From Bradyrhizobium sp. SRL28 (GTDB lineage Bacteria > Pseudomonadota > Alphaproteobacteria > Rhizobiales > Xanthobacteraceae), in contig NZ_JAHEAG010000016.1 in NCBI RefSeq assembly GCF_018596315.1, positions 1 through 64,000 of the forward strand: 64,000 nucleotides of DNA, read 5' to 3'. Under the pieces are notes generated by a model. It was not told the origin of the DNA and did not search any database. It worked only from the letters and a program-made list of their open reading frames with translations. Shown here piece after piece: positions 1 to 64,000 of the stretch (positions are counted from its first letter, which is position 1; the number at the start of each line of letters is the position of its first letter). A program made the position numbers and the translations under genes.

Positions 1-1
1 C

Positions 2-1333
2 GTAGTTGGGGAGCTTCGGCGGCGTCCTTGGACCGCCTTGTGCGTGGGCCTGCTAACTTCAATTGCCGCGCAGGCTGCGTCGGCCGCCGATTGCCCAGGC
101 CATCCCGACGCCATCGGAACATCGCGCACGATCGTGGTCGACCCGCGCGCCCATCCCATCATCGGTACCATGCAATATGCCAAGACGCTGCCGCTCGCAG
201 ATCGTGAGGTAGTGCTGACCTTCGATGACGGTCCGCTGCCGAAATACAGCAACGAGATCCTCGACATTCTCGCCGCGCATTGCGCCAAGGCGACCTTCTT
301 CCTGGTCGGAAGCCAGGCCCACGCCAATCCGCAAGGCGTGCGCAAGGTGCGCGATGCCGGCCACACGGTGGCCACCCACACCCAAAATCATCCGGGCGGC
401 ATGGATCGCCTGCCGTTCGACCGCTCCAAACAGGAGATCGAACGGGGCATCGCGTCGGTGACAGCGGCGCTCGGCGACGGCACCGCGCCAGCGCCATTCC
501 TGCGCATTCCCGGTCTTCGACGCACCGACGAGATCGAGGAGTTCGCCGCGTCCAAGGGGCTTCAGCTCTGGAGTGCCGATTTCCCGGCCGACGACTGGCG
601 CGACGTCTCCGCCAATCGCGTCTATGAGCTCGCGATGCAGCGGCTGGAGCGAAAGGGCAAAGGCATCCTGTTGCTGCACGACATTCAGCCGCGCACGGTC
701 ACGGCACTGCCGAGGATTTTGCGCGAAATGAAGGCGCGCGGCTATCGCATCGTCCATGTGGTGCCGGCGACGCCCGATCGGCCGGCAACGCCGACCGAGC
801 CGCAGCAATGGCTGTTGCATCCGCCCTCGGAGACGGTGGCGACATCGCGCTGGCCGAAGGTCCCGAAATTCGCTTTAGCCGGCCCTACACTCCCCGTCCC
901 GGCCTTGTCCGATCTCGATTGGCACACGACCGATCTTGGCGTACGCGCCATGCGGCGCGGGCGCAGCGTGCCCCTGCCACAGGTCGCGCTGTGGCCGCGG
1001 CAAACGACGTTGCCGCCAGCCGGAACGCTGGCCGCGCTGCCGGTTCCGGCCCGAAGCATTTTCAAAATTCCGGAATCAGCGAGCATGACCCTGCTGGCCG
1101 CGTCCGCGCGCCGGGCGGCATCGACTGCGCAGGCGCGTTCAACGGAAGTCTCCTCGGCAAAGCTCGCCGGCAAATCCCGCCGCCACGGCCACACAACCGC
1201 GGCCCAGCCGCCGGCACCCACCGGACACGCGGAGCCGTCGCCGCAAAGCGCCGGCGCGACCGCGCCCAAGCCGGCGGCACAAGCCAAAAGGAATGGGCGA
1301 TCGGTTCGGGTCGCCGGTTTGAAGAAGCGCTGA
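2..1333 (+). CDS. Polysaccharide deacetylase family protein (5' end outside window)
   Basis: NodB-homology carbohydrate esterase that probably removes acetyl groups from a cell-surface or peptidoglycan-type polysaccharide in the periplasm. Counting from an in-frame TTG at 38, a hydrophobic alanine-rich signal-like segment covers residues 1-17. The metal and catalytic motif TFDDGP is at 61-66, and the second metal motif HTQNH is at 114-118. The NodB fold ends near residue 245. The last 180 residues are low-complexity and rich in Pro, Ala, Arg and Ser, with a basic end, unlike the catalytic domain. The frame is open to base 2 with no stop, so the real start is probably upstream and the TTG is only the first usable codon. 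Family assignment is firm; the substrate is unknown. Confidence 0.85.
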   Translation, partial: VVGELRRRPWTALCVGLLTSIAAQAASAADCPGHPDAIGTSRTIVVDPRAHPIIGTMQYAKTLPLADREVVLTFDDGPLPKYSNEILDILAAHCAKATFFLVGSQAHANPQGVRKVRDAGHTVATHTQNHPGGMDRLPFDRSKQEIERGIASVTAALGDGTAPAPFLRIPGLRRTDEIEEFAASKGLQLWSADFPADDWRDVSANRVYELAMQRLERKGKGILLLHDIQPRTVTALPRILREMKARGYRIVHVVPATPDRPATPTEPQQWLLHPPSETVATSRWPKVPKFALAGPTLPVPALSDLDWHTTDLGVRAMRRGRSVPLPQVALWPRQTTLPPAGTLAALPVPARSIFKIPESASMTLLAASARRAASTAQARSTEVSSAKLAGKSRRHGHTTAAQPPAPTGHAEPSPQSAGATAPKPAAQAKRNGRSVRVAGLKKR

Positions 1334-1417
1334 TCGGCGGGTTCTGATCGAATGGATCAGGACCGCCACCTAATTTATTTTGAAGCGTTTTCCTGAGCTC
1401 GCAATCGGGGCAAGGGC

Positions 1418-1792
1418 TCAGTTCGTCACGATCTTGGCGATGCAGAGCAGGATGACGATGGCGAGGAACAGCAGGTCGATATAGGCCTTGATCTCGCCGG
1501 CATGGCGCAGCCCACCGACCTCGGTGATGATCTGCTTGCGCGTCGAGGTCGAATTCGGCCCCTCGCCCAGCGCCGCCACCAGACGGCGCGCCTCCAGTTC
1601 CAGCCGTTCGATGCGCTGAAAGAAGTGAAACGAGCGCAGCGCCGACGCCGCATGCATGCCCGCATAGACCAGCACGAGAACCGCGACGAGCACCCGGTGC
1701 TGGTACTTTTCGAGGAAATTCAGAGCGAAATAGACCAGGGCCAGAAACACGAAGTTGGAGAGGAATCGATAGGCGTAGCTCAGAAACAGCAT
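1418..1792 (-). CDS. Small integral membrane protein, unknown function
   Basis: A 124-residue protein with two hydrophobic segments near the N terminus (about 8-25 and 33-50), a charged, helical middle (about 58-100) and a third hydrophobic segment at about 105-120. This predicts a three-helix membrane protein with a soluble loop. A GGAG lies about 8 bases before the ATG. It converges on the polysaccharide deacetylase. I recognise no family. The clean hydrophobic pattern, ribosome binding site and lack of a better overlapping frame support it as a real gene. Confidence 0.7.
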   Translation of the reverse strand: MLFLSYAYRFLSNFVFLALVYFALNFLEKYQHRVLVAVLVLVYAGMHAASALRSFHFFQRIERLELEARRLVAALGEGPNSTSTRKQIITEVGGLRHAGEIKAYIDLLFLAIVILLCIAKIVTN

Positions 1793-1884
1793 GAAGATGC
1801 TCCGGGTGGTCTTGGTAGTGTCGAACTTCCTGGAAGCGCCGCACGGCGGCGAAGCCGGCGGGAATCAACAGCCGGCGGGCGCGC

Positions 1885-1977
1885 TCAGTTTACGCGAACG
1901 GTGCGACAGTAGGGGCAACAACCCGCACCCCTGCGGCAAACGATTCGCGCACCGTGGCATTGCGGACACGCGAACAC
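1885..1977 (-). CDS. Possible 30-residue zinc-ribbon peptide
   Basis: A very short frame from a GTG encodes about 30 residues with CPQC near the start and CCPYC near the end, plus one more Cys between them. The paired CPxC knuckles are what a minimal zinc ribbon needs. The frame stays open upstream for about 20 more codons without another start codon, so this could also be the 3' end of a longer decayed gene. It sits in an otherwise empty 490-base stretch. No function can be assigned. Confidence 0.35.
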   Translation of the reverse strand: MFACPQCHGARIVCRRGAGCCPYCRTVRVN

Positions 1978-2280
1978 CTCGCAGAACCGATTGTATTGGA
2001 CCCGAACTGCAACGTTGTGGTGCGCTTGGAGGGTATCGGATCACCAACTATACGAAGCTGTTACAAACGAGTGCGGACCTGCCTGACCAGCCACCACAGG
2101 ACCGCTGTGAGGCTATTCTGACTGTCGGGATACCGCAAAAGAGGACCCGCCATTTGCGGCGGGTGTAAGTCTAGGGAGAAGACTACAAACTAAGCTGATT
2201 CGCGGCGCCAGCCTGTACCGCAATTCACACACGCTATTAGAAAAACAGACCCGATCGATGTTCCGGATATCCCACGGCCG

Positions 2281-2706
2281 CTATACTTTGCTTTCGATCA
2301 TCTTGAGTTTAACGCTCTCGCAGGTCTTCCGAACCTGCTCGGTAAAGATCGCGCATTCTTCGATGCGCTTGAAGATCTTTTTGGCTTCCTCTCGATACGA
2401 GGCTGCGGTATCGCGCATGAACGCAATGGCGTTATGCACTTCGGCGGTCATCGCCTCGCATTTCTTCGCCGCGCTGATCAGCTCTGCTCCCATGGCTTCG
2501 ATTTCCCTTGCGGCGGCTTCATAGTCGCGTACCACAGCCTCGGCAGTGAGCGCGCCGACGCGCGTGACGCCCTCTTCATGCTCGACATAGTCTGGCATCG
2601 TTCCCGATGGCGCCGCCCTGATCGCGGGAAGGTTCCCGACGACGTCTTCTTCAAGCTTGGCTAAATCCAGCGGCGCAGTTCTGTGAAGTCGTTCGATACT
2701 CGCCAT
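2281..2706 (-). CDS. Conserved coiled-coil protein, unknown function
   Basis: A 141-residue soluble protein. The start is taken at the ATG at 2706 because GGAG lies about 8 bases upstream and the further upstream reading frame is Arg/Ser-rich and unconvincing. Residues about 55-135 are rich in Ala, Glu and Lys with heptad-like spacing, predicting a long helix or coiled coil. There is no signal peptide or membrane segment. It is alone, with the divergent lipoprotein gene about 300 bases away. Function is unknown; a phasin-like or structural role is possible but only a guess. Confidence 0.65.
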   Translation of the reverse strand: MASIERLHRTAPLDLAKLEEDVVGNLPAIRAAPSGTMPDYVEHEEGVTRVGALTAEAVVRDYEAAAREIEAMGAELISAAKKCEAMTAEVHNAIAFMRDTAASYREEAKKIFKRIEECAIFTEQVRKTCESVKLKMIESKV

Positions 2707-3013
2707 AGGCCATTCTCCATCACTCGATGAACAACCCCCATCGCGTGAACATAGCGACCGATTCGTGGCGGAATCCTGCATCGAAGGAAGCAACGAGAAG
2801 GCGAACGTGTGAATACGAGCGCTGAGATGGCGTCGAGGCGCTTTCACCGGAAGCCGCACTGACCCACGCATTAACCATGCCGGCGCATCAGGCCGCGCGC
2901 GGCCTACGCTTAATGCGCGTTTAACAGTTTTGCATCATTGATCGACATTCCAGCGCAACGTCATTCAAGCCGCAAGAATTGCGGGCCGCACTCAACCTCT
3001 TTTGGAGGATCGA

Positions 3014-3859
3014 TTGAGGACGCTTTTTATTTGCGCGCTGGCTACTACGTTGGTCGGTTGCAGTAGCCAACAATCAGCACAGCCTTCATGCGTTGGCCTG
3101 AATCCATTGGCCTGCCTGACCGCGGTTCATGTGCCGATTGAATCTGCATCATATGACAGCGACTCTGTCAGAGCGAAACCAGTGTCCGACATCGCCTGGC
3201 GCGACGACAGCCCGCCCCGATCGCACGCGGACCACGTCGCCTGTCCGACACCCAAGCCAATCAAGATCGCGGCAAAAGCTGCTACCGTTCCCATACCGAT
3301 TCCTTCTCCGCAAGCGAACCAGCAGACGACGGGCAATGCCGTCGCTTCCCAAGCGCCTCGCGCTTCCCAAGCTGCTCGCGCTTCCGAAGCGCCTCGCGCT
3401 TCCCAAGCGACACGCTCAATTACCGCCGATCCGCAGACAACGACCGACGTTCCGCGGACCCGAACGACGGAGGAGCAGGTGGCGGCCGCCGCTGCGGTCG
3501 CAGAGGGAATGTCTGTCCCGACATTGGATGCGTCGCTGGACGCGCTCGTGGCCGTCCTCGTGGCGGGTCCCGACGTCAAGTCGGTTTCCGACCTGGCCGG
3601 CAAGACAATTGCGATCGACGATAGATATTCCGAGTCGTCTATCAGCCGCGTCAGGACAGCGATGGCGGCGGCGGGCGCGCTCGAAGTCCAACTGAGCAAA
3701 GGTCAAACCACTGCGATCAATCGGCTGATCAGCAAGGAAGTTGCGGCCGCGATCGTCGGGCTAGTCTCTGCCAGCGCCGCGGACAGCTTTCCTGAACTCA
3801 CGCGATTCAGGACCTTTCAAGTCCCGCTCGCAACTCGTTCCCCGAACAAGCAACCGTGA
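3014..3859 (+). CDS. Lipoprotein with TAXI/NMT1-like substrate-binding C-terminal domain
   Basis: A 281-residue exported lipoprotein. The TTG at 3014 is chosen because GGAGG lies 5 bases before it; an in-frame TTG at 3002 lies before that site. The lipobox LVGC puts the lipidated Cys at residue 16. A Ser/Pro/Ala-rich linker follows, containing four 6-residue repeats (bases 3344-3415). The C-terminal part, from about residue 165, carries SDLAGKTIAID, a hallmark of TAXI/NMT1-type periplasmic binding folds. The domain is much shorter than a full binding protein (about 300 residues), so it may be one lobe only. No transporter genes lie beside it. Ligand and role are unknown. Confidence 0.7.
   Translation: MRTLFICALATTLVGCSSQQSAQPSCVGLNPLACLTAVHVPIESASYDSDSVRAKPVSDIAWRDDSPPRSHADHVACPTPKPIKIAAKAATVPIPIPSPQANQQTTGNAVASQAPRASQAARASEAPRASQATRSITADPQTTTDVPRTRTTEEQVAAAAAVAEGMSVPTLDASLDALVAVLVAGPDVKSVSDLAGKTIAIDDRYSESSISRVRTAMAAAGALEVQLSKGQTTAINRLISKEVAAAIVGLVSASAADSFPELTRFRTFQVPLATRSPNKQP
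3344..3415 (+). repeat. Four tandem 18-bp repeats inside the lipoprotein gene
   Basis: Four head-to-tail units of 18 bases (3344-3361, 3362-3379, 3380-3397, 3398-3415) based on GCTTCCCAAGCGCCTCGC, with 1-3 differences per unit. They encode a six-residue Ala-Ser-Gln/Glu-Ala-x-Arg repeat in the linker between the lipid anchor and the binding-like domain. In-frame copy-number change would alter tether length without breaking the gene. Confidence 0.85.
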
Positions 3860-4385
3860 GCGGGTACGGGACGCGTGAGACTCTATGGAGAGAGGATAGG
3901 CGAGGAAACATCTATTTCGCCCGATAACAAGGCTCCGCTGGCGAAGACCTATCAGCTTGCTTCGCTGCCCCCGCTTGCTCAGCTATTTTTACGCACCATC
4001 GCAAGCCGCGAAAACGACATCCCTTCTGCAGCCCTGGCCACCGCCCAGGGACTGTTTACGCTGCAGAGTTTCACCAGCCGCCTTCAGGTCTGGACCTGAT
4101 CAGCGCGACCATTTATGCGCGCTCCCAAATACCGGAGTCGACGAGAACGGCGTGTCCTGCGCAGCAACGTCAGAAAAAACTGAGTGATTTCAAAGATGGA
4201 AATCGTTCCCGCTTCGCCGAGTGCGGCTGCGCATCTTTGAAATCCGAAGAACGTCCACCTCGCCTTTCCTCGGCGTATTTCGATAGTGGAATCGGCTTGC
4301 GGTACTTCCCCGCGCAGCGTAATTTTCAACTACACGTAGTTCATTCGAAAGCAACCTATCGGGTTCGGCCTAGCGGGAGAGAGCG
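3860..4385. other. Gene-free spacer with an inverted repeat
   Basis: I see no convincing coding sequence in these 526 bases. The only short frames lack ribosome binding sites and recognisable content. The notable structure is a perfect 13-bp inverted repeat at 4186-4198 and 4232-4244. Confidence 0.5.
4186..4244. repeat. Perfect 13-bp inverted repeat, 33-base loop
   Basis: GATTTCAAAGATG at 4186-4198 is exactly complementary to CATCTTTGAAATC at 4232-4244. There is no T-run after either arm, so a simple terminator is unlikely. It lies about 140 bases upstream of the DUF1326 gene and could be an RNA hairpin, a paired operator or a small mobile-element remnant. Confidence 0.7.
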
Positions 4386-5015
4386 ATGGCGGACGTCCAA
4401 TGGCACCTTTCCGGTGACTATTTCGAGAATTGCAGTTGCAGCATCGTGTGTCCCTGCCTCGTATCGTCGGCTCCGCCGTTGACCGCGCGACCGACCGAGG
4501 GCTTCTGCAACGTACCGCTGATCTTCCACGTCGACAGCGGCCGCTATGGCGACATCGCGCTCGATGGACTCAATGTCCTGGTTATCCTCCACGCACCTGG
4601 AGTGATGGCAGACGGAGATTGGTCGGTGGCCGCCTATATCGATCAGCGCGCCGACGATGCGCAGACCGAGGCGCTAGCTGCGATCTTCACCGGCGCCGCC
4701 GGTGGTCCGATGGCCGCGTTCACACCGCTGATCACCAAGAACCTCGGGGTGCGCAAGGTCCCGATCACATTCCGAATCGACGGCAAGACGCGGTCCGCGG
4801 AAATCCCGGGCATTCTGCACATGTCCGTCGATCCTTTGCCGACCATGCATCCGAGCGGCGAGATGTGGGCGAACATCGGCCATCCGGTCAGCCCCGACAA
4901 CATGGTGATGGCCGTCGGCGCTCCCGGCAATACGTTTAGCGATCATGGCATGCGCTGGGATAATTCCGGCAAGAACGGCCTCTATGCGCCGATCCGCTGG
5001 TCGAACCAGGCCTGA
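4386..5015 (+). CDS. DUF1326 domain-containing protein
   Basis: A 209-residue soluble protein matching the DUF1326 family over its whole length. Cysteines cluster near the N terminus (NCSCSIVCPCL, residues about 16-26), suggesting metal or redox chemistry. The ATG follows GGGAGAGAGCG. The gene is followed after 52 bases by a DUF2182 membrane protein. DUF1326 and DUF2182 genes commonly occur together, which implies one functional unit at the membrane; the biochemical role is not established. No signal peptide is seen. Confidence 0.85.
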   Translation: MADVQWHLSGDYFENCSCSIVCPCLVSSAPPLTARPTEGFCNVPLIFHVDSGRYGDIALDGLNVLVILHAPGVMADGDWSVAAYIDQRADDAQTEALAAIFTGAAGGPMAAFTPLITKNLGVRKVPITFRIDGKTRSAEIPGILHMSVDPLPTMHPSGEMWANIGHPVSPDNMVMAVGAPGNTFSDHGMRWDNSGKNGLYAPIRWSNQA

Positions 5016-5067
5016 TGCAACTCCTGATACCGGCGCCTTGCGACAAGGCCGGCAACGTCAATCGCAA

Positions 5068-5889
5068 ATGACCGACAGCACCCTGGAAACCGTGCTTCGG
5101 CGCGATCGCTGGATCGTCGGCGGTGCGATCGGCATCATTGTCGCGCTGGCATGGAGCTATGTGCTCTGGCTCGCCAACGACATGGACATGGGCGGCATGG
5201 ACATGACCGGGCTCCGCATGATCCCGGCCGGGATCGGAATCATGTTGCCGGCCAACGAGCCATGGCGAGCGATCGAGTTCGCGTATGTGTTCCTGATGTG
5301 GGCGGTGATGATGGTCGGAATGATGGCGCCCTCGGCAGCGCCCATGATCCTCATGTACGCCCGGGTGGGTCGACAGTGGAAAGCGCAGGGCAAGCCGTTC
5401 GCCGCGACCGGCTGGTTTGCGGCCGGTTATCTCCTCGCCTGGAGCGGCTTTTCGCTGGCAGCCACCTTTCTCCAATGGGTGATCGAGCGGACAGCGTTGC
5501 TGGATTCCCAGATGGCGATCGCCAGCAACCTTCTCGGCGCAATCGTACTGATCGCGGCGGGGGTCTATCAATGGACACCGCTCAAGGACGTTTGTCTCGC
5601 CCAATGCCAGTCGCCGTTTCTGTTCCTGATGCGCCACGGCGGCTTTCAGAACCACCTGCGAGGCTGCCTGCTGCTGGGGCTTCGACACGGAGGCTATTGT
5701 GTCGGCTGCTGCTGGGTTTTGATGGCGCTCTTGTTCGTAGGCGGGGCGATGAACGTGCTTTGGATTGCGCTTTTGGCGCTGCTTGTCCTTTTGGAGAAAC
5801 TTACGCCGGTCGGACGATGGATCGCGCGTGCTGCCGGCATTGCATGTGTGGCCGCGGGCGCTTGGCTGCTGGTGTCCTTGCCGCAGTGA
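5068..5889 (+). CDS. DUF2182 domain-containing integral membrane protein
   Basis: A 273-residue polytopic membrane protein with about 6-7 hydrophobic helices. Characteristic DUF2182 features include a Met-rich segment MWAVMMVGMMAPSA and Cys-containing motifs (CLAQCQSPF and CVGCCW) that could bind a metal. The ATG at 5068 is chosen because the protein then starts with a short charged cytoplasmic segment before the first helix. It partners the preceding DUF1326 gene. Metal-binding capacity is inferred from Met/Cys content only. Confidence 0.85.
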   Translation: MTDSTLETVLRRDRWIVGGAIGIIVALAWSYVLWLANDMDMGGMDMTGLRMIPAGIGIMLPANEPWRAIEFAYVFLMWAVMMVGMMAPSAAPMILMYARVGRQWKAQGKPFAATGWFAAGYLLAWSGFSLAATFLQWVIERTALLDSQMAIASNLLGAIVLIAAGVYQWTPLKDVCLAQCQSPFLFLMRHGGFQNHLRGCLLLGLRHGGYCVGCCWVLMALLFVGGAMNVLWIALLALLVLLEKLTPVGRWIARAAGIACVAAGAWLLVSLPQ

Positions 5890-5985
5890 CGAGCTAGTGG
5901 AAGAGCATTCCAGAATTCGCTGCGGGTAACAACGCGGGAATAGAACGACCGCGAAAACGTTTTTTTGTATCAATGGCTTATGCTT

Positions 5986-6042
5986 TGGTGCGCTCGGAGG
6001 ACGGAGATGATGTTTGCAATTTCAATACGTTATTCAGATGGG
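5986..6042 (+). repeat. Left direct repeat flanking the WGR/reverse-transcriptase cassette
   Basis: 57 bases that match 8406-8462 at 47 positions without gaps. The first 15 bases are identical in both copies (TGGTGCGCTCGGAGG). Read on the minus strand this core ends CCGAGCGCACCA, like the 3' end of a tRNA gene, which is a common integrase target. It may be an old attachment site. Confidence 0.6.
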
Positions 6043-6298
6043 TAAAGACGTTAAGTGCGGTGTGCGGCTATGGGTGCTTTTCGGGCTGGTGCGCCCCACG
6101 GATCGGCTCGCTTGAGTGAGGCGCGCTCGATGTTGGCTTTTCCGCCAATATCGGCGCAATGCAAATCGCCGATGGGCCAACGGCGTCGCCATTCCGCAGC
6201 TTGCAACCTGCAGCATCGCTATATTCCGTTGCACCAACCGCCATTGACGCGGCACGCCCGGCTTGCCATGTTGGCCGCCCGCCATTCCAGAGTCGTCC

Positions 6299-7360
6299 AT
6301 GCAAGTCGTCCGTTCCGTTCGCCTCTGGATGAAGGAGGGCCGTTCAGACAAACTCTATGAAGTCGATCTGGTCGATCTCGAACGCGACGTCGACGCACGC
6401 TATCTCGTCAATTTTAGATATGGCCGTCGCGGCACGTCGCTAAGGGATGGAACGAAGACTTCGTCTCCGGTTACCCGCTCGAACGCCGAAAAGCTGTTTG
6501 ACAGCGTCGTGGTGTCCAAGATCAACGACGGTTATCGCCGCGTCGACGGTGACGCACCACCGCTGACGGTTCTCGACACAGGTGCCGCTGCCGACGGACG
6601 CGACACGGAGCTACTCAAAAAGCTCGCGATCTGTGCGCGTAGTGCGTGGCCCGACAAGGAACGCGACCGCCTGTTCTGGCGCCTCGGCGTGATCCGGCTG
6701 GCCCCTGCCTATCCTCAACTCGCCGCCATCGCAGAGAAGATCGGCGCGGCGAATGCAAGTTACAGCCTCGTGTATGCGCTGGCGCGCTGCGGCCGTGCGA
6801 ACGCCGTCGATCTGCTACGCAGCTGCGCCGACGTCAATGTCAGCTTGGTGCCACGCGACTACGCGGCCTATGCCCTCGCCAGCGAACTGATGGGCGCGCG
6901 GCGACCGCCGCCGCGCCTGTCGTTACCGCGAACCACGGACACTGCGGCGACACGCGACATCGAGATGGCGCTGACGAACGGCGACGGCGCGGGGCTGCTG
7001 CAGGCCTTGCTGGCGGCGAGTTCAGCACATCCGGGCTTCGGCAATCAGTTCCTCATCGCTCTTGCCCACCACGCGCTCGCCGACAGCGCGGCGCGCAAGA
7101 CGCTGCTCGCGGCCGTGCGCGCGATGAGTCCACGCCCGCCCTATGTTCAGGTGCTGCGGCGCCTGTTCAAATATGCCGATCTCACCGACGACGGTCCGCT
7201 GTTCGCTGCAACGGCACGGCAGTTCGAGCTGGCGACCGCGATGTACCGTCGCAGCCGCGTCTATAACGACCGCGTCTGGGTGCCCGGTTCGCGCCAGGCG
7301 CTGAAGCTCAGCGAGGAACTGCGGAGCGAGGCTCCGCGCATCGCGCTGTCCGAAACCTGA
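6299..7360 (+). CDS. WGR-domain protein, C-terminally truncated
   Basis: A 353-residue protein. The first 85 residues form a WGR domain (Val-rich start, then NFRYGRRGTSLRDGT), a module found in PARP enzymes, MolR and stand-alone bacterial proteins and thought to bind nucleic acid. The rest is alpha-helical and repeat-like, resembling HEAT-type arrays. The frame stops at 7358-7360, where recognisable reverse-transcriptase sequence begins in another frame at about 7354. This indicates that a deletion removed the 3' part of this gene and the 5' part of the next. Families of this architecture that I know are much longer. I infer it was the partner protein of the reverse transcriptase and is probably non-functional now. 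Confidence 0.75.
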   Translation: MQVVRSVRLWMKEGRSDKLYEVDLVDLERDVDARYLVNFRYGRRGTSLRDGTKTSSPVTRSNAEKLFDSVVVSKINDGYRRVDGDAPPLTVLDTGAAADGRDTELLKKLAICARSAWPDKERDRLFWRLGVIRLAPAYPQLAAIAEKIGAANASYSLVYALARCGRANAVDLLRSCADVNVSLVPRDYAAYALASELMGARRPPPRLSLPRTTDTAATRDIEMALTNGDGAGLLQALLAASSAHPGFGNQFLIALAHHALADSAARKTLLAAVRAMSPRPPYVQVLRRLFKYADLTDDGPLFAATARQFELATAMYRRSRVYNDRVWVPGSRQALKLSEELRSEAPRIALSET

Positions 7361-8229
7361 TCTGCCGCAGGCTCGATCGACGCCTCATGGGGCTCGCCCG
7401 CACGCTCGGCTTTGTCTATAGCCGCTATGCCGACGATCTGACCTTCTCTTGCTCCGGCGAAGCGGTGAAAAAGATCGGCACCTTGCTCAAGGCCGTGCAC
7501 GGCATTGTCGAGGCCGAAGGGTTCAAGGTCCATCCGGACAAGACGCGCGTGATGCGCAGGTCGACGCGCCAGGAGGTCACCGGGCTCACCGTGAATGAGG
7601 CCGTGACCGTGCCGCGCGACCTGCTGCGCCGTTACCGCGCCGTGCTGCAGCAGGTCGAGCGCCACGGGCCTGATGGCAAGCACTTCGGCCCCGGCAAGGA
7701 CGTGATCCGGTCGCTGCTCGGCTTCGGCCATTTCGCCATGATGGTCGATCCAGGGAGTGGCACGCCCTTGCTGCAGCGAGCGCAGCGCCTCGCCGCGCAG
7801 TACGCGCCCACCCGCTCCGAACGGCACCCGACCCGCGCCGCATTCCGCAAGGCCGCGGCTGCCGGCCAGACGCCGCCCGGCCGGCAATGGAATCCCGCAG
7901 AGCAGCTGCCGCCAGCGCCGGACCCGGTGTTGGTTGCGCTGGCGCGACAGGAAGAAAAGAAGCGGGCCGCACAAGCGCGCGCCGCAACGCCCGGCCTGTC
8001 CCGCCCGCCCAACGTTCCCCCATCGCCATGGGGCACACCGCGCGCTGCCGGCCCGCAGGCGGCTCCCCCGGCGGGAGCAGCGACGGCACCCAAAAAGAGA
8101 CAGCCGTGGTACGTCACGGCGATGGTGATCCTGCTGGCGGTGATGCTCACGCTCGCGCTCAGGCCCGGCGGCGCCGTGGTCGCCGGCGCGATGCTGTTTG
8201 TCTATTTCAGGTGGTTGTGGAAGCGTTGA
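7354..8229 (+). pseudogene. Retron-type reverse transcriptase, C-terminal half with membrane-anchored tail
   Basis: Homology starts without a start codon at NLICRRLDRRL (7354 on). The catalytic box RYADDLTFS follows, then HPDKTRV and the retron-typical VTG triplet in EVTGLTVN. The region after it (LLGFGHFAMMVDP) is also typical of retron enzymes. Everything upstream is missing, including reverse-transcriptase motifs 1-4 with the first catalytic Asp, so it cannot be active. An ATG at 7387 has no ribosome binding site. The C-terminal 140 residues are unusual: a charged segment, a Pro/Ala-rich linker and two hydrophobic helices ending in FRWLWKR, suggesting membrane anchoring. No retron RNA (msr-msd) could be recognised; it may have gone with the deletion. 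Confidence 0.8.
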
Positions 8230-8405
8230 AGCAGCGTCCGATCCGGGCCGATTCCAATTAGAGAAAGATCAACGAACCCGGAACGCTCAAAAGGGCTGTT
8301 CCACGGACAAAATTACGCGCCCCTGGACAGGATGCATCGCCAAATTTCGTTGTGAAATGACTGCATCGGATTGCATCGAAATCCAAGAAATATCAACGAT
8401 TTCGG

Positions 8406-8462
8406 TGGTGCGCTCGGAGGGCGGAGAAGATGTTAGCAACTTCAATAACTTGCAGAGATGGG
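8406..8462 (+). repeat. Right direct repeat flanking the WGR/reverse-transcriptase cassette
   Basis: Second copy of the 57-base sequence at 5986-6042, in the same orientation and 47/57 identical. The copies are 2420 bases apart and bracket exactly the WGR and reverse-transcriptase genes, as expected for attachment sites of an integrated element or for a duplication. Confidence 0.6.
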
Positions 8463-8520
8463 CAGAGCCCGGGGTGCATTTCGCGCCTATAGGTACTCTT
8501 CAAGCCCAGCCTGGGCTGAA

Positions 8521-8658
8521 CTAGGTCGGCAGCTCCGCAAGCCACATGGCGTCGAGCCCCACTGCTCGGCGGCGTCGACTAGCGCGAGGGATTGCGAAGG
8601 CTCCTGCTTCGCTCGTGTCCTGAGATTTCTGAAACTTATGGAGCAAACCAAATTCCAT
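8521..8658 (-). pseudogene. Luciferase-like (LLM) flavin monooxygenase, N-terminal remnant
   Basis: From an ATG at 8658, preceded by GGAG, the frame reads MEFGLLHKFQKS and later GLDAMWLAEL, both typical of the first beta strands of LLM-class flavin-dependent oxidoreductases. Between them the expected VDAAEQWG appears only in a neighbouring frame, so at least two compensating frameshifts are present. A TAG at 8521-8523 ends it after 45 codons; a complete member has about 340 residues. It adjoins the right direct repeat and is plainly decayed. Confidence 0.5.
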
Positions 8659-8662
8659 CGCT

Positions 8663-9483
8663 CCCTTCCACCGGTCGTCTTTTTTGACACCGATGGTAAC
8701 GGGCGCCGGAACAGATGGAAACGCCTGTCAGGGCTTGGTTTCGTGATACTCAGCCCCAAAATAGCTTGCGGCGTATACGACGGAGAAAACTCCAGCCTGA
8801 GGCTGACGAGAAAGCGCTGGGTCACCGGCATAGTTGGATCGAGCGGGTGTAGCGCTCCGACCCAAATAGCTTATGTCTCAGGCAAATCTTCATATTGGAC
8901 GTTTCATTCGACACTCCTTCGCAGCTCAACTTGGCTCGTGTGTCACTCAGAACCCGTTTCCGCCTCTATGGAATCCCGTGAAGTATTGGCGGTAGCGCCT
9001 GTATGAGCAACACAGCGCTTCCGCCCAACATGCTGGCACCCACGACAAGCAGGGACAGGGCGCGCTCCCAACACGTCTCGTTGCTGGCGACGTCATTCGA
9101 ATTTGGCATCTGCAAATACCCGCCTTTTCGTGCGATGAGGTGTCTTAGGCTGAGTCGCGAGCTCCCCGAGCGACGAAATTTGCCGAAAAATTAACTTATG
9201 ATTCACCGACTCGGGCGCCCTGCCCGATTAATCTCGGTGTCGGTTTGGACCATGTACGGTTCGCTTTTGATCCAGCGTCCCACATGGACGTGATCGAGCA
9301 ACAGATGGAGAGGATCAGAACAGATCCCGTAAAGCGATGGTCGGACACTGGACGCGAAGCGGACCACGTTTACGCAACCAGTTGCTTCCGTTTGTGGCCC
9401 CTTTGAAACATGCCGACGGACTCCGAGAATGTCTGCTCATCGAGGTAGACCGGAAGTGATCGGCGGAGGGCCAAACCGGTGTT
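8663..9483. other. Decayed accessory DNA without a recognisable gene
   Basis: Several frames of 60-180 codons exist here but none has a ribosome binding site plus a recognisable domain. GC is lower than in flanking genes, as in other decayed stretches of the window. Bases about 9350-9480 resemble a dispersed intergenic sequence I associate with rhizobial genomes, which I cannot verify here. Confidence 0.4.
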
Positions 9484-9708
9484 GGCAGATATTGTCGCAA
9501 AAGTCGAAATCGAGCGACCCGGAAAATCTCACGAAAGTTGATCTTTGGACTTCTCCGCCGCTGTGTTGCTTTTCAACGCTACTACGGAGATCCCTGGTCG
9601 ATTTTGGATGAAACGATATGGTCCCTCACGTCGCCGCTCGTAAAACGCATCAGCGGCTCTAAAAAATTTCGTACGTCTCCCAAAAAGACTTTTGCAACAA
9701 TATCCGCC
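9484..9708. mobile_element. 225-bp MITE-like element with 22-bp terminal inverted repeats
   Basis: The left end GGCAGATATTGTCGCAAAAGTC (9484-9505) and the complement of the right end (9687-9708) agree at 20 of 22 positions. There is no transposase inside. The first 62 bases are nearly identical to the complement of 46210-46274, so the sequence is dispersed. This fits a non-autonomous derivative of an insertion sequence. No target duplication was identified. Confidence 0.55.
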
Positions 9709-9850
9709 AAAAGCGGTCTTCAGGCAGTCGCACTGTAGGAGCAGCAGGATCCGGGCCTGCGATCCCTGCGCTGATCAAAAATCTCATACTTGCGCTGGGC
9801 GATTCAATGGCTGGCCTTAGATCCCGGCGAAGCCCGCACAAATGAATGAT

Positions 9851-10864
9851 TCAAACCTTACTGGCCGCTGAATCGCGTTTCGGCGCAAGCTCGGCGGCCT
9901 GCCGCAACGCCTCAATCAGACTGCGCTCGTCAGCAACGCCCTTGCCCGCAATATCGAAGGCCGTACCATGATCGACCGAGGTGCGGATCACCGGCAAGCC
10001 GACCGTGATGTTCACGCCGGCCTCCAGCCCCAGCACCTTGATCGGGCCATGGCCCTGATCATGATACATCGCAACGACCATGTCGTAATCGCCGCGGCCA
10101 GCCAGGAAAAAAAGTGTGTCCGCAGGTAACGGGCCTCGCACATCCCAACCTCGGCGTTGACAGGCCTCAATGGCGGGCGTGATTTTCGTTGCCTCCTCAC
10201 CTCGGCCGAATAGCCCGTTTTCTCCGGCATGCGGGTTGATGGCGCAAACGCCGATCTTTGGATTGGTGAGGCCGGCGCGAACCAACACCTCATGCCCACG
10301 GACGATGACCCTTTCGACGAGGCCGGGCTCGATCTTCTCGATTGCATCCAACAGACCGATATGGGTGGTGACATGAATGACCCGAAGCCTGGGTGACACG
10401 AGCATCATTGAGACCTCCGGCGTACCCGTGAGATGCGCCAGCAGTTCGGTGTGGCCCGGATATTTATGTCCAGCCGCATGCAGCGCCTCCTTGGAAAGCG
10501 GCGCCGTACAGATGGCCTGTGCGGATCCTGCTTGTACTACCTGAACGGCTTTTTCGATAAAGCGATAAGCTGCCTCTCCCGCAGCTGCAGACATCTTGCC
10601 AAACGGCAAGTCGTCCGGCACGAGGTTCAAATCTAGGCATTGCACGAGGCCCGAATCGAAATCTGCATCGTCGGCTTCGCGCAACGCAGCGATTTCAAGC
10701 CGTTCGCCGATTATTTTGCCAGCCTTACGCAAGCGGTTGGCGTCACCGACCACCAGCGCATTGCAGATCGCGCGTGTTTCCGGATTTGCCAACGCCTTCA
10801 TAATCACTTCGGGCCCGATCCCGGCAGGATCTCCCATGGTGATCGCAATCGTCGGACGGATCAT
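9851..10864 (-). CDS. pdxA: PdxA-family 4-phosphate dehydrogenase, probably PdxA2 (four-carbon acid sugar catabolism)
   Basis: A 337-residue cytoplasmic NAD-dependent oxidative decarboxylase. Family motifs are GDPAGIGPE (about 11-19), PGHTE, the metal-binding MYHDQGH and TSVDHGTAFD. PdxA proper acts on 4-hydroxythreonine-4-phosphate for vitamin B6, whereas PdxA2 oxidises 4-phospho-D-threonate or erythronate to dihydroxyacetone phosphate and CO2. The gene overlaps the upstream four-carbon acid sugar kinase by four bases (ATGA), which points strongly to the catabolic role. Sequence alone cannot separate the two with certainty. Confidence 0.85.
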   Translation of the reverse strand: MIRPTIAITMGDPAGIGPEVIMKALANPETRAICNALVVGDANRLRKAGKIIGERLEIAALREADDADFDSGLVQCLDLNLVPDDLPFGKMSAAAGEAAYRFIEKAVQVVQAGSAQAICTAPLSKEALHAAGHKYPGHTELLAHLTGTPEVSMMLVSPRLRVIHVTTHIGLLDAIEKIEPGLVERVIVRGHEVLVRAGLTNPKIGVCAINPHAGENGLFGRGEEATKITPAIEACQRRGWDVRGPLPADTLFFLAGRGDYDMVVAMYHDQGHGPIKVLGLEAGVNITVGLPVIRTSVDHGTAFDIAGKGVADERSLIEALRQAAELAPKRDSAASKV

Positions 10865-12111
10865 ATTAAGCTTCCTCTGGTTCGAACGGCGCGAAGGCGC
10901 TCATTAATCCGGATAAGGCTGTGCTCGTCTCCAAATGCACCCGCTTTGGTGGAGATCGGGACCGACAATGAGCCAATAGTCAGCCCGAGCGCCACGCCAG
11001 GCTCGATCTCTTCAGCGAGACGGATACCGTTGACACCGAACCGCGACAGGAGTGCCGCCGCGGTTTCGCCGCCTGTCGCGGCAAAAGCACCGATGACGGG
11101 TACCGCAATTTCAAGAGTCTCGGCCAGGCTCGTGACGAGCTCGGGGCCAAGCGACATGTCGGGAAACTCATTCATCAAGATCTCGACGAGGACATCGCCG
11201 CCTTCGGCGAGACATTCCTTGACGTTTGTAGCGATTTTGGCACGGTCGGCATTATTATTACGCAATGTTTCCGGCTCGATCGGGAAGTGAACCACAGTTC
11301 CGGTTGCGTTCAAACGAAGCGCGGCAGACCTCGAAGCGTCGGCGAGCGAGCCGACGACGGTCAATGTACCGAATTTGCTGGTCGGAATGCGCAATGGCTC
11401 AACGCTCTCGGCGACGTCGAGGCGAGCGAGCGCATGCGCCAGACCTGCACTGCCGATGAAGACGCTCGCTGGCGACGCATACAGGCCCGCCTCTGCGATC
11501 AGGTGCAGGTCGTGCTCGGTTTCCGCGTCGCAAATAGCGATAACATCGCCTACGTTGGCTAAGCTGGCCAGAATGGTTTTCAGTTCGCCATTACGGACGG
11601 CGGCAAGTGTGACCTTCTCGCTGCGAACGCCCGCGGTCGCGAGAACGTCAACAAGATCGGCACTGGGATAAGTATGGTCGCGTCGCCAGAGGTCTGTTTC
11701 CTCAAGCGTACGACCATTGACCAGGATGCGACCGCCCCTCGTCGTGCGACCGGTCGCCGGAAAGGCGGCTGCAAGCACTCCAAATGCCGAACCCGATCGT
11801 GATCCCAGACATTCAAGTGTCGCCGCAATCTCCGCTGCAGGCTGTCCCCGCAAGGTAGAGTCAATCTTCTTGAAGAGAAGGCGTCCCGACCCTGGCTGGC
11901 TCGCCAGCACATCTCTATGACGGGCGGCGGCGGCATAGGCCGAAAGACCCCGACTTGCGGTGTCGTAGGCTAGAATGGGCTCCTGACGACTTCGGGCGCT
12001 TCTTATGTGACCCCAAATCACGACTGCCGCCAGCCCGCGCCGGCCGAGAGCGATGGCGCAGTCGGCAGCCCCAGTGAGATCGTCCGCGAGAACCAACCAA
12101 CGACGGGTCAT
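10861..12111 (-). CDS. Four-carbon acid sugar kinase family protein (DtnK/OtnK-like)
   Basis: A 416-residue kinase of the DUF1537 family, which phosphorylates D-threonate, D-erythronate or related sugar acids at C4. The ATG at 12111 opens with the diagnostic LADDLTGAADCA. Other family features are FKKIDSTLRG and, near the C terminus, GAFAATGGETAAALL, which belongs to the nucleotide-binding domain. It is translationally coupled to the pdxA-like gene that uses its product. The IS1182 copy ends only about 77 bases upstream, so the native promoter or an upstream gene may have been displaced. The precise substrate is not known. Confidence 0.85.
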   Translation of the reverse strand: MTRRWLVLADDLTGAADCAIALGRRGLAAVVIWGHIRSARSRQEPILAYDTASRGLSAYAAAARHRDVLASQPGSGRLLFKKIDSTLRGQPAAEIAATLECLGSRSGSAFGVLAAAFPATGRTTRGGRILVNGRTLEETDLWRRDHTYPSADLVDVLATAGVRSEKVTLAAVRNGELKTILASLANVGDVIAICDAETEHDLHLIAEAGLYASPASVFIGSAGLAHALARLDVAESVEPLRIPTSKFGTLTVVGSLADASRSAALRLNATGTVVHFPIEPETLRNNNADRAKIATNVKECLAEGGDVLVEILMNEFPDMSLGPELVTSLAETLEIAVPVIGAFAATGGETAAALLSRFGVNGIRLAEEIEPGVALGLTIGSLSVPISTKAGAFGDEHSLIRINERLRAVRTRGSLI

Positions 12112-12188
12112 TTGAAGAACAATACTCGAATATCTCAATCTTTGTGCAGATCGCAAGGAAATGGCCGTGGTGAAACAAGTGTCAATGC

Positions 12189-13731
12189 CCGCTCTGCGCC
12201 GATTGTGTTGAAGAAGTCTGCGGGGCAACTGTTTGGGGACGTTGGCAGGAAACAGGGCGTGCGTGAGTTTGTTTGCTCTCAGGCCGGCATCGGGGCGGGC
12301 AGCGGGATCAGCTTTGCCAGCTTTCGGAGGTTCTGGACGGTGGCAGCGAGGAGGAACTCGTCTTGAGCACCAAACGGACCTCTCAGCCTGAGTCGGTCGA
12401 GGCGCAGAATGCGCTTGAGATGTGCGAACAGCATCTCGATCTTCTTCCGTTCACGCCGCGACGTCACGTAGGCCTCTGTCTTGGCGATATCGCGCGCGAC
12501 GTCTCGGGCGTTCTCGTAAATTGAACGCGGGACCTTGCGGGCGGGCATCTTCGGGCAACAACGCGACTTGAGTTCGCAGGCATCGCAGTCATATTTGCTG
12601 GCGCGATAGAGCAGTGTTGCCCCATCGTTCACCAGAGTTCCGGTAGAGGTCAGCGCCTTGCCGGCTGGACAGACGTAAAGATCGGCTTCCTGATTGTGGG
12701 CGAAGTCTTCCCGCGAGAACGTCCCATCGTCGCGGGCCGACTTGTCGAACACCGGAATGTGCGGCTCGATCGCGCGCTCGTTGACCAGCCACCCCTGCAT
12801 CTCGGCTGAGCCGTAAGCACTGTCGGCGGCCAGACGCTCGGGACAGAGCCCGAGGCAATCTTCGGTCCGTTCAATCATTGTGCGTGCCGCACCGACCTCG
12901 GCCTGCCGGATAGCTCGCGTCGCCTCAACATCGACGATAATCGCCGCCTTCAGGTCGATCAGGTAGTTGTCGGCGTAGGCAAAGAAGGCATGCCCTTTGT
13001 GAGCGCCGGTCCATTGGGCGGCCGGATCCGACCTGGAGATGAAATTCGGTACCGTCTCGCTGGCTGCGCCCCAGGCAGCCTCATCCAGGGTATCGAGATA
13101 TTCCCGGACGGATCGGCGCGTCCTCGCAACGGCCTTCCAGTCGACATCATCAGATCCGGCAGCAGAGCGCTGCTTGTTGGCATCGGCAGCAATCAGGCTG
13201 GCATCGACAGCAAAGGCCGTACCATCAACCAGCCTCTCTGCCATGCAGCGTCGGACCACGGTCTCGAACAGCTTGCGCAACAGATCGCAATCGCGGAAGC
13301 GGCCATGCCTATTCTTGGAGAAGGTCGAGTGGTCCGGCACCTCGCCATCGAGGCCGAGTCGGCAGAACCAGCGGTAGGCGAGGTTCAGGTGTACCTCCTC
13401 GCACAACCGCCGTTCGGAGCGAATGCCGTAGCAGTAGCCAACCAGCAACATCCGAACCAGCAGTTCGGGATCAATCGAAGGCCGGCCGGTCGAGCTATAA
13501 AAAGGCGCCAGATGGCCCCGAACCTCTGACAAATCGACAAAGCGATCAATCGACCTCAGCAAGTGGCCCGCCGGAACATGTCGCTCAAGTGAGAACTCGT
13601 AAAACAGTGCCGCCGGTTCGACCTGCCGAGGACCCATCATCGATTCAAATCTCCATCCGGTAAGAGGAATGAATCAGTGATCTCCTTCGGCTTCAACAGT
13701 CGAGTTTTTCAACACAATCCGCCAATAGCGG
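12189..13731 (-). mobile_element. IS1182-family insertion sequence
   Basis: The element carries one transposase gene and imperfect terminal inverted repeats. The left end has CCGCT...GATTGTGTTGAAGAAGTC (from 12189); the complement of the right end has CCGCT...GATTGTGTTGAAAAACTC (to 13731). Ends are accurate to a few bases; no target-site duplication was fixed. It lies between the sugar-acid kinase and a broken recombinase gene. Confidence 0.7.
12279..13640 (-). CDS. IS1182 family transposase
   Basis: A 453-residue, apparently full-length DDE transposase. The N-terminal domain has the family pattern RPSIDPELLVRMLLVGYCYG, and the catalytic core includes FAVDASLIAADANK and RLAADSAYGS. A Cys-rich insertion (CDACELKSRCCP) precedes the final KKIEMLFAHLKRILRL block containing the catalytic Glu. 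No frameshift or stop is present, so the element may be active. It is transcribed toward the sugar-acid kinase gene and could add or block transcription there. Confidence 0.92.
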   Translation of the reverse strand: MMGPRQVEPAALFYEFSLERHVPAGHLLRSIDRFVDLSEVRGHLAPFYSSTGRPSIDPELLVRMLLVGYCYGIRSERRLCEEVHLNLAYRWFCRLGLDGEVPDHSTFSKNRHGRFRDCDLLRKLFETVVRRCMAERLVDGTAFAVDASLIAADANKQRSAAGSDDVDWKAVARTRRSVREYLDTLDEAAWGAASETVPNFISRSDPAAQWTGAHKGHAFFAYADNYLIDLKAAIIVDVEATRAIRQAEVGAARTMIERTEDCLGLCPERLAADSAYGSAEMQGWLVNERAIEPHIPVFDKSARDDGTFSREDFAHNQEADLYVCPAGKALTSTGTLVNDGATLLYRASKYDCDACELKSRCCPKMPARKVPRSIYENARDVARDIAKTEAYVTSRRERKKIEMLFAHLKRILRLDRLRLRGPFGAQDEFLLAATVQNLRKLAKLIPLPAPMPA

Positions 13732-13835
13732 TCCGTCAAGAATGGTCACTCGATAGAGATCAGGACGTACTTTATCGCTATCATGTTACGCTCGCCACTG
13801 AGCGACGCGGCGGGCGGGTTGGCGGAGGATCCGCC

Positions 13836-14461
13836 ATGCTTGTTCGCCCTGTCGGCCTGGACCATTCACGACCTTGGAATAAGGGATTGCTCGTCGGCCA
13901 GAAAAAGCCCCTCCAACCCAAACACGTTTGGTCCATTCGCGTTCGGCTCGAGATCGCACGCATGTGGCGCGACCTTGCACTCTTTAATTTGGCGATAGAT
14001 AGCAAACTTCGCGCCTGCGATTTAGTCAAACTTCGTGTCGACGAAGTATGTTCGGGTACGAGGATCCGGGATCGAGCGACAGTCGTTCAAAAGAAAACGG
14101 GCCGACCAGTGCAATTCGAAATTACGGATCAGACGAAGGCCTCCCTTGAAGTTTGGTTACGAACCCTCCGAGCGACCGGCACTCGATATCTCTTTCCAAG
14201 CCGACTTCATGCACGCCCTCACCTATCCACCCGACAATATGCCCGGCTGGTGCATCGCTGGGTTGATAGCATCGTTTGGAAACAATCTTCTATGGTACCC
14301 ATTCGATGCGGCGGACGAAGGTCACTCAAATCTATCGCAAGACCGGCAACCTTCGTGCTGTCCAGCTCCTCCTCGGCCATACAAAGCTGGAGAGCACCGT
14401 CCGTTATCTCGGGATTGAAGTAGACGATGCTCTACACATCGCCGAGCAGATCGAGCTCTAG
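13836..14461 (+). pseudogene. Tyrosine recombinase/integrase, frameshifted
   Basis: Starts at an ATG 7 bases after GGAGG. The first frame carries RPWNKGLLVGQKKPL, then LAIDSKLRACDLVKL with the first catalytic Arg, and VQKKTGRPVQFE. At about 14273 one base is missing and homology moves to the next frame: YGTHSMRRTK (His-x-x-Arg), GHTKLESTVRYLG (His and the nucleophilic Tyr) to the stop at 14461. All catalytic residues are present across the two frames, so the frameshift is the only visible defect. About 209 codons, as expected for this short rhizobial integrase family. It sits beside the IS1182 copy. Confidence 0.85.
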
Positions 14462-14766
14462 GATTTGGGATCGTGCCGATGGCGGTTGATAATCCTCGGG
14501 GCCTTCGAAGACCCGATGGTGGTGGCTTCCGAAGGAGGAATGCGTTCGTTGACCAGAGTAGGCTGCGCCGGCGTCTCGCTGTTCGCATAAGTTTCAAGCC
14601 GATCAGCCTTCGCCAACGCACCATGTGAATCGGAAATGCCTACGGTTGTCTCGGCAAGGGGCTGAACGACCGCTGCTGCAGTGCGCGGTGGAGTTCTGAG
14701 TTCCATTGCCGCCAGTACGCCTACACCCAATGGGATGAGGAGGCCCAGCAACACCATTCTCAGCAT
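14458..14766 (-). CDS. Small secreted or membrane-tethered protein, unknown function
   Basis: A 102-residue protein starting at the ATG at 14766, with an N-terminal hydrophobic helix (LLGLLIPLGVGVLAAME, about 6-22). The rest is a hydrophilic region rich in Ala, Thr, Pro and Ser ending in basic residues. It overlaps the end of the broken recombinase by four bases on the opposite strand. No domain is recognised. Confidence 0.6.
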   Translation of the reverse strand: MLRMVLLGLLIPLGVGVLAAMELRTPPRTAAAVVQPLAETTVGISDSHGALAKADRLETYANSETPAQPTLVNERIPPSEATTIGSSKAPRIINRHRHDPKS

Positions 14767-15003
14767 GATGCTTCTCCGGCCAGGATAGTGCCGGTGCAAA
14801 TTCTCCGATCTAATGAGGCAACTTGGCGGCGGCCCACGTAACAACCTGAACGACGTACAAGGTGTTTGCCGAGGGTTAACCGTTCGAGGCGCAGGGATTC
14901 GGCCGCAGCTAGGAGCGGTTTCCGGACGTTAGAGAAGGCTGAATGCAGGCATCAGGCATCGTCAACCAAAGTTAACCGATCTCGACAAGGCCTGACGAGT
15001 GTA

Positions 15004-15267
15004 TCAACCGATCAAATGAATTGTGGGCGCTCCCAGCACACCGGCCTTTTGCATCGCAGTCTTCAAATCATCACTCCCCGTCCAGGCGCGCGCTTTGGCC
15101 AGGTCCGCCACATTGGCTACGATTACAATGTCGTTGGGGTCTTCCGCGTTGCGGTAGACGCGGGCGTCAGTGATTCCAGCCGCGACCCTGCTCGATTCGT
15201 GGGCGTCATAGCCCGGACGCCATGCTGCGTAGTCACGGACACTGTGATGGATAATCATCGAAGCCAT
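15004..15267 (-). CDS. Small ferredoxin-like-fold protein, unknown function
   Basis: An 87-residue soluble protein from the ATG at 15267. Sequence features (MIIHHSVRDYAAWRPGYDAHE, then VIVANVADLAKARAW) resemble the dimeric alpha/beta barrel superfamily that includes antibiotic-biosynthesis-monooxygenase-like and Dabb proteins, with a conserved His near the N terminus. There is no operon partner. The assignment is by fold resemblance only; an enzymatic role is unproven. Confidence 0.65.
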   Translation of the reverse strand: MASMIIHHSVRDYAAWRPGYDAHESSRVAAGITDARVYRNAEDPNDIVIVANVADLAKARAWTGSDDLKTAMQKAGVLGAPTIHLIG

Positions 15268-15450
15268 CGGTCCCTCCCGCATATTGTTTTCCAGCGAACG
15301 GCTGCGCCAATCGCCGATGAAGACGGTACGCTCTTTTGCACCTGGCGTCTAATTGGTGGCCTGCTGCCTTATTGTTTATAATTTGGCGCAATGAACGACG
15401 TTTGAGTCTAACTCAAAAAGAAATCAATGAAATGGCGCCTTATACCGAAC

Positions 15451-15605
15451 GTCGCCATACCCGGCCTTGTGCCGGGCATCCACGTCTTGGCTTCCCTTAA
15501 GCAATCTTGGCTTCCCTCAAGTAAGAAAGACTTGAACGGCCGGGCATAGGCGAGCGGAAGCGACGCCGTCCTACAAACGGCTATGCCCCGCCATGACGAA
15601 GGAAG
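15451..15605. repeat. Dispersed-type intergenic palindromic repeat
   Basis: Contains the hairpin CCCGGC-CTTGT-GCCGGG (15460-15476) followed by a duplicated CTTGGCTTCCCT and a segment ending GCCCCGCCATGACGA. This style of CCGGC-rich repeat is common between rhizobial genes. No coding content. Confidence 0.5.
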
Positions 15606-15823
15606 CGCGCGTAATTGCGGGCTGAAGAGTACGATCGCACACGCGCCCTAAACCAACTGATAGCCGGCTCCATTCCAATTGCGTAGTGGAAGCCTACCTC
15701 GGTACGGACGAACCATACCTGCGTGCAATGGCGTCAGACGGCGCCCCGGCGCTACCAATCGATCCAGCAAGACGGAATGCAAAGCAACGGAACCGGACCT
15801 GCGAGCCGGCAGTTGCAAGACAA

Positions 15824-15859
15824 GGTCGGCGGCGTAATGCCCGCCGGCCTTTTTCTTTT
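15824..15859 (+). terminator. Rho-independent terminator of an unidentified plus-strand transcript
   Basis: A 9-bp stem pairs 15824-15832 with 15841-15849 around an 8-base loop (CGTAATGC). It is followed directly by TTTTTCTTTT. No plus-strand gene precedes it for more than 1.3 kb, so it may end a small RNA. Confidence 0.55.
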
Positions 15860-16009
15860 GATCGGGCGGCGAGATGAACTTCTCGCCATCGTGCCATTCG
15901 TGACGCGTTCATGATTGCTTGCAACGAATGCGCGCTTCGCGCCAACAGCGGTCATTCGGCAATTGACGGGAACATTGATCTATCCAGCCAAAAAACTGCA
16001 GGCCGCCGT

Positions 16010-16135
16010 CGCTTCGCTGAAGCAGACTTGCGCTATTCCGAAGACATACTGCAAGGCATCGAACACGCGCCTGGCGCGATCGGGAGGCTTTATCGCGGCG
16101 AGAATACCGGCAAGCGGCTCATCAGGATCCGCTGA
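16010..16135 (+). pseudogene. C-terminal remnant of a CurA-type NADP-dependent oxidoreductase
   Basis: The last 41 codons of a frame ending at 16135 read LRYSEDILQGIEHAPGAI and then GENTGKRLIRIR. This is very like the conserved C terminus of NADP-dependent curcumin-reductase-like medium-chain dehydrogenases (REDIVDGLENAPEAF...GKNFGK). Nothing upstream continues the homology, so it is a truncated relic. The short length keeps confidence moderate. Confidence 0.4.
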
Positions 16136-16138
16136 CAA

Positions 16139-17107
16139 TTACTCGGTCTTGACATTGCGCTCCTCAATTACCCTGCGCCACGAGGGAATCTCCGCCGCAA
16201 TGATGGCCGATAGTTCGGCGGGGGTACTGGCCGTGGCTTCCACGCCATAGCCCAGGAAGCGATCGCGCAACTGCGGCGCAGCCAGCGTCGCACTGATTGC
16301 GGCGTTGAGCTTGTCGATGATCTGAGGCGGTGTGCCGGCCGGAGCAAGAAGCCCGAACCACGTTTCGACCGAATACCCTTTTAGAACATTGCCGATGGGC
16401 GCGGCACCCGGGGCAACCGAAGAGGTTCCAGGCGACGAAACACCGATCAGCCTGACCTTGCCGGAGCGGATATGCTCATTCAGCGTGTCGGACGTGGTGG
16501 TGAGCAAAATATCGACCTCGCTTGTGAAGATCGCGAGCGTGGTCGGCGCCTGGCCACGATAGGGAACGTGGACCATTTGCAACCCGGCCTGATTGAGGAA
16601 GCGCTCCGTACTCAGATGTCCGAGCGAACCGGGCCCAGCCGTCGCATACAGCATGGGCTTACTCTGCGCCTTGGCGTAAGCGATCAGGCCGGCGACATCG
16701 CTCACCGGCACCTTTTCGTTCGCAACCAAGACCAACGGCGCCTTGGAGACTAGCGAGACCGGCGCAAAGCTCTTCAGCGGATCGAAATCGACCCCTTTTT
16801 GCAACAACGGAGCAATTGAGATCGGGCCGTTGTTCGCAAATAGCAGCGTGTAGCCATCCGCATCCGCGCGTGCGGCTTCATTGGCGCCGGTTGTGCCCGC
16901 TGCGCCGCCGCGATTGTCGATGATGAGCGGTTGGCCGAGAATCTTCGCCATCGGTTCCTGTAGCGCGCGCGCCATGATGTCCGTCGAGCCGCCGGCGGGA
17001 TATGGCACGATGAGCCGGATCGGCCGCGATGGATAGTTGTCTGCCGCCGCTGGTCCAGCAAGCATCATGACCCCGAATGCAAAAGCCAGAAAATCAGATC
17101 GCTTCAC
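16139..17107 (-). CDS. Tripartite tricarboxylate transporter substrate-binding protein (Bug/TctC family)
   Basis: A 322-residue periplasmic solute receptor. The GTG at 17107 is chosen for AAGGAG 7 bases upstream. Residues 1-22 form a signal peptide ending in AAA. Bug-family marks are YPSRPIRLIVPYPAGGSTDIMAR, the NRGGAAGTTGA loop and PYRGQAPTTLA. It is last in an operon with a CoA transferase, a dehydrogenase and a hydratase, which suggests a carboxylate ligand activated by the CoA transferase. No TctA/TctB membrane genes are in the window, a common situation for orphan Bug receptors. Confidence 0.88.
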   Translation of the reverse strand: MKRSDFLAFAFGVMMLAGPAAADNYPSRPIRLIVPYPAGGSTDIMARALQEPMAKILGQPLIIDNRGGAAGTTGANEAARADADGYTLLFANNGPISIAPLLQKGVDFDPLKSFAPVSLVSKAPLVLVANEKVPVSDVAGLIAYAKAQSKPMLYATAGPGSLGHLSTERFLNQAGLQMVHVPYRGQAPTTLAIFTSEVDILLTTTSDTLNEHIRSGKVRLIGVSSPGTSSVAPGAAPIGNVLKGYSVETWFGLLAPAGTPPQIIDKLNAAISATLAAPQLRDRFLGYGVEATASTPAELSAIIAAEIPSWRRVIEERNVKTE

Positions 17108-17169
17108 GTCGATACTCCTTACAAGCCGTTGTTCCTGATCTCTCGAACCGATCGCTCCCGGACCGGGCG

Positions 17170-18375
17170 TCATTTCGTTGCCGTCACCGCAAGCTTCCCG
17201 AATGCGCCGGAGGCGGCTACAGTTGCAATCTCATCGGGGGAGAGTTCGAGCAGGCGCGTGAGAACATCATCGCGGTGGGATCCGATCGAGGGAATTTCCC
17301 GCCCGATCGCGCTACGCGCGCCCGACATCCGCCACGGGGCGTTGACGCCCTTGAATTCGCCGGCGGCGTCGGCGATCGGCGCGAATGTGCCGCGATCGGC
17401 AAGATCGGGATCGCCCAGCGCCTCGGCCGGGTCACGAAAGCGCGCGCTCGGAATGCCGGCGCGTTCGAGCATGGCAAGGCATTCGTCCATCGTGCGTTGC
17501 ACGGTCCATTTTTCGATGACCTGCATCATCGCGGTCCAGTTCGCGCCGCGCGCCGGCACCGATGCGAACCGCGGATCGGATGAAAGCTCCGGCAGGCCGG
17601 TCAGGTCGCGAAGTGCTGCGAAGTTGCGCGCCGACACCGGCGCGATCAGGATGTCGCCGTCGCTGGCGCACACGGGCCCGTAAGTCGGCCGCGGCATCGG
17701 CCTGGAGAATTGCGCTTCCTGCAGCTCGTACACCAAAAGGTTCAGCATGCAGTCCATCAGGGCGACATCGACGCGCTGCCCTTCGCCGGTGCGCGCGCGC
17801 TGCACCATTGCCGTCTGAATTGCAGAGAAGCCGAAAATGCCGCCGAGAATGTCGGCGACGAACACCGCCCCTGCGGCCGGCCGGTCGCGGTCACCGGCAT
17901 ACCGCATCAACGCGCGATCGAAGCCGCTCTCGGCATGGACGATCATCGCATAGGCGGCGCGCTCGGCCTGTGGACCGGTCTGGCCGTAGCCGGAGATCGA
18001 GCAGTAAATCAGTCTCGGATTGATCTTTTGCAACGCCTCATATCCGAGACCCAGCCGCTCCATCACACCGGGTCGAAAATTCTCGACCAGGATGTCGGTG
18101 TTTTCGACCATGCGATGCACGAGCTTGATCGCTTCCGGCGATTTCAGGTCGAGCGCGATACTGCGCTTGCCGGCATTGAGCTGGCCGAAATAGGCACTGT
18201 GGCCGTCACGCACCGGCGCGCGCAGGCGCATCTCGTCGCCTTCCGGTGGCTCGATTTTGATCACTTCGGCGCCGACGTCCGCCAGCAGCCGTGCACAATA
18301 GGGCCCAGCCAGCATTGTGGAAAAATCCAGCACCCGCACACCCTGGAGCGGCGATGTCGATGTTTGGTCCTGCAT
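17170..18375 (-). CDS. CaiB/BaiF family (class III) CoA transferase
   Basis: A 401-residue enzyme transferring CoA between carboxylic acids. The N-terminal block LDFSTMLAGPYCARLLADVGAEVIKIEPP is diagnostic, followed by RSIALDLKSPEAI and ENFRPGVMERLGLGY, which lies just before the catalytic Asp region (family Asp about 169). ISGYGQTGP is also conserved. It lies between the two-module acyl-CoA dehydrogenase (12-base gap) and the Bug receptor. It probably activates the imported acid for the dehydrogenase and hydratase; the substrate is unknown. Confidence 0.9.
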   Translation of the reverse strand: MQDQTSTSPLQGVRVLDFSTMLAGPYCARLLADVGAEVIKIEPPEGDEMRLRAPVRDGHSAYFGQLNAGKRSIALDLKSPEAIKLVHRMVENTDILVENFRPGVMERLGLGYEALQKINPRLIYCSISGYGQTGPQAERAAYAMIVHAESGFDRALMRYAGDRDRPAAGAVFVADILGGIFGFSAIQTAMVQRARTGEGQRVDVALMDCMLNLLVYELQEAQFSRPMPRPTYGPVCASDGDILIAPVSARNFAALRDLTGLPELSSDPRFASVPARGANWTAMMQVIEKWTVQRTMDECLAMLERAGIPSARFRDPAEALGDPDLADRGTFAPIADAAGEFKGVNAPWRMSGARSAIGREIPSIGSHRDDVLTRLLELSPDEIATVAASGAFGKLAVTATK

Positions 18376-18387
18376 GTTGCCTGCCTC

Positions 18388-20628
18388 CTATCTCGGCAAC
18401 CCGAGCCCGCGCTGGGCGATCAGGCTGCGCTGTATCTCGTTGGTTCCGATGCTGATCACCCACATCAGCGAATGCCGCAGGTTCTGCTCGAACCGGCCAT
18501 TGTCGATCGCACCCGGCATCTGCTCGGAAACGGCGGCGCGCATGCCGAGAATATCGAGCGCCGCTTCGCCGAAGCGTTCCATCAGTTCGCCGGAGTAGAC
18601 CTTGCTGATCGCGCCATATTCCGGCGGCGTCACGCCGTCGGCCGCGAGTTCGGCGCAACACATCATCAGTTGCCGGCCCACCTCGATTTCGCAGGCCAGC
18701 GTCGCGATCTTGTCGCGCACGACCGGATCTTGGCCGGGCGGTGGCCTATCGCCCTCGGCCGTCATCACATGCCGGCGCAGCTGTTCAAAGGCGTGAGCCA
18801 CCTTCAGCACGATGCCACCGCCGACTAGACCGCGCTCGAAGGCGAGCGCGCCCGTCAGAACTTTCCAGCCGCCATTGACCTCGCCGACGATGTTTTCCAG
18901 GGGGATGCGAACGTCGTCGTAGAAGATGTTGGCAAACGTGCCGTCATACATCGTGCTTGCCGGCCGGATCGTAATGCCCGGCGCATTCATCGGCACGATG
19001 AACATGCTGATGCCGGCGTGCGGCGGCTTGGCGTCCCTGTCGGTCCGGGCCGCAAGAAACATGTACTTGCCCCACCAGGTCGTGGTCCAGATCTTCTGGC
19101 CGTTAATGACCCAGTGCTCGCCATCCCGCACCGCGCTGGTGCGCAGCGCCGCGAGATCGGAGCCGGCCTGCGGCTCGCTGTAGCCCATGCCGTGCATGGC
19201 CTCGCCCCGCAGGATTTCCGGCAGATATTTTTGCTGCTGCGCCGGCGTACCGAACATCATCAGGGCGTTGGCCTGGATCGACGCGCCGATCCGCGGTGCC
19301 TCGCCCTGCTCCATCGTCTCCATGAATGCGATCTGCTCCAACGGAGAACGCGCCTGCCCGCCGAATTGCTTCGGCCAGCCGAGGCCGATCCATCCGGTCT
19401 TGCCGATATCGCACGCGAAGTCGGCGTCGAACTCGCGCTTTTCAAATGGCTGTTCGTCGAACCTGGCTTTCCTGTCCCCCGACCAGTTCTGATCGAGCCA
19501 GCGCCGCACCTGTTCGCGCAGCTCGTTGCCGGCCGGCCCGAGATCGTACTGCGGCAACGGCGCGCCGCCGCGATCCAGCAAATGCGCAGCCAGCCGCCGC
19601 CGCGCATCGGGCGCCCCACCGAGCGCGACCGTGTCCAGGTGCACGCGCTTGAAATGTTGCGCGGCCTCGTGCTCTTCGGCATAGCCGATGGCACCGAAAA
19701 TATGCTGGGTCTCGAGCGACACGCGCCGCAGCGCGTCGCCGCCGAAGGCAACCGCGCAATCGGCGAAATAGCGCCAGTCGCAGTCGCCAATGTCGTGGAG
19801 CCTGGCCGCATGATCAAGGACGAGGCGGACACCTTCGAGCGCGATCAAGCCATTCGCGAGCTTGTGTTGGATCGCCTGGAACTTTGCGATCGGTTGCCCG
19901 AACTGGTGACGCTCCTTGGCATAGTCCACGGCCAACTCGAACGCCCGCCGGGCCGCGCCATGCGCGCGCCCCAACAATGCTACCTGGGCCTTGAGGCTGA
20001 TTTCGTCGAGACTTGCACTTTCGAGCGGAAGAAGCGTCAGCGGCGCCGAATTCAGCCGCACCTCACAGAGCCCCCAGGCGCCCATCGCGCGCGTCGGCGC
20101 GAGGACGATGCCGGAAGCATCCAGTTGAACGAGAGCAATATGCGACTCGTCAACGGCCGCCAGAAGGTGCGTGGTGCTGGCCGCTGCCTCCACAAATCGA
20201 AGCACGCCTGTTCCGCGCGAACCGTCAATCCGGATCGAGCCAGCGCCTGCATCCGGATCGCAAGCGCCGAAGCAGAATGCGGCCACCGCCGTGCCAGCGT
20301 GCAGCCGTTCCAGCAGATCCACCGCTGCGTCGGCCCGCGAGCCTGAGAGCGCAAGGTTGGCCAGCGCGGTGGGCCACATCGGCGCCGGACATGCGGCTCG
20401 GCCAAGTTCCGCCATCACCACCAGGATTTCGCGAAGGCCGCCTTCGTCACGGCCACAACCGAGCGCAGCCACCCCCTGCCCGACGAGCTTGCGCCAAATC
20501 ACAGAAATATCGTCCGGGGACGGCCGTTCCTCGCCGCCGCCTGCGGCCCAATGCGCCTCGAGAAACCCGCGCAGGGAATCCCGAATCATCGCGGCGGTAT
20601 CGTCGCTCGAAAGCCCGCTCGCATCCAT
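18388..20628 (-). CDS. Two-module acyl-CoA dehydrogenase (fused)
   Basis: 746 residues, double the usual 380. The N-terminal module (about 1-365) has acyl-CoA dehydrogenase end motifs (DYAKERHQFGQPIAKFQAIQ and GAIGYAEEH) but its middle is poorly conserved and lacks the SEPxAGSD block. The C-terminal module (about 375-746) is canonical, with [29 protein letters not shown] for FAD and SIGTNEIQRSLIAQRGLGL. This resembles the heteromeric dehydrogenases of steroid side-chain degradation, where one of two paired subunits provides the complete FAD site, here joined in one chain. It lies 5 bases from the hydratase gene. Confidence 0.88.
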   Translation of the reverse strand: MDASGLSSDDTAAMIRDSLRGFLEAHWAAGGGEERPSPDDISVIWRKLVGQGVAALGCGRDEGGLREILVVMAELGRAACPAPMWPTALANLALSGSRADAAVDLLERLHAGTAVAAFCFGACDPDAGAGSIRIDGSRGTGVLRFVEAAASTTHLLAAVDESHIALVQLDASGIVLAPTRAMGAWGLCEVRLNSAPLTLLPLESASLDEISLKAQVALLGRAHGAARRAFELAVDYAKERHQFGQPIAKFQAIQHKLANGLIALEGVRLVLDHAARLHDIGDCDWRYFADCAVAFGGDALRRVSLETQHIFGAIGYAEEHEAAQHFKRVHLDTVALGGAPDARRRLAAHLLDRGGAPLPQYDLGPAGNELREQVRRWLDQNWSGDRKARFDEQPFEKREFDADFACDIGKTGWIGLGWPKQFGGQARSPLEQIAFMETMEQGEAPRIGASIQANALMMFGTPAQQQKYLPEILRGEAMHGMGYSEPQAGSDLAALRTSAVRDGEHWVINGQKIWTTTWWGKYMFLAARTDRDAKPPHAGISMFIVPMNAPGITIRPASTMYDGTFANIFYDDVRIPLENIVGEVNGGWKVLTGALAFERGLVGGGIVLKVAHAFEQLRRHVMTAEGDRPPPGQDPVVRDKIATLACEIEVGRQLMMCCAELAADGVTPPEYGAISKVYSGELMERFGEAALDILGMRAAVSEQMPGAIDNGRFEQNLRHSLMWVISIGTNEIQRSLIAQRGLGLPR

Positions 20629-20633
20629 GAGAA

Positions 20634-21443
20634 CTATGCCTGACCGAATTTCGGCTTGCGCTTCTCCTTGAATGACATGGTCGCCTCCTTGTGGTCGGCG
20701 GTCGCGAACGTCACCTGCTCGAGCGCCATCGAGGCCTCGAGCATCATATTCACGCGATCCTTGACGATCTGGTTGATCGACAGCTTCGTCCAGCGGATGG
20801 CCCAGGTCGGACCGTTGGCGAGCTCAGTCGCGATTTCACGCGCCTTATTCAGAACCTCCGCGCGCGGCACGACATGATTGACCAGCCCGATCCGCTCGGC
20901 CTCCTTGCCTTTCAGAAGGGTACCACGCATCAGATACTCCTTGGCCTTGTTGATGCCGATCAGCAGCGGCCAGATCACGGTGCCGCCGTCGCCGGCGACC
21001 AGCCCAACGCGCGAGACGTGCGTGTCGCCGATGCGCGCGTCCTCCGCCATCACCGTGATGTCGCAAAGCAGCGCGTGGGTCGCGGCGAGGCCGATGGCGT
21101 CGCCGTTGATCGCCGCGATGATCGGCTTATCGAGTTCGAGCTGACGCGTCACGGCACGGCGGCTGATCATGGGGTCGTGGATTTCGCCCTCTTCGAGGAC
21201 GTCGCCGCCCGGCCGCTCCGACATTGCCTTGACGTCGCCACCGACGCTAAAGAAGTCGCCCGCGCCGGTCAGCACCACGACGTTGACGGCGTGATCGTCC
21301 GCCAAATCGTCCCAGATGGTCCGCAGTTCGCGGATCAGCTTCTGATTGATGGCGTTGCGTGCTTGCGGCCGGTTCAAGGTCACGGTCGCGACCTTATCCA
21401 CAACCTCGACCTTCAGGCATTCATATCTGGCGTAGTGGGACAC
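20634..21443 (-). CDS. Enoyl-CoA hydratase/isomerase family protein
   Basis: A 269-residue crotonase-fold enzyme that hydrates or isomerises enoyl-CoA esters in the cytoplasm. VATVTLNRPQARNAIN and GAGDFFSVGGDVKAM form the oxyanion-hole region. AAINGDAIGLAATHALLCD and RVGLVAGDGGTVIWPLLIG mark the active-site helix, where the usual catalytic Glu positions are replaced, so an isomerase- or hydrolase-type reaction is possible. It is second in the GntR-led operon, directly before the two-module dehydrogenase. Confidence 0.88.
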   Translation of the reverse strand: MSHYARYECLKVEVVDKVATVTLNRPQARNAINQKLIRELRTIWDDLADDHAVNVVVLTGAGDFFSVGGDVKAMSERPGGDVLEEGEIHDPMISRRAVTRQLELDKPIIAAINGDAIGLAATHALLCDITVMAEDARIGDTHVSRVGLVAGDGGTVIWPLLIGINKAKEYLMRGTLLKGKEAERIGLVNHVVPRAEVLNKAREIATELANGPTWAIRWTKLSINQIVKDRVNMMLEASMALEQVTFATADHKEATMSFKEKRKPKFGQA

Positions 21444-21493
21444 ATTTTCCTCCGTTGTTATGTTTGTTCGAGCGTGGATCGAGCCACCCTCTG

Positions 21494-22360
21494 CTATCTG
21501 CGCATTCCGGGCTGCACCTCCGCCAGCGCGACGTGAAGCGACATCGCGCCGGGATCCTGTTCCAGCATCCGTTGCACGGATTCCAGATGGCTACGCATCA
21601 GGCGCGTCGCCGTCGCAACGTTTCGCTCACCCAGCGCCGCCAGGAACTGGCGCCGCTTTTCCGCCAGCCGCGCCATTGCGACGCCGCTCGACGAGACCTT
21701 GGCATAGACGAAGCGCATGTGAATTTCCGTGACCGAATCCATGATCATGGCGATCACTTTGTTTCCGGTCGACGCAGCGAGCAGTTTGTAGAATTCGCGC
21801 GAGCATTCGACGCGGTCCAGCAATCGCCCCTCCCGCGTCGCATCCTCGGTGCGCCGAATATTGGCCTCGAGAGCATCGAGATCGGCCTTTCGCGCATTGG
21901 CACAGGCCAGCCGCACCACGAGATCGAGAACGTGGACGCGCGCTTCCGACAATTCCCGGACGGAAATCGTGCCGAGACTCAACATGTCGCGCATGACGCC
22001 GTTCATGCGGCTGGTATCACCCTCCTGAATGAAGGCTCCGCCCTTGACGCCCTTCTGCAGCCGAAGCACGCCGGCCATTTCGAGGCTGCGCAAGGCCTCG
22101 CGCAGGACATTGCGGCTGACGCCGAGCTGCTGGGCCAGATCGCGTTCGGGCGGCAGCTTGTCGCCCGGCTTCAGGATGCCGAGCGCGAGCTGCTCGCGGA
22201 TCCGCTCGCAGATTTCCTCGAACGCGCGCCGCGTGTGGATGGGGCGGAATGTCGGCGCGGCCGGCGTTCCAGCCGCGCGGTGATCCGGAACCCGGTCGCG
22301 CCGGTTAGGCGACGAAGACCTGGGACGGGCGGGTGCGCGAGGGCTTGACTTGGTGCTCAT
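21494..22360 (-). CDS. GntR family (FadR/FCD) transcriptional regulator
   Basis: A 288-residue regulator. After an unstructured basic N terminus, a winged helix-turn-helix (about 42-110) contains [31 protein letters not shown]. The ligand-binding FCD domain (about 125-275) follows, with three metal-ligand-like His/Asp positions. The start at 22360 avoids an implausible extension. It is the first gene of the minus-strand catabolic operon and divergent from an acyl-CoA dehydrogenase. FCD regulators typically sense organic acids or their CoA esters, so it probably controls both units through the palindrome at 22375-22389. Confidence 0.88.
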
Positions 22361-22374
22361 GCGGTGAATTATTA

Positions 22375-22389
22375 AATGGATCACCCATT
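22375..22389. promoter_or_regulatory. Candidate operator of the GntR/FCD regulator
   Basis: AATGG-ATCAC-CCATT is an inverted repeat with perfect 5-bp arms, placed 15 bases upstream of the regulator start and 55 bases upstream of the divergent dehydrogenase start. Position and size suit GntR-family autoregulation. Binding is inferred only. Confidence 0.4.
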
Positions 22390-22443
22390 CAATGGAAGTC
22401 CCTTTTTCGGCTTCCGGCAAGAAAAGATGACCCAGGGATCAAC

Positions 22444-23583
22444 ATGAGCTTCACCGAGGAGCAGATCGCGTTCCGCGACACCGTGCGGAAAATGGTCGCA
22501 AGGCACGTCGCACCGATCGCGGCCGAGATCGACGAGACCGACCGCTTCCCGCTCGAGCTCGTGAAGCTGTTCGGCGAGATGGGGCTGATGCAGCTCTGGG
22601 TGCCAGAACGCTACGGCGGCCCGAACGGCAACCTGACCATGGCCTGCCTGGCCCGGGAGGAGATTTCCAGGGTCTCGCCGGCTTGCGCCTCGATCGCCGC
22701 ACTCAACACCATGTTCATCATGCCGCTGCTTCACTTCGGCTCCGAGGAGCAGCGGGCCAAATACCTGCCGATCATCGCCAAGGGCGGCGTCGTCACAGCG
22801 ATCGCAATATCAGAGCCTCAAGCCGGCTCCGACGTCACCGCGATCAACACGCGGGCGCGGAAGGACGGCGACAGCTACGTCCTCAACGGCCGCAAGCAAT
22901 GGTGCAGCTACGGCGTCGTCGCCGATTACATCGTGGTGATGGCGCGGACCAGCGACTCCCCGGGCGCCGACGGGATCAGCGCCTTTATCGTCGAACCGAA
23001 GACAATGTCAGGCATCGCGTTCGGACGCCACGAGCGCAAGATGGGCTTCCGTGGTGCGCCGAACACGCCGATCTTCTTCGACAATGTCCGCGTGCCTGCG
23101 GAGAATTTGGTCGGTGAGGAAGGCAAGGGTTTCCGGGCGTCGATGCGCGCGCTCGACCTCAACCGACCGACCATCGGCGCCCAATCCGTCGGGTTGGCGC
23201 AGGGCGCGCTCGACGCGTGCGTTGCCTACGCCAAGGAACGCAAGCAGTTCAAGAAGGCGATCTCGGAGTTCCAGGGCGTGCAGTTCATGCTGGCGGACAT
23301 GGCCATGCAGATCGAGGCGGCGCGCGCCCTCGTCTATGAATGCGCCCGAGCTGGCGATGCCGGCGACTGGAAACGCCTCAACGTGCTCGCCAGCATGGCC
23401 AAATGCGTCGGCAGCGACATGGCCATGAAGGTGACAACGGACGCCGTCCAGATCTTCGGTGGCTACGGCTACACCATGGACTATCCGGTCGAGCGCATGA
23501 TGCGCGACGCCAAGCTGACCCAGATCTTCGAAGGCACCAATCAGATCCAGCGCGTGGTCATTGCCCGCGAGTTGCTTCGATAA
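22444..23583 (+). CDS. Acyl-CoA dehydrogenase
   Basis: A 379-residue flavoenzyme introducing a trans-2 double bond into acyl-CoA. The ATG at 22444 begins [17 protein letters not shown]. Full set of motifs: [25 protein letters not shown] for [22 protein letters not shown], and the C-terminal [34 protein letters not shown], in which EGTN carries the usual catalytic Glu position. Closest in character to short or branched-chain enzymes. It is divergent from the GntR operon and shares its control region. Confidence 0.92.
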
Positions 23584-23644
23584 CGAAATCAGAATTGCGA
23601 TCTCTGGCCATAACGGGACAACTGCTGACGATCTGCGGCCCAGC

Positions 23645-24280
23645 CTAGACGTTCGCACGCCTGTTGGTGATCGCAGATTTCGCGGCCTCACCCGGCGCGA
23701 AGCCGTGCAGGAACAGTTCGACGGCCATATCGGCGAATTCCTGCGGGCCGATCGCGCCCTTGGGATCGTACCAAGTGTAGGTGAAGTTGATGATGCCGAA
23801 CAGGATCATCGTGTAAATCTTCTTGGTGCGCTTGACGATTCGACCCTCGGCGTCGAGTCTGACAAGAAGGTCGGTGACGACATCGACCAGCTGAAGTTCA
23901 AGATCCTTGATGGCCTGCTGCTCATCCTCGTTCAGGAACGACAGGTCGTGAATCAGCACGCGCTGCTCATGCGGCGATTTGGCGTTGACCTCGACGATCG
24001 CGCGAATGACGTTTTGAAACTGCGTCAGCGTCGGCCCGCCGGCCGCCACCGCCGTTTCGACGTGCTCGATCATTTCCCGGATATGGGCGTCCAGGATTGC
24101 GAACAGGATCGCTTCCTTGGAGTCGAAATAATGATAGAGCGCGCCGCGCGACAGCTTGCAGGCGTCCGCGAGGTCGGCGATCGAGGCGCGCATATAGCCC
24201 TGCGCCGAAAACAACCGGGCGGCATTGGTCAATATGCCGAGATGGATGCCGTCGTAATTCTCAGAGCGTGTTCGCGCCAT
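23645..24280 (-). CDS. TetR family transcriptional regulator
   Basis: A 211-residue one-component repressor. The helix-turn-helix lies at about 15-60 (AARLFSAQGYMRASIADLADACKLSRGALYHYFDSKEAILFAI), followed by an all-helical ligand domain related to FadR/AcrR-type regulators of fatty-acid metabolism. It is divergent from the FAD oxidoreductase-Liv-ligase operon across about 240 bases and most likely represses it. The ligand is probably an acyl-CoA or the transported acid, by context only. Confidence 0.88.
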   Translation of the reverse strand: MARTRSENYDGIHLGILTNAARLFSAQGYMRASIADLADACKLSRGALYHYFDSKEAILFAILDAHIREMIEHVETAVAAGGPTLTQFQNVIRAIVEVNAKSPHEQRVLIHDLSFLNEDEQQAIKDLELQLVDVVTDLLVRLDAEGRIVKRTKKIYTMILFGIINFTYTWYDPKGAIGPQEFADMAVELFLHGFAPGEAAKSAITNRRANV

Positions 24281-24522
24281 CGGATATTGCCCGCTTCCAT
24301 TTCAGCTTTAGCTCGCATTCCCAAGGACATGCTTAGCTGATTCAGCCGTCCTTTTTCAGGTATCGACGGGTCGCCCGGGCGCCGGTTCTGTCCGGGCCTG
24401 CGGCCGATCGACCCGATCGTCCTTATCGCAAAAAATTATTTGAACGGCCAGCCGGATTATAATACAATGATCTAGATCAAGGACAGCCCGGATCAACCGT
24501 GCAGCGCGCTTTGGGAGGTGGA

Positions 24523-25836
24523 ATGACGGTTATTAGAGCGGATGCTGTCGTGATCGGGGCCGGTGCCGGCGGGCTTTGCGCCGCGGCTCGCCTTTCCCAT
24601 GCCGGGCTTCATACAATCGTCGTCGACGACAAGGTGCGGATCGGTGGACGCGCCTCGACCGAGCAGATCGACGGCTTTACGGTCAATATCGGTGCCATCG
24701 CGATCGAACTCGGCGGGGTGTTCGAGGAGACGTTCAATACCGTCGGCGCGCCGCTCGATATCCGCACCCCGGAACCTGCCAGTTCCTTCTTCATCGACGG
24801 CAAGCTGATCGATGTCGGCCGCGGCGGCTGGTCGCTGCTGCTCGGGCAACTCACAAAGCAGGCCTCCCGCATCCTGGAAAAATTCGCCGACGCCCGCTCC
24901 GGCAACCTTCCCGACGGACGGCAATCGACCGAGGACTGGCTCAAGACCTACACCAGCAATGCCTCGGTGCACGCGATCTTCCGCAACCTCTGCGCCGCGA
25001 TCTTCGCCTGCAACGCCAATGAGCTGCCGGCGCGCGCCTTCCTGACCTATTTCACCAGCAAGGGCGCCTTCAAGCGTTTTGGCTTCTGCCCGCAAGGCAC
25101 GATCGGCGTCTGGAATGCGCTCGCGACCGCCATCAAGCGCAATGGCGACATCTGGGTGTCGACCCCGGCGGTGCAGATTCATACGACCGATGGCCACGTC
25201 GACGGCGTCACGGTTGTACGCGACGGTCAACGGGTGCGAATCGAGACTGATCTCGTCATCAGCAATGCCGGCCCCAAGACCACCGTGGCGCTCGGCGGTG
25301 AAGCCGCCTTCCCGCCCGCCTACGTCGAGCAGGTGCGCAGCGGGCTCAAGCCGGCCGCCAACATCGTCATCAATATCGCGAGCAAGGAGCCGCTGATCTC
25401 CCATCCCGGCATCGTCACCTTCGGCAAGACGCGGCGGCTGTGCAACATGGCCAACCTCACGGCGACCTGCCCTGAACTGGCGCCACCGGGCTGGCATCTC
25501 TATGTCGCCTATGCCGTGCCGATCCCGGCGCTTGGCGATTTCGATTCTGACGCCGAGGTCGAATTGGCGCTCACGGATTTGCGCGAACAATTCCCGAATT
25601 TTGCGCAAGCCAAAATCCTCTCAATCCGCGTCATGCGCGACGACTGGCCGGCCCAGCGCAGCTGCGCCGGTTACGACCTGCCGCGCGAGACCGGCATTGA
25701 CGGCCTGTGGTGCGTCGGCGATGCCGTCAAGCAATATGGCAACGGAGGCACGCAAGCCTGCGCCGAAGCCGCGAAAATCGTCACCGATGCGATCCTGGCG
25801 CAGCGGCCGCGCATGCCGCAATCGAGCCGGGTATGA
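24523..25836 (+). CDS. NAD(P)/FAD-dependent oxidoreductase, phytoene-desaturase-like
   Basis: A 437-residue flavoprotein. The start at 24523 is set by GGGAGG 5 bases upstream. The N-terminal dinucleotide motif VVIGAGAGGLCAAARLSHAG binds FAD, and the C-terminal LWCVGDAVKQYGNGGTQACAEAA closes the FAD site, as in phytoene desaturase, amine oxidase and carotenoid-type oxidoreductases. It overlaps the LivF gene by four bases, starting an operon with transporter and ligase genes. This suggests it oxidises or saturates the transported compound; the reaction is not known. Confidence 0.82.
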   Translation: MTVIRADAVVIGAGAGGLCAAARLSHAGLHTIVVDDKVRIGGRASTEQIDGFTVNIGAIAIELGGVFEETFNTVGAPLDIRTPEPASSFFIDGKLIDVGRGGWSLLLGQLTKQASRILEKFADARSGNLPDGRQSTEDWLKTYTSNASVHAIFRNLCAAIFACNANELPARAFLTYFTSKGAFKRFGFCPQGTIGVWNALATAIKRNGDIWVSTPAVQIHTTDGHVDGVTVVRDGQRVRIETDLVISNAGPKTTVALGGEAAFPPAYVEQVRSGLKPAANIVINIASKEPLISHPGIVTFGKTRRLCNMANLTATCPELAPPGWHLYVAYAVPIPALGDFDSDAEVELALTDLREQFPNFAQAKILSIRVMRDDWPAQRSCAGYDLPRETGIDGLWCVGDAVKQYGNGGTQACAEAAKIVTDAILAQRPRMPQSSRV

Positions 25837-26696
25837 GCGCGATGCCGACGACGATCCCGACGAAGGCGAGTATCGGCAGCGCGCAGGCCGCACCTGATCC
25901 CGCATGCCTGCTCGAATTCCGCAACATCCGCATCGTCTATGACAACGCCATCGAGGCGATCCGCGACGTCAGCATTGCGGTTCCCGAAGGCGGCATCGTC
26001 GCCCTGCTCGGCTCCAACGGCGCCGGCAAATCTACGTTACTGAAGGCGATGTCAGGGATTCTCTACACCGAGGAAGGCGTAATCGAGAACGGCGCCATCC
26101 GCTTCCGCAACGAGGAAGTGCATCGTCTCGCGCCCGACGAGTTGGTTCGGCGTGGCATCGTGCAGGTGCCGGAAGGACGCCGCGTGTTTCCGGCGCTGAC
26201 CATCGACGAAAACCTGCAGATGGGCGGCTACACCAAGACCGCCGCCGAGGCGCGCGACCGTCGCGACAAGGTGTTCGCGCTGTTCCCGCGCCTGTTCGAA
26301 CGGCGCGACCAGATCGCAGGCTACATGTCCGGCGGCGAGCAGCAGATGCTCGCCATCGGGCGCGCGCTGATGACTGATCCCGTGTTGCTGGCGCTCGACG
26401 AACCATCCCTGGGTCTGGCGCCCCTCATCATCGACCGCATCTATGAGGTGATCGCAAAGCTACGCGACGAGATGAAGATGACGGTGCTGCTGGTCGAGCA
26501 GAACGCACAGCGCGCGCTCGATATCGCCGACTACGCCTACATCCTGGAAACCGGGCGGGTCGTGCTCGACGGCACAGCGCAGAAGCTGGCGTCGAACGAA
26601 GACGTGCAGGAATTCTATCTCGGCGTCTCCAATTCGGGACGCAAGAGCCTGCGCGACGTCAAGCATTACAAGCGGCGCAAACGGTGGCTGTCGTGA
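25833..26696 (+). CDS. livF: Branched-chain-type ABC transporter ATP-binding protein (LivF)
   Basis: A 287-residue ATPase of a HAAT/Liv-type importer. Walker A GSNGAGKST at 60-68, signature YMSGGEQQMLAIGRAL, Walker B LLALDEPSLGLAP. LivF-type features include GIVQVPEGRRVFPALTIDENL. It has about 25 extra N-terminal residues and a basic C-terminal extension (HYKRRKRWLS) beyond the usual 235-240. It overlaps genes on both sides by four bases. With LivG, H, M and K it forms a complete importer probably for an organic acid rather than an amino acid, given the ligase in the operon. Confidence 0.9.
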   Translation: MSAMPTTIPTKASIGSAQAAPDPACLLEFRNIRIVYDNAIEAIRDVSIAVPEGGIVALLGSNGAGKSTLLKAMSGILYTEEGVIENGAIRFRNEEVHRLAPDELVRRGIVQVPEGRRVFPALTIDENLQMGGYTKTAAEARDRRDKVFALFPRLFERRDQIAGYMSGGEQQMLAIGRALMTDPVLLALDEPSLGLAPLIIDRIYEVIAKLRDEMKMTVLLVEQNAQRALDIADYAYILETGRVVLDGTAQKLASNEDVQEFYLGVSNSGRKSLRDVKHYKRRKRWLS

Positions 26697-27487
26697 CCGC
26701 CCTGCTCAGTGTCCAAAACCTCAGCAAGCGCTTTGGTGGCCTGCAGGCGGTTGCCGATGTCAGCCTAGATGCAACCGCAGGCGAAATCTGCAGCGTGATC
26801 GGCCCGAACGGCGCCGGCAAGACCACGCTGTTCAACATGATCTCCGGCGTGCTGCGGCCAAGCGGCGGCCGTATCCTGTTCGACGGAGTCGATCTTGCGA
26901 CCGTCTCGCCATCGCGATTCGCCGCGATCGGCATCGGGCGGACGTTTCAGAACCTCGCGCTGTTCAAGCACGGCACCGTGGTCGAGAACATCCTGACCGG
27001 CCGGCACACCCATCTGCGCTCCAACGTGCTGGATGCCGTGATCTTCTTCGGCCGCACCCGCCGCGAGGAGATCGAGGCCCGGCAGCGGGTCGAGCACATC
27101 ATCGAATTCCTCGAGATTGAACACATCCGCGATGCCATCGTCGGCACGCTGTCCTACGGCCAGCAGAAGCGCGTCGAACTGGCGCGGGCGTTGGCTTGCG
27201 AGCCGAAGCTGCTGCTGCTCGACGAAATGGTATCGGGCATGAACCAGGAAGAGACCGAGGACATCGCCCGCTTCGTACTCGATATCCGCGACGATCTTGG
27301 CATCACCGTGTTGATGATCGAGCACGAGATGCGGATCGTGATGGACATTTCCGACCGCGTCCATGTGCTGAATTTCGGCCGCAAGATCGCCGAAGGCACG
27401 CCCGCCGAAGTGCGGCGCGATCCTGCCGTCACGGAAGCCTATCTCGGTGGCCACCGCGCGGAAGCGCTTGCGAAAGTGGGTGCATGA
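26693..27487 (+). CDS. livG: Branched-chain-type ABC transporter ATP-binding protein (LivG)
   Basis: A 264-residue ATPase. The GTG at 26693 overlaps the LivF stop (GTGA); a GTG at 26684 is an alternative adding three residues. Walker A GPNGAGKTT at 37-45, signature LSYGQQKRVELARAL with Tyr in place of Ser-Gly (common in LivG), Walker B LLLLDEMVSGMN. IGRTFQNLALF and the C-terminal GRKIAEGTPAEVRRDP are typical. It pairs with LivF at the LivH/LivM membrane core. Confidence 0.9.
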   Translation: MTALLSVQNLSKRFGGLQAVADVSLDATAGEICSVIGPNGAGKTTLFNMISGVLRPSGGRILFDGVDLATVSPSRFAAIGIGRTFQNLALFKHGTVVENILTGRHTHLRSNVLDAVIFFGRTRREEIEARQRVEHIIEFLEIEHIRDAIVGTLSYGQQKRVELARALACEPKLLLLDEMVSGMNQEETEDIARFVLDIRDDLGITVLMIEHEMRIVMDISDRVHVLNFGRKIAEGTPAEVRRDPAVTEAYLGGHRAEALAKVGA

Positions 27488-29421
27488 TGTCCACCCTCGA
27501 CACGATGCGAACAACGCATCCGACTGTGCAGGCGGGTTCCGCCAAGAGCACGTCCGCCCCCGACACCACGTCATTGCAGTCCACGCTGCAGAACGGCGCC
27601 ATCACCATTCCGCAACTGCTGCAAAAACGCGCCGAACTGCATGGCGACAAACTCGCGCTGCGTGAAAAAGATTTTGGCATCTGGAACCGTTATTCCTGGA
27701 GCCACTATTACGAGACCGCGCGTTCCGTCGCGCTCGGCCTGCTATCGCTCGGGCTAAAGCCCGGCGACCGCGTCGCCATCGCGGGCGAGGATACGCCGGA
27801 GTGGTTTTACGCCGATCTCGGCACCCAGATGATCGGCGCGGTGGCCGTGGGCATCTACCCGACCAACCCCTGGGTCGAGCTGCAATATATTGTCCGGCAC
27901 TCCGGCGCACGCGTCGTTATCACAGGCGACCAGGAACAAACCGACAAAGTCCTTGACGCCATCGCCAATAATGACGGCCTGCCGGCGCTGGAGGCCATCG
28001 TCTGCGTCGACATGAAGGGCCTGCGGCATTACGGCCAGTCGCAACTGATGTCGTTCGAAAAACTCTCCGAACTCGGCAAGCGCTACGCACTCGAACACCC
28101 CGAAGCCAATGACAGGCTCGACCGGCTGATTGCGCGGGCCTCGCCCGACGATGTCTGCATCCTCGTCTACACGTCAGGCACCACCGGTCCGCCCAAGGGC
28201 GCCATGCTGACGCATCGCAACCTGATCTATGCGTCGTATATCTATGCCGAGGCGGTCGATATTGCCGACAAGCCGTTTGAATCGGTCTGTTACCTGCCGC
28301 TCTGCCACGTCGCCGAGCGCTGTTATTCCGAAGTGATGCAGCTCGTACTCGGCGGCACCGTGAGCTTCGCGGAGTCGATCGATACCGTTGCCCTCAACAT
28401 CCGGGAGATCGCGCCGACCTTTTTCGTCGGCGTTCCCCGCATCTACGAGAAGCTGCAGCAGAATTTCCTGTTCAGACTCGGCGAGAGCGGCAAGCTACGG
28501 CAGCGATTCGCGAAGGCCTGTTTCGCACTCGGCCGCAAATTGTCGGACCGGCGGCAGAACGGCAGCGACACCTGGCTCGACCAGATCGCTTACGGACTGC
28601 TCTACATTTTCCTGTTCAGCAACATCCAGCGCCATCTCGGGCTTGCCCGCAGCCGTCACCGCCTCTGCGCCGGCGCCTCGATTTCGCCGGAGACGCTGCG
28701 CTTCTTCGACATCATCGGCCGCCCGGTGTCGCAAGGCTACGGCCTGACCGAAAGCGGTGGCGTCGCCTTCATCCAGACCGATAGCCATCACCGCCTCGGT
28801 GGCTGTGGCCTGCCGCTCGTTCATACCGATTGGAAGCTGGATAACGACGGGGAAATCCTGCTGAAGAACCCCGGTGTCTTCAAGGGATATTTCCTCGACG
28901 ACAAGGCATCGACGGCCACGCTCGAACCGGGTGGCTGGCTGCGCACCGGCGACATCGTCGAAATCATGGACAATGGCGAGATCACCGTGGTTGACCGCAA
29001 GAAGGCGATCATCATCACCGCCGGCGGCAAGAACATCGCCCCCTCCGAGATCGAGAACGCGCTCAAGGACTCGGAGTTCATCAAGGAAGCGATCGTGGTC
29101 GGCGAGGCCATGAAATATCTCGGCGCCATCATCCAGGTCGATTTCGACAATGTCGGCCGCTGGGCCCGCGACAAGGCGCTGCCCTACACCAATTACAAGT
29201 CGCTGTCGCAACTGCCCGAAGTGCATGACCTCGTCGAGCGCATCGTTGGCGAGACCAACAAGCGCTTTGCCCGCGTCGAGAACATCCGCCGCTTCGCCAT
29301 CCTCGAAAAGGAACTCGACCATGACGACGGCGAACTGACCGCCACGCAAAAGGTCCGACGCGCCATGATCGAGAAGAAGTTCGCGCGCGAACTCGCCATC
29401 ATCTACCAGGCGGAGGTCTGA
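27484..29421 (+). CDS. AMP-dependent acyl-CoA synthetase (long-chain type)
   Basis: A 645-residue adenylate-forming ligase that activates a carboxylic acid to its CoA ester. The ATP-binding P-loop YTSGTTGPPKGAMLTH is at about 229-244. QGYGLTESGG (A5), GWLRTGDIVE and the hinge DRKKAIIITAGGKNIAPSEIEN follow. The long insertion around residues 310-400 is typical of long-chain or bacterial FadD15-like enzymes. It is embedded between LivG and LivH with overlaps on both sides (ATGA and TGATG), an arrangement suggesting that import and CoA activation are coupled. The specific substrate cannot be told from sequence. Confidence 0.9.
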   Translation: MMSTLDTMRTTHPTVQAGSAKSTSAPDTTSLQSTLQNGAITIPQLLQKRAELHGDKLALREKDFGIWNRYSWSHYYETARSVALGLLSLGLKPGDRVAIAGEDTPEWFYADLGTQMIGAVAVGIYPTNPWVELQYIVRHSGARVVITGDQEQTDKVLDAIANNDGLPALEAIVCVDMKGLRHYGQSQLMSFEKLSELGKRYALEHPEANDRLDRLIARASPDDVCILVYTSGTTGPPKGAMLTHRNLIYASYIYAEAVDIADKPFESVCYLPLCHVAERCYSEVMQLVLGGTVSFAESIDTVALNIREIAPTFFVGVPRIYEKLQQNFLFRLGESGKLRQRFAKACFALGRKLSDRRQNGSDTWLDQIAYGLLYIFLFSNIQRHLGLARSRHRLCAGASISPETLRFFDIIGRPVSQGYGLTESGGVAFIQTDSHHRLGGCGLPLVHTDWKLDNDGEILLKNPGVFKGYFLDDKASTATLEPGGWLRTGDIVEIMDNGEITVVDRKKAIIITAGGKNIAPSEIENALKDSEFIKEAIVVGEAMKYLGAIIQVDFDNVGRWARDKALPYTNYKSLSQLPEVHDLVERIVGETNKRFARVENIRRFAILEKELDHDDGELTATQKVRRAMIEKKFARELAIIYQAEV

Positions 29422-30293
29422 TGCAGTATTTCATGCAGCTGCTGATATCCGGCCTTGCGATCGGCGCCATCTATGGCCTGATCGCGATGGGCTTTGCGGT
29501 GATCTACAAATCCACCGGCCTGGTCAATTTCGCGCAGGGCGAAATGACCATGATCACGGCCTATATCGCCTGGACCATCTCGACCACGGTCAGCGGCAAC
29601 GTGGTCGTGGTAGCGCTCGGCGCCATCCTTGCCGCCGTCGTGCTCGGCCTGATCATCGAGCGCGTGGTGATGCGGCCGATGCTGGGCGAGCCGGTGTTCG
29701 CCACCGTGATGGTGACCATTGGCCTTGCCGTGATCCTGCGCTCGTCGATCAACTTCATCTGGGACGCCTACCCGCACGGCCTCGACGTGGGCTTCGGCCG
29801 CAGCATCGTGCGAGTCGGCCCGATCGGCGTCCGGACGGGTCAGATTGCGGTTATCGTCACACTTCTGGTGCTGCTGGCGGCGATCTGGGCGTTCTTCCGC
29901 TACAGCAAGATCGGCGTCGCCATGCGTGCCGTCGCCGCCGACGACCGTACCGCACTCCTGATGGGCATCAGCGCCACCCGGGTTCATGCCCTCGCCTGGG
30001 CCGCCTCCTCCGTGATCGCCGGGATCGGCGGCGTGTTCTTTGCCCTGTCCTACGACCTGTCGCCGGCGATGTTCCAGCTCGGGCTGAAGGCGTTTCCGGC
30101 CACCATCCTCGGCGGCCTCGACGCTGTGCTTGGATCCGGTGTCGGCGGCCTCCTGATCGGCATCACCGAGAATCTCGCGGGCGGCTATCTCGGCTCCGGC
30201 ATGAAGGAAGTCGCGGGCTTTGCGATGATCATCGTGGTGCTGATGATCCGCCCGTTCGGCATCTTCGGCGAACGCGACATTGAGAGGGTCTAG
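29421..30293 (+). CDS. livH: Branched-chain-type ABC transporter permease (LivH)
   Basis: A 290-residue membrane protein with about eight hydrophobic helices. The start is fused to the ligase stop (TGATG). Conserved LivH segments are GLAIGAIYGLIAMGFAVIY, TGLVNFAQGEMTMI and the ATPase-coupling loop DRTALLMGISATRVHALAW. AFPATILGGLDAVLGSGVGGLLIGI lies near the C terminus. It forms the translocation channel with LivM. Confidence 0.92.
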   Translation: MQYFMQLLISGLAIGAIYGLIAMGFAVIYKSTGLVNFAQGEMTMITAYIAWTISTTVSGNVVVVALGAILAAVVLGLIIERVVMRPMLGEPVFATVMVTIGLAVILRSSINFIWDAYPHGLDVGFGRSIVRVGPIGVRTGQIAVIVTLLVLLAAIWAFFRYSKIGVAMRAVAADDRTALLMGISATRVHALAWAASSVIAGIGGVFFALSYDLSPAMFQLGLKAFPATILGGLDAVLGSGVGGLLIGITENLAGGYLGSGMKEVAGFAMIIVVLMIRPFGIFGERDIERV

Positions 30294-30294
30294 G

Positions 30295-31341
30295 ATGCGC
30301 ACCGGCGATTTCAAGCAAACCTACGGCGAACTCGTTACCCTCGTCGATTCGCCGCCGGTGTGGCTGTGGTCGGCGGTGCTGGTCGCGGGCCTGATCGCAG
30401 CGCCCTTCGTGCTGAACTCCTATGCGTTGTCGTTCCTGATGATCATCCTGATCACGGTGGTTGGCACGCTGGGGCTGAACATCCTGACCGGCTACACCGG
30501 CCTGATTTCGCTCGGCCATGTCGGCTTCCTCGTCACCGGTGCCTACGCCTATGCCGTGCTGGTTTCCAAATATCAGATGCACCCGCTGGTCGGATTCCTC
30601 GGCGCGGGCGTGGTGCCGGCACTCGCCAGCCTCATCGTCGGCGCGCCCTCGCTGCGGCTGAAGGGGCTTTACCTCGCGATCACCACGCTGGCGTTCTCCT
30701 TCATCATCAACACCGTGATCCTGGAAGCACGGTGGCTGACCAACGGCGCCCGCGGCATTTCGGTGCAACGCCCGGAGATTTTCGGCTTCAGCTTCGACAG
30801 CGACGCCGCCTTTACCTATCTCTGCCTCGGCTTTGCCGTTCTGACGCTGTTTGCCACGCTCAACATCCGCCGCAGCCGCGCCGGCCGCGCCTTTGTCGCG
30901 ATCCGCGACAACGACACTGCCGCCCGCGTCATGGGTATCAATCTGCACGCCTACAAGCTGTTCGCCTTCGTTACCTCGGCCTTCATCACCGGCCTCGCCG
31001 GCGCGCTGTACGGAATCTACCTGTCTTTCGTCAGCGTCGAAGGCTTTCCGTTCCTGCTCTCGATCGAGGCGCTGGCGATCCTGATCGTCGGCGGGCTGGG
31101 CTCCGCGCTCGGCGCCGTGCTCGGCACCATCCTGATCGTGCTGCTGCCGGAAGCGACGCGGTTCGTCTTCAGCCTGTTCAGCGCCCAGATCGACGCTGTC
31201 TTCACGACCGGCGCGCAGGAACTGAAGAGCATGCTCTACGGCCTTGTCATCATCCTGTTCCTGCGCTTCCAGCCGCGCGGCCTGGTCGGCGCCTGGCACG
31301 ACATCCGGCGAATGTGGGTGAATTGGCCGCTTCGGTACTAA
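30295..31341 (+). CDS. livM: Branched-chain-type ABC transporter permease (LivM)
   Basis: A 348-residue permease with a cytoplasmic N terminus and about ten hydrophobic segments. LivM markers are LNILTGYTGLISLGHVGFLVTGAY, SLRLKGLYLAITTLAF and the coupling loop IRDNDTAARVMGINLHAYKLFAF. It starts one base after the LivH stop. It completes the channel for the binding protein encoded 31 bases downstream. Confidence 0.92.
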   Translation: MRTGDFKQTYGELVTLVDSPPVWLWSAVLVAGLIAAPFVLNSYALSFLMIILITVVGTLGLNILTGYTGLISLGHVGFLVTGAYAYAVLVSKYQMHPLVGFLGAGVVPALASLIVGAPSLRLKGLYLAITTLAFSFIINTVILEARWLTNGARGISVQRPEIFGFSFDSDAAFTYLCLGFAVLTLFATLNIRRSRAGRAFVAIRDNDTAARVMGINLHAYKLFAFVTSAFITGLAGALYGIYLSFVSVEGFPFLLSIEALAILIVGGLGSALGAVLGTILIVLLPEATRFVFSLFSAQIDAVFTTGAQELKSMLYGLVIILFLRFQPRGLVGAWHDIRRMWVNWPLRY

Positions 31342-31372
31342 CTAAAAAGCAATCGAACAGGAGGAGGAAACA

Positions 31373-32533
31373 ATGATCAAATATCTGGCGACCGCGTCGC
31401 TGTTGCTCGCAGGCGCATTTCTCTCGACCAGCCTCGCGCTGGCCGCAGACCCCGGTATCACGGACACCGAAATCGTGATCGGTGACGTCGAACCCCTGAC
31501 CGGTCCACCGGCGCTGCTCGGCGTCGCCGCATCGATCGGCCACAAGATCGCGATTGCGGAGGCCAATGCCGCCGGCGGCATCAACGGCCGCAAGATCAAA
31601 TATGTGCTGGAAGACGACGGCTACGTCACCGCCCGCACCATCCAGGGCGTCAAGAAGGTGACCGACGTCGACAAGGCCTTTGCGATGCTCGGCATCTCCG
31701 GCTCGGGTCAGTCCATCGCCGTGATGCCGCTGCTGGAGAAAGCCGGCATTCCCACCGTGATCGACGTGGCTCCGGTCAAATTCCTGTGGGAGCCGCCGCG
31801 CAAGAACGTGTTCGTGGTCGGGCAGTCCTACGAGGAAGGCATCATCCACCTCGTCAATTTTCTTGCCGAGAAGAATCCCGGCAAGAAATGGGGCCTGATC
31901 ACCCAGGACGACGATTACGGCGTCACCGTCCGCGACGGCTTCGACACTGTGGTCAAGGCCAGGAAGCTGAACGTGGTCTACAGCGGCAATTACAAGAAGG
32001 GCCAGCAGGACTTCTCGTCCGACATGCTGCAGCTGAAGGAATCCGGCGCCGAGGTCTTCTTGGCCGGTGGCATCATCGGCGAGAACATCGCGATGATGAA
32101 GGAGTTGGAGAAGCTCAACATCAAGCCGGTGGTCGGCATCTTCTGGCCCGGACGGGTCGAGCCGGTGCTGAAGCTGATGGGCCCGGCCGGCGACGGCATC
32201 TACGCGGTCGACTATGTCGAGCCGTTCGCAGGCGCAGCCGGCAAGGCCTTCCTCGAAAAGGCCAAGGGATTGCTGCCCGAAGCCGAGATGAAAGGCATCA
32301 ACCGCTACTCCATGACCGGTTATGCCGCCGCCAAGGTCTTGATTTCCGCGATCGAGCGCTGCGGCAAGCAGCCGACCTGGGCCTGCACCATCGCCGAGCT
32401 GGAGAAGACCAAAAACGTCGAAACCGGCATCATGGCGCCGATCAGTTTTGGGCCCGGCGTCCGCTTCTCGAACCAGAAGCTGCAGATCATGCAGTCTGAG
32501 TTCTCGACACTGAGCTTCAAGCCGGTGAATTGA
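31373..32533 (+). CDS. Liv-type ABC transporter substrate-binding protein
   Basis: A 386-residue periplasmic receptor of the leucine/amide/urea-binding superfamily. A GGAGGA lies 9-10 bases before the ATG. The signal peptide is at 1-24 (cleavage after ALA). The mature start DPGITDTEIVIGDVEPLTGPPALLG is typical, followed by EANAAGGINGRKIKYVLEDDGY. As last gene of the operon with a ligase and dehydrogenase homologue, its ligand is probably the acid catabolised by the neighbouring genes. Gene symbol withheld because leucine binding is unlikely. Confidence 0.9.
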   Translation: MIKYLATASLLLAGAFLSTSLALAADPGITDTEIVIGDVEPLTGPPALLGVAASIGHKIAIAEANAAGGINGRKIKYVLEDDGYVTARTIQGVKKVTDVDKAFAMLGISGSGQSIAVMPLLEKAGIPTVIDVAPVKFLWEPPRKNVFVVGQSYEEGIIHLVNFLAEKNPGKKWGLITQDDDYGVTVRDGFDTVVKARKLNVVYSGNYKKGQQDFSSDMLQLKESGAEVFLAGGIIGENIAMMKELEKLNIKPVVGIFWPGRVEPVLKLMGPAGDGIYAVDYVEPFAGAAGKAFLEKAKGLLPEAEMKGINRYSMTGYAAAKVLISAIERCGKQPTWACTIAELEKTKNVETGIMAPISFGPGVRFSNQKLQIMQSEFSTLSFKPVN

Positions 32534-32576
32534 GGGTCGAGCCCGATCATACCTCCGCAACAACGGCAGTGGCTCC

Positions 32577-32687
32577 CTCTCCCGCTTGCGGGGGAGGTTT
32601 GGGGTGGGGGTGCCGCCGCGAGTCGTATTATGGAGAGAGCCCCCACCCGCCGCGCTTCGCGCGTCGACCTCCCCGCAAGCGGGAGAG
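32577..32687. repeat. Dispersed inverted repeat of the CTCTCCCGCTTGCGGG type
   Basis: The left arm 32577-32598 and right arm 32667-32687 are near-perfect complements (20 of about 21 pair). The middle is rich in G on one side and CCCCACCC on the other. This repeat class is frequent between alphaproteobacterial genes. It lies between the converging liv operon and acyl-CoA dehydrogenase gene, where it may act as a bidirectional transcription terminator. Confidence 0.7.
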
Positions 32688-32704
32688 GTGAAGAAACAGG
32701 GGCC

Positions 32705-33898
32705 TCACATCCGCTTGGCCACTTCCTCAAGCATGACCTCGGTGACGCCGCCACCGATGGTCAGCACCCTTGCATCGCGCACCATTCGCTCGATCGGGGT
32801 GCCGCGCATGAAGCCTGAGCCGCCGTGCAGTTGCAGGCAGCCATGCACGACCTCGTGCAACACTTCCGGTGACAGCGCTTTGACCATCGACACTTCGCGC
32901 GGGCAAGGTATTCCAGCCTCGACAAGCTCCGCCGCATGATAGGCGAGCGCCCGGGCGGCGGCGGCCTTGGTTGCCAGTGAGGCGAGCTTGAGCCGTACCG
33001 CCTGCTGGTTCCACAGCGGTCCGCCGAACGCCTGGCGGCTTTTCACGTAGTTGGTCGTGAGCTCGATCGCCTTGGCGGATTCGCCGGCGCAGATGCCGCC
33101 GATGCAGATCCGCTCGTTCTCGAAGGTTTCCATGATGCCGTAGAAGCCGCGGTTCTCCTCGCCGAGCAGATTCTCGGCGGGGATTCGCACATCCTGGAAG
33201 GCGATTTCGGCGGTGTCGGAGCAAAGCCAACCGTGCTTGTCGAGCTTTGTGACCGAGATACCGGGCGTCGTCCGCTCGATGATAAACAGCGAAATGCCGC
33301 GGCTGCCTTTGGCGGTGGGTTCGGTCCGCGCGGCAACGATCAGGATGTCGCCATAGACAGCATTGGTGATGAACATCTTCGAACCGTTGATCACCCAGGA
33401 ATCGCCGTCGCGGCGGGCCCGCGTCTTCAGCCCGGCGACATCGGAGCCGGCATCGGGCTCGGTCACCGCGATCGAGCAGATCGTCTCGCCGCGAATGATC
33501 GCGGGAAGATACTTTTGCTTCTGCTCGGGCGTGCCGCGCAGGGTGATATGGACCGCCGACATGTCGGTATGAACCAGCACCGACGAGGTGAAGCCGCCGA
33601 AGGTCGAACGCCCTAGTTCCTCGGCCCACACCATCGAAGCCAGCGGCCCCATGTCGGTGCCGCCATACTCCGCCGCGTGGCGCATGCCTAGGAAGCCGAG
33701 CGCGCCCATGCGGCGGTAGATCTCGCGCGGTATCTTGCCGTCGCGCTCCCACGCCTCGCCATGCGGCACGACTTCCTTCTCGACAAAGCGGCGGACCTGT
33801 TCGCGCAGCATCCGCAATTCCTCGGGCAGCTGCGGTTGCTCCGAGAAATGGAACTCGCTGTCGGCGTGACTGCGAGGATCGGCAGGCCTGACGTTCAT
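32705..33898 (-). CDS. Acyl-CoA dehydrogenase
   Basis: A 397-residue acyl-CoA dehydrogenase. [18 protein letters not shown] and [16 protein letters not shown] form the FAD/substrate site; [19 protein letters not shown] is conserved. The C-terminal [41 protein letters not shown] ends in GGGVTE rather than the usual GTNEIQ. That swap is common in citronellyl-CoA/isovaleryl-like subfamilies. It is last in the dioxygenase operon and overlaps the hydrolase gene by four bases. Confidence 0.9.
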
Positions 33899-34833
33899 GA
33901 TGATGCCCTCTCGGCCTTGATGTGAAGGTGCCGGTTGAGAAATTGCGCGATCGATGCGATGGCCTGACGCGCCTCGGGAAGCTCCGCGCCGAACATCTGG
34001 AAGACATGGATCATGCCGTCCCAGACCTCCAGACTAACATCGACGCCGGCGGCGCGCGCCAGGTCGGCAAACATGACGGAATCGTCCAGCACGGTTTCGC
34101 GATCGCCGACCTGAATGAATAGCGGTGGCAAGCCTGCGAGGTCGGCATAGAGCGGTGATACCAGCGGATCGTAGGGATCGCCCTGCCCGCCCAGATAACT
34201 CTTCGCCAATGCCAGGATCATCGACCGCTGATGGATCGGGTCGGCTTCCGCCCGGCTGACATAACTCGCGCCGGTCGCCGCCAGATCGGTCCATGGCGAC
34301 ATCAGCACCGCCGTTACCGGCAGCGGAAACCCGCGTTCGCGCAGGGCCAGCATGGCTGACAGCACGAGATTGCCACCGGCGGAATCTCCGGCGAAGGCAA
34401 TGTTATCCGATTTCAGGCCGCGATCGAGCATCCAGCCATAGGCCGCGAGCGCATCGTCCAGCGCAGCCGGGAAACGATGCTCCGGTGCGAGACGGTAGTT
34501 GACGGCAAGCACGCGGCAGCCGCTGGCGAGCGCGATCTGCGCTATCAGGTCACGGTGTGAGGCAACCGAACCGATGCGAAAGCCGCCGCCATGGAAATAC
34601 AGAATGGCCTTGTCCCCTGGCGCACCGGCCGTTGAAATCCATTCGCCAGCGACGCCACCAGCGGAGACGGGTTCGCATATCACGGCGGCGGTGCTGCCCC
34701 CGAAGGCCGCATCCCAATCGCTACGCATCTGGGCCACTGACGTATCGCGATTCCAGCTGCGATAGACCGCCCGAATGCGCGCGATCGCAAGATCGATCGG
34801 TGCTGTTGCGATGTCGTCGCCTGCGCGCGCCAT
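33895..34833 (-). CDS. Alpha/beta hydrolase, HSL family esterase
   Basis: A 312-residue carboxylesterase-type hydrolase. The oxyanion motif HGGG is at 81-84, nucleophile Ser151 in GDSAGGN, catalytic His276 in WDGMIHVF, and the acid in the GDRETVLDD stretch (243-251). The start at 34833 overlaps nothing and lies one base from the SDR stop; upstream extension would run through the SDR gene. In this operon it may hydrolyse an ester or lactone intermediate. Family firm, substrate unknown. Confidence 0.88.
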   Translation of the reverse strand: MARAGDDIATAPIDLAIARIRAVYRSWNRDTSVAQMRSDWDAAFGGSTAAVICEPVSAGGVAGEWISTAGAPGDKAILYFHGGGFRIGSVASHRDLIAQIALASGCRVLAVNYRLAPEHRFPAALDDALAAYGWMLDRGLKSDNIAFAGDSAGGNLVLSAMLALRERGFPLPVTAVLMSPWTDLAATGASYVSRAEADPIHQRSMILALAKSYLGGQGDPYDPLVSPLYADLAGLPPLFIQVGDRETVLDDSVMFADLARAAGVDVSLEVWDGMIHVFQMFGAELPEARQAIASIAQFLNRHLHIKAERASS

Positions 34834-34834
34834 A

Positions 34835-35593
34835 TCAGCCGCCCAATCCCATGCCGCCGGATACGCCAAGTGTTTCTCCGGTGATATAAGCCGCCTGATC
34901 GGACGCCAGGAACAAGACGGCGGCGGCGATTTCTTCGGGCTCCCCGAGCCGCCGTAGCAGCGTGGCATCGGTCATGGCGCGCAAAATCTTGTCGCCGCCC
35001 TTGGCGACGGCCGCTTCCAGCATCGGTGTTCGGATAGGCCCCGGCGCGATGGAATTGGCGGTAATTCCAAAGCGGGCGTTCTCGCGGGCAATGCTCTTGG
35101 TGAAGGCGATCACGCCACCCTTGGCGGCGGAATAGACCGCGCCGCCCTTCGAACCCAGGCGCGCGGCTTCCGAGGTGACGTTGATGATGCGCCCGAAACC
35201 GGCTGCCTGCATCGCAGGAAGCGCGGCGTGGGTGCATGCAAAGGCCGACACCAGGTTGACCGCGAGCAGCTTTGTCCAATCTTCCGGCGTGGTGTCGGTG
35301 AAGAACGCATGCTGATCGACGCCGGCATTGTTGACGACGATATCGAACGGTCCATGCTGCGACATGATCGCTTGCACCATTCCGGTGTCGCCGACATCGA
35401 GGCGGGCCGCGGTCGCCCCGACCTGCCCAGCGAGATCTGATGCTTTGGCGAGATCGAGATCAGCGATCACGACATGCGCGCCGGAATCGGCAAAGCTTCG
35501 CACGATCGCCGCGCCAATGCCCTGCGCCCCACCCGAGACGAAGGCGCGGCGGCCGTCGAGTCGTCCAAAAGGCCGGGTGCCGGGCGTCGGCAC
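34835..35593 (-). CDS. Short-chain dehydrogenase/reductase
   Basis: A 252-residue classical SDR. The cofactor motif SGGAQGIG is at 20-27, NNAG at 88-91, catalytic Ser141, Tyr154 and Lys158 (YSAAKGG). Asp45-Asp47 after strand 2 favours NAD over NADP. It lies between enoyl-CoA hydratase and esterase genes, consistent with oxidation of a hydroxyacyl-CoA or of a dihydrodiol formed by the dioxygenase. Both readings are inference. Confidence 0.88.
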   Translation of the reverse strand: MPTPGTRPFGRLDGRRAFVSGGAQGIGAAIVRSFADSGAHVVIADLDLAKASDLAGQVGATAARLDVGDTGMVQAIMSQHGPFDIVVNNAGVDQHAFFTDTTPEDWTKLLAVNLVSAFACTHAALPAMQAAGFGRIINVTSEAARLGSKGGAVYSAAKGGVIAFTKSIARENARFGITANSIAPGPIRTPMLEAAVAKGGDKILRAMTDATLLRRLGEPEEIAAAVLFLASDQAAYITGETLGVSGGMGLGG

Positions 35594-35596
35594 CGG

Positions 35597-36391
35597 CTAG
35601 CGTCCCGTAAACACGGGTTTGCGCCGCTCGATCACGGCGGCGAGCCCTTCCCGTGCGTCCGCCATGCCAGACAATTCGGACACGGTGCGCGCTTCTTCCG
35701 ACAGGCACTGCTCGATGCTGGTGCCGGTCCCGGCCCAGACCAGACGCTTGGTCGCCGCCAGCGCCTTCGGCGCACCTTCAGCCAGTTCCCGCGCCATCGC
35801 CATCGATGCCTCGGCCAGCTCCGCATCCGGAACCACCTTGGTAACGATACCCATCGAGAGCGCCTCGGGCGCTGATATCACCGGATTTGTGAGCAGGATC
35901 GACATCGCGCGGCGCAAGCCGACCAGCCGCGACAGCGTGACGGTGACCCCAGCATCAGGGGCCATCGCAACGCGTGTCGCGCCCGCGAGGAATTTTGCCG
36001 ATTCACCGGCGATCACGATATCGGACGCACAGACGAGGCCAAAACCGCCGCCGCCTGCGGCAAATCCCTGCACCGAGGTAATCACCGGCGCTTCCAGCCG
36101 CAGCAGCCCCGTCACCGCGTTCTGCAGATAGGCCGTCGCCTGCCTGATATAATCAGGCAGCTTCTCGCCCTTCGATGCAAACGCACGGACGTCACCGCCC
36201 GCGCAGAAATTCGTACCCTCGCCGCTCAGCAGCAGCACGCGCAGGTTCGGCTGGCCGTGGCAGACCATGATGGCGTCGCACAGCGCGCTCAGAAGCTCGG
36301 CGCTCATGCCGTTGGCGGCGTCGGGGCGATTGAGTCGCAGCCGCGCAATGCCGTCGGCAATGTCCAGCAGCACAGGCCCCTTATCGATCAT
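35597..36391 (-). CDS. Enoyl-CoA hydratase/isomerase family protein
   Basis: A 264-residue crotonase-fold protein. Oxyanion elements are GEGTNFCAGGDVRAFA and QGFAAGGGGFGLVCASD. The active-site helix VAMAPDAGVTVTLSRLVG has Asp where hydratases have Glu, as in PaaG-type isomerases and related enzymes. It lies three bases from the SDR gene in the dioxygenase operon. Likely acts on a ring-derived CoA ester. Confidence 0.88.
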   Translation of the reverse strand: MIDKGPVLLDIADGIARLRLNRPDAANGMSAELLSALCDAIMVCHGQPNLRVLLLSGEGTNFCAGGDVRAFASKGEKLPDYIRQATAYLQNAVTGLLRLEAPVITSVQGFAAGGGGFGLVCASDIVIAGESAKFLAGATRVAMAPDAGVTVTLSRLVGLRRAMSILLTNPVISAPEALSMGIVTKVVPDAELAEASMAMARELAEGAPKALAATKRLVWAGTGTSIEQCLSEEARTVSELSGMADAREGLAAVIERRKPVFTGR

Positions 36392-36410
36392 GGCAAATTC
36401 CTTTGGCCGG

Positions 36411-36905
36411 CTAGATAAGGAACGAGAGCGTGAACAGCGCTTTCTCGTTGTTGACCAGGATCACCTTCTTGTACGCCATTTTCAGCTCGCCATCGACATA
36501 GCGCAGCCGGTATTCATTGCGCGCGGCCCAGATGGTGTCGTCGCGCAGGCTGGATTCGAATACCATGCTGTTGCTGGCGACCGAGATATCGCCGCCGGGC
36601 TGCTGGTCCAGCAGCTCGATATTGGACACCAGCCGCCGCAGCCGCGATTGCGGCGTCTGGGTGTGGCGTTTTCCCGTCAGCAATTGCTTGATGCGCAGCG
36701 AAATGCGCGAACGGTTGTCGTAGATGATCGACATTTCCTTTTCGGGATCGATGTCGTCACCATTGGCCGGCACCCAATAGACACCGTCGTCGGTCCAGAG
36801 CGCCTCCCAGGCCTCATACGCGTGCTCGTCCTGCAGCCTCGCCTCCTTGTAGATGAAGGCCGTGACGGCTGATATCAGCGTGGCGCTGCTTTCGCGCGAT
36901 AGCAT
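36411..36905 (-). CDS. Aromatic-ring-hydroxylating dioxygenase, beta subunit
   Basis: A 164-residue small subunit with the SnoaL/NTF2-like fold of BenB/HcaF-type proteins. Typical features are AFIYKEARLQDEHAYEAWEALWTDDGVYWVP and RLRRLVSNIEL. It holds the alpha3beta3 complex together and has no cofactor. Its ATG shares one base with the alpha-subunit stop, which argues for a stoichiometric complex. No ferredoxin or reductase gene is nearby, so electron donors must be encoded elsewhere. Confidence 0.9.
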   Translation of the reverse strand: MLSRESSATLISAVTAFIYKEARLQDEHAYEAWEALWTDDGVYWVPANGDDIDPEKEMSIIYDNRSRISLRIKQLLTGKRHTQTPQSRLRRLVSNIELLDQQPGGDISVASNSMVFESSLRDDTIWAARNEYRLRYVDGELKMAYKKVILVNNEKALFTLSFLI

Positions 36906-38164
36906 CACACCGCCTCCATCAGGCTGTGATAGTGCCGCCAGATGCCGCGCGACGGGATTTCGTCGGTGACGTGTCCGATCTTGAAACCGAGGCCGTCCTG
37001 ACGCTCGCGTTTCTCGCCGCGGCCGAGGAAAATCCATTCGGGGTTACGCGCCAGCACACCGCGGTGGCAGCGCTCGTACATCTCTGAATCATCCGCCAGC
37101 AACAATCCGGCCGGGCCGACCGAGCCCATGGTCTGCTGGCGCAGACGCCGGTTCATGTCGGGCGCGCCCTTGAACTGCAACGCGGTGACATGCTGCACGC
37201 TGTCGTCGACCGCGAGCGGCTGGATCACGAACATCTGGATTTCGGCGATGAACAGGTTCGGGAAGATCATCACATGCGGCGTGCCATCGATCATGATCTC
37301 GCGCGCCTTCTGGTCACCATGGGCGGCCTTCATCCGCGCCGTGTAATCCGGCAGCCGCTCTTCCGTGGTGCCGAACCAACTCATCGGCGCGTCGCGCTTG
37401 CGGAACTCGGGCCGCAGATCGATTTCGGTATGGCCATTGCCATAGTCTCGCGTCACCGCGGTCGATGCGCCGCCATAGAGCTTGCCGATCGCGCTGTCAG
37501 CGACGCCGAAGATCGAGGAATGAACGAAGGCCGGGTGATAGCCGTCGCATTCGTTCTCCAGGATGAATTTCCAGTTGGCCTTGACGCGGTGCTTGAGGAA
37601 GCCGGCGGTGACCTCGACCTCGCCCTCCGGCGAGAAGCGAACCAGGCGATCGATGGTTTCAGCAGCGCCGCCGAGATGCTCCTCCAACGTCGGGCCTTCG
37701 GCTGCGAACGAGCCGAACACGAAACCGCGATAGGACTGCACCCGCGCCACCCGGCCGAGCGCAAGCTTTGACTTGTCTTGGCCTTCGTAGCCGTCCGGGA
37801 AGGCGTATCCGACCAGCCGGCCGTCATTGGCAAAGGTCCAGGAATGGAACGGGCACGTGAAGGAGCGCGCATTGCCCTTGTCGTAGGAGCAGACCTGGTT
37901 GCCGCGATGCGAGCAGCGATTGAGCAAGAGATTGACCTTGCCCTGCTCGTCGCGGGTCATGATGACCGATTGCGGCCCGATCGATTTGACGACGTAGTCG
38001 TTCGCGTTCGGCACCTCGCTCTCGTGCCCGACATAGACCCAGGTGCGATACCAGATGTTCTGCAGCTCGGCCTCGAAGATTGCGGGATCGCTGTAGAGCG
38101 AGCCGTGCACCCGGTCCGGCCGGATCAATTCGTCCCACTGTGACGCGCGCGGCACGACGTTCAT
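36905..38164 (-). CDS. Rieske aromatic-ring-hydroxylating dioxygenase, alpha subunit
   Basis: A 419-residue catalytic subunit. The Rieske [2Fe-2S] ligands are Cys84-x-His86 and Cys104-x2-His107. The mononuclear iron site is in NECDGYHPAFVHSS, with His210 and His215 and the bridging Asp207. The overall type is like benzoate or phenylpropionate dioxygenases. It would add both atoms of O2 to an aromatic or unsaturated ring. First gene of the minus-strand operon, divergent from the SnoaL/hydratase fusion. Confidence 0.92.
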   Translation of the reverse strand: MNVVPRASQWDELIRPDRVHGSLYSDPAIFEAELQNIWYRTWVYVGHESEVPNANDYVVKSIGPQSVIMTRDEQGKVNLLLNRCSHRGNQVCSYDKGNARSFTCPFHSWTFANDGRLVGYAFPDGYEGQDKSKLALGRVARVQSYRGFVFGSFAAEGPTLEEHLGGAAETIDRLVRFSPEGEVEVTAGFLKHRVKANWKFILENECDGYHPAFVHSSIFGVADSAIGKLYGGASTAVTRDYGNGHTEIDLRPEFRKRDAPMSWFGTTEERLPDYTARMKAAHGDQKAREIMIDGTPHVMIFPNLFIAEIQMFVIQPLAVDDSVQHVTALQFKGAPDMNRRLRQQTMGSVGPAGLLLADDSEMYERCHRGVLARNPEWIFLGRGEKRERQDGLGFKIGHVTDEIPSRGIWRHYHSLMEAV

Positions 38165-38340
38165 CGCTGCATCTCCCTTTGTATCTTTCGTGGCTGGACC
38201 GGCTCTCTTGCGGAGACCTGCGGCTTAGTCTAAAAATAATCCGGCTGACCGTTTGGATAATAGCACCAGCGCTTGGCAGCATCAAGGGAATTTTCCCATT
38301 CAGCCGCCAAAACAGCGAATTTGCTAGGAGGATCATCGGG

Positions 38341-39528
38341 ATGGAAGAAGTCAGCCCCACCGACCTCGCCCGTGCGCTCTATGCCGCCCTCGCCGCCGGC
38401 GACCGCGCGCAACTCGACGTACTGCTGCACCCGGAATTCACCGGCCATATCGCCGAGGGCATGCCGTTCGGTACCGGCGGCGATCACGACGGCCCCGCAG
38501 CGATGCGGCGCAATGGCTGGGGCGCCATCGCCCGGCATTTCGAAGCGCGCGCCGAACCGGAACGGTTTCTCGATCTCGCCGATGGCCGCCTGCTCGTTAC
38601 CGGTCGCTATCGCGGCCGCGGCAAGCAAGGCGGTGCCGCGCTCGACGCAGCCTTCGCGCATCTGATCGGGATCGACCAGGGGCGCATCAAGTCGCTCGAG
38701 CAGTTCACCGATACCGCACGCTGGCACGATGCCGCCGGACCGTTACGAACGGTGCTGCTCAGTTTCGAAGCGGGCGTCGCAACCTTGCGCCTGAACCGTC
38801 CGGACAAGGGCAACGCGATCGACGAGCGCATGGCCGCCGACCTCGCCGAGGCTGCGACGCAAATCGCCGAACGGTCTGACGTCCGCGCGGTCCTGATCGC
38901 GGGCAATGGGCCGAACTTTACTGTCGGCGGCGATCTTGGACTCTTTGCCGGCACCGCACGCGAGCAATTGCCGAACCGGCTACGCCGCATGATCGACAGC
39001 TATCATCTCGCGATCGAGCGGCTGACCAGCATCGACGCACCTGTTGTCGCCGCGGTGCGCGGTGGCGCAGGCGGCGGCGGGTTGGGCCTGTTGTATGTCG
39101 CCGACATCGTCGTCGCGGCCGACGATGCGCGGTTCGCGCTGGGGTATGGGGCGCTGGGCCTGACCGCAGATGGCGGCAACACCTGGTTCCTGCCGCGCAT
39201 GGTCGGAATGCGACGTGCGCAGGAGCTCTTCCTGCTCAACCGTCGCCTCACCGCGCAGGAGGCGCTTGAATTCGGTCTGGTTTCGCGCTTGGCACCGAGC
39301 GACGCCGTGGAAGGCGAAGCAGTTGCCCTCGCCGCCAAACTCGCCGCAGGTCCGACACGCGCTTTCGGCGCCGTGCGTCGCATGCTAAGACAATCATTCG
39401 AGACCGGCCTTTCGGATCAACTCGATGCCGAAAAGGAATCGATCATTGCCGCCAGCGGCACGGATGACGCTCGGGAGGGAATTGCCGCCTTCGCCGCCAA
39501 ACGCCAACCACAATTCCGCGGCGGTTGA
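38341..39528 (+). CDS. SnoaL-like domain fused to enoyl-CoA hydratase/isomerase
   Basis: A 395-residue two-domain protein. A GGAGG precedes the ATG at 38341. Residues 1-130 form an NTF2/SnoaL-like domain (LARALYAALAAGDRAQLDVLLHPEF...IGIDQGRIKSLEQFTD), a fold of polyketide cyclases and ring-modifying enzymes. Residues about 135-395 form a crotonase domain with GNGPNFTVGGDL, GGAGGGGLGLLYVAD and GLTADGGNTWFLPRMVG. The Asp in the last motif resembles 1,2-epoxyphenylacetyl-CoA isomerase (PaaG). The fusion suggests two consecutive reactions on one CoA-bound ring intermediate. It is divergent from the dioxygenase operon. Confidence 0.88.
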   Translation: MEEVSPTDLARALYAALAAGDRAQLDVLLHPEFTGHIAEGMPFGTGGDHDGPAAMRRNGWGAIARHFEARAEPERFLDLADGRLLVTGRYRGRGKQGGAALDAAFAHLIGIDQGRIKSLEQFTDTARWHDAAGPLRTVLLSFEAGVATLRLNRPDKGNAIDERMAADLAEAATQIAERSDVRAVLIAGNGPNFTVGGDLGLFAGTAREQLPNRLRRMIDSYHLAIERLTSIDAPVVAAVRGGAGGGGLGLLYVADIVVAADDARFALGYGALGLTADGGNTWFLPRMVGMRRAQELFLLNRRLTAQEALEFGLVSRLAPSDAVEGEAVALAAKLAAGPTRAFGAVRRMLRQSFETGLSDQLDAEKESIIAASGTDDAREGIAAFAAKRQPQFRGG

Positions 39529-39684
39529 ATGGAGCGAAACGGACGCGTTCTATTCTCGCTGCGGCGATTTCATGCTCGGCTCTCTGAGTAACCCCTCGAC
39601 AATCGGCGCCATAAGCGTGCGGCCGCTTTGCGCCACAAGCTGACCTCTCCAGCACCGAACTCAATCGCGTCCGGCGAGCCGTTC

Positions 39685-42600
39685 TTACTCGTCCAAAATC
39701 CCAATAAACTCCTCGATCCGTTCAAATGGTTTCTCATCTTGTTTGCTCGCATACACAACGCGATCCCCATCGCGCTGCAGCGATTTCGATTTCACTTTGC
39801 GCAGGCGGCCGGGAAGGAACGTGGCAGCAACGGCCTCGGGTCCGGCGTCCAGCCTCACGATACCCCGCCGCTTGCAATCGAGCCTCAGCCTCGCCACCGC
39901 GAAGAAATCGCGCGCTCCAGCCGGTAGCGGGCCGAAGCGCCGCGCCGTTTCTTCCTCCAGATCGTCCAGATCGTCCTCGCGTTGACACCTGGCGACGCGG
40001 CCGTAGATTTCGAGGCGCATGTTTTTTGATTGCACGTAGCTTGTCGGCAGCATCTCCTCGATCGGCAGATTCAGGTCGGGAACCCAGAGATCGCCTGCTC
40101 TGTCGTCGGTCTTCTCCGAAGCCTGCTTCAGGAGGTGGCTGTAAAGTACCGGTCCGAAAACCTGCACATGGCCGGACTGGCGCTCCGAGAAAAGGTCTCC
40201 CGCTCCTCTGAGGTCGAAATCGCGCTCGCTGATGGCGAAACCCGCGCCGGGTTTACTGAACTCTTCCAGAACGGCAAGACGCTTTTCGGAGTGTCCTGAG
40301 CTCGACTCGGACAGCAGATAAGCAAAAGCGCGCGTGCCGCCCCGTCCGACCCGACCTCGGAGCTGATGGAGCTGAGCCAGACCGAACTTTTCCGGCCAGC
40401 AGACGACCATGGTGTTTGCACGGGGAATGTCGAGGCCACTCTCCACGATATTGGTCGCGAGGAGAACGTCGGCCTCCGCTTCGACAAAACTCATCATGCG
40501 ATCGTCAATCTCGTCGGCGGGCAATCTGCCGTGAAGACAGACGATACGAAGATCCGGCGCCGCTGCCTGCACCCGAGCCAACATCGGCTCGAGATCCTGA
40601 ATGCGGGGACAAATAAGGAAACTCTGACCGCGGCGCCTCTGCTCGCGCAGCAATGCTGCGGCGATCGCGGCGTCCGACAGGGGAGCAACCTTCGTGACGA
40701 TCGGCAGCCGATGAACGGGCGGCGTCGCGATCACGCTAAGGTCTCTAAAGCCCGCGAGCCCTGCCGCTAGGGTGCGCGGTATGGGCGTGGCGCTCATCCA
40801 AAGCGTGTGAACGCCTTTCGTCAGGCTAGATAGTTTGACCTTCTCCGCAGCCCCGAAATGCTGTTCTTCGTCGATGATGACGAGCCCAAGGTCGCCGAAT
40901 TTCACGTCCTTCGAAACAAGGGCTTGCGTGCCGACCACAACCTTCAGTTTCCCGCGGCGCAGCCCCTCCTTCGTCTGCCTCGCTTCCGCAGCCGACGTCG
41001 CCCGCGACAGGTTTCCGACGTCGATGCCGAGTGGACCGAACCGTTTGCGGAAGGTCGCGACGTGCTGCCTGGCCAGAACGGTTGTCGGCACGGCGATGGC
41101 GACCTGTTTCCCCGACAGGGCGACGGTCGCGGCAGCGCGCAAGGCGACCTCGGTCTTGCCGAAGCCGACATCGCCACAGATGACCCGATCCATGGGATGA
41201 CCGGACGCGAGATCGTGCAGGACGTCCTGAATGGCCTTGGCCTGGTCGGGCGTCGTGAAATAAGGGAAACGCGTGACGAATCTCTCGTAGGCCGGCCCCG
41301 GAGCGACCAGCCTGGGAGCGCGCCGGCAGCGGCGCTTGGCGATATGTTTCGCAAGATCCTTGGCCGCGTTCTGGATTTCCCGCTCGGCCTCGCCGCGTCT
41401 CCCCCACCAAGTGCTTCCGTCCGCCTTGTCGAGCGTCAGCTTGCCGACTTCTCCAGCGTAGGGCCAGACAAGGGCGAGATCGGCGGGGGGAACGAGAACG
41501 GCGTCGTCACCCGCGAATTCGAGCCTGACCATCTCGCGGGCCACCCCTTTCCCCATGTCGAAGGTCTGCAAGCCCTCCAGCACCGCCAGCCCGCGCTGAA
41601 GATGAATCACGACCCCGCCCGGCTCCGGCACTTCCGGATGTTCGAAAGCCGGGGTCCAGGCTCTGGCCATCGGCTGCGGGTGGTGGGCTCTGCTGCCGAG
41701 CACATCCGACGCCGTCACGACGACGAGAGATTTGCGCCCAGCCTCGACGAAGCCGGCATCGAAGTCGGCAAGAAGCGCGCCCTCGCGGCTACGCCCTTCC
41801 TTCATCTCGTCCCAGCCGGCAAATCGCTCGGCCTTGATCCCGCTCATGCGCTCCATCGCGCGCAGGTCGTCCTCAACCGCGGCAACAAGGAGCAGCCGCG
41901 ACCTGGCGCGTTGCGTGCCTGCGACAAAGGCGCGGAGTGCTTTTCTGGGCGCCGCCATCTTCGAGAAATCGGGGGTCGGCGCGAAGCCGGCCTTGCGAGG
42001 CAACATGCTCATGCGCTTGGCCAGCTTCCTCCATTCCCCTCGCCCCAGATACTCGCGCTCTACTTCCTTCTGACCGGCCGCCTCTTCGATTGTGCTCAGC
42101 CAGCCATCGGCGTGGCCAGGGATTCCTGCGTCCGCGATCCATCGCGCCCGGCCGCAGTAGTCGGGCAGCGTGGCGCGCTGTCCCCGCTTGCCCTCCAAGG
42201 CAAGGCGCTCGAACATCGGATCGACGAGCAGTTCCTTGACCTCGAACATGACGTCATGCTCTTCCGGGTCTACAGCGACAATCTTGCGGATCGCTTCGTC
42301 TGAGTGCTCGATGCGGAACGGATTGAGGGCGCCGGCTGGAAAGATCTCGAACGTCTTGCCGTGAAAGAGCGCCGTACCCGGAAATTCCGCCTCTTCCTCG
42401 AGATCATAGCCCAGAGCCTCGAGACGGGTTTGCAGATCCTGCTCGGCATACTTAGCACCCACCTTAAGAACTACGCTCAGGCGACTCAAACTTTCCGGTA
42501 ACGGCAGGCGCTCCATGATCGCTTCCGCCGTCGACACCAGGAAGACGGGTTTCTTCGACTTGGCGAGACGCCGCAACACCGAGCTCCGTCTGCCGGCGAT

Positions 42601-42891
42601 CTCGCGAGACGGCTCAAGTCCATCGAACGGGAGGTTGTTCAGTCTCGGAAACACCAGAACGCCGGACGACCGGTCGAGTGAATGGACAATGCTGGCGAGC
42701 CGTTCCGCCCTGTTCTCGTCTCCGGCAAGGAATACGACGCCGTCGCGGCCGCTCTTCCTCCATTGCTGGAGGAGATGAAGCGCCAACATGCCGAGCGGCG
42801 AAGAAGAGGAGATCGCAGCACCCGGAAGACTGCCAGCCTTCTTCAACGCGGGAGCGACGCGGGCTTTCTTGGTTTTCTTGGCTTTCTTCAC
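39685..42891 (-). CDS. Mfd-like DEAD/DEAH helicase (transcription-repair coupling factor paralogue)
   Basis: 1068 residues with Mfd order of domains. A UvrB-like N-terminal region (about 30-330) precedes a short RNA-polymerase-interaction-like segment near 430 (GGVVIHLQRGLAVLEGL). The translocase follows with Walker A GDVGFGKTE (about 571-579), DEEQHFG (about 673), MSATPIPRTLAAG (about 699) and LHQLRGRVGRGG. A C-terminal TRCF domain spans about 930-1060. It is shorter and more divergent than housekeeping Mfd (about 1150-1170 residues), and starts with a Lys/Ala-rich tail. Probably a second Mfd-type protein, since the housekeeping copy is normally present elsewhere. Its role is unknown. Confidence 0.85.
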   Translation of the reverse strand: MKKAKKTKKARVAPALKKAGSLPGAAISSSSPLGMLALHLLQQWRKSGRDGVVFLAGDENRAERLASIVHSLDRSSGVLVFPRLNNLPFDGLEPSREIAGRRSSVLRRLAKSKKPVFLVSTAEAIMERLPLPESLSRLSVVLKVGAKYAEQDLQTRLEALGYDLEEEAEFPGTALFHGKTFEIFPAGALNPFRIEHSDEAIRKIVAVDPEEHDVMFEVKELLVDPMFERLALEGKRGQRATLPDYCGRARWIADAGIPGHADGWLSTIEEAAGQKEVEREYLGRGEWRKLAKRMSMLPRKAGFAPTPDFSKMAAPRKALRAFVAGTQRARSRLLLVAAVEDDLRAMERMSGIKAERFAGWDEMKEGRSREGALLADFDAGFVEAGRKSLVVVTASDVLGSRAHHPQPMARAWTPAFEHPEVPEPGGVVIHLQRGLAVLEGLQTFDMGKGVAREMVRLEFAGDDAVLVPPADLALVWPYAGEVGKLTLDKADGSTWWGRRGEAEREIQNAAKDLAKHIAKRRCRRAPRLVAPGPAYERFVTRFPYFTTPDQAKAIQDVLHDLASGHPMDRVICGDVGFGKTEVALRAAATVALSGKQVAIAVPTTVLARQHVATFRKRFGPLGIDVGNLSRATSAAEARQTKEGLRRGKLKVVVGTQALVSKDVKFGDLGLVIIDEEQHFGAAEKVKLSSLTKGVHTLWMSATPIPRTLAAGLAGFRDLSVIATPPVHRLPIVTKVAPLSDAAIAAALLREQRRRGQSFLICPRIQDLEPMLARVQAAAPDLRIVCLHGRLPADEIDDRMMSFVEAEADVLLATNIVESGLDIPRANTMVVCWPEKFGLAQLHQLRGRVGRGGTRAFAYLLSESSSGHSEKRLAVLEEFSKPGAGFAISERDFDLRGAGDLFSERQSGHVQVFGPVLYSHLLKQASEKTDDRAGDLWVPDLNLPIEEMLPTSYVQSKNMRLEIYGRVARCQREDDLDDLEEETARRFGPLPAGARDFFAVARLRLDCKRRGIVRLDAGPEAVAATFLPGRLRKVKSKSLQRDGDRVVYASKQDEKPFERIEEFIGILDE

Positions 42892-43211
42892 AAATTTACA
42901 ATCTCATTCCGGGAGCACCTAAGCACGACGATGAGCGCGTCCTCCGGACCGGGCTCTAGCTCCATGCTGGAGCCCGAGCCTTTGAGGAAAGTCTCGGCCC
43001 ATGCGGGTAACGACCCCTCGCGCGCTAAGTGCCGTCTAAAGTCGACCGCCGAACCTGTCAAATGCGTACGCGGAAAACATGAGGCGGATTCAGCGTCGCC
43101 TAGTGTCCGTTGCTGCACAAATGACAGAGCGCGCAGTTTGCGGCGACATGCCGCGGAACTTAGCGGCTTCAGCATAGTTCTCGATTCGGGCGGGACCGGG
43201 AGTTTGAATCG
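42892..43211. other. Spacer without recognisable genes
   Basis: About 320 bases between the divergent helicase and RlpA-like genes. The short frames here lack ribosome binding sites and family resemblance. It must hold both promoters, but I cannot place them. Confidence 0.5.
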
Positions 43212-43541
43212 ATGGACCGCCTCTTACGCGTTTGCGTTGCGATAGTGCTTGTGTGTATTTCGACATCGGCTTTGGCCGAGACCTGCATTGCCTCTCATTA
43301 CGGATATAGCGGCGGACGGACCGCATCCGGCGAGCGCATGAACCCGAGCGCGATGACCGCCGCTCATCGCAGCAAACCATTCGGCTCGCAAGTTACAGTC
43401 ACCTCACAGAGAAGCGGACGCAGTGTCACAGTCCGCATCAATGATCGCGGCCCGTTCATCAGGGGCCGCTGTATCGACCTATCCACAGGCGCGGCGCATG
43501 CGCTCGGGATGGCTGGCATTGAAAAAGTTTCGCTCAACTGA
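43212..43541 (+). CDS. RlpA-like septal ring lytic transglycosylase family protein
   Basis: A 109-residue secreted protein: signal peptide 1-22 (cut after ALA), then one double-psi beta-barrel. [17 protein letters not shown] and [27 protein letters not shown] are the family core, with the catalytic-type Asp in NDRGPF. The SPOR domain of larger RlpA proteins is absent, as in many short rhizobial paralogues. Predicted to cleave or bind peptidoglycan glycan strands. Its end overlaps the following opposite-strand gene by eight bases. Confidence 0.88.
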
Positions 43542-43794
43542 GCATCGCGGATTCGGTTGTGTCGTCTGACAAAGCCACAAGCGTTGCGCGGTCTGGTGCG
43601 AGGCTTGCATCGTCTCTGGACTGCAAGAGTTCACCGAACATTGGCGGACTGAAGCTAGCGCCTTGCGCGCTGGTTATATGCACCTCCCAACCCGCCTTGT
43701 TCAGGCTGCGAGCCTTTGACACTGCTGCCTGCGGTTTCAGTCGCAGCGTCTGCACCAGGTGTCCGTCTTTGGAAGCGTGGATCGTAAACGTCAT
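43534..43794 (-). CDS. Small conserved protein, unknown function
   Basis: An 86-residue soluble protein from the ATG at 43794. The N-terminal half ([20 protein letters not shown]...[15 protein letters not shown]) looks like a compact alpha/beta fold; the C-terminal half is low-complexity. Small rhizobial proteins of this look are common, but I cannot assign a family. It converges with the RlpA-like gene. Confidence 0.55.
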
Positions 43795-44057
43795 GATCGA
43801 CTCCTCGCGCCCCCGGATAAAGGCGATCACAAGCGTAACGCAGGAGCAAGAAGAAGTCTTTCCGCAGTGCAGCGCTGGCTCAAGTCCCGGTATCGCGCGA
43901 CCCTTGAATAATTGGGGCCTTTGGACGGGTTGCGGTCATCTTGAGGCCAGCGAAATCCGTTTGCCGCCCGGCAGTGGTGCGATATTTCCGGGTGACCGCT
44001 ACCGAACCATGCGAAGCAAACAGGCCGCTGTACGGGGCTTTCTCTCGGCCTGCCGCC
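43795..44057. other. Decayed spacer
   Basis: No gene is supported here. Short frames on both strands lack family resemblance. It continues into a run of gene remnants (44058-44704). Confidence 0.4.
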
Positions 44058-44159
44058 TTAGCGCGAAAATCCCTCATAGAGGAACGCGCCGCGTATCGTT
44101 TCCGCATCCCTCTCACTAACGCCTTGGGCACGAACGACATCGTACCAGGTCGCGCGTAC
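44058..44159 (-). pseudogene. Possible HipA-family toxin C-terminal remnant
   Basis: 34 codons before a TAA read ATWYDVVRAQGVSERDAETI and then AFLYEGFSR. This resembles the conserved end of HipA-like serine/threonine kinase toxins (WYDVARxxGVSERDxExIxxAF). Nothing upstream continues the homology; that space is occupied by the ArdC fragment on the other strand. The short length limits certainty. Confidence 0.4.
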
Positions 44160-44169
44160 TCGCTCGCTC

Positions 44170-44508
44170 ATGTCCGAGACGATTGCCCTCACCTCCTGCT
44201 ACGCGACGCTCGTACACGAGCTGACGCACTGGACCGGCGCGAAACACCGCCTTGACCGCGAGTTCGGCAAGCGCTTTGGCGATCAGGCCTATGCCGCCGA
44301 GGAGCTCGTCGCCGAGATCGGCACCGCGTTCCTGTGCGCGGAGCTTCGGATCACGCAGGAAACGCGGCCCGACCACGCGCAGTACCTTGCGCAGTGGCTC
44401 ACGCTCCTGAAGGGCGATCAGCGGGCGCTGTTCGCCGCATCCGCCAAGGCGTCCGAAGCCGCGATGTATCTGAAGCGCTGCAGCGCCGAAGAGCGCAGCG
44501 CCGCCTGA
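44170..44508 (+). pseudogene. ArdC-type antirestriction protein, C-terminal metallopeptidase fragment
   Basis: 112 codons containing the zincin motif HELTHWTG (residues 17-24), then RLDREFGKRFGDQAYAAEELVAEIGTAFLCAELRI. These match the C-terminal metallopeptidase-like domain of ArdC/TraC-type proteins of plasmids and integrative elements. The N-terminal DNA-binding domain (about 180 residues) is missing, so this is a truncated relic, though its frame is intact. It points to past integration of a conjugative element. Confidence 0.7.
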
Positions 44509-44521
44509 ACGCGCTGATGCA

Positions 44522-44704
44522 CTCATCTCGCGGGTGCCGCTCGGCAAGCATGAGGTGGTGCAGGCGCTCGAGATCCGGGCCGCTTTGCCGAAGACTCCAG
44601 TCGGCAAGATCTCGAAAAAGGATCTGTGCGAGCAGACCCAAGTAATAAGTTGCTTTTACTTGTTCGCGCGGTCGGCGGCGACCGTGGCCATGTATTTCGA
44701 GTAG
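44522..44704 (+). pseudogene. C-terminal remnant of an AMP-dependent acyl-CoA ligase
   Basis: In the frame ending at 44704, the stretch AALPKTPVGKISKKDLCEQ (about 44579-44638) is the conserved C terminus of acyl-CoA synthetases, with the catalytic Lys in GKISKK. It is preceded by unrelated sequence only 14 bases after the ArdC fragment. The last 20 codons overlap the end of the transglycosylase gene on the other strand. Confidence 0.55.
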
Positions 44705-45675
44705 AATTCAGCAACCCGGTCGCGCCACATTCCGACGAACGCTCCCGATGTCAACTTATCGACCGATTTCCACGCGCGTTTGACGGCCGGAAGAGTATTC
44801 CGCCAGATCGCGCGTTTGCACCATTTTTCGCCCTTCTCCCTGCCTTCGCTGGTGGCACACATGGATTTCCAGGCGGTGCGATCAGGTTGGCTGATGTGCT
44901 CGGCTGCGCCTTCCCAGCCCTGTTGGTGGATCAGGTAAAGATCGCTCAAGGTTGGCTTCCGGTGCGTCACCCACTCGAACAGGATACCTTCGGTGATGAC
45001 CTTGTAGGCCGCCGCAACGGCATTGTCGCGGGGATCACGAATCTGCCCGGAGCCGAATTTGCTGAACTCATACTCGCTCAGTTGGAACAGGCCGATATAC
45101 GACCCGGTGCGTTGCTTGGGGTCGAAACCGGACTCGATCTTGGCAACCGCTTTCATGAAATTGGAATCGAGACCGAAAGCGTCGGAGGCGCGCTTAATCT
45201 CCTCGAGCGGCGTTCCGACCGGGGTCTCCTTGAATGAACTTAAAACGATCGCCGCCGGCTTCTCTGCAGGCGGCAGTTCGGACCAGACGTAATGGATGAG
45301 ATACCGGAAATCCTGCGTCACCGGTGCCGGCTTGGGAGCATCGCCGGGCATCGCGGGTGTCGGCACCGGTTGGCCGGCATCATAGCGGCCCAAGGCAATC
45401 CATTTTGCCTCGAAAGAGTCGTCGCCGATTTCGGCTTGGGCCACCAACGGCGGTCCGGAAACCGCCCCGGGCAACGCGCCGGGCGCTGTTCCGCCTCCGC
45501 CTGACGCTTCCGCCACGACGGCGGAGAGCTCAGGGCTACCCGGCGTCCGGGTGCTCGCAGCCGCCTCCGTAATTGCGTCCGGTACAGTCGCGTTTGGCGT
45601 GTTTCCGCCGACCTGATGGATCATTCCTGTGAATGTTATGGCACTCACGATGCAGGTGGCCTGCAAGGCTTTCAT
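44656..45675 (-). CDS. Transglycosylase SLT-domain protein
   Basis: A 339-residue exported lytic transglycosylase. The start at 45675 (GGAG and G-rich sequence upstream) gives a hydrophobic N-terminal segment (about 5-20). A low-complexity Ala/Gly/Pro region spans about 25-120. The SLT domain lies at about 155-260 with catalytic Glu181 in KIESGFDPKQ and GLFQLSEYEF. The C-terminal part is rich in Trp and Lys (KSMCATSEGREKGEKWCKRAIWRNTL), often seen in rhizobial relatives. It cleaves peptidoglycan between MurNAc and GlcNAc. Confidence 0.88.
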   Translation of the reverse strand: MKALQATCIVSAITFTGMIHQVGGNTPNATVPDAITEAAASTRTPGSPELSAVVAEASGGGGTAPGALPGAVSGPPLVAQAEIGDDSFEAKWIALGRYDAGQPVPTPAMPGDAPKPAPVTQDFRYLIHYVWSELPPAEKPAAIVLSSFKETPVGTPLEEIKRASDAFGLDSNFMKAVAKIESGFDPKQRTGSYIGLFQLSEYEFSKFGSGQIRDPRDNAVAAAYKVITEGILFEWVTHRKPTLSDLYLIHQQGWEGAAEHISQPDRTAWKSMCATSEGREKGEKWCKRAIWRNTLPAVKRAWKSVDKLTSGAFVGMWRDRVAEFYSKYMATVAADRANK

Positions 45676-45840
45676 TGCCCCCAACTCCGCGGCACGGTCC
45701 CCGAAAGAACGCTGCACGCATGTTCCCGTAGTCCAAGGCGAGTCCGTTTTTAGTGGAATGTCCCAAGCGAGGCGACGGACAAGATTGGGATGGGTCACAT
45801 TTACTGGAGCTGTTGCCTAAATGCGACATCCTTATCGCCG

Positions 45841-45915
45841 CTCGCAACTGCCAAGGCTATTGGCCTCGACATCCCGCCCACGATGCTCGCACTCGCGGAT
45901 GAAGTCATCGAGTAA
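45841..45915 (+). pseudogene. C-terminal remnant of a PF04392-type ABC substrate-binding protein
   Basis: The final 24 codons (ATAKAIGLDIPPTMLALADEVIE then stop) match the conserved end of the ABC substrate-binding proteins that are numerous in Bradyrhizobium (TAKALGLTVPPTLLARADEVIE). No preceding homology survives. Confidence 0.5.
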
Positions 45916-46189
45916 CCCGCCACTTCGCCTTTGGATCTTGGCTGTGTGAAAACGAGAAGACGCTCAATCGCGATAGAAGAAGTTATTCGTCCAAGCCCGC
46001 TTTAGTCGCTCAAGGCGCAAGCGGATTAAACTTGGAGGTTGGACTGGAAAAATATCATTCTTCGCTGCGTTTCGGTTTTTGAGTTTTTACACGGCCAAGG
46101 TCAAACTCAGAAGTCTGAGTGCGCAACTGGGAACGGACCACGTCGTTCTTCGGAAAAACGACGAGCTGCGTAGGAGCGTGATGGCGCTT

Positions 46190-46274
46190 CGCAACGTTAC
46201 AGCACTCTGAAAATCACCTTTCGCGAGATTTTCCGGGTCGCTCGATTTTCGACTTTTGCAACAATATCTGCCAT
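46190..46274 (-). mobile_element. Solo end related to the MITE-like element at 9484
   Basis: Read on the minus strand from 46274, this begins GGCAGATATTGTTGCAAAAG and matches 9484-9545 almost base for base, with weaker similarity on to about 46120. A partner inverted end was not found here, so only one terminus is retained. Confidence 0.5.
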
Positions 46275-46295
46275 CGAGCGACATTCACCGCCTTC

Positions 46296-46420
46296 ATTCG
46301 ATAACCTTATCGGCACGGGCGGCCAATGTCGGCGGCACGGTGAGGCCTAGCGGCTTGGCAACCTTTTGCATTGATCACGAGTTCGTATTTCGTCAGGCCT
46401 CTTGCCGCCGCTTCATGGAC
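46296..46420 (-). pseudogene. C-terminal remnant of a PF04392-type ABC substrate-binding protein, frameshifted
   Basis: On the minus strand TKYELVINAK is followed, one frame over, by VAKPLGLTVPPTLAARADKV and a final IE-stop. Together these make the conserved end of the same binding-protein family as 45841-45915. A single-base deletion separates the halves. It lies 22 bases from the mobile-element end. Confidence 0.55.
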
Positions 46421-46714
46421 CTCTCGTGTATCCCTTGCCAAAAGACCGCATCGTAGCAGCTCAAGGTGGGCGGTTGGAAAGACACAAATGTCGCCGAATG
46501 GTCAATCGCGTCGATTTGCCCCGCCGCGAGTGACCTCCGGTTTTCCTCAAACGCAGACTTCGTCCCTGCAAGCAGGCATGTCTCTCAGTGGACTTGCGGT
46601 TCGGCAGGTTCAAACGATCGTCATGTCAACCCGGTCTTGCCGCGTTACGCGACAGCAAGCATACTTCACACGCTTCGCGCTTCCAGCGGATGTCGAATCA
46701 GAGGAGCCTATGAA
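46421..46714. other. Decayed spacer
   Basis: No gene is supported. It separates a binding-protein remnant from the broken SDR gene and must have carried that gene's promoter. Confidence 0.35.
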
Positions 46715-47480
46715 ATGGACCTGCAGCTCGCTGGCAAAAGAGCATTGGTAACAGGCTCGGCTCGGGGCATTGGGCGTGCCATCGCCGAGCGTCTTGCTTT
46801 GGAAGGAGCCGACGTAGCAATTTGTGCACGCAGCGGAGACGCCGTTGAGGAAACGGTCAAGGCATTAGAATCCAAAGGAGTGAAGGCTTGGGGCCGATCC
46901 CTAGACGTTAAAGACCCAGCAGCACTTCGGAGCTGGGTTGAAGACGCGGCGGCGACGTTTGGCGGTATCGATATTTTAGTGGCAAATGCCAGTGCGCTAT
47001 CTTTCGGCCTCAGTATCGAAGCCTCCAGGCAGCCTTCGACGTCGATCTCATGCACACCGTGACGGCAGTTGAGGCGGCCATGCCGCACCTTGAGCGATCA
47101 AACTCGGGGAGCATTATCGCTATCGGCTCGATCGGAGGAGTCGAGGATTCAGAGCTAAATGTTTATACAAAAGTCTCTTATGGTTCCGTCAAAGCCGCAC
47201 TGCATTTCTATATGAAGTCACTCGCCCGCACCGTCGCGCCCAAAGGTATCCGCGCCAATGTCGTCAGCCCCGGTTCGACGTTTTTGATGGCGGTGCCTGG
47301 GATCGGATCAAGAAGCACGAACCCGAGCGCTTCCAAAACGCAGTTAAGATGATTCCAATGGGGCGGATGGCGCGGCCCGAAGAAATCGCAAACGTCGTCG
47401 CGTTCACGGCGAGCCCGGCGGCGAGCTACGTCACCGGCGTAAATCTGGTGGTTGACGGTGCCTTCACGCGACGCATTTAG
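46715..47480 (+). pseudogene. Short-chain dehydrogenase/reductase with two frameshifts
   Basis: From the ATG at 46715 the first frame gives LVTGSARGIGRAIAERLALEG (cofactor site) and DILVANASA. At about 47020 homology moves one frame to FDVDLMHTVTAVEAAMPHLE...YGSVKAALHFYMKSLA. At about 47287 (a lost base after TTTTT) it moves again to MARPEEIANVVAFTASPAASYVTGVNL to the stop at 47480. The catalytic Tyr-Lys pair is altered to YTKVSYGSVK. All parts of a 255-residue FabG-like SDR are present but in three frames. Confidence 0.8.
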
Positions 47481-47845
47481 GTTAACGCGCCACGCCCACA
47501 GCCGGAGACAACCCTAGGCTGGTTTAAGTCCGCTTTGGGTCCATCAACAGACCTGAAGGTCCCGAAATTTCACTTCCGTTCCGTCGCCGGGAGCGGACAT
47601 GCTCGTGAACGGCCGCTTAGCGCCATGAGCCGACCTTCCGATCGGGCTATTCTTATCGAACCTTGCTCCCCATTGTCGTCGATCAAGGTTTTCTCGGCAA
47701 ACGTGCCGCCTTGGCGGCACGTTTGCCCTTATTGGATCGATCGCGCTCAAGGCCAATGTGGAGCGGCCTCTTGCCGAGACTGGCCAAGGGTAGAACGGGG
47801 CCGACAGTCTTCGGCTGCAAAGAAAAACTAAGCCGCGAGAGGTGA
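47481..47845. other. Spacer with a perfect palindrome
   Basis: No gene is supported in these 365 bases. The only clear structure is the 32-bp palindrome at 47696-47727, downstream of dhaK. Confidence 0.5.
47696..47727. repeat. Perfect 32-bp palindrome (15-bp arms, TT centre)
   Basis: GGCAAACGTGCCGCC (47696-47710) is exactly complementary to 47713-47727. There is no T-run on either side, so it is not a standard terminator, though as RNA the stem would be very stable. It lies about 120 bases beyond the end of the dha operon. Confidence 0.8.
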
Positions 47846-48835
47846 TCATGTGCCCCAGCGCAGCGCCGCCGTGTGGACCGGAGCATCCCACAATTCCTTT
47901 GCCTGGCCATCGAGCACGGACACGGTGATCGACACGCCAGCCATGTCGAGGGATGTGACGTAGGATCCGGTCAGGAACCGCGCTGCCGTGATCCCCGCAC
48001 CTTCCAGAATTCGCTTGGCGCTGTTGACCATCAAATAAAGCTCGATCAGCGGCGTTGCGCCGAATCCGTTGACGAGAAGCAGCACTTCGCTCCCGGGTTT
48101 TGGCGCAAGGTCCTTGAGGATCGCGCCAACGAGTTCCTCGGCAATCGCATCGGCGGGAGCCAGCCGTACTCGGCGCCGGCCAGGCTCGCCATGAATCCCA
48201 ACACCCATTTCCATTTCGTCGTCGGCCAGCGTGAAATTCGGCCGTCCCGCCGCCGGCACGGTGCACGGCAGCAGCGCCACGCCCATCGAGCGGGTGCGTC
48301 GGTTAACGTCGTCGCCGAGAGCCTTGAGAGCAGCAAGCGGCATTCCGTTCTCGGCCGCCGCGCCGACCATCTTTTCCACGATCAGCGTACCCGCGACACC
48401 GCGGCGACCGGTCGTGTAGGTCGATTTCTCGACCGCCACGTCGTCGTTCGTCACCACGCTCGCAACCTCCCGCCCGGCCATCTCGGCGGCCATGGTGAAA
48501 TTCATCACATCGCCCTCGTAGTTCTTGACGATGAGGAGGACGCCTGCGCCGGTGTCGACGGCTTCCGCCGCCTCGACCATCTGGTCCGGCGTCGGCGAGG
48601 TGAAGACCTGGCCGGGACAAGCGGCATCGAGCATGCCGCGGCCGACATAGCCGGCGTGCAACGGCTCATGCCCCGAACCGCCGCCCGAAATCAGGGCGAC
48701 CTTGCCGGACTTCAATGTTCGGCGGCGCACAAATTTGCGGTCGGCACAAAGCAGCAGGATATCCGCGTGCGCGGCCGCAAAGCCGTCAAGACTTTCTTCG
48801 AGTACCGTATCGGTGCCGTTGATCAGCTTTTTCAT
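47846..48835 (-). CDS. dhaK: Dihydroxyacetone kinase subunit DhaK
   Basis: A 329-residue substrate-binding subunit of PEP-dependent dihydroxyacetone kinase. The start at 48835 follows GGGAGG by 5 bases. GGGSGHEP is at 51-58 and the substrate-binding His215 is in GVGIHGEPGR, the residue that binds dihydroxyacetone covalently in E. coli DhaK. It receives phosphate from DhaL to yield dihydroxyacetone phosphate. Last gene of a 10-kb operon, separated from dhaL by four genes, an unusual order. A related four-carbon ketose as substrate cannot be excluded. Confidence 0.92.
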   Translation of the reverse strand: MKKLINGTDTVLEESLDGFAAAHADILLLCADRKFVRRRTLKSGKVALISGGGSGHEPLHAGYVGRGMLDAACPGQVFTSPTPDQMVEAAEAVDTGAGVLLIVKNYEGDVMNFTMAAEMAGREVASVVTNDDVAVEKSTYTTGRRGVAGTLIVEKMVGAAAENGMPLAALKALGDDVNRRTRSMGVALLPCTVPAAGRPNFTLADDEMEMGVGIHGEPGRRRVRLAPADAIAEELVGAILKDLAPKPGSEVLLLVNGFGATPLIELYLMVNSAKRILEGAGITAARFLTGSYVTSLDMAGVSITVSVLDGQAKELWDAPVHTAALRWGT

Positions 48836-48876
48836 AAACGCCTCCCGATGGTTCACTTGCGGTTTCGATCAATCCG

Positions 48877-49308
48877 TCAGCCGACGGTCTCGGCGTAGCG
48901 TGCGAGCTGCGCCGCAAAATCGATGACGAGTTGTTCGAGCGCACGATTCTTCTTGTCGTCGCCGAGGTCCGGCACCGTCACCGCGATGGTGCGCGTGCGC
49001 GCTTCACGATGGGATGGGCGCAGCCGGCCGGGATGCGCGCGTCCATAGGCCTCCAGAAATGCCGCGCGCTCGGCGCCGGACAGATGGCAGACTTCGAAGA
49101 TGATCGCGACGTGCTTCGCCGGAATCGGCACCAGATAGGCCGGATTGGTGATCTGGGTGACGAAGGAGCGGTTCTTGCCCAGCGCCGCCGCAAGCTTGAG
49201 CCGGGTCCCGGACGGCCGGTTGTCGAGCACCCGCCGCAGGATGACCTTGTAGTCAGCAACATTGCTGTCGCCCGGCGCACGCGTGTCTTCGTCTGCTTCG
49301 TCCGTCAT
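48877..49308 (-). CDS. HTH-like protein in the dha operon, unknown function
   Basis: A 143-residue soluble protein. Residues about 35-90 (TRLKLAAALGKNRSFVTQIT...IPAKHVAIIFEVCHLSGAER) look like an XRE/Cro-type helix-turn-helix with a following helical segment. The C-terminal 35 residues are helical. It overlaps the EI gene by four bases and precedes dhaK. It may sense or regulate the operon, as dha systems elsewhere use DhaR or DhaS regulators, but it resembles neither. Confidence 0.65.
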   Translation of the reverse strand: MTDEADEDTRAPGDSNVADYKVILRRVLDNRPSGTRLKLAAALGKNRSFVTQITNPAYLVPIPAKHVAIIFEVCHLSGAERAAFLEAYGRAHPGRLRPSHREARTRTIAVTVPDLGDDKKNRALEQLVIDFAAQLARYAETVG

Positions 49309-50903
49309 GAACCTACCTTTGCGATCGCGGTCTTGAGCCGCGCTACGGTCAACGGCGCCACCGAGAGGGTCCGCAAGCCGGTCGCAAGCAGCGCCGTCGT
49401 CAGGCGGGTGTCGGCGGCAGCGTCGCCGCAGAGCGAGACCTCGACACCGCGCTTGCCGGCGGCCTCGACGGTGCGGGCGATCAGGGCCAGCACCGCCGGA
49501 TTACCCGCATCGTTGAGGTCGGCGACCGCGCCGATATCGCGCGCCGCGGCCATCGTGTACTGGGTCAGGTCGTTCGATCCGATCGAATAGAACGCGGCGC
49601 CGAAATCCTCGGCGCAGAGCGCCGCTGCCGGAACCTCGATCATGATGCCGAGCGGCGGCCGGGCGCAGGCGATCCCCTTCGCCCTGAGTGCTGCGACCTC
49701 CTCGTCAAGCATGACACCGGCGCGATCGAGTTCCGAGGGAACCGCGATCATCGGCAGCATTACTTTCAACACGCCGTGCACGGCCGCACGTGCCAGCGCC
49801 CGCAGTTGCACGCGGAACACCTCCGGCCGCGCCAGCGAGAGGCGGATGCCGCGAAGGCCGAGAAACGGATTGCTCTCGCCGTCAACCGTCAAGCCGGGGA
49901 TCGGCTTGTCGCCGCCGGCATCGAGGGTGCGGATCGTCACCGGCCTTCCCTGGACCCACTCAAGAATGCGCCGGTAGACTGCATATTGCGTGTCCTCGTC
50001 CGGCAGGCCGTGAGACGCCTCGAACAGGAATTCCGTGCGCACGAGACCGATGCCGTCGCAAATCGCGGGATCGAGGCCCGCAAGGTCTTCAGGGGCGGCG
50101 ATGTTGAGCAGAACCGCGATCCGCCGGCCATCGGCCGTATAGGCAGGCGCAAGGCTCGCGGCCTCTGCGGCGGCCAGCGCTGTGTTCGCAGCCACCATGC
50201 GCTGCTCGAACAGGCGACGCGTCTCCGGCTCAGGATCGAAGATCACGCTTCCTGCGTCGCCATCGACCAGCGCCAACGCCGGTGGCTGCCCGTTCCACGA
50301 AAGTGGGCCGAGCCCAACCACCATGGGCGCCCCGCGCGCCCGCGCCAACATCGCGACATGTGAGGAAGGTGAGCCCGCAGCCAGCGCGATGGCGCCCCCG
50401 TGCGACCAGTCAGCGGCAAGAAAAGCGGAAGGCGTGATGTCGTCAGCCGCAACGATCGAACCACCGGTAATCCTGGCGACCGTGTCCACGCCGCTCAGAT
50501 GCGCGAGCACGCGGTCGCGGATGTCGACGATATCGGCGGCACGGGCACGGAAATATTCGTCTTCAGCAGCGCGGTAGCCGGCGATCTCCACGTCGAGTGC
50601 CAAGCGCCAGGCATGGTCGGCAGTGATCCCCACCGAGATGACCTCATATGCCGCAACCGCCAGCGCATCATCTTCAAGCATGGCGACCTGGAATTCCAGA
50701 ATGTCGGCCACCTCGCCCTGAATCGTCTTGATCTGCTCGGCGAGCTCCGCCCTCGCGCCTTCAATCGCCGCCCGCAGTGCCGCCGCCTCCTGCGCGGGAT
50801 CGTCGCTCGCCGTTCGCCTGGTCACAACCGCAGTCAGCATGGTAACCGGTCCGATCGCGAGACCCGGCGAGGCAGCACGGCCGATGAGATGAATCTCTGC
50901 CAC
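49305..50903 (-). CDS. PEP-protein phosphotransferase (enzyme I) dedicated to the dha system
   Basis: A 532-residue PTS enzyme I. It autophosphorylates from PEP on His182 (GSPSSHVAMLAR) and passes the phosphate to HPr. The N-terminal HPr-binding helical domain covers about 20-145. The C-terminal TIM barrel has RTEFLFEA, LDAGGDKPIPGL, FYSIGSNDLTQYTMA and EVSLCGDAAA with the catalytic Cys. It lies five bases after the HPr gene. In E. coli an EI fragment and HPr are fused within DhaM, whereas here all are separate proteins. Confidence 0.9.
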   Translation of the reverse strand: MAEIHLIGRAASPGLAIGPVTMLTAVVTRRTASDDPAQEAAALRAAIEGARAELAEQIKTIQGEVADILEFQVAMLEDDALAVAAYEVISVGITADHAWRLALDVEIAGYRAAEDEYFRARAADIVDIRDRVLAHLSGVDTVARITGGSIVAADDITPSAFLAADWSHGGAIALAAGSPSSHVAMLARARGAPMVVGLGPLSWNGQPPALALVDGDAGSVIFDPEPETRRLFEQRMVAANTALAAAEAASLAPAYTADGRRIAVLLNIAAPEDLAGLDPAICDGIGLVRTEFLFEASHGLPDEDTQYAVYRRILEWVQGRPVTIRTLDAGGDKPIPGLTVDGESNPFLGLRGIRLSLARPEVFRVQLRALARAAVHGVLKVMLPMIAVPSELDRAGVMLDEEVAALRAKGIACARPPLGIMIEVPAAALCAEDFGAAFYSIGSNDLTQYTMAAARDIGAVADLNDAGNPAVLALIARTVEAAGKRGVEVSLCGDAAADTRLTTALLATGLRTLSVAPLTVARLKTAIAKVGS

Positions 50904-50908
50904 CGCGA

Positions 50909-51223
50909 TCAGGCCTCGCCGAAACCGTCATGCACCAGCGCGAGCACGGCAGCAAGCGCTGCCTTGCCATCGGGGCCGGCGACGCGGAAATGCAGCGTCG
51001 CTCCCTGCGGTGCCTTCACGCGCATCACCTTCACCGGACTCTTCGCATCGGTCCAGGGTCCGTCCGGCGCAAGCGCAAACTCGATCTTCGCTACGAAGCT
51101 TTTCGCGCACTGCGTGAGCTTGACCGACGGCCGCGCATGAAGACCGACGGCGTTGACGAGAACCGCCGAGGCCGTCAGCGGCGCGAAGGCGTTAGCCGCC
51201 CGACTGGCGTTGACATCATGCAT
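50909..51223 (-). CDS. HPr family phosphocarrier protein
   Basis: A 104-residue HPr with an about 20-residue N-terminal extension. The phosphorylated His29 is in GLHARPSVKLTQ. The regulatory Ser region reads KSPVKVMRVKAPQG instead of the usual Ser46 motif (GKSIMGLMSL), so HPr-kinase control looks unlikely. Its ATG overlaps the end of dhaM by eight bases. It carries phosphate between the neighbouring enzyme I and DhaM. Confidence 0.88.
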   Translation of the reverse strand: MHDVNASRAANAFAPLTASAVLVNAVGLHARPSVKLTQCAKSFVAKIEFALAPDGPWTDAKSPVKVMRVKAPQGATLHFRVAGPDGKAALAAVLALVHDGFGEA

Positions 51224-51617
51224 AGAATTCCTCCGCGCTACGTTTGACGGCGGCAAGTGACGAACCGCCCGAGGATTCGGTCGCTGCGATCACAGCACCT
51301 TCAACCACCGGCGCATTGCAGACAACGACGCGCGCACGTCGATCTTCAGCCAGCATCTCCAGCGCCATCTCCGAATTCGTCTCTGCCCCGCCGAGATCGA
51401 CCAGGATAGCTACGCCCGCTGGCGACCAGGCCGCCTCGATTGCCTCCAGAATACCGGCGACATTCGTGCCGAGCCCGCCATCGGTATCGCCGCCGGTCCA
51501 GGCAAGCGGCACAGCGTTGCCTACCATCTGGCGCACCATATCGGCTGCGCCCTCCGCAATTTTGGAGGAATGCGAAACGATGACGATGCCGACATTGCCG
51601 GAACTTGAATTGCTCAT
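51216..51617 (-). CDS. dhaM: PTS-dependent dihydroxyacetone kinase phosphotransferase DhaM (EIIA domain)
   Basis: A 133-residue mannose-type EIIA protein. The phosphorylated His16 is in VIVSHSSKIAEG, with ILVDLGGAETNSEMALEML next to it. It consists of the EIIA domain only; E. coli DhaM adds HPr and EI-like domains, which here are separate downstream genes. It transfers phosphate to the ADP bound on DhaL. Overlaps dhaL by four bases. Confidence 0.9.
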   Translation of the reverse strand: MSNSSSGNVGIVIVSHSSKIAEGAADMVRQMVGNAVPLAWTGGDTDGGLGTNVAGILEAIEAAWSPAGVAILVDLGGAETNSEMALEMLAEDRRARVVVCNAPVVEGAVIAATESSGGSSLAAVKRSAEEFYA

Positions 51618-52228
51618 GAAACTGCCTCGAATTCCAGCGCCGCAACGGCTGCGCCAATCAGGAGGGACGCCGAGCGAGACCCCGGGTCCATATGACCGAT
51701 GGATCTTTCGCCGAGGAAGGATGCCCGGCCGCGGGTTGCAAGCATCGGTGTCGTGCGATCGGCGGCTTGCGCCGCCTCGGCCGCAATCGCCCTGGCGTCA
51801 CCCCCACTCGCAAATACGGCTTGCGCGGGCACCAGAACGTCCAGCAATGTCTTCTGCCCCGCTTCCGAACGCCCGCGGAGCTTGACCGCGCCGATCGCCT
51901 TATCCGCCGCCGCGACGAGATCGGCGCGCGTCGGCTGCTCCGGAAGCGCCTTGCCAAGCTCCATGAAGAAGGTGCCGACCAGTGGCCCGGAAGCGCCACC
52001 GACCTTCATGACCAGCGTCATTCCAATCGCCTTCAGCATCTCCGGCAACGATTTGTCGGCGAGGCCGGGCAGCGTCGCGAGCACGGCCTCAAAACCCCGC
52101 TTCATGTTCAATCCGTGATCGCCGTCGCCGATTGCCTGGTCCAGGCTGGTCAGTTCTTCGGCGTGTTCGATCATCGACGCTGCGAGCGCCCGCACCAGTC
52201 TTTCCCTCGCTGCCCGGTCGAGACTCAT
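51614..52228 (-). CDS. dhaL: Dihydroxyacetone kinase subunit DhaL
   Basis: A 204-residue ADP-binding subunit. The magnesium-binding motif DQAIGDGDHG gives Asp30, Asp35 and Asp37. MKVGGASGPLVGTFFMELG and the C-terminal RASFLGERSIGHMDPGSRSASLLI are typical. In PEP-dependent systems ADP stays bound as a coenzyme and is rephosphorylated by DhaM. It overlaps the ABC ATPase gene by four bases, so transporter and kinase are translationally coupled. Confidence 0.92.
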   Translation of the reverse strand: MSLDRAARERLVRALAASMIEHAEELTSLDQAIGDGDHGLNMKRGFEAVLATLPGLADKSLPEMLKAIGMTLVMKVGGASGPLVGTFFMELGKALPEQPTRADLVAAADKAIGAVKLRGRSEAGQKTLLDVLVPAQAVFASGGDARAIAAEAAQAADRTTPMLATRGRASFLGERSIGHMDPGSRSASLLIGAAVAALEFEAVS

Positions 52229-53232
52229 GCCGCGACCCTCCCGCCATCCGCATCGAAGAACAGCGGCTTGTTGAGACGAAGCGACACGATATCCCCGGGT
52301 CCGAGCCTGGCTTCAGGGTCGGACAACGTCACGACGGGTTGGCCGCCAAGGTCGAGATGGAGATGGCTCTGGTCGCCGAGATGCTCGATCCGCTTGACGG
52401 TCGCTTGTACGTCACCGCCGCCGCGCGCGATTGTCAGGTGCTCGGTGCGCGCGCCAATGGTCATGGCCCCGCGCGGCGCACCGGCAAAGAGAGTCGCCGG
52501 CAGCAGGTTGATCGCCGGCTGGCCAAGCCGCGCGGCGACATGAGCGTTGATCGGGTTCTCGTAGATCTCGCGCGGCGTACCGATCTGCAGCAGCCGCCCG
52601 CCCTCGATGACACCGATGCGCGAAGCCATGGTCATCGCTTCTGTCTGATCATGGGTGACATAGAGGATGGTCGCGCCGAGATCGGTCTGGATACGCTTGA
52701 GTTCAAGCCGCATTTCACCGCGCAGCTTGGCATCCAGCGATGAGAGCGGCTCGTCCATCAGATAGATCGCGGGCGAGCGCACCAGGGCCCGGCCGATCGC
52801 AACCCGCTGCATCTGTCCGCCCGACAACTGCGTTGCCTTGTTGTCCAGCTTGGTTTCGATGTGGAGAAGGCACGCGACTTCGCGCACCTTCGCGCGGATC
52901 TCTGCCTCCGGTACGCGGCGGATCGGCGCGCGTAGCGCAAAAGCCATGTTCTCGAACACGGTCAAATGCGGATACAACGAATACTGCTGGAACACGAAAG
53001 CGACGTCGCGGTCGGCCGGCGCGTCACCAGTCACGTCGCGTCCGCCGATCCGGATCGAACCGCGGTCGGGCATCTCCAGTCCGGCGATCAGCCGCAATGT
53101 CGTCGTCTTGCCGGCGCCTGTCGGCCCGAGCAGAGCGACGAACTCGCCGTCGCCGACGGTCAGCGACAGATCGCTGACGGCCTGCGTCTTCTTGAACGCC
53201 TTGGAGACCGCCCTGATCTCAACCTCAGCCAT
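52225..53232 (-). CDS. Sugar/polyol ABC transporter ATP-binding protein (MalK/UgpC-like)
   Basis: A 335-residue ATPase of the CUT1 family. Walker A GPTGAGKTT is at 36-44, signature LSGGQMQRVAIGRAL, Walker B IYLMDEPLSSLDAKLRGEM. A C-terminal OB-fold domain runs from about 240. It overlaps both neighbours. It pairs with the second ATPase encoded next to it rather than forming a homodimer as MalK does; paired ATPases of this kind occur in glycerol-type (GlpS/GlpT) importers. Confidence 0.9.
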   Translation of the reverse strand: MAEVEIRAVSKAFKKTQAVSDLSLTVGDGEFVALLGPTGAGKTTTLRLIAGLEMPDRGSIRIGGRDVTGDAPADRDVAFVFQQYSLYPHLTVFENMAFALRAPIRRVPEAEIRAKVREVACLLHIETKLDNKATQLSGGQMQRVAIGRALVRSPAIYLMDEPLSSLDAKLRGEMRLELKRIQTDLGATILYVTHDQTEAMTMASRIGVIEGGRLLQIGTPREIYENPINAHVAARLGQPAINLLPATLFAGAPRGAMTIGARTEHLTIARGGGDVQATVKRIEHLGDQSHLHLDLGGQPVVTLSDPEARLGPGDIVSLRLNKPLFFDADGGRVAA

Positions 53233-54322
53233 GCACGCCTCCCTCATGCAATACGGTGCGAATCGCCCGGCCGGACGCCTTGTCGAAGATCGACAGCGTA
53301 TCGGGCCGGAAGTCGAGCCCGACATTCTCTCCGGTCCGAAACGACACGCTGGCGGGCGACCGGGCCTTGAGTGCGCCATAGCGCGTCGTCACGGTGACGA
53401 TCTGCGTCGTGCCGAGATACTCGGTCCCATAGATCTCGCCCCGCACCGCGCCGCGATCGGCGAAACGCACATGCTCGGGCCTGACCCCGAGAACGAGATC
53501 GCTTTCCGGCAGCCCCTCGCGCGCCGTGGGAATGGCAACCTCGCGCTCGCCAAGCCGGATCTCCTGCACGCCGGTTTCCAGGCTGCCGCGGAACGGCAGG
53601 AAGTTCATCGGCGGCGAGCCAATGAAATCTGCAACGAACAGTGAGGCAGGCCGATCATAGATGTCGCGCGGGCTCGCGACCTGCTCGACGACACCGTTGT
53701 TCATCACGGCGATCATATCGGCCATCGCCATGGCCTCGAGCTGATCGTGCGTGACATAGACCGTGGTCGCTCCAAGCCGGTCGTGCAGTGCACGCAGTTC
53801 ACGGATCATCGCCTCGCGCATCTCAGTATCGAGCGCTCCCAGCGGCTCGTCCATCAGGAAGCATTTCGGCTTGCGCACGATCGCGCGTCCAAGCGCGACG
53901 CGCTGCCGATCGCCGCCGGCAAGACCCGACACCGGCCTGTCGAGAAGATGTGAAATGCGCAGGATGCGTGCGGCCTCCACAACTCGCTGGTCGGCTTCCG
54001 CCGCGCCGATGCCCTCGCATTTCAGGGGGAAACCGATATTGCGCCGGACATTCATATGCGGATAGAGGGCGAAGAGCTGGAACACGAAAGCAATATCGCG
54101 GGCCGATGCGCGGTTCATCGTAACGTCCTCACCGTCAAGCCGAATGGTGCCGGCCGTCGGCAATTCCAGTCCTGCAATCATGCGGAGCGTCGTCGTCTTG
54201 CCGCAGCCAGAAGGACCCAGCAGACAGAGGAACTCGCCGTCCTCCACCGTGAAGCTGGCTTCCTTGACGGCATGGAAATTCCCGAAGGATTTGTCGAGCG
54301 CTTCGACCCTGATTTGTGCCAT
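53225..54322 (-). CDS. Sugar/polyol ABC transporter ATP-binding protein with altered signature motif
   Basis: A 365-residue CUT1-type ATPase. Walker A GPSGCGKTT is at 36-44 and Walker B CFLMDEPLGALDTEMREAM is intact. The ABC signature reads LAGGDRQRVALGRAI instead of LSGGQ, so one of the two composite ATP sites of the heterodimer may be weakened. The C-terminal regulatory domain is present. Adjacent to the partner ATPase and six bases from a tiny membrane protein gene. Confidence 0.9.
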   Translation of the reverse strand: MAQIRVEALDKSFGNFHAVKEASFTVEDGEFLCLLGPSGCGKTTTLRMIAGLELPTAGTIRLDGEDVTMNRASARDIAFVFQLFALYPHMNVRRNIGFPLKCEGIGAAEADQRVVEAARILRISHLLDRPVSGLAGGDRQRVALGRAIVRKPKCFLMDEPLGALDTEMREAMIRELRALHDRLGATTVYVTHDQLEAMAMADMIAVMNNGVVEQVASPRDIYDRPASLFVADFIGSPPMNFLPFRGSLETGVQEIRLGEREVAIPTAREGLPESDLVLGVRPEHVRFADRGAVRGEIYGTEYLGTTQIVTVTTRYGALKARSPASVSFRTGENVGLDFRPDTLSIFDKASGRAIRTVLHEGGVHG

Positions 54323-54328
54323 CGCGCC

Positions 54329-54541
54329 CTACTCCCTGACCTTCGAGACAATGATGAACATCACTGTGCCGAAAAGCGTGGTCGCGAACGACCAAGAATA
54401 CAGCGTCAGGAAAAACGGCTGCATAAGCATGACGACGCCCGCGGCGATGATCGTCGTCGCGATGGCCTCCAGCGGACCGCGCCGCAGAATTCTGTCCGCG
54501 AAGCTGCGACCCGGCATACGGGTGTGTGCATCGAGGCTCAT
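54329..54541 (-). CDS. Small membrane protein of the ABC transporter operon
   Basis: A 70-residue protein with a basic N terminus and two hydrophobic helices (about 27-45 and 48-65). It overlaps the upstream permease by four bases (ATGA) and ends 6 bases before the ATPase, so it is translated as part of the transporter unit. Rhizobial glycerol importers have a small membrane protein (GlpU, DUF2160) at a comparable place, but I see no clear sequence match. Probably an accessory subunit. Confidence 0.7.
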   Translation of the reverse strand: MSLDAHTRMPGRSFADRILRRGPLEAIATTIIAAGVVMLMQPFFLTLYSWSFATTLFGTVMFIIVSKVRE

Positions 54542-55491
54542 TTGCGAACCGCTCCAAAGGTGATGCCGCGCAGCAGATGCTTGCGCAGAAGCACTGTGAA
54601 AACGACAATCGGCACCAGAAACAACGTTGTGCCGGCGGCGACTGCAGGCCAGTCCTGCCCGCCTTCCCCGATGATGATCGGAATGAAAGGTGGCGCCGTC
54701 TGCGCATTTCCGGAGGTCAAAAGCACCGCGAAGGCGTATTCGTTCCAGGCGAAGATCAGGCAGAAGATCGCGGTTGCCGCGATTCCGGTTGTTGCCTGCG
54801 GCAGCACCACCTTCACGAAGGCCTGAAAGCGGGTATAGCCGTCGATCATGGCCGCTTCCTCGTACTCGCGCGGGATCTCGTCTATGAAACCTTTCAGCAG
54901 CCAAACCGCGAGCGAGACGTTCACCGAGGTGTAGAGCAGGATCATGCCGAGCCTTGTGTCCGACAGTCCGATGGCGCGGTACATCAGATAGATCGGGATC
55001 GCGACCGCGATCGGCGGCATCATTCGTGTCGACAGGATGAAGAACAGCAAATCGTCCTTCAAGGGCACGCGGAACCGCGAGAACCCGTAGGCCGACAATG
55101 TGCCCAGGGCGACCGCGAGCACGGTCGAGCCAAAGGCGATGATCAGCGAATTGACAAAACGCGGCACATAATTCGACGGACCGGCGACCACCATGTTGCG
55201 GCCGCGCGCAATTTCATCGCAAAGCCCCTGAGGCGGTCCAAGCGTGCGGATGAATTCCGGCGTCTGGCGCGAGCGCGTAGTGAAGAGATTGCAGAAACCT
55301 TCGAGCGACGGCGTGAAGACGACCTTGGGTGGATAGGAGATCGCATCGTCCGGCGACTTGAATGAGGTGAGAACGATCCAGACCAGCGGAATCATGGTGA
55401 TCACGGCGTAGAGAACCACGAGCGAACCCGCGAGTCGCCGGGTGCCGGGCAATGGTTCAACGACGGAATGAGCTGTGTTGGCGATGCTCAT
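54538..55491 (-). CDS. Sugar/polyol ABC transporter permease (MalG-like)
   Basis: A 317-residue inner-membrane permease with six helices. The ATPase-coupling EAA loop is EYEEAAMIDGYTRFQAFVKVVLPQ, the MalG type. The first helix (LVVLYAVITMIPLVWIVLTS) is followed by a large periplasmic loop of about 60 residues. The start at 55491 overlaps the preceding permease stop (ATGA). Forms the channel with the MalF-like permease. Confidence 0.9.
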   Translation of the reverse strand: MSIANTAHSVVEPLPGTRRLAGSLVVLYAVITMIPLVWIVLTSFKSPDDAISYPPKVVFTPSLEGFCNLFTTRSRQTPEFIRTLGPPQGLCDEIARGRNMVVAGPSNYVPRFVNSLIIAFGSTVLAVALGTLSAYGFSRFRVPLKDDLLFFILSTRMMPPIAVAIPIYLMYRAIGLSDTRLGMILLYTSVNVSLAVWLLKGFIDEIPREYEEAAMIDGYTRFQAFVKVVLPQATTGIAATAIFCLIFAWNEYAFAVLLTSGNAQTAPPFIPIIIGEGGQDWPAVAAGTTLFLVPIVVFTVLLRKHLLRGITFGAVRK

Positions 55492-56447
55492 CGGCTCTTC
55501 ACCCGGTTCAGTGCCTTGACATAGATGTTGGCCAGGCCAAACACCGTCACGAACAGAATGATCGCAAAGGCCGAGGAATAGCCCGTCCGCCAGCTCTCGA
55601 ACGCCGCGCGCTTGAGCGTGATCGAGGCAACTTCCGTCGTCGACCCCGGCCCGCCGCCGGTAAGCAGGTTGACCATGTCGAACATCTTGAAGTTCTCTAT
55701 GCCGCGGAACAGCACGGCGAGCATGATGAACGGCAACGCCATCGGCAGTGTGATCGACCAGAATTGCCGCCATTTTGATGCGCGGTCGACCTCCGCCGCC
55801 TCATAGATGTAGTCCGGAATCGATCGCAGGCCAGCAAGGCAGATCAGCATCACATAAGGGGTCCACATCCAGGCGTCGACGATGACGATCGCCCAGGGGC
55901 TCAACGTCACATCACCCAGCATCTGGAACGACGATGCGGGGCGGCCGGTGAGGAAGGCGACCACATAGTTGAAGAGGCCGATTTGCGGCTGATAGAGGAA
56001 CGTCCAGAAATTGCCAACGACGGCCGGCGAAAGCATCATTGGCAGCAGGATGATCGTCGTCCAGACGCCGTGGCCGCGGAATTTCTTGTCGATCAGGAAG
56101 GCGAGGCCAAATCCGAGCACGGTCTCGATGACGACGGTCCAGAACACGAAATGCGCCGTCACCTGCATCGCCGCCCAGATGTCCGGATCGGTCAGGATCG
56201 TCTGGTACCAATCGATCCCCAGCCACTTCACCGGGGCATTGGCCCGGTTGGCCCGATAGTTGGTGAAGGACAGATAGATCGTCCAGACCAGCGGGAAGAT
56301 GTTGATCGCCAGCAGTAGCACCATGGTCGGGGTGATGAAGAGCCACGCGAGCGCCTTGTCCGACAAGCCCCGGATACGGCGCACCACGGCGGGCTGCACG
56401 GGCACAGCGCCGTAGGTGATCCGCGATGAGGCACTCAAATCATTCAT
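55488..56447 (-). CDS. Sugar/polyol ABC transporter permease (MalF-like)
   Basis: A 319-residue permease with a cytoplasmic N terminus and six helices. The coupling loop reads YIYEAAEVDRASKWRQFWSITLPMALP. The segment VVGNFWTFLYQPQIGLFNYVV is typical of CUT1 permeases. It is the first permease in the operon, about 90 bases downstream of the binding-protein gene; that gap may hold an attenuating hairpin favouring excess binding protein. Confidence 0.9.
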   Translation of the reverse strand: MNDLSASSRITYGAVPVQPAVVRRIRGLSDKALAWLFITPTMVLLLAINIFPLVWTIYLSFTNYRANRANAPVKWLGIDWYQTILTDPDIWAAMQVTAHFVFWTVVIETVLGFGLAFLIDKKFRGHGVWTTIILLPMMLSPAVVGNFWTFLYQPQIGLFNYVVAFLTGRPASSFQMLGDVTLSPWAIVIVDAWMWTPYVMLICLAGLRSIPDYIYEAAEVDRASKWRQFWSITLPMALPFIMLAVLFRGIENFKMFDMVNLLTGGGPGSTTEVASITLKRAAFESWRTGYSSAFAIILFVTVFGLANIYVKALNRVKSR

Positions 56448-56536
56448 GGCGTCGGGTGGTCCTGATGCGCCGCGGCTTCGGAAGCGAGTCCTGGTATTGC
56501 CTGGAGCGCGAGCGAGCCGCGCTCCAGGCCGCTATC

Positions 56537-57880
56537 CTAGAACTTCTTGCCCTCTTCCTTGAAGATGGCTTTCCAGTCTTTCACCAACCCGTCGAGCGCT
56601 TCCTGCGCGGTCCCCTTGTCGGCGACCACGTAGTCATGAACGCGCTTCTGCTCGGCTTGCAGGAGCTGGGCGTAGGATGGCTCGGCCCAGAAGTCGACCA
56701 CCATGCTCATCGACTTCAGGAACTCCTTGGCGAACGGCGCGCTGTCCGGGAAGCTCGGGTCATTCAGCACGGATTTGGCGCAGGAATAGCCGCCCAGCGC
56801 CCACCACTTCTTCTGCACATCGGCGCCGGAGAACCATTTGATGTATTGCAGCGCTTCGCCCTGGTTCTTGGAATAGGAAACCACGGAGATGCCCTGCCCG
56901 CCGAGCTGCGTGGCCTGGGTGGTGGCGGCGGGATTGGAGAAGAAGCCGATCTTGTCGCCGCCGACGTTCGGATCCTTGTAGAGGCCGGGGAAGAAGGCGA
57001 AGAAGTTCATCTGCAGCGCCACCTGACCGGACTTGAAGGCATCAAGACCTTCCGACATGTAGGAGTTGGAGGCGCCGGGAGGCGTGCAACACTTGTAGAG
57101 CTCCTTGTAGGCCTCGAGCCCCTTGACGGCGCCCGACGAGTTGACGAACCCGTCCATCGCGTAGGGCTTGTTGGGATCCTGGTACTTGAAACCGTAGTCG
57201 TAGAGATAGTTCGAGACGCCCATGGTGATGCCTTCCGAGCCGCGCTCGGTATAGATCGAGGCACCATAGACCTTCTTGCCGTCGATCTCGCGGCCCTGGA
57301 AGAATTTTGCGATGTCGCGGAGTTCATCGAGCGTCTGCGGCACGGCGAGATCACGGCCATATTTGGCCTTGAAGTCTTTCTGCACGTCGGGGCGCGCGAA
57401 CCAGTCTTTGCGATAGGTCCAGCCGACCGCGTCGCCCATCGCCGGCAACGCCCAGTAATTCGGTGTGTTCTTCGGCCACTGCGAATAGCCGACCACGGTG
57501 GCGGGCATGTAGTCGTCCATGCTGATGCCTTCCTTCTTGAAGAAGTCGTTCAGCTTAACGTACTGGCCGTTCTCGGCAGCGCCGCCGATCCACTGCGAAT
57601 CGCCGATGATGAGATCGCACAGCGAGCCGCGCGAGTTGAGTTCGTTCAGGAAGCGATCGGCGTAGTTGGTCCACGGCACGAACTCGAACTTCATGCCGAT
57701 CCCGCTCTTGGCGGTGAAGTCCTTCGACAGTTCGACCAGCGCGTTGGCCGGGTCCCATGCGGCCCAGCACAGCGTGATCGTCTTGCCTTGCGCGTGCGCG
57801 GGCGTGGTCATCGCTCCGATGCCGACCGCAGCGGCGAGAGCGCCGCCTGCAGCAAAAAGCGCCTTCATGCTATTCTTCAT
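56537..57880 (-). CDS. Sugar/polyol ABC transporter substrate-binding protein
   Basis: A 447-residue periplasmic receptor of the CUT1 family (extracellular solute-binding family 1). The ATG at 57880 is preferred because GGAGGG lies 8 bases upstream; the ATG at 57886 is very close to that site. The signal peptide ends at AHA near residue 30. Mature features are LCWAAWDPANALVELSKDF, WALPAMGDAVGWTYRKDWF and GGQGISVVSYSKN. First gene of the transporter-DhaKLM operon; ligand likely a polyol or triose/tetrose that feeds the Dha kinase. Confidence 0.9.
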   Translation of the reverse strand: MKNSMKALFAAGGALAAAVGIGAMTTPAHAQGKTITLCWAAWDPANALVELSKDFTAKSGIGMKFEFVPWTNYADRFLNELNSRGSLCDLIIGDSQWIGGAAENGQYVKLNDFFKKEGISMDDYMPATVVGYSQWPKNTPNYWALPAMGDAVGWTYRKDWFARPDVQKDFKAKYGRDLAVPQTLDELRDIAKFFQGREIDGKKVYGASIYTERGSEGITMGVSNYLYDYGFKYQDPNKPYAMDGFVNSSGAVKGLEAYKELYKCCTPPGASNSYMSEGLDAFKSGQVALQMNFFAFFPGLYKDPNVGGDKIGFFSNPAATTQATQLGGQGISVVSYSKNQGEALQYIKWFSGADVQKKWWALGGYSCAKSVLNDPSFPDSAPFAKEFLKSMSMVVDFWAEPSYAQLLQAEQKRVHDYVVADKGTAQEALDGLVKDWKAIFKEEGKKF

Positions 57881-58787
57881 GCGCATTTCCCTCCATTTGA
57901 ACCGGCCATCGACATGGCGCGGCGTTCCTGCCCGCTCGAATTTTTCGAGCAGTGCGACACAGTCCTTGACGGGCTAAGTGACTGAACTGACGTTTCCTCG
58001 CGCCACCCGGATTCTTAAGGACCGGCGAAGCTCGATTTGTTTAGTGAAACACAATTTACTAAACATTGCAAGTGAGCTGTCGCCGGCTTTCATTTCAATG
58101 TTCGCGTAACGCCTGGCGATTGAAGCAAGGCGACCGTTATGATGATTGCCTACAAGCTTATTGCATCGAACAGAACTCACGAAGCAATCACGTCGGTCGG
58201 CGAAATGGCGCTATCGATTGCGCGTGTCGTCCGAGCGCTTCAATTCCAAGGCGATTTTATTTTGTTGCGCCAATTCGAAATGCCGTCGCTAGAACGAGTC
58301 GTTTGTCATTGCTTATGCTTTTGACCAAGGTCAGATCGAAAGCTATACGCAAACCGTACACCACGCCGCTCCCTTGAAGAGGCTACTCAGTTGTTACGTT
58401 ACCAATATGAACGAACGAGAACCGCGACTGCCATGGTCGTGGACGCTTACCTGACGTGAGCTTTGCGGCGAACGACCGCTTTGCGCGGCGAGTTCAACCG
58501 ATCGCTGCAACACATTCTGCGGACTTCGCCTTAGGCCGCCTCGGATCTCGCGCTGTCGTTCGGAAGGAAGGGAGAAGCAGTCGGAGCGCCAAGACTGCAC
58601 CGGCGGCGTGACGCTCGTCGATCCTGAATACGACCGCGGCATAGAGCTTGCTGCAGTGAGGAGGCTGAAGATAGGGCCGAATATGCCAGTACTGATACTT
58701 GGGCCGTACCAACTCTGATCGTTGCCGGTGGTGTCGGCTACCATTTGATTCGTACCATTCACTAGATCGGTTGTAGGATAAAAAGAA
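57881..58787. other. Long spacer with the operon control region
   Basis: About 900 bases with no gene I can support. Two short frames (58139-58324 plus, 58394-58762 minus) lack ribosome binding sites and family matches. The inverted repeat at 58038-58065 is the most likely regulatory site for the downstream ABC/dha operon. Confidence 0.45.
58038..58065. promoter_or_regulatory. Candidate operator of the ABC/dha operon
   Basis: TGTTTAGT (58038-58045) and ACTAAACA (58058-58065) are perfect 8-bp inverted arms with a 12-base spacer in AT-rich DNA, about 160 bases upstream of the binding-protein start. This suits a dimeric repressor such as DeoR or LacI types. No regulator gene of those families is adjacent. 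Confidence 0.45.
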
Positions 58788-58820
58788 AACCCGAGCCGCG
58801 ATGCCGGCCGGGCTTTTTTC
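58788..58820. terminator. Bidirectional rho-independent terminator
   Basis: A GC-rich stem (CCCG-x-GCCG pairing with CGGC-CGGG, 58790-58812) is followed by six T on the plus strand. On the minus strand it is followed by TTTTCTTTTT. It lies about 80 bases past the end of the phosphoesterase gene and probably stops that transcript. Confidence 0.65.
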
Positions 58821-58897
58821 TAGTCTTCCTGTTCCAGCACGGTCTGGAATATCCCTAGAGAGGACACTGCTCAGTGCTCCCTCGGGCCTCATCCACA

Positions 58898-59365
58898 TCA
58901 CTCGGCGCGACTAAGGTCGTGAATGACCGGCTGAAGGTCGCTTGCGGTTAGCTCCAAAGTAGCCAGCGTGATAGGCAGCTTGAAACGCCGTGGCCCGGCG
59001 CTTCCAGGATTTAGATAGAGCACACCGTCAATCGTTTCGATCCGCGGGCGATGCGAGTGGCCGGAAACCACCACGTCGATTCCGCAAACTGCTGGATCGA
59101 TCTGAAGTTGCTGAAGGTCATGCAACACATAGAAGGAGCGCTCACCGAGCCGGACCACCTGAGTGTCGGGATAACGTTTCGCCAAGTCGCCGGTATCGAT
59201 GTTTCCTCTGATCGCAGTGACAGGCGCGATCCGACGAAGTCTGACGAGAACGTCCGCGCGACCAATATCGCCAGCGTGGATGATATGCGCCACCCCGGCA
59301 AGCCCTTGCTCAGCCTCGGGCCGCAGGAGCCCGTGGGTATCCGAGATGATTCCAATCTTCAGCAC
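58898..59365 (-). CDS. YfcE/MJ0936 family metallophosphoesterase
   Basis: A 155-residue calcineurin-like phosphoesterase. The GTG at 59365 is preferred because GAGGG lies about 9 bases upstream and the core begins at once with LKIGIISDTHG. Metal ligands are in ISDTHG, HAGDIG, RGNID and SGHSHRP, all present. The length is right for YfcE-type enzymes, which cleave phosphodiesters with Mn2+. Followed by a terminator, so probably monocistronic. Confidence 0.88.
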   Translation of the reverse strand: MLKIGIISDTHGLLRPEAEQGLAGVAHIIHAGDIGRADVLVRLRRIAPVTAIRGNIDTGDLAKRYPDTQVVRLGERSFYVLHDLQQLQIDPAVCGIDVVVSGHSHRPRIETIDGVLYLNPGSAGPRRFKLPITLATLELTASDLQPVIHDLSRAE

Positions 59366-59498
59366 TGCGCAGTATCCCTCGATGCGCGACCGAACGGCGT
59401 GTCCGACTATCTCAATCACGCATAACACGGCTAGGGTCAGGACCCATAAACTGAACGAAAAACTCGGATGACGACTTCGAGCCCCGGACGGACCTCAA

Positions 59499-59640
59499 TC
59501 AGCCGGCCGGTGGCTTGCCGGTGTAAACCGCCAATTGAGCGTCGAAAGCCCACTTGTAGGCGGGCCGCGCTTCGCCGCGGCGACATAGGTGGCCAGGTTC
59601 GCATGTTCGTCCAGAATGCCCGATGATTTCGGCCTGAGCA
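59499..59640 (-). pseudogene. Glutathione S-transferase C-terminal remnant
   Basis: On the minus strand the final codons read ARPAYKWAFDAQLAVYTGKP and then PAG-stop. Before a one-base shift comes HANLATYVAA. Together they match the conserved end of theta/zeta-like bacterial glutathione S-transferases. About 45 of 210 residues remain. Confidence 0.5.
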
Positions 59641-59654
59641 GCACCGACACCAGC

Positions 59655-60017
59655 CTAGCTGCTTCGTTGCGCGGTCCAGTATCCCGAGCAGCGCCCGCCT
59701 CCTGCGTGACCGCTCCAGGTCCCGCCGCCGGCGTCTCGCGTCAGCCTTCCCGAACCTGATGCGTATTTTTCGTGGACCGTCACCGACGCGCGAACCGCGC
59801 CCGATCTCCCGACAGACCCTCTGAACTTCACCAGATTGGGATGCGTGACAACGCCGTCGTTTATATTCACTGAGAAATTGTAGGTCGGATCGCAGCTTCC
59901 GCGTTGTGTAACGAAGACGAGATTCCAGGGACCGTCGTAAGAGGTTCGGGCTTCGGCAGCCGTCGCCATGGTAAGGCAGGCACAGCCAATGAAATTCGCC
60001 ATCAGTCGCTTGTTCAT
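59655..60017 (-). CDS. Small secreted protein, unknown function
   Basis: A 120-residue exported protein: signal peptide 1-23 (cut after AEA), then a mature part with DGPWNLVFVTQRGSCDPTYNFSV, GDVxH-like and GGGTWSGHAGGGRCSGYWTAQR. Two Cys could form a disulfide. Similar small periplasmic proteins are widespread in Bradyrhizobium but have no known role. Single gene. Confidence 0.7.
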   Translation of the reverse strand: MNKRLMANFIGCACLTMATAAEARTSYDGPWNLVFVTQRGSCDPTYNFSVNINDGVVTHPNLVKFRGSVGRSGAVRASVTVHEKYASGSGRLTRDAGGGTWSGHAGGGRCSGYWTAQRSS

Positions 60018-60167
60018 GATGTTCTCTCCATAGGAATTGGTTGATGTTCAGTAAGGCAGCAGTCGTAGGTGTTGGGCATTGTTGCCTTCTCTTGGTCTAT
60101 CGTCGCTGTTCGTCGACCATCTCCTTTCACCGTGCGTTTCAGGAGCCGGTGTGCATTTCGGTGGGCC

Positions 60168-60956
60168 CTACGCGGCCGTCCAGCCGCCGTCGATCGAGAG
60201 GTTGGCGCCGGTGATCTGCGCGGCGTCTTGGCTGCACAGGAACAGCGCCAGCGACGCCACCTGCTCGACCGTGACGAATTCCTTCGTCGGCTGGGCCGCG
60301 AGCAGGACGTCGTTGATCACCTGATCTCTCCTCATGTTGCGCGCCTCCATCGTATTCGGGATTTGCTTCTCCACTAATGGCGTCCAGACGTAGCCGGGGC
60401 TGATGCAGTTGCAGGTGATCTTCGACCGGGCGAGTTCCAGCGCCACCGTCTTGGTGAGTCCCACGATGCCGTGCTTGGCCGCGACGTAGGCCGACTTGAA
60501 GGGGGATGCGACCAGCGAATGCGCCGAGGCCGTGGTGATGATACGGCCCCAGCCGCGCCTCTTCATGCCGGGCACGGCTGCACGGATCGCGTGGAAGGCG
60601 GAGGACAGGTTGATCCCAATGATCGCATTCCACTTGTCGACCGGAAACTCCTCGATAGGGGCGACGTGCTGGACGCCGGCATTGTTCACGAGGACATCCA
60701 CGCTGCCGAAAGTCTTCTCGGCGAGCGTGATGAGCTCGGCGATTTCGCTCGGCTTGGCCATGTCCGCGGGCGAATAGACGGCCTTCACCCCGAAATCGCT
60801 CTCGACGGCAGATCGCTCCTTCTCGACATCGGCCGGCGCATCCATCCCATTGAGCACGATGTTGGCACCCGCGCCTGCGAAAGCACGCGCATACGCGAGA
60901 CCGATGCCGCTCGTCGAGCCGGTCACAACCGCGACTTTACCTTTCAGAATACCCAT
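60168..60956 (-). CDS. bdhA: 3-hydroxybutyrate dehydrogenase (SDR)
   Basis: A 262-residue SDR converting 3-hydroxybutyrate and NAD to acetoacetate. VTGSTSGIG is at 11-19, NNAG at 91-94, Ser144, Tyr157 and Lys161 form the triad. QHVAPIEEFPVDKWNAIIGINLSSAFH and NCISPGYVWTPLVEKQIP are characteristic of bacterial BdhA. It is last in an operon with acetoacetate decarboxylase and a patatin-like protein, a combination suited to poly-hydroxybutyrate or ketone-body turnover. Confidence 0.9.
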   Translation of the reverse strand: MGILKGKVAVVTGSTSGIGLAYARAFAGAGANIVLNGMDAPADVEKERSAVESDFGVKAVYSPADMAKPSEIAELITLAEKTFGSVDVLVNNAGVQHVAPIEEFPVDKWNAIIGINLSSAFHAIRAAVPGMKRRGWGRIITTASAHSLVASPFKSAYVAAKHGIVGLTKTVALELARSKITCNCISPGYVWTPLVEKQIPNTMEARNMRRDQVINDVLLAAQPTKEFVTVEQVASLALFLCSQDAAQITGANLSIDGGWTAA

Positions 60957-61050
60957 TTCACTTTTCCTTGTTGATCTCAAAACGAGTGACGGCCTTACGG
61001 CTCGTCGCCGCAGGTGTTTCTGGACGCGCGCAGCGGATCGCAGTCGTCCC

Positions 61051-61842
61051 TCATGTGACCAGAGCTCTCTCGTAGCTCCGGAGCGGGCGTCGGATCGGCT
61101 GTTGCAAATAGTCGTGAACGACCTTGCCGAGCCCTAGGGTAAGGTCGGCGCGGATGTGAATTGCGGATACGATCTCGAGAACCGGCAAATCAGCCACGGG
61201 AGCCAGGGCGTGAGGCGTCAGCGCGAGAGCCGCGGGCCCGGTCCACGCCCCTTTCAAGACAAGTTGCTCAAGGTGATATTCGACAAGCTCGCAGATCCGC
61301 GGACTGCCGTCGACGTGCGGAATGATCTTGAGAAGGAAGTTCGGTTCCTGGAGAGCGGCCTTGACTTGCGCCAGGTCGGCTTCGCGGTACTTGTACCCCA
61401 TCGTGCCGGTTGCTACCCGCAACCGGCCGTAATCCAGAGTGCCGATGAGCGTATCGACCTCGGTCCCCAACGTCGGTTGGCCGAGCTTTTTCGGAAAGCC
61501 CCAGAGCTCGCGACCGCCCGCGATCGGTCCCTCATCGTTCAGGAACATGCAATGGGTGTAGCTGCCCCTGCGACCGCGGAACGACACCGGGATGACTTGG
61601 CCGCTCTCGGTGTAGTCGCCAAAACCATTGGAATCCGGCATGCGGATGAATTCGTATTTGACCAGCGCCTCGCGTTCATCGAGTTCGAGCGGCGCCGGGA
61701 CAACCGATCGCAGCTTCCCCGGATCGGTGCGATAGGTGATGATCAGATACTCGCGGTTGACGAAGCGATACGGCCCCGGCGGATAGGCCGGACTGGTGAG
61801 CGGCATCGCGAACGCCCGCCTCACGATTTCATTTTCGCGCAT
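61051..61842 (-). CDS. adc: Acetoacetate decarboxylase
   Basis: A 263-residue enzyme converting acetoacetate to acetone and CO2 through a Schiff base. The catalytic Lys pair is Lys118-Lys119 in [10 protein letters not shown], the upstream residue depressing the pKa. [16 protein letters not shown] and [18 protein letters not shown] are typical. Between the patatin-like and 3-hydroxybutyrate dehydrogenase genes, it can remove the acetoacetate formed by the latter. Confidence 0.92.
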
Positions 61843-61876
61843 TCAATTCTCCTGTGACTGGGAATGACCGGCTGGC

Positions 61877-63028
61877 CTATTCGCGACCATTCTGCTCAAG
61901 ATCGAACGTGGAGACGCCGTCCGCACTGGTCGGGCGGGCCAGCACTTCGGGATGACGAAGGGTGCGCAGCGCATCGTGATAACCGGCGCGCCAATGATCC
62001 TGCATCGAGAGGCGGGAAAATTCGTAGTCCTTGGAGTGGCCTTCGTAGTTCCGCGTGCGATAGATTAGATGGACGAGGCTGTGCACGTTGTGAGAGGCAG
62101 CCGTCCTGAGCAGCCTGACGTCCTCTTGCTCGCGCAGATCTTCAGGCAGCCTGCTCAAGAGAGCTGCCAGTTCTCGCTGCAACCGGTGCAGGCTCTTGAA
62201 CTGGTCTGTGCTCGCTCGCGTGCGGCTCGAGTATTGAATCTCCTTTTGACGCGTAACGACGTCGGCCATATTGCGCGGAATCTGGCCGCGTGCGCTCCAG
62301 AGATCAACCTGAAACACGAGCGTGTCCTGACGGGCGCCACACTCAATCACCCACTGCAACGGAGTGTTGGATACGAGGCCGCCATCCCAATAATGTTCAC
62401 CATCGATTTCGATCGCTGGAAAGCCCGGCGGCAGCGCCCCACTCGCCAGGATGTGCTCGGGCCGAATCGTATGCGTGGCAGTGTCGAAATAGACCAGATT
62501 GCCGGTCCTCACATTGACGGCACCCGCGCTGAACCGCGTCATGCCGGCGTTGATACGATCGAAATCGACGAGGCGCTCCAGTGTCGTCTTCAGCGCGCCC
62601 GTGTCGTAGATGCTGGTGGCGGCAAGCGTTCCACCCGCTTGCAGCCATGGCGCCAGTGGCCGCGCAGAAAAGAATCCGTTCGCGCCAAACACCGCCGCAA
62701 AGCTCGCATTCACCTGATTGAGAAAATTGCGGGTGTGATCGCTATTCAACAAATCGGTGAACGGCGCGTCCAACGTCACCTGCGTCCAAAACTCGCGAAG
62801 CCGGTCAACGCGGGAATTGGGAGGATTGCCCGCGATGATTGCAGCGTTGATCGCTCCAATCGAAATGCCGGCAATCCAATCCGGATGGATGTTGGCTTCG
62901 GCCAGAGCCTCGTAGACGCCTCCCTGATAAGCCCCCAGAGCGCCGCCGCCTTGCAATAGCAACGCTATGCAATCGAATGGCGGGCGCCGGTCGCCGGTCG
63001 TGAGGTGAGGTCGAGGCTGAAAATTCAT
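61877..63028 (-). CDS. Patatin-like phospholipase family protein
   Basis: A 383-residue serine hydrolase with a Ser-Asp dyad. The oxyanion loop LQGGGALGAYQGG is at 25-37, nucleophile Ser56 in GISIG, and catalytic Asp in WDGGLVSNTPL (about 212). The C-terminal part is the DUF3734 extension common in rhizobia. It leads the operon with adc and bdhA, suggesting release of hydroxy-fatty acids from storage polyester or lipid. The 29-bp palindrome 71 bases upstream is a likely operator. Confidence 0.9.
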   Translation of the reverse strand: MNFQPRPHLTTGDRRPPFDCIALLLQGGGALGAYQGGVYEALAEANIHPDWIAGISIGAINAAIIAGNPPNSRVDRLREFWTQVTLDAPFTDLLNSDHTRNFLNQVNASFAAVFGANGFFSARPLAPWLQAGGTLAATSIYDTGALKTTLERLVDFDRINAGMTRFSAGAVNVRTGNLVYFDTATHTIRPEHILASGALPPGFPAIEIDGEHYWDGGLVSNTPLQWVIECGARQDTLVFQVDLWSARGQIPRNMADVVTRQKEIQYSSRTRASTDQFKSLHRLQRELAALLSRLPEDLREQEDVRLLRTAASHNVHSLVHLIYRTRNYEGHSKDYEFSRLSMQDHWRAGYHDALRTLRHPEVLARPTSADGVSTFDLEQNGRE

Positions 63029-63098
63029 GATTCGGTGCCCTTGATTTGCGATTGCTCAAACCCGCGTCCGTTCTGTCGAGAGCGCGGTCGTCGCTGTT

Positions 63099-63127
63099 TT
63101 AATAAACTATACGGTATAGTTTATTAA
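63099..63127. promoter_or_regulatory. Perfect 29-bp palindromic operator
   Basis: TTAATAAACTATAC and GTATAGTTTATTAA are exact 14-bp inverted arms around one central base. The AT-rich site is 71 bases upstream of the patatin-like gene and looks like a TetR-family operator covering the promoter. The cognate repressor is not in the window next to it. Confidence 0.75.
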
Positions 63128-63258
63128 TGGCCTTGTCAAGCGAGCGCGTTCACAAGCTCGTGCTGGAACCAATTACTTAAGTCCCACGTTCGCCAGACGT
63201 TGTTGTCCCAACCAATTGGACACGCTGACGCAACGCCAAGGTTCGGAGTTCGTGATTG

Positions 63259-63777
63259 TTAGTTGCAAACCAGAACGCGTTGGTGGCGACTGTAGGTGTA
63301 GTAGCAGTCGCTATCGGAATAATTGTCACCGCTTGAGTTGCCATAGGTATAGCCGGCATAGGCGCCAGCGACGTAGGCTGCACCATAACCGTATCGCCGC
63401 CCGCCATAGCCATGGCTGAAGCTTCCGGAACGGCTGTGGCTGACCGATGCAGAGCGAGCCTGGACCGAGCGAGCGACCGCGGGTCCGTCACGACCGCCAG
63501 CGCGTACGCCGCCAAGCGCCCTTAGATCGCCGCGAGGACCAGCGCCGGCGCCCAGGCGAGGAGCCGGACCGCCGAAGCCGGCACGGGGCGCACCGCCAGG
63601 CCCCATGGGAGGAGGAGGACCTGCAAACGCCGGAGGACCGCCGGCCGCGATCGGCGGAGGACCGCCCGGCCCCATTGGAGGCGGACCGGGGAATTGCGCA
63701 AACACCGCAGTCGGCGCCAAGGAAATCGTGGCGAGCGTCGCGCTGACAGACAGCGTCAAGTGTATCTTCCAGGACAT
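63259..63777 (-). CDS. Secreted Pro/Gly-rich protein, unknown function
   Basis: A 172-residue exported protein: signal peptide 1-27 (cut after FAQ), then a low-complexity Pro-Gly-Ala region (about 28-85) and an Arg/Ser and Gly/Tyr-rich part. The end holds CYYTYSRHQRVLVCN, with two Cys. A GGAG lies six bases before the ATG at 63777. It is 13 bases from the RND permease gene and probably cotranscribed. Comparable proteins are common in Bradyrhizobium; the role is unknown. Confidence 0.65.
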   Translation of the reverse strand: MSWKIHLTLSVSATLATISLAPTAVFAQFPGPPPMGPGGPPPIAAGGPPAFAGPPPPMGPGGAPRAGFGGPAPRLGAGAGPRGDLRALGGVRAGGRDGPAVARSVQARSASVSHSRSGSFSHGYGGRRYGYGAAYVAGAYAGYTYGNSSGDNYSDSDCYYTYSRHQRVLVCN

Positions 63778-63790
63778 TATAGTCTCCGTT

Positions 63791-64000
63791 TTAGATTTGC
63801 GTCTCGAGCACCGGCACCGGCGCGGCCGGCGCGAGAGTCGGGTTCGACGAATGGCTGTCGTGCGCCGGATCAACGGTCTCACTCGTCGGCCGGCCATCGT
63901 CGTGTTCGGGGTGGATCCGGAACCACGCCACATAGAGCGCCGGCAGGAACAAGAGCGTCAGCAGTGTGCCGACGATGATGCCGCCCATCATCGCGTAGGC
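63791..64000 (-). CDS. RND efflux permease, C-terminal end (partial)
   Basis: The frame is open to the window edge and starts AYAMMGGIIVGTLLTLLFLPALYVAWFR. This is the last transmembrane helix of HAE1/AcrB-type RND efflux transporters, followed by a 40-residue cytoplasmic tail. The rest of the gene (about 1000 codons) lies beyond 64000. It would export drugs or other amphiphiles using the proton gradient. Confidence 0.85.
   Translation of the reverse strand, partial: AYAMMGGIIVGTLLTLLFLPALYVAWFRIHPEHDDGRPTSETVDPAHDSHSSNPTLAPAAPVPVLETQI

Follow-up and report, generated by a model that had tools for sequence, protein, structure and literature searches.

A truncated type XIII retron in Bradyrhizobium sp. 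SRL28 and the predicted clamp-fold partner of its intact relatives

Retron type XIII is an already catalogued group of candidate phage-defence systems. PADLOC-DB 2.0.0 contains the models WGR_XIII, SWIM_XIII, HEAT-ARM_XIII, and RT_XIII, and the genes run in the order WGR-HEAT protein, SWIM-finger protein, an msr-msd RNA of ~350 nt, and reverse transcriptase (RT). In the literature we searched, the type is only named, among PADLOC matches, in the accessible part of one paper; the available part of PMC12548924 does not mention it, and publications on WGR, SWIM, MoxR, and HEAT proteins and on retron censuses carry nothing on it in their titles and the beginnings of their abstracts. We found no phage-defence test of type XIII in the openly accessible literature searched, and no mechanism for it in the literature searched. 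A comparable system is found in type IX retrons (e.g., Kva2), for which the accessible part of PMC13405049 reports an operon with two partners, one of them a winged-helix protein, in a higher-order complex with RT and msDNA. Type IX retrons have a HEPN RNase (same source, same part), whereas the type XIII partner proteins revealed no credible enzyme domain.

Here we describe a locus in a 64,000-nt stretch of the Bradyrhizobium sp. SRL28 genome (the window). Its two open stubs match the WGR and RT models of type XIII, and 20 relatives carry an msr-msd-like RNA; the window copy departs from the described type in having neither SWIM gene nor RNA and in retaining only part of the WGR and RT genes. 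It is a real but dead member of an already catalogued retron type, and its value lies in the intact family to which it leads.

Two stubs and a deletion junction

The WGR frame runs from an ATG at 6299 to a TGA at 7358-7360 and matches WGR_XIII of PADLOC with an E value of 8.2e-79 (profile positions 1-305 of 973); from 7354 onwards, in a different frame, the sequence matches RT_XIII (E 2.2e-56, profile positions 284-445 of 469). Pfam recovers a WGR domain below threshold and the end of RVT_1. Compared with four copies from the genus, the WGR stub shares 86-94% protein identity and the RT stub 81-94%, and both frames are open, with no further stop (Table 1). The original prediction let the WGR frame close at 7360, exactly where RT sequence begins without a start codon. 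The change of frame stands, while the join itself lies a few bases earlier, at 7353|7354, and 7360 is only the end of a chance stop codon read after it; the RT sequence does resume at 7354 without a start, but an in-frame ATG, the first start codon of this frame, follows at 7387. The RT part had also been said to keep YADD and the VTG triplet and to lack the earlier motifs, and this is what we see: NAxxH and everything else before YADD is missing, and in the relatives these parts lie upstream of the join.

A profile search with SWIM_XIII gave no match in the window or elsewhere in the strain's genome, and the best blastn match in the window to the RNA region of an intact locus (L018) had an E value of 0.59. 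Three other RT_XIII matches in the genome score 24-40 bits, compared with 191 for the stub, so that no second RT there scores like RT_XIII. The window copy thus has the RT of a type XIII retron (C-terminal part only) and its WGR/HEAT protein (first third only), but neither the SWIM partner nor the msr-msd RNA; since these two are absent, we regard it as a relic and not as a working member.

Table 1. Features of the relic locus and its surroundings (positions in the window).
Feature	Position	Strand	Remark
Two-gene unit, DUF1326 + PpoB2	4386..5889	+	Left of D1a; a look-alike (by eye) is D1-bounded in G054
D1a direct repeat	5986..6094	+	Left boundary of the retron unit
WGR/HEAT gene remnant	6299..7353	+	~352 of ~1052 codons from the 5′ end, covering the WGR domain and the first HEAT repeats
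Deletion junction	7353..7354	.	14 undeleted loci have a further 5,065-5,113 bp at this point
Retron RT gene remnant	7354..8229	+	C-terminal 291 codons
YADD catalytic motif codons	7426..7437	+	In the RT stub
VTG retron motif codons	7576..7584	+	In the RT stub
C-terminal hydrophobic hairpin of the RT, putative membrane anchor	8107..8226	+	Hydropathy only
D1b, second copy of the direct repeat	8406..8512	+	Right boundary of the retron unit

Comparison at the DNA level with undeleted loci of the genus explains this arrangement. In all 14 loci that are readable on both sides, the two flanks align up to 7353 and from 7354, and the missing 5.1 kb lies between these points; both stubs end exactly at the join, which bears out the proposal of a retron-like system broken by a deletion, and the WGR gene, three times as long in its intact form, does not normally end here. 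What was lost is the SWIM gene and the msr-msd RNA in full, together with the 3′ two thirds of the WGR/HEAT gene and the 5′ half of the RT gene. One genome, G161, aligns collinearly with window positions 4938-8240 at ~90-93% identity, and gaps occur only near the left repeat and at the missing segment. Side-by-side reading revealed no microhomology at the join, and on this ground a repeat-mediated deletion was rejected. Divergence from the nearest copy (G218) is low, with dS of 0.07 for the WGR and 0.15 for the RT portion, so the deletion is probably recent; no second genome with the same deletion was found among 100 scanned with WGR_XIII. The dN/dS of the WGR stub against other copies is 0.13-0.20 (0.16-0.31 among the other copies), and that of the RT stub is 0.19-0.34 (0.16-0.39 among the others). 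Because neither lies above the range of the other copies, no decay is visible beyond the deletion itself, and visible decay of the stubs was dropped as a proof of death.

We conclude that the window very probably holds a dead type XIII retron copy, made by a single deletion of ~5.1 kb that left two open stubs, and the copy is almost certainly dead. It is very unlikely that the draft assembly joined two distant reads and that the strain has an intact retron: the genome is indeed a draft of 262 contigs, and contigs of the related genomes G001, G024, and G189 end inside the type XIII cluster, so that this cluster may be hard to assemble, but the join offers no shared repeat for an assembler to slip on, and neither SWIM_XIII nor a second RT of RT_XIII grade turns up elsewhere in the assembly. 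That the WGR stub and the RT stub (from the ATG at 7387) still act together, for example as a membrane-anchored decoy, is hardly credible, for although both frames are open, dN/dS is no higher than among other copies, and the RT stub retains its hydrophobic hairpin, the RT has lost everything before YADD, the RNA and the SWIM gene are gone, the closeness of the nearest copy (G218, at the dS values above) perhaps left too little time for decay, and the deletion is seen in none of the other genomes scanned.

Intact type XIII clusters and their RNA

Full-length SWIM_XIII is encoded in 17 of 265 genomes of the genus, with two further marginal matches (E 4e-4), and all 17 loci have the order WGR-SWIM-RT; these 17 include three loci cut by contig ends (G001, G024, and G189) and one with broken frames (G123). 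For example, in the intact locus of G044 the WGR, SWIM, and RT proteins match the PADLOC models over nearly their full length, and the SWIM gene has 556 codons. The WGR and SWIM genes of L017 overlap by 4 bp; the gap between SWIM and RT genes measures 343-403 nt in 20 loci. The original prediction had expected intact relatives to carry a WGR-protein/RT pair, and a deletion that joined two adjacent genes. The two proteins do belong to one gene cluster, but they are neither neighbours nor a pair: the SWIM gene and the RNA-bearing gap lie between them, and a WGR/RT pair with no third gene was therefore rejected.

SWIM_XIII was strong in three and marginal in one of 398 genomes sampled across the phylum. 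Among genomes of named species, 410 stretches encode a relative, and we kept the best 80 of these as named loci. By name, the organisms of the best 80 are Bacteroidota, Campylobacterota, cyanobacteria, and others; a WGR gene was found in 77 of the 80 loci and an RT gene in 70, and some of the remaining loci are short contigs. Of 68 RT genes, 54 lie behind SWIM and 14 in front of it. NAxxH and VTG are hallmarks of retron RTs, and the strings NAxxH, VTG, and [YF][AVI]DD are all present, at any position, in each of the 70 RTs. The SWIM protein is the most conserved of the three (in G442, for example, identity is 71% for SWIM, 64% for RT, and 41% for WGR). Another type XIII cluster, in G123 (L056) and in Bradyrhizobium embrapense (L142), has broken WGR and RT frames, and L145 has an interrupted WGR frame; with both frames broken in G123, decay is not unique to the window.

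The 20 intergenic sequences between SWIM and RT (those of the 17 genus loci plus G442, G332, and G494) co-fold into a structured RNA in which a 17-bp a1/a2 helix is accompanied by an msr-type hairpin and a long msd stem. Of 88 predicted pairs, 33 show changes on both sides. In the controlled count, 31 of 76 pairs change on both sides, compared with a mean of 6.6 in shuffles and 5-12 in slid controls, and none of 500 shuffles reaches the observed values; the alignment used here also supplied the structure, a bias in its favour, although the margin is large. A conserved msr-msd RNA, suggested earlier as something to look for upstream of intact RT genes, is thus present, and covaries. Rfam at gathering thresholds reported only a tRNA in two intact loci.

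Flanking tRNA-Leu(GAG) repeats

The stubs are flanked by a 62-bp direct repeat (starting at 5986 and 8406; 81% identity between the copies), part of an element of ~108 bp that we call D1. The first 15 bp of D1 are the reverse complement of the 3′ end of tRNA-Leu(GAG), with 15/15 bp matching at both ends in the window. Using a model built from 24 copies, including the window's two, we found the element in 130 of 265 genus genomes (E ≤0.001), sometimes as several co-oriented copies on one contig; further copies lie at G000:C68:73604-73705 and in L120, L127, and L217-L219. In the units we looked at, co-oriented copies sometimes bound segments of 2-8 kb with differing cargo, while in the strain's own genome the next D1 spacing is 65 kb. 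Among the 14 undeleted loci, the exact core occurs 150-229 bp behind the RT stop in eight, and in four it is the tRNA itself; an upstream core (at most two mismatches) is found 165-430 bp before WGR in three, and neither core is found within 1.5 kb in four (L017, L047, L052, and L058). With up to three mismatches allowed, the 15-bp core has eight matches in the window against 4.93 expected, which is no more than chance, so only the two exact copies count. The strain's own tRNA-Leu(GAG) lies on another contig, which counts against a simple account in which the window unit sits beside the tRNA.

The smallest retron unit seen is that of G300, where the retron alone occupies the ~7.4 kb between a D1 element and the tRNA. 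In their direct repeats, their 15-bp core identical to the 3′ end of tRNA-Leu(GAG), and their occasional position next to the tRNA, these units resemble tRNA-targeted integrative islands; they differ in that the retron takes up the whole of the G300 unit, which leaves no space between the unit's ends for an integrase of its own. In G054, a row of three units runs up to the tRNA, and one of them contains (judged by eye) a look-alike of the DUF1326/PpoB2 gene pair seen left of the retron unit in the window, and the PpoB2 end of the window's pair is syntenic with the retron of G161. When the left flank of the G300 unit was used to search for an empty site, 38 of 265 genomes had matches. Among 30 flank loci, the D1 element follows straight after the flank in three (G300 itself, G054, and G281), the tRNA lies directly behind the flank in none (15 of the 30 were scanned with ARAGORN), and the search yielded no clean empty site. 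Taken together, the repeat units hint at how such clusters spread in Bradyrhizobium.

Several neighbouring features were seen in passing. A third 15-bp core with one mismatch lies in the same orientation at 2018-2032, possibly a worn boundary or a chance match; near the right repeat there are a transposase (12279-13640) and a phage-integrase-like ORF that scores below threshold (13677-14423). Elsewhere, L218 (G120, from 7411) and L219 (G179, 2880-9824) apparently contain the same D1-bounded unit of 6.9 kb, as a tandem duplicate in G120 and singly in G179; its sameness was judged from spacing, ORF lengths, and the first 50 residues, and its cargo, judged from the sequences, is a LysR-like regulator and three efflux-like genes.

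Predicted proteins and a proposed mechanism for the intact system

In the predicted structure of the WGR protein (pLDDT 87.9), a long HEAT solenoid carries the WGR domain, and the matches listed in a fold search with this model include HEAT-repeat-type proteins of many functions.

The RTs of the named loci vary at their C-termini. After leaving out two of the 70 RTs that are cut by contig ends, we find a strongly hydrophobic segment in the tails of 33 of 68, defined by a 17-residue hydropathy of at least 1.9 (the maxima are 1.75 in RT cores and 1.64 in SWIM proteins). These segments, identified by hydropathy only, look by eye like one or two helices, and 30 of the 33 RTs are alphaproteobacterial by organism name (the exceptions are L169, L182, and L186). 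Three of the remaining 35 have tails shorter than eight residues and were dropped; in the other 32, tryptophan makes up 50 of 384 residues in the last 12 positions and 13 of 1,484 elsewhere in the tail; it occurs within the last eight residues of 22 of the 32. The tips follow a variable linker (e.g., DWWSIW, PWWKFW, and NNILDMFRK). According to the accessible part of PMC2988020, the T4 proteins gp43, gp55, and gp33 bind the clamp gp45 through short hydrophobic and acidic C-termini, and many RT tips look alike to these; we take this likeness as a resemblance and not as a test.

In the intact system, the hydrophobic tail could also be an effector that disrupts membranes and is held inactive by the clamp-fold and WGR proteins, and not an anchor. 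The known retron effectors include transmembrane proteins (PMC13405049, accessible part), and strongly hydrophobic tails occur in nearly half of the RTs with a readable tail; the 35 RTs that have none, most of the usable ones ending in tryptophan-bearing tips instead, count against this reading, since an effector should not be optional, and we consider it unlikely.

The SWIM protein was modelled with AlphaFold2 from 39 family members (mean pLDDT 71.7). Within residues 231-360, 11 of 13 ten-residue blocks have pLDDT values of 78-96, and the first half, with the first clamp domain, is lower. Each of the 50 matches listed by Foldseek in the PDB is a PCNA-type clamp or a complex that includes one, and the TM-scores are modest (mostly 0.5-0.67 by target length, among the matches listed); in a viral library, 27 of the 50 matches listed bear the name of a clamp or processivity factor, and the names of the others are uninformative. 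Alignment of the model with a clamp by VIA-align gave a Z score of 15.2 and an rmsd of 3.1 over 218 residues, covering model residues 34-365. The model also has a coiled coil inserted at about residues 68-131 and, beyond the clamp part, a winged helix and a SWIM finger.

These additions set the SWIM protein apart from DNA sliding clamps (PCNA and T4 gp45), with which it shares the two-domain clamp fold as a prediction; it also shows no sequence relation to them in our searches. PCNA was not among the 25 Pfam families listed for the SWIM proteins, hmmsearch gave no relation of the family to PCNA, hhalign against a PCNA profile of only two sequences returned a probability of 0.2%, and a viral_contigs scan with yeast PCNA gave no relative. 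The inner helices of sliding clamps are basic and line the DNA channel. In the SWIM model, the four channel helices (assigned by order and not by superposition) have K+R contents per residue of 0.08, 0.02, 0.13, and 0.44, compared with 0.133 in the whole protein; three of the four are thus non-basic, and the SWIM protein may not encircle DNA.

The SWIM protein might instead be an ordinary DNA-binding regulator, with a winged helix and a zinc finger, whose likeness to a clamp is an accident of prediction. Pfam reports SWIM in 38 of 39 family members along with weak winged-helix matches, and the failure of the profile searches to reach PCNA fits this reading as well. Against it, the clamp match extends over most of the model (34-365), tops two libraries, and has a high Z score (15.2), and the protein is the best conserved of the three, so we think such an accident improbable. 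The SWIM protein is therefore best described as having a predicted two-domain clamp fold, which is based on one model and stands apart from any sequence match, and we do not claim a working clamp. A clamp-like partner of type XIII retrons appears unreported in our non-exhaustive literature search, in which titles and the beginnings of abstracts disclosed no relevant paper linking a retron with PCNA or a sliding clamp; PCNAs in bacterial genomes have been reported before, in the accessible part of PMC8357120 with no connection to retrons.

For the intact copies, we tentatively propose the following mechanism, which we hold to be plausible rather than probable. The RT would use the msd part of the RNA as the template for msDNA, to which it would remain bound. 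The SWIM protein (with its predicted clamp fold, winged helix, and zinc finger) and the WGR/HEAT protein, as a predicted scaffold, would dock on this RNA-DNA-RT particle, with the clamp-fold part serving as a hub that holds the RT tail. The particle might then monitor phage replication or DNA damage, and disturbance of the msDNA or of the clamp contact could trigger action at the membrane or on DNA, through the tail and the DNA-binding parts. Assembly into one particle, contact of the RT tail with the clamp or the membrane, and a role in phage defence are what we infer for this system; the type IX complex with two partners (PMC13405049, accessible part) makes a similar assembly reasonable for type XIII. 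A more specific version, speculative and at best possible, would have the SWIM protein act as a dedicated hub or decoy clamp, to which the RT is tethered by its tail in the way that T4 polymerase is held by gp45; competition for this clamp from phage polymerases, clamp loaders, or late-transcription factors would then signal replication, and in Bradyrhizobium the whole set would move as an integrase-free unit bounded by tRNA-Leu(GAG) repeats.

The relic alone shows only that one strain has lost a defence-type retron. The wider meaning lies in the intact family: type XIII is widespread, it combines a predicted clamp-fold partner with RTs whose tails resemble clamp-binding peptides or are putative membrane anchors, and it would be, to our knowledge, the first case of a retron RT with a clamp of its own. 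The predicted clamp fold and the tail types make the mechanism of type XIII retrons directly testable.
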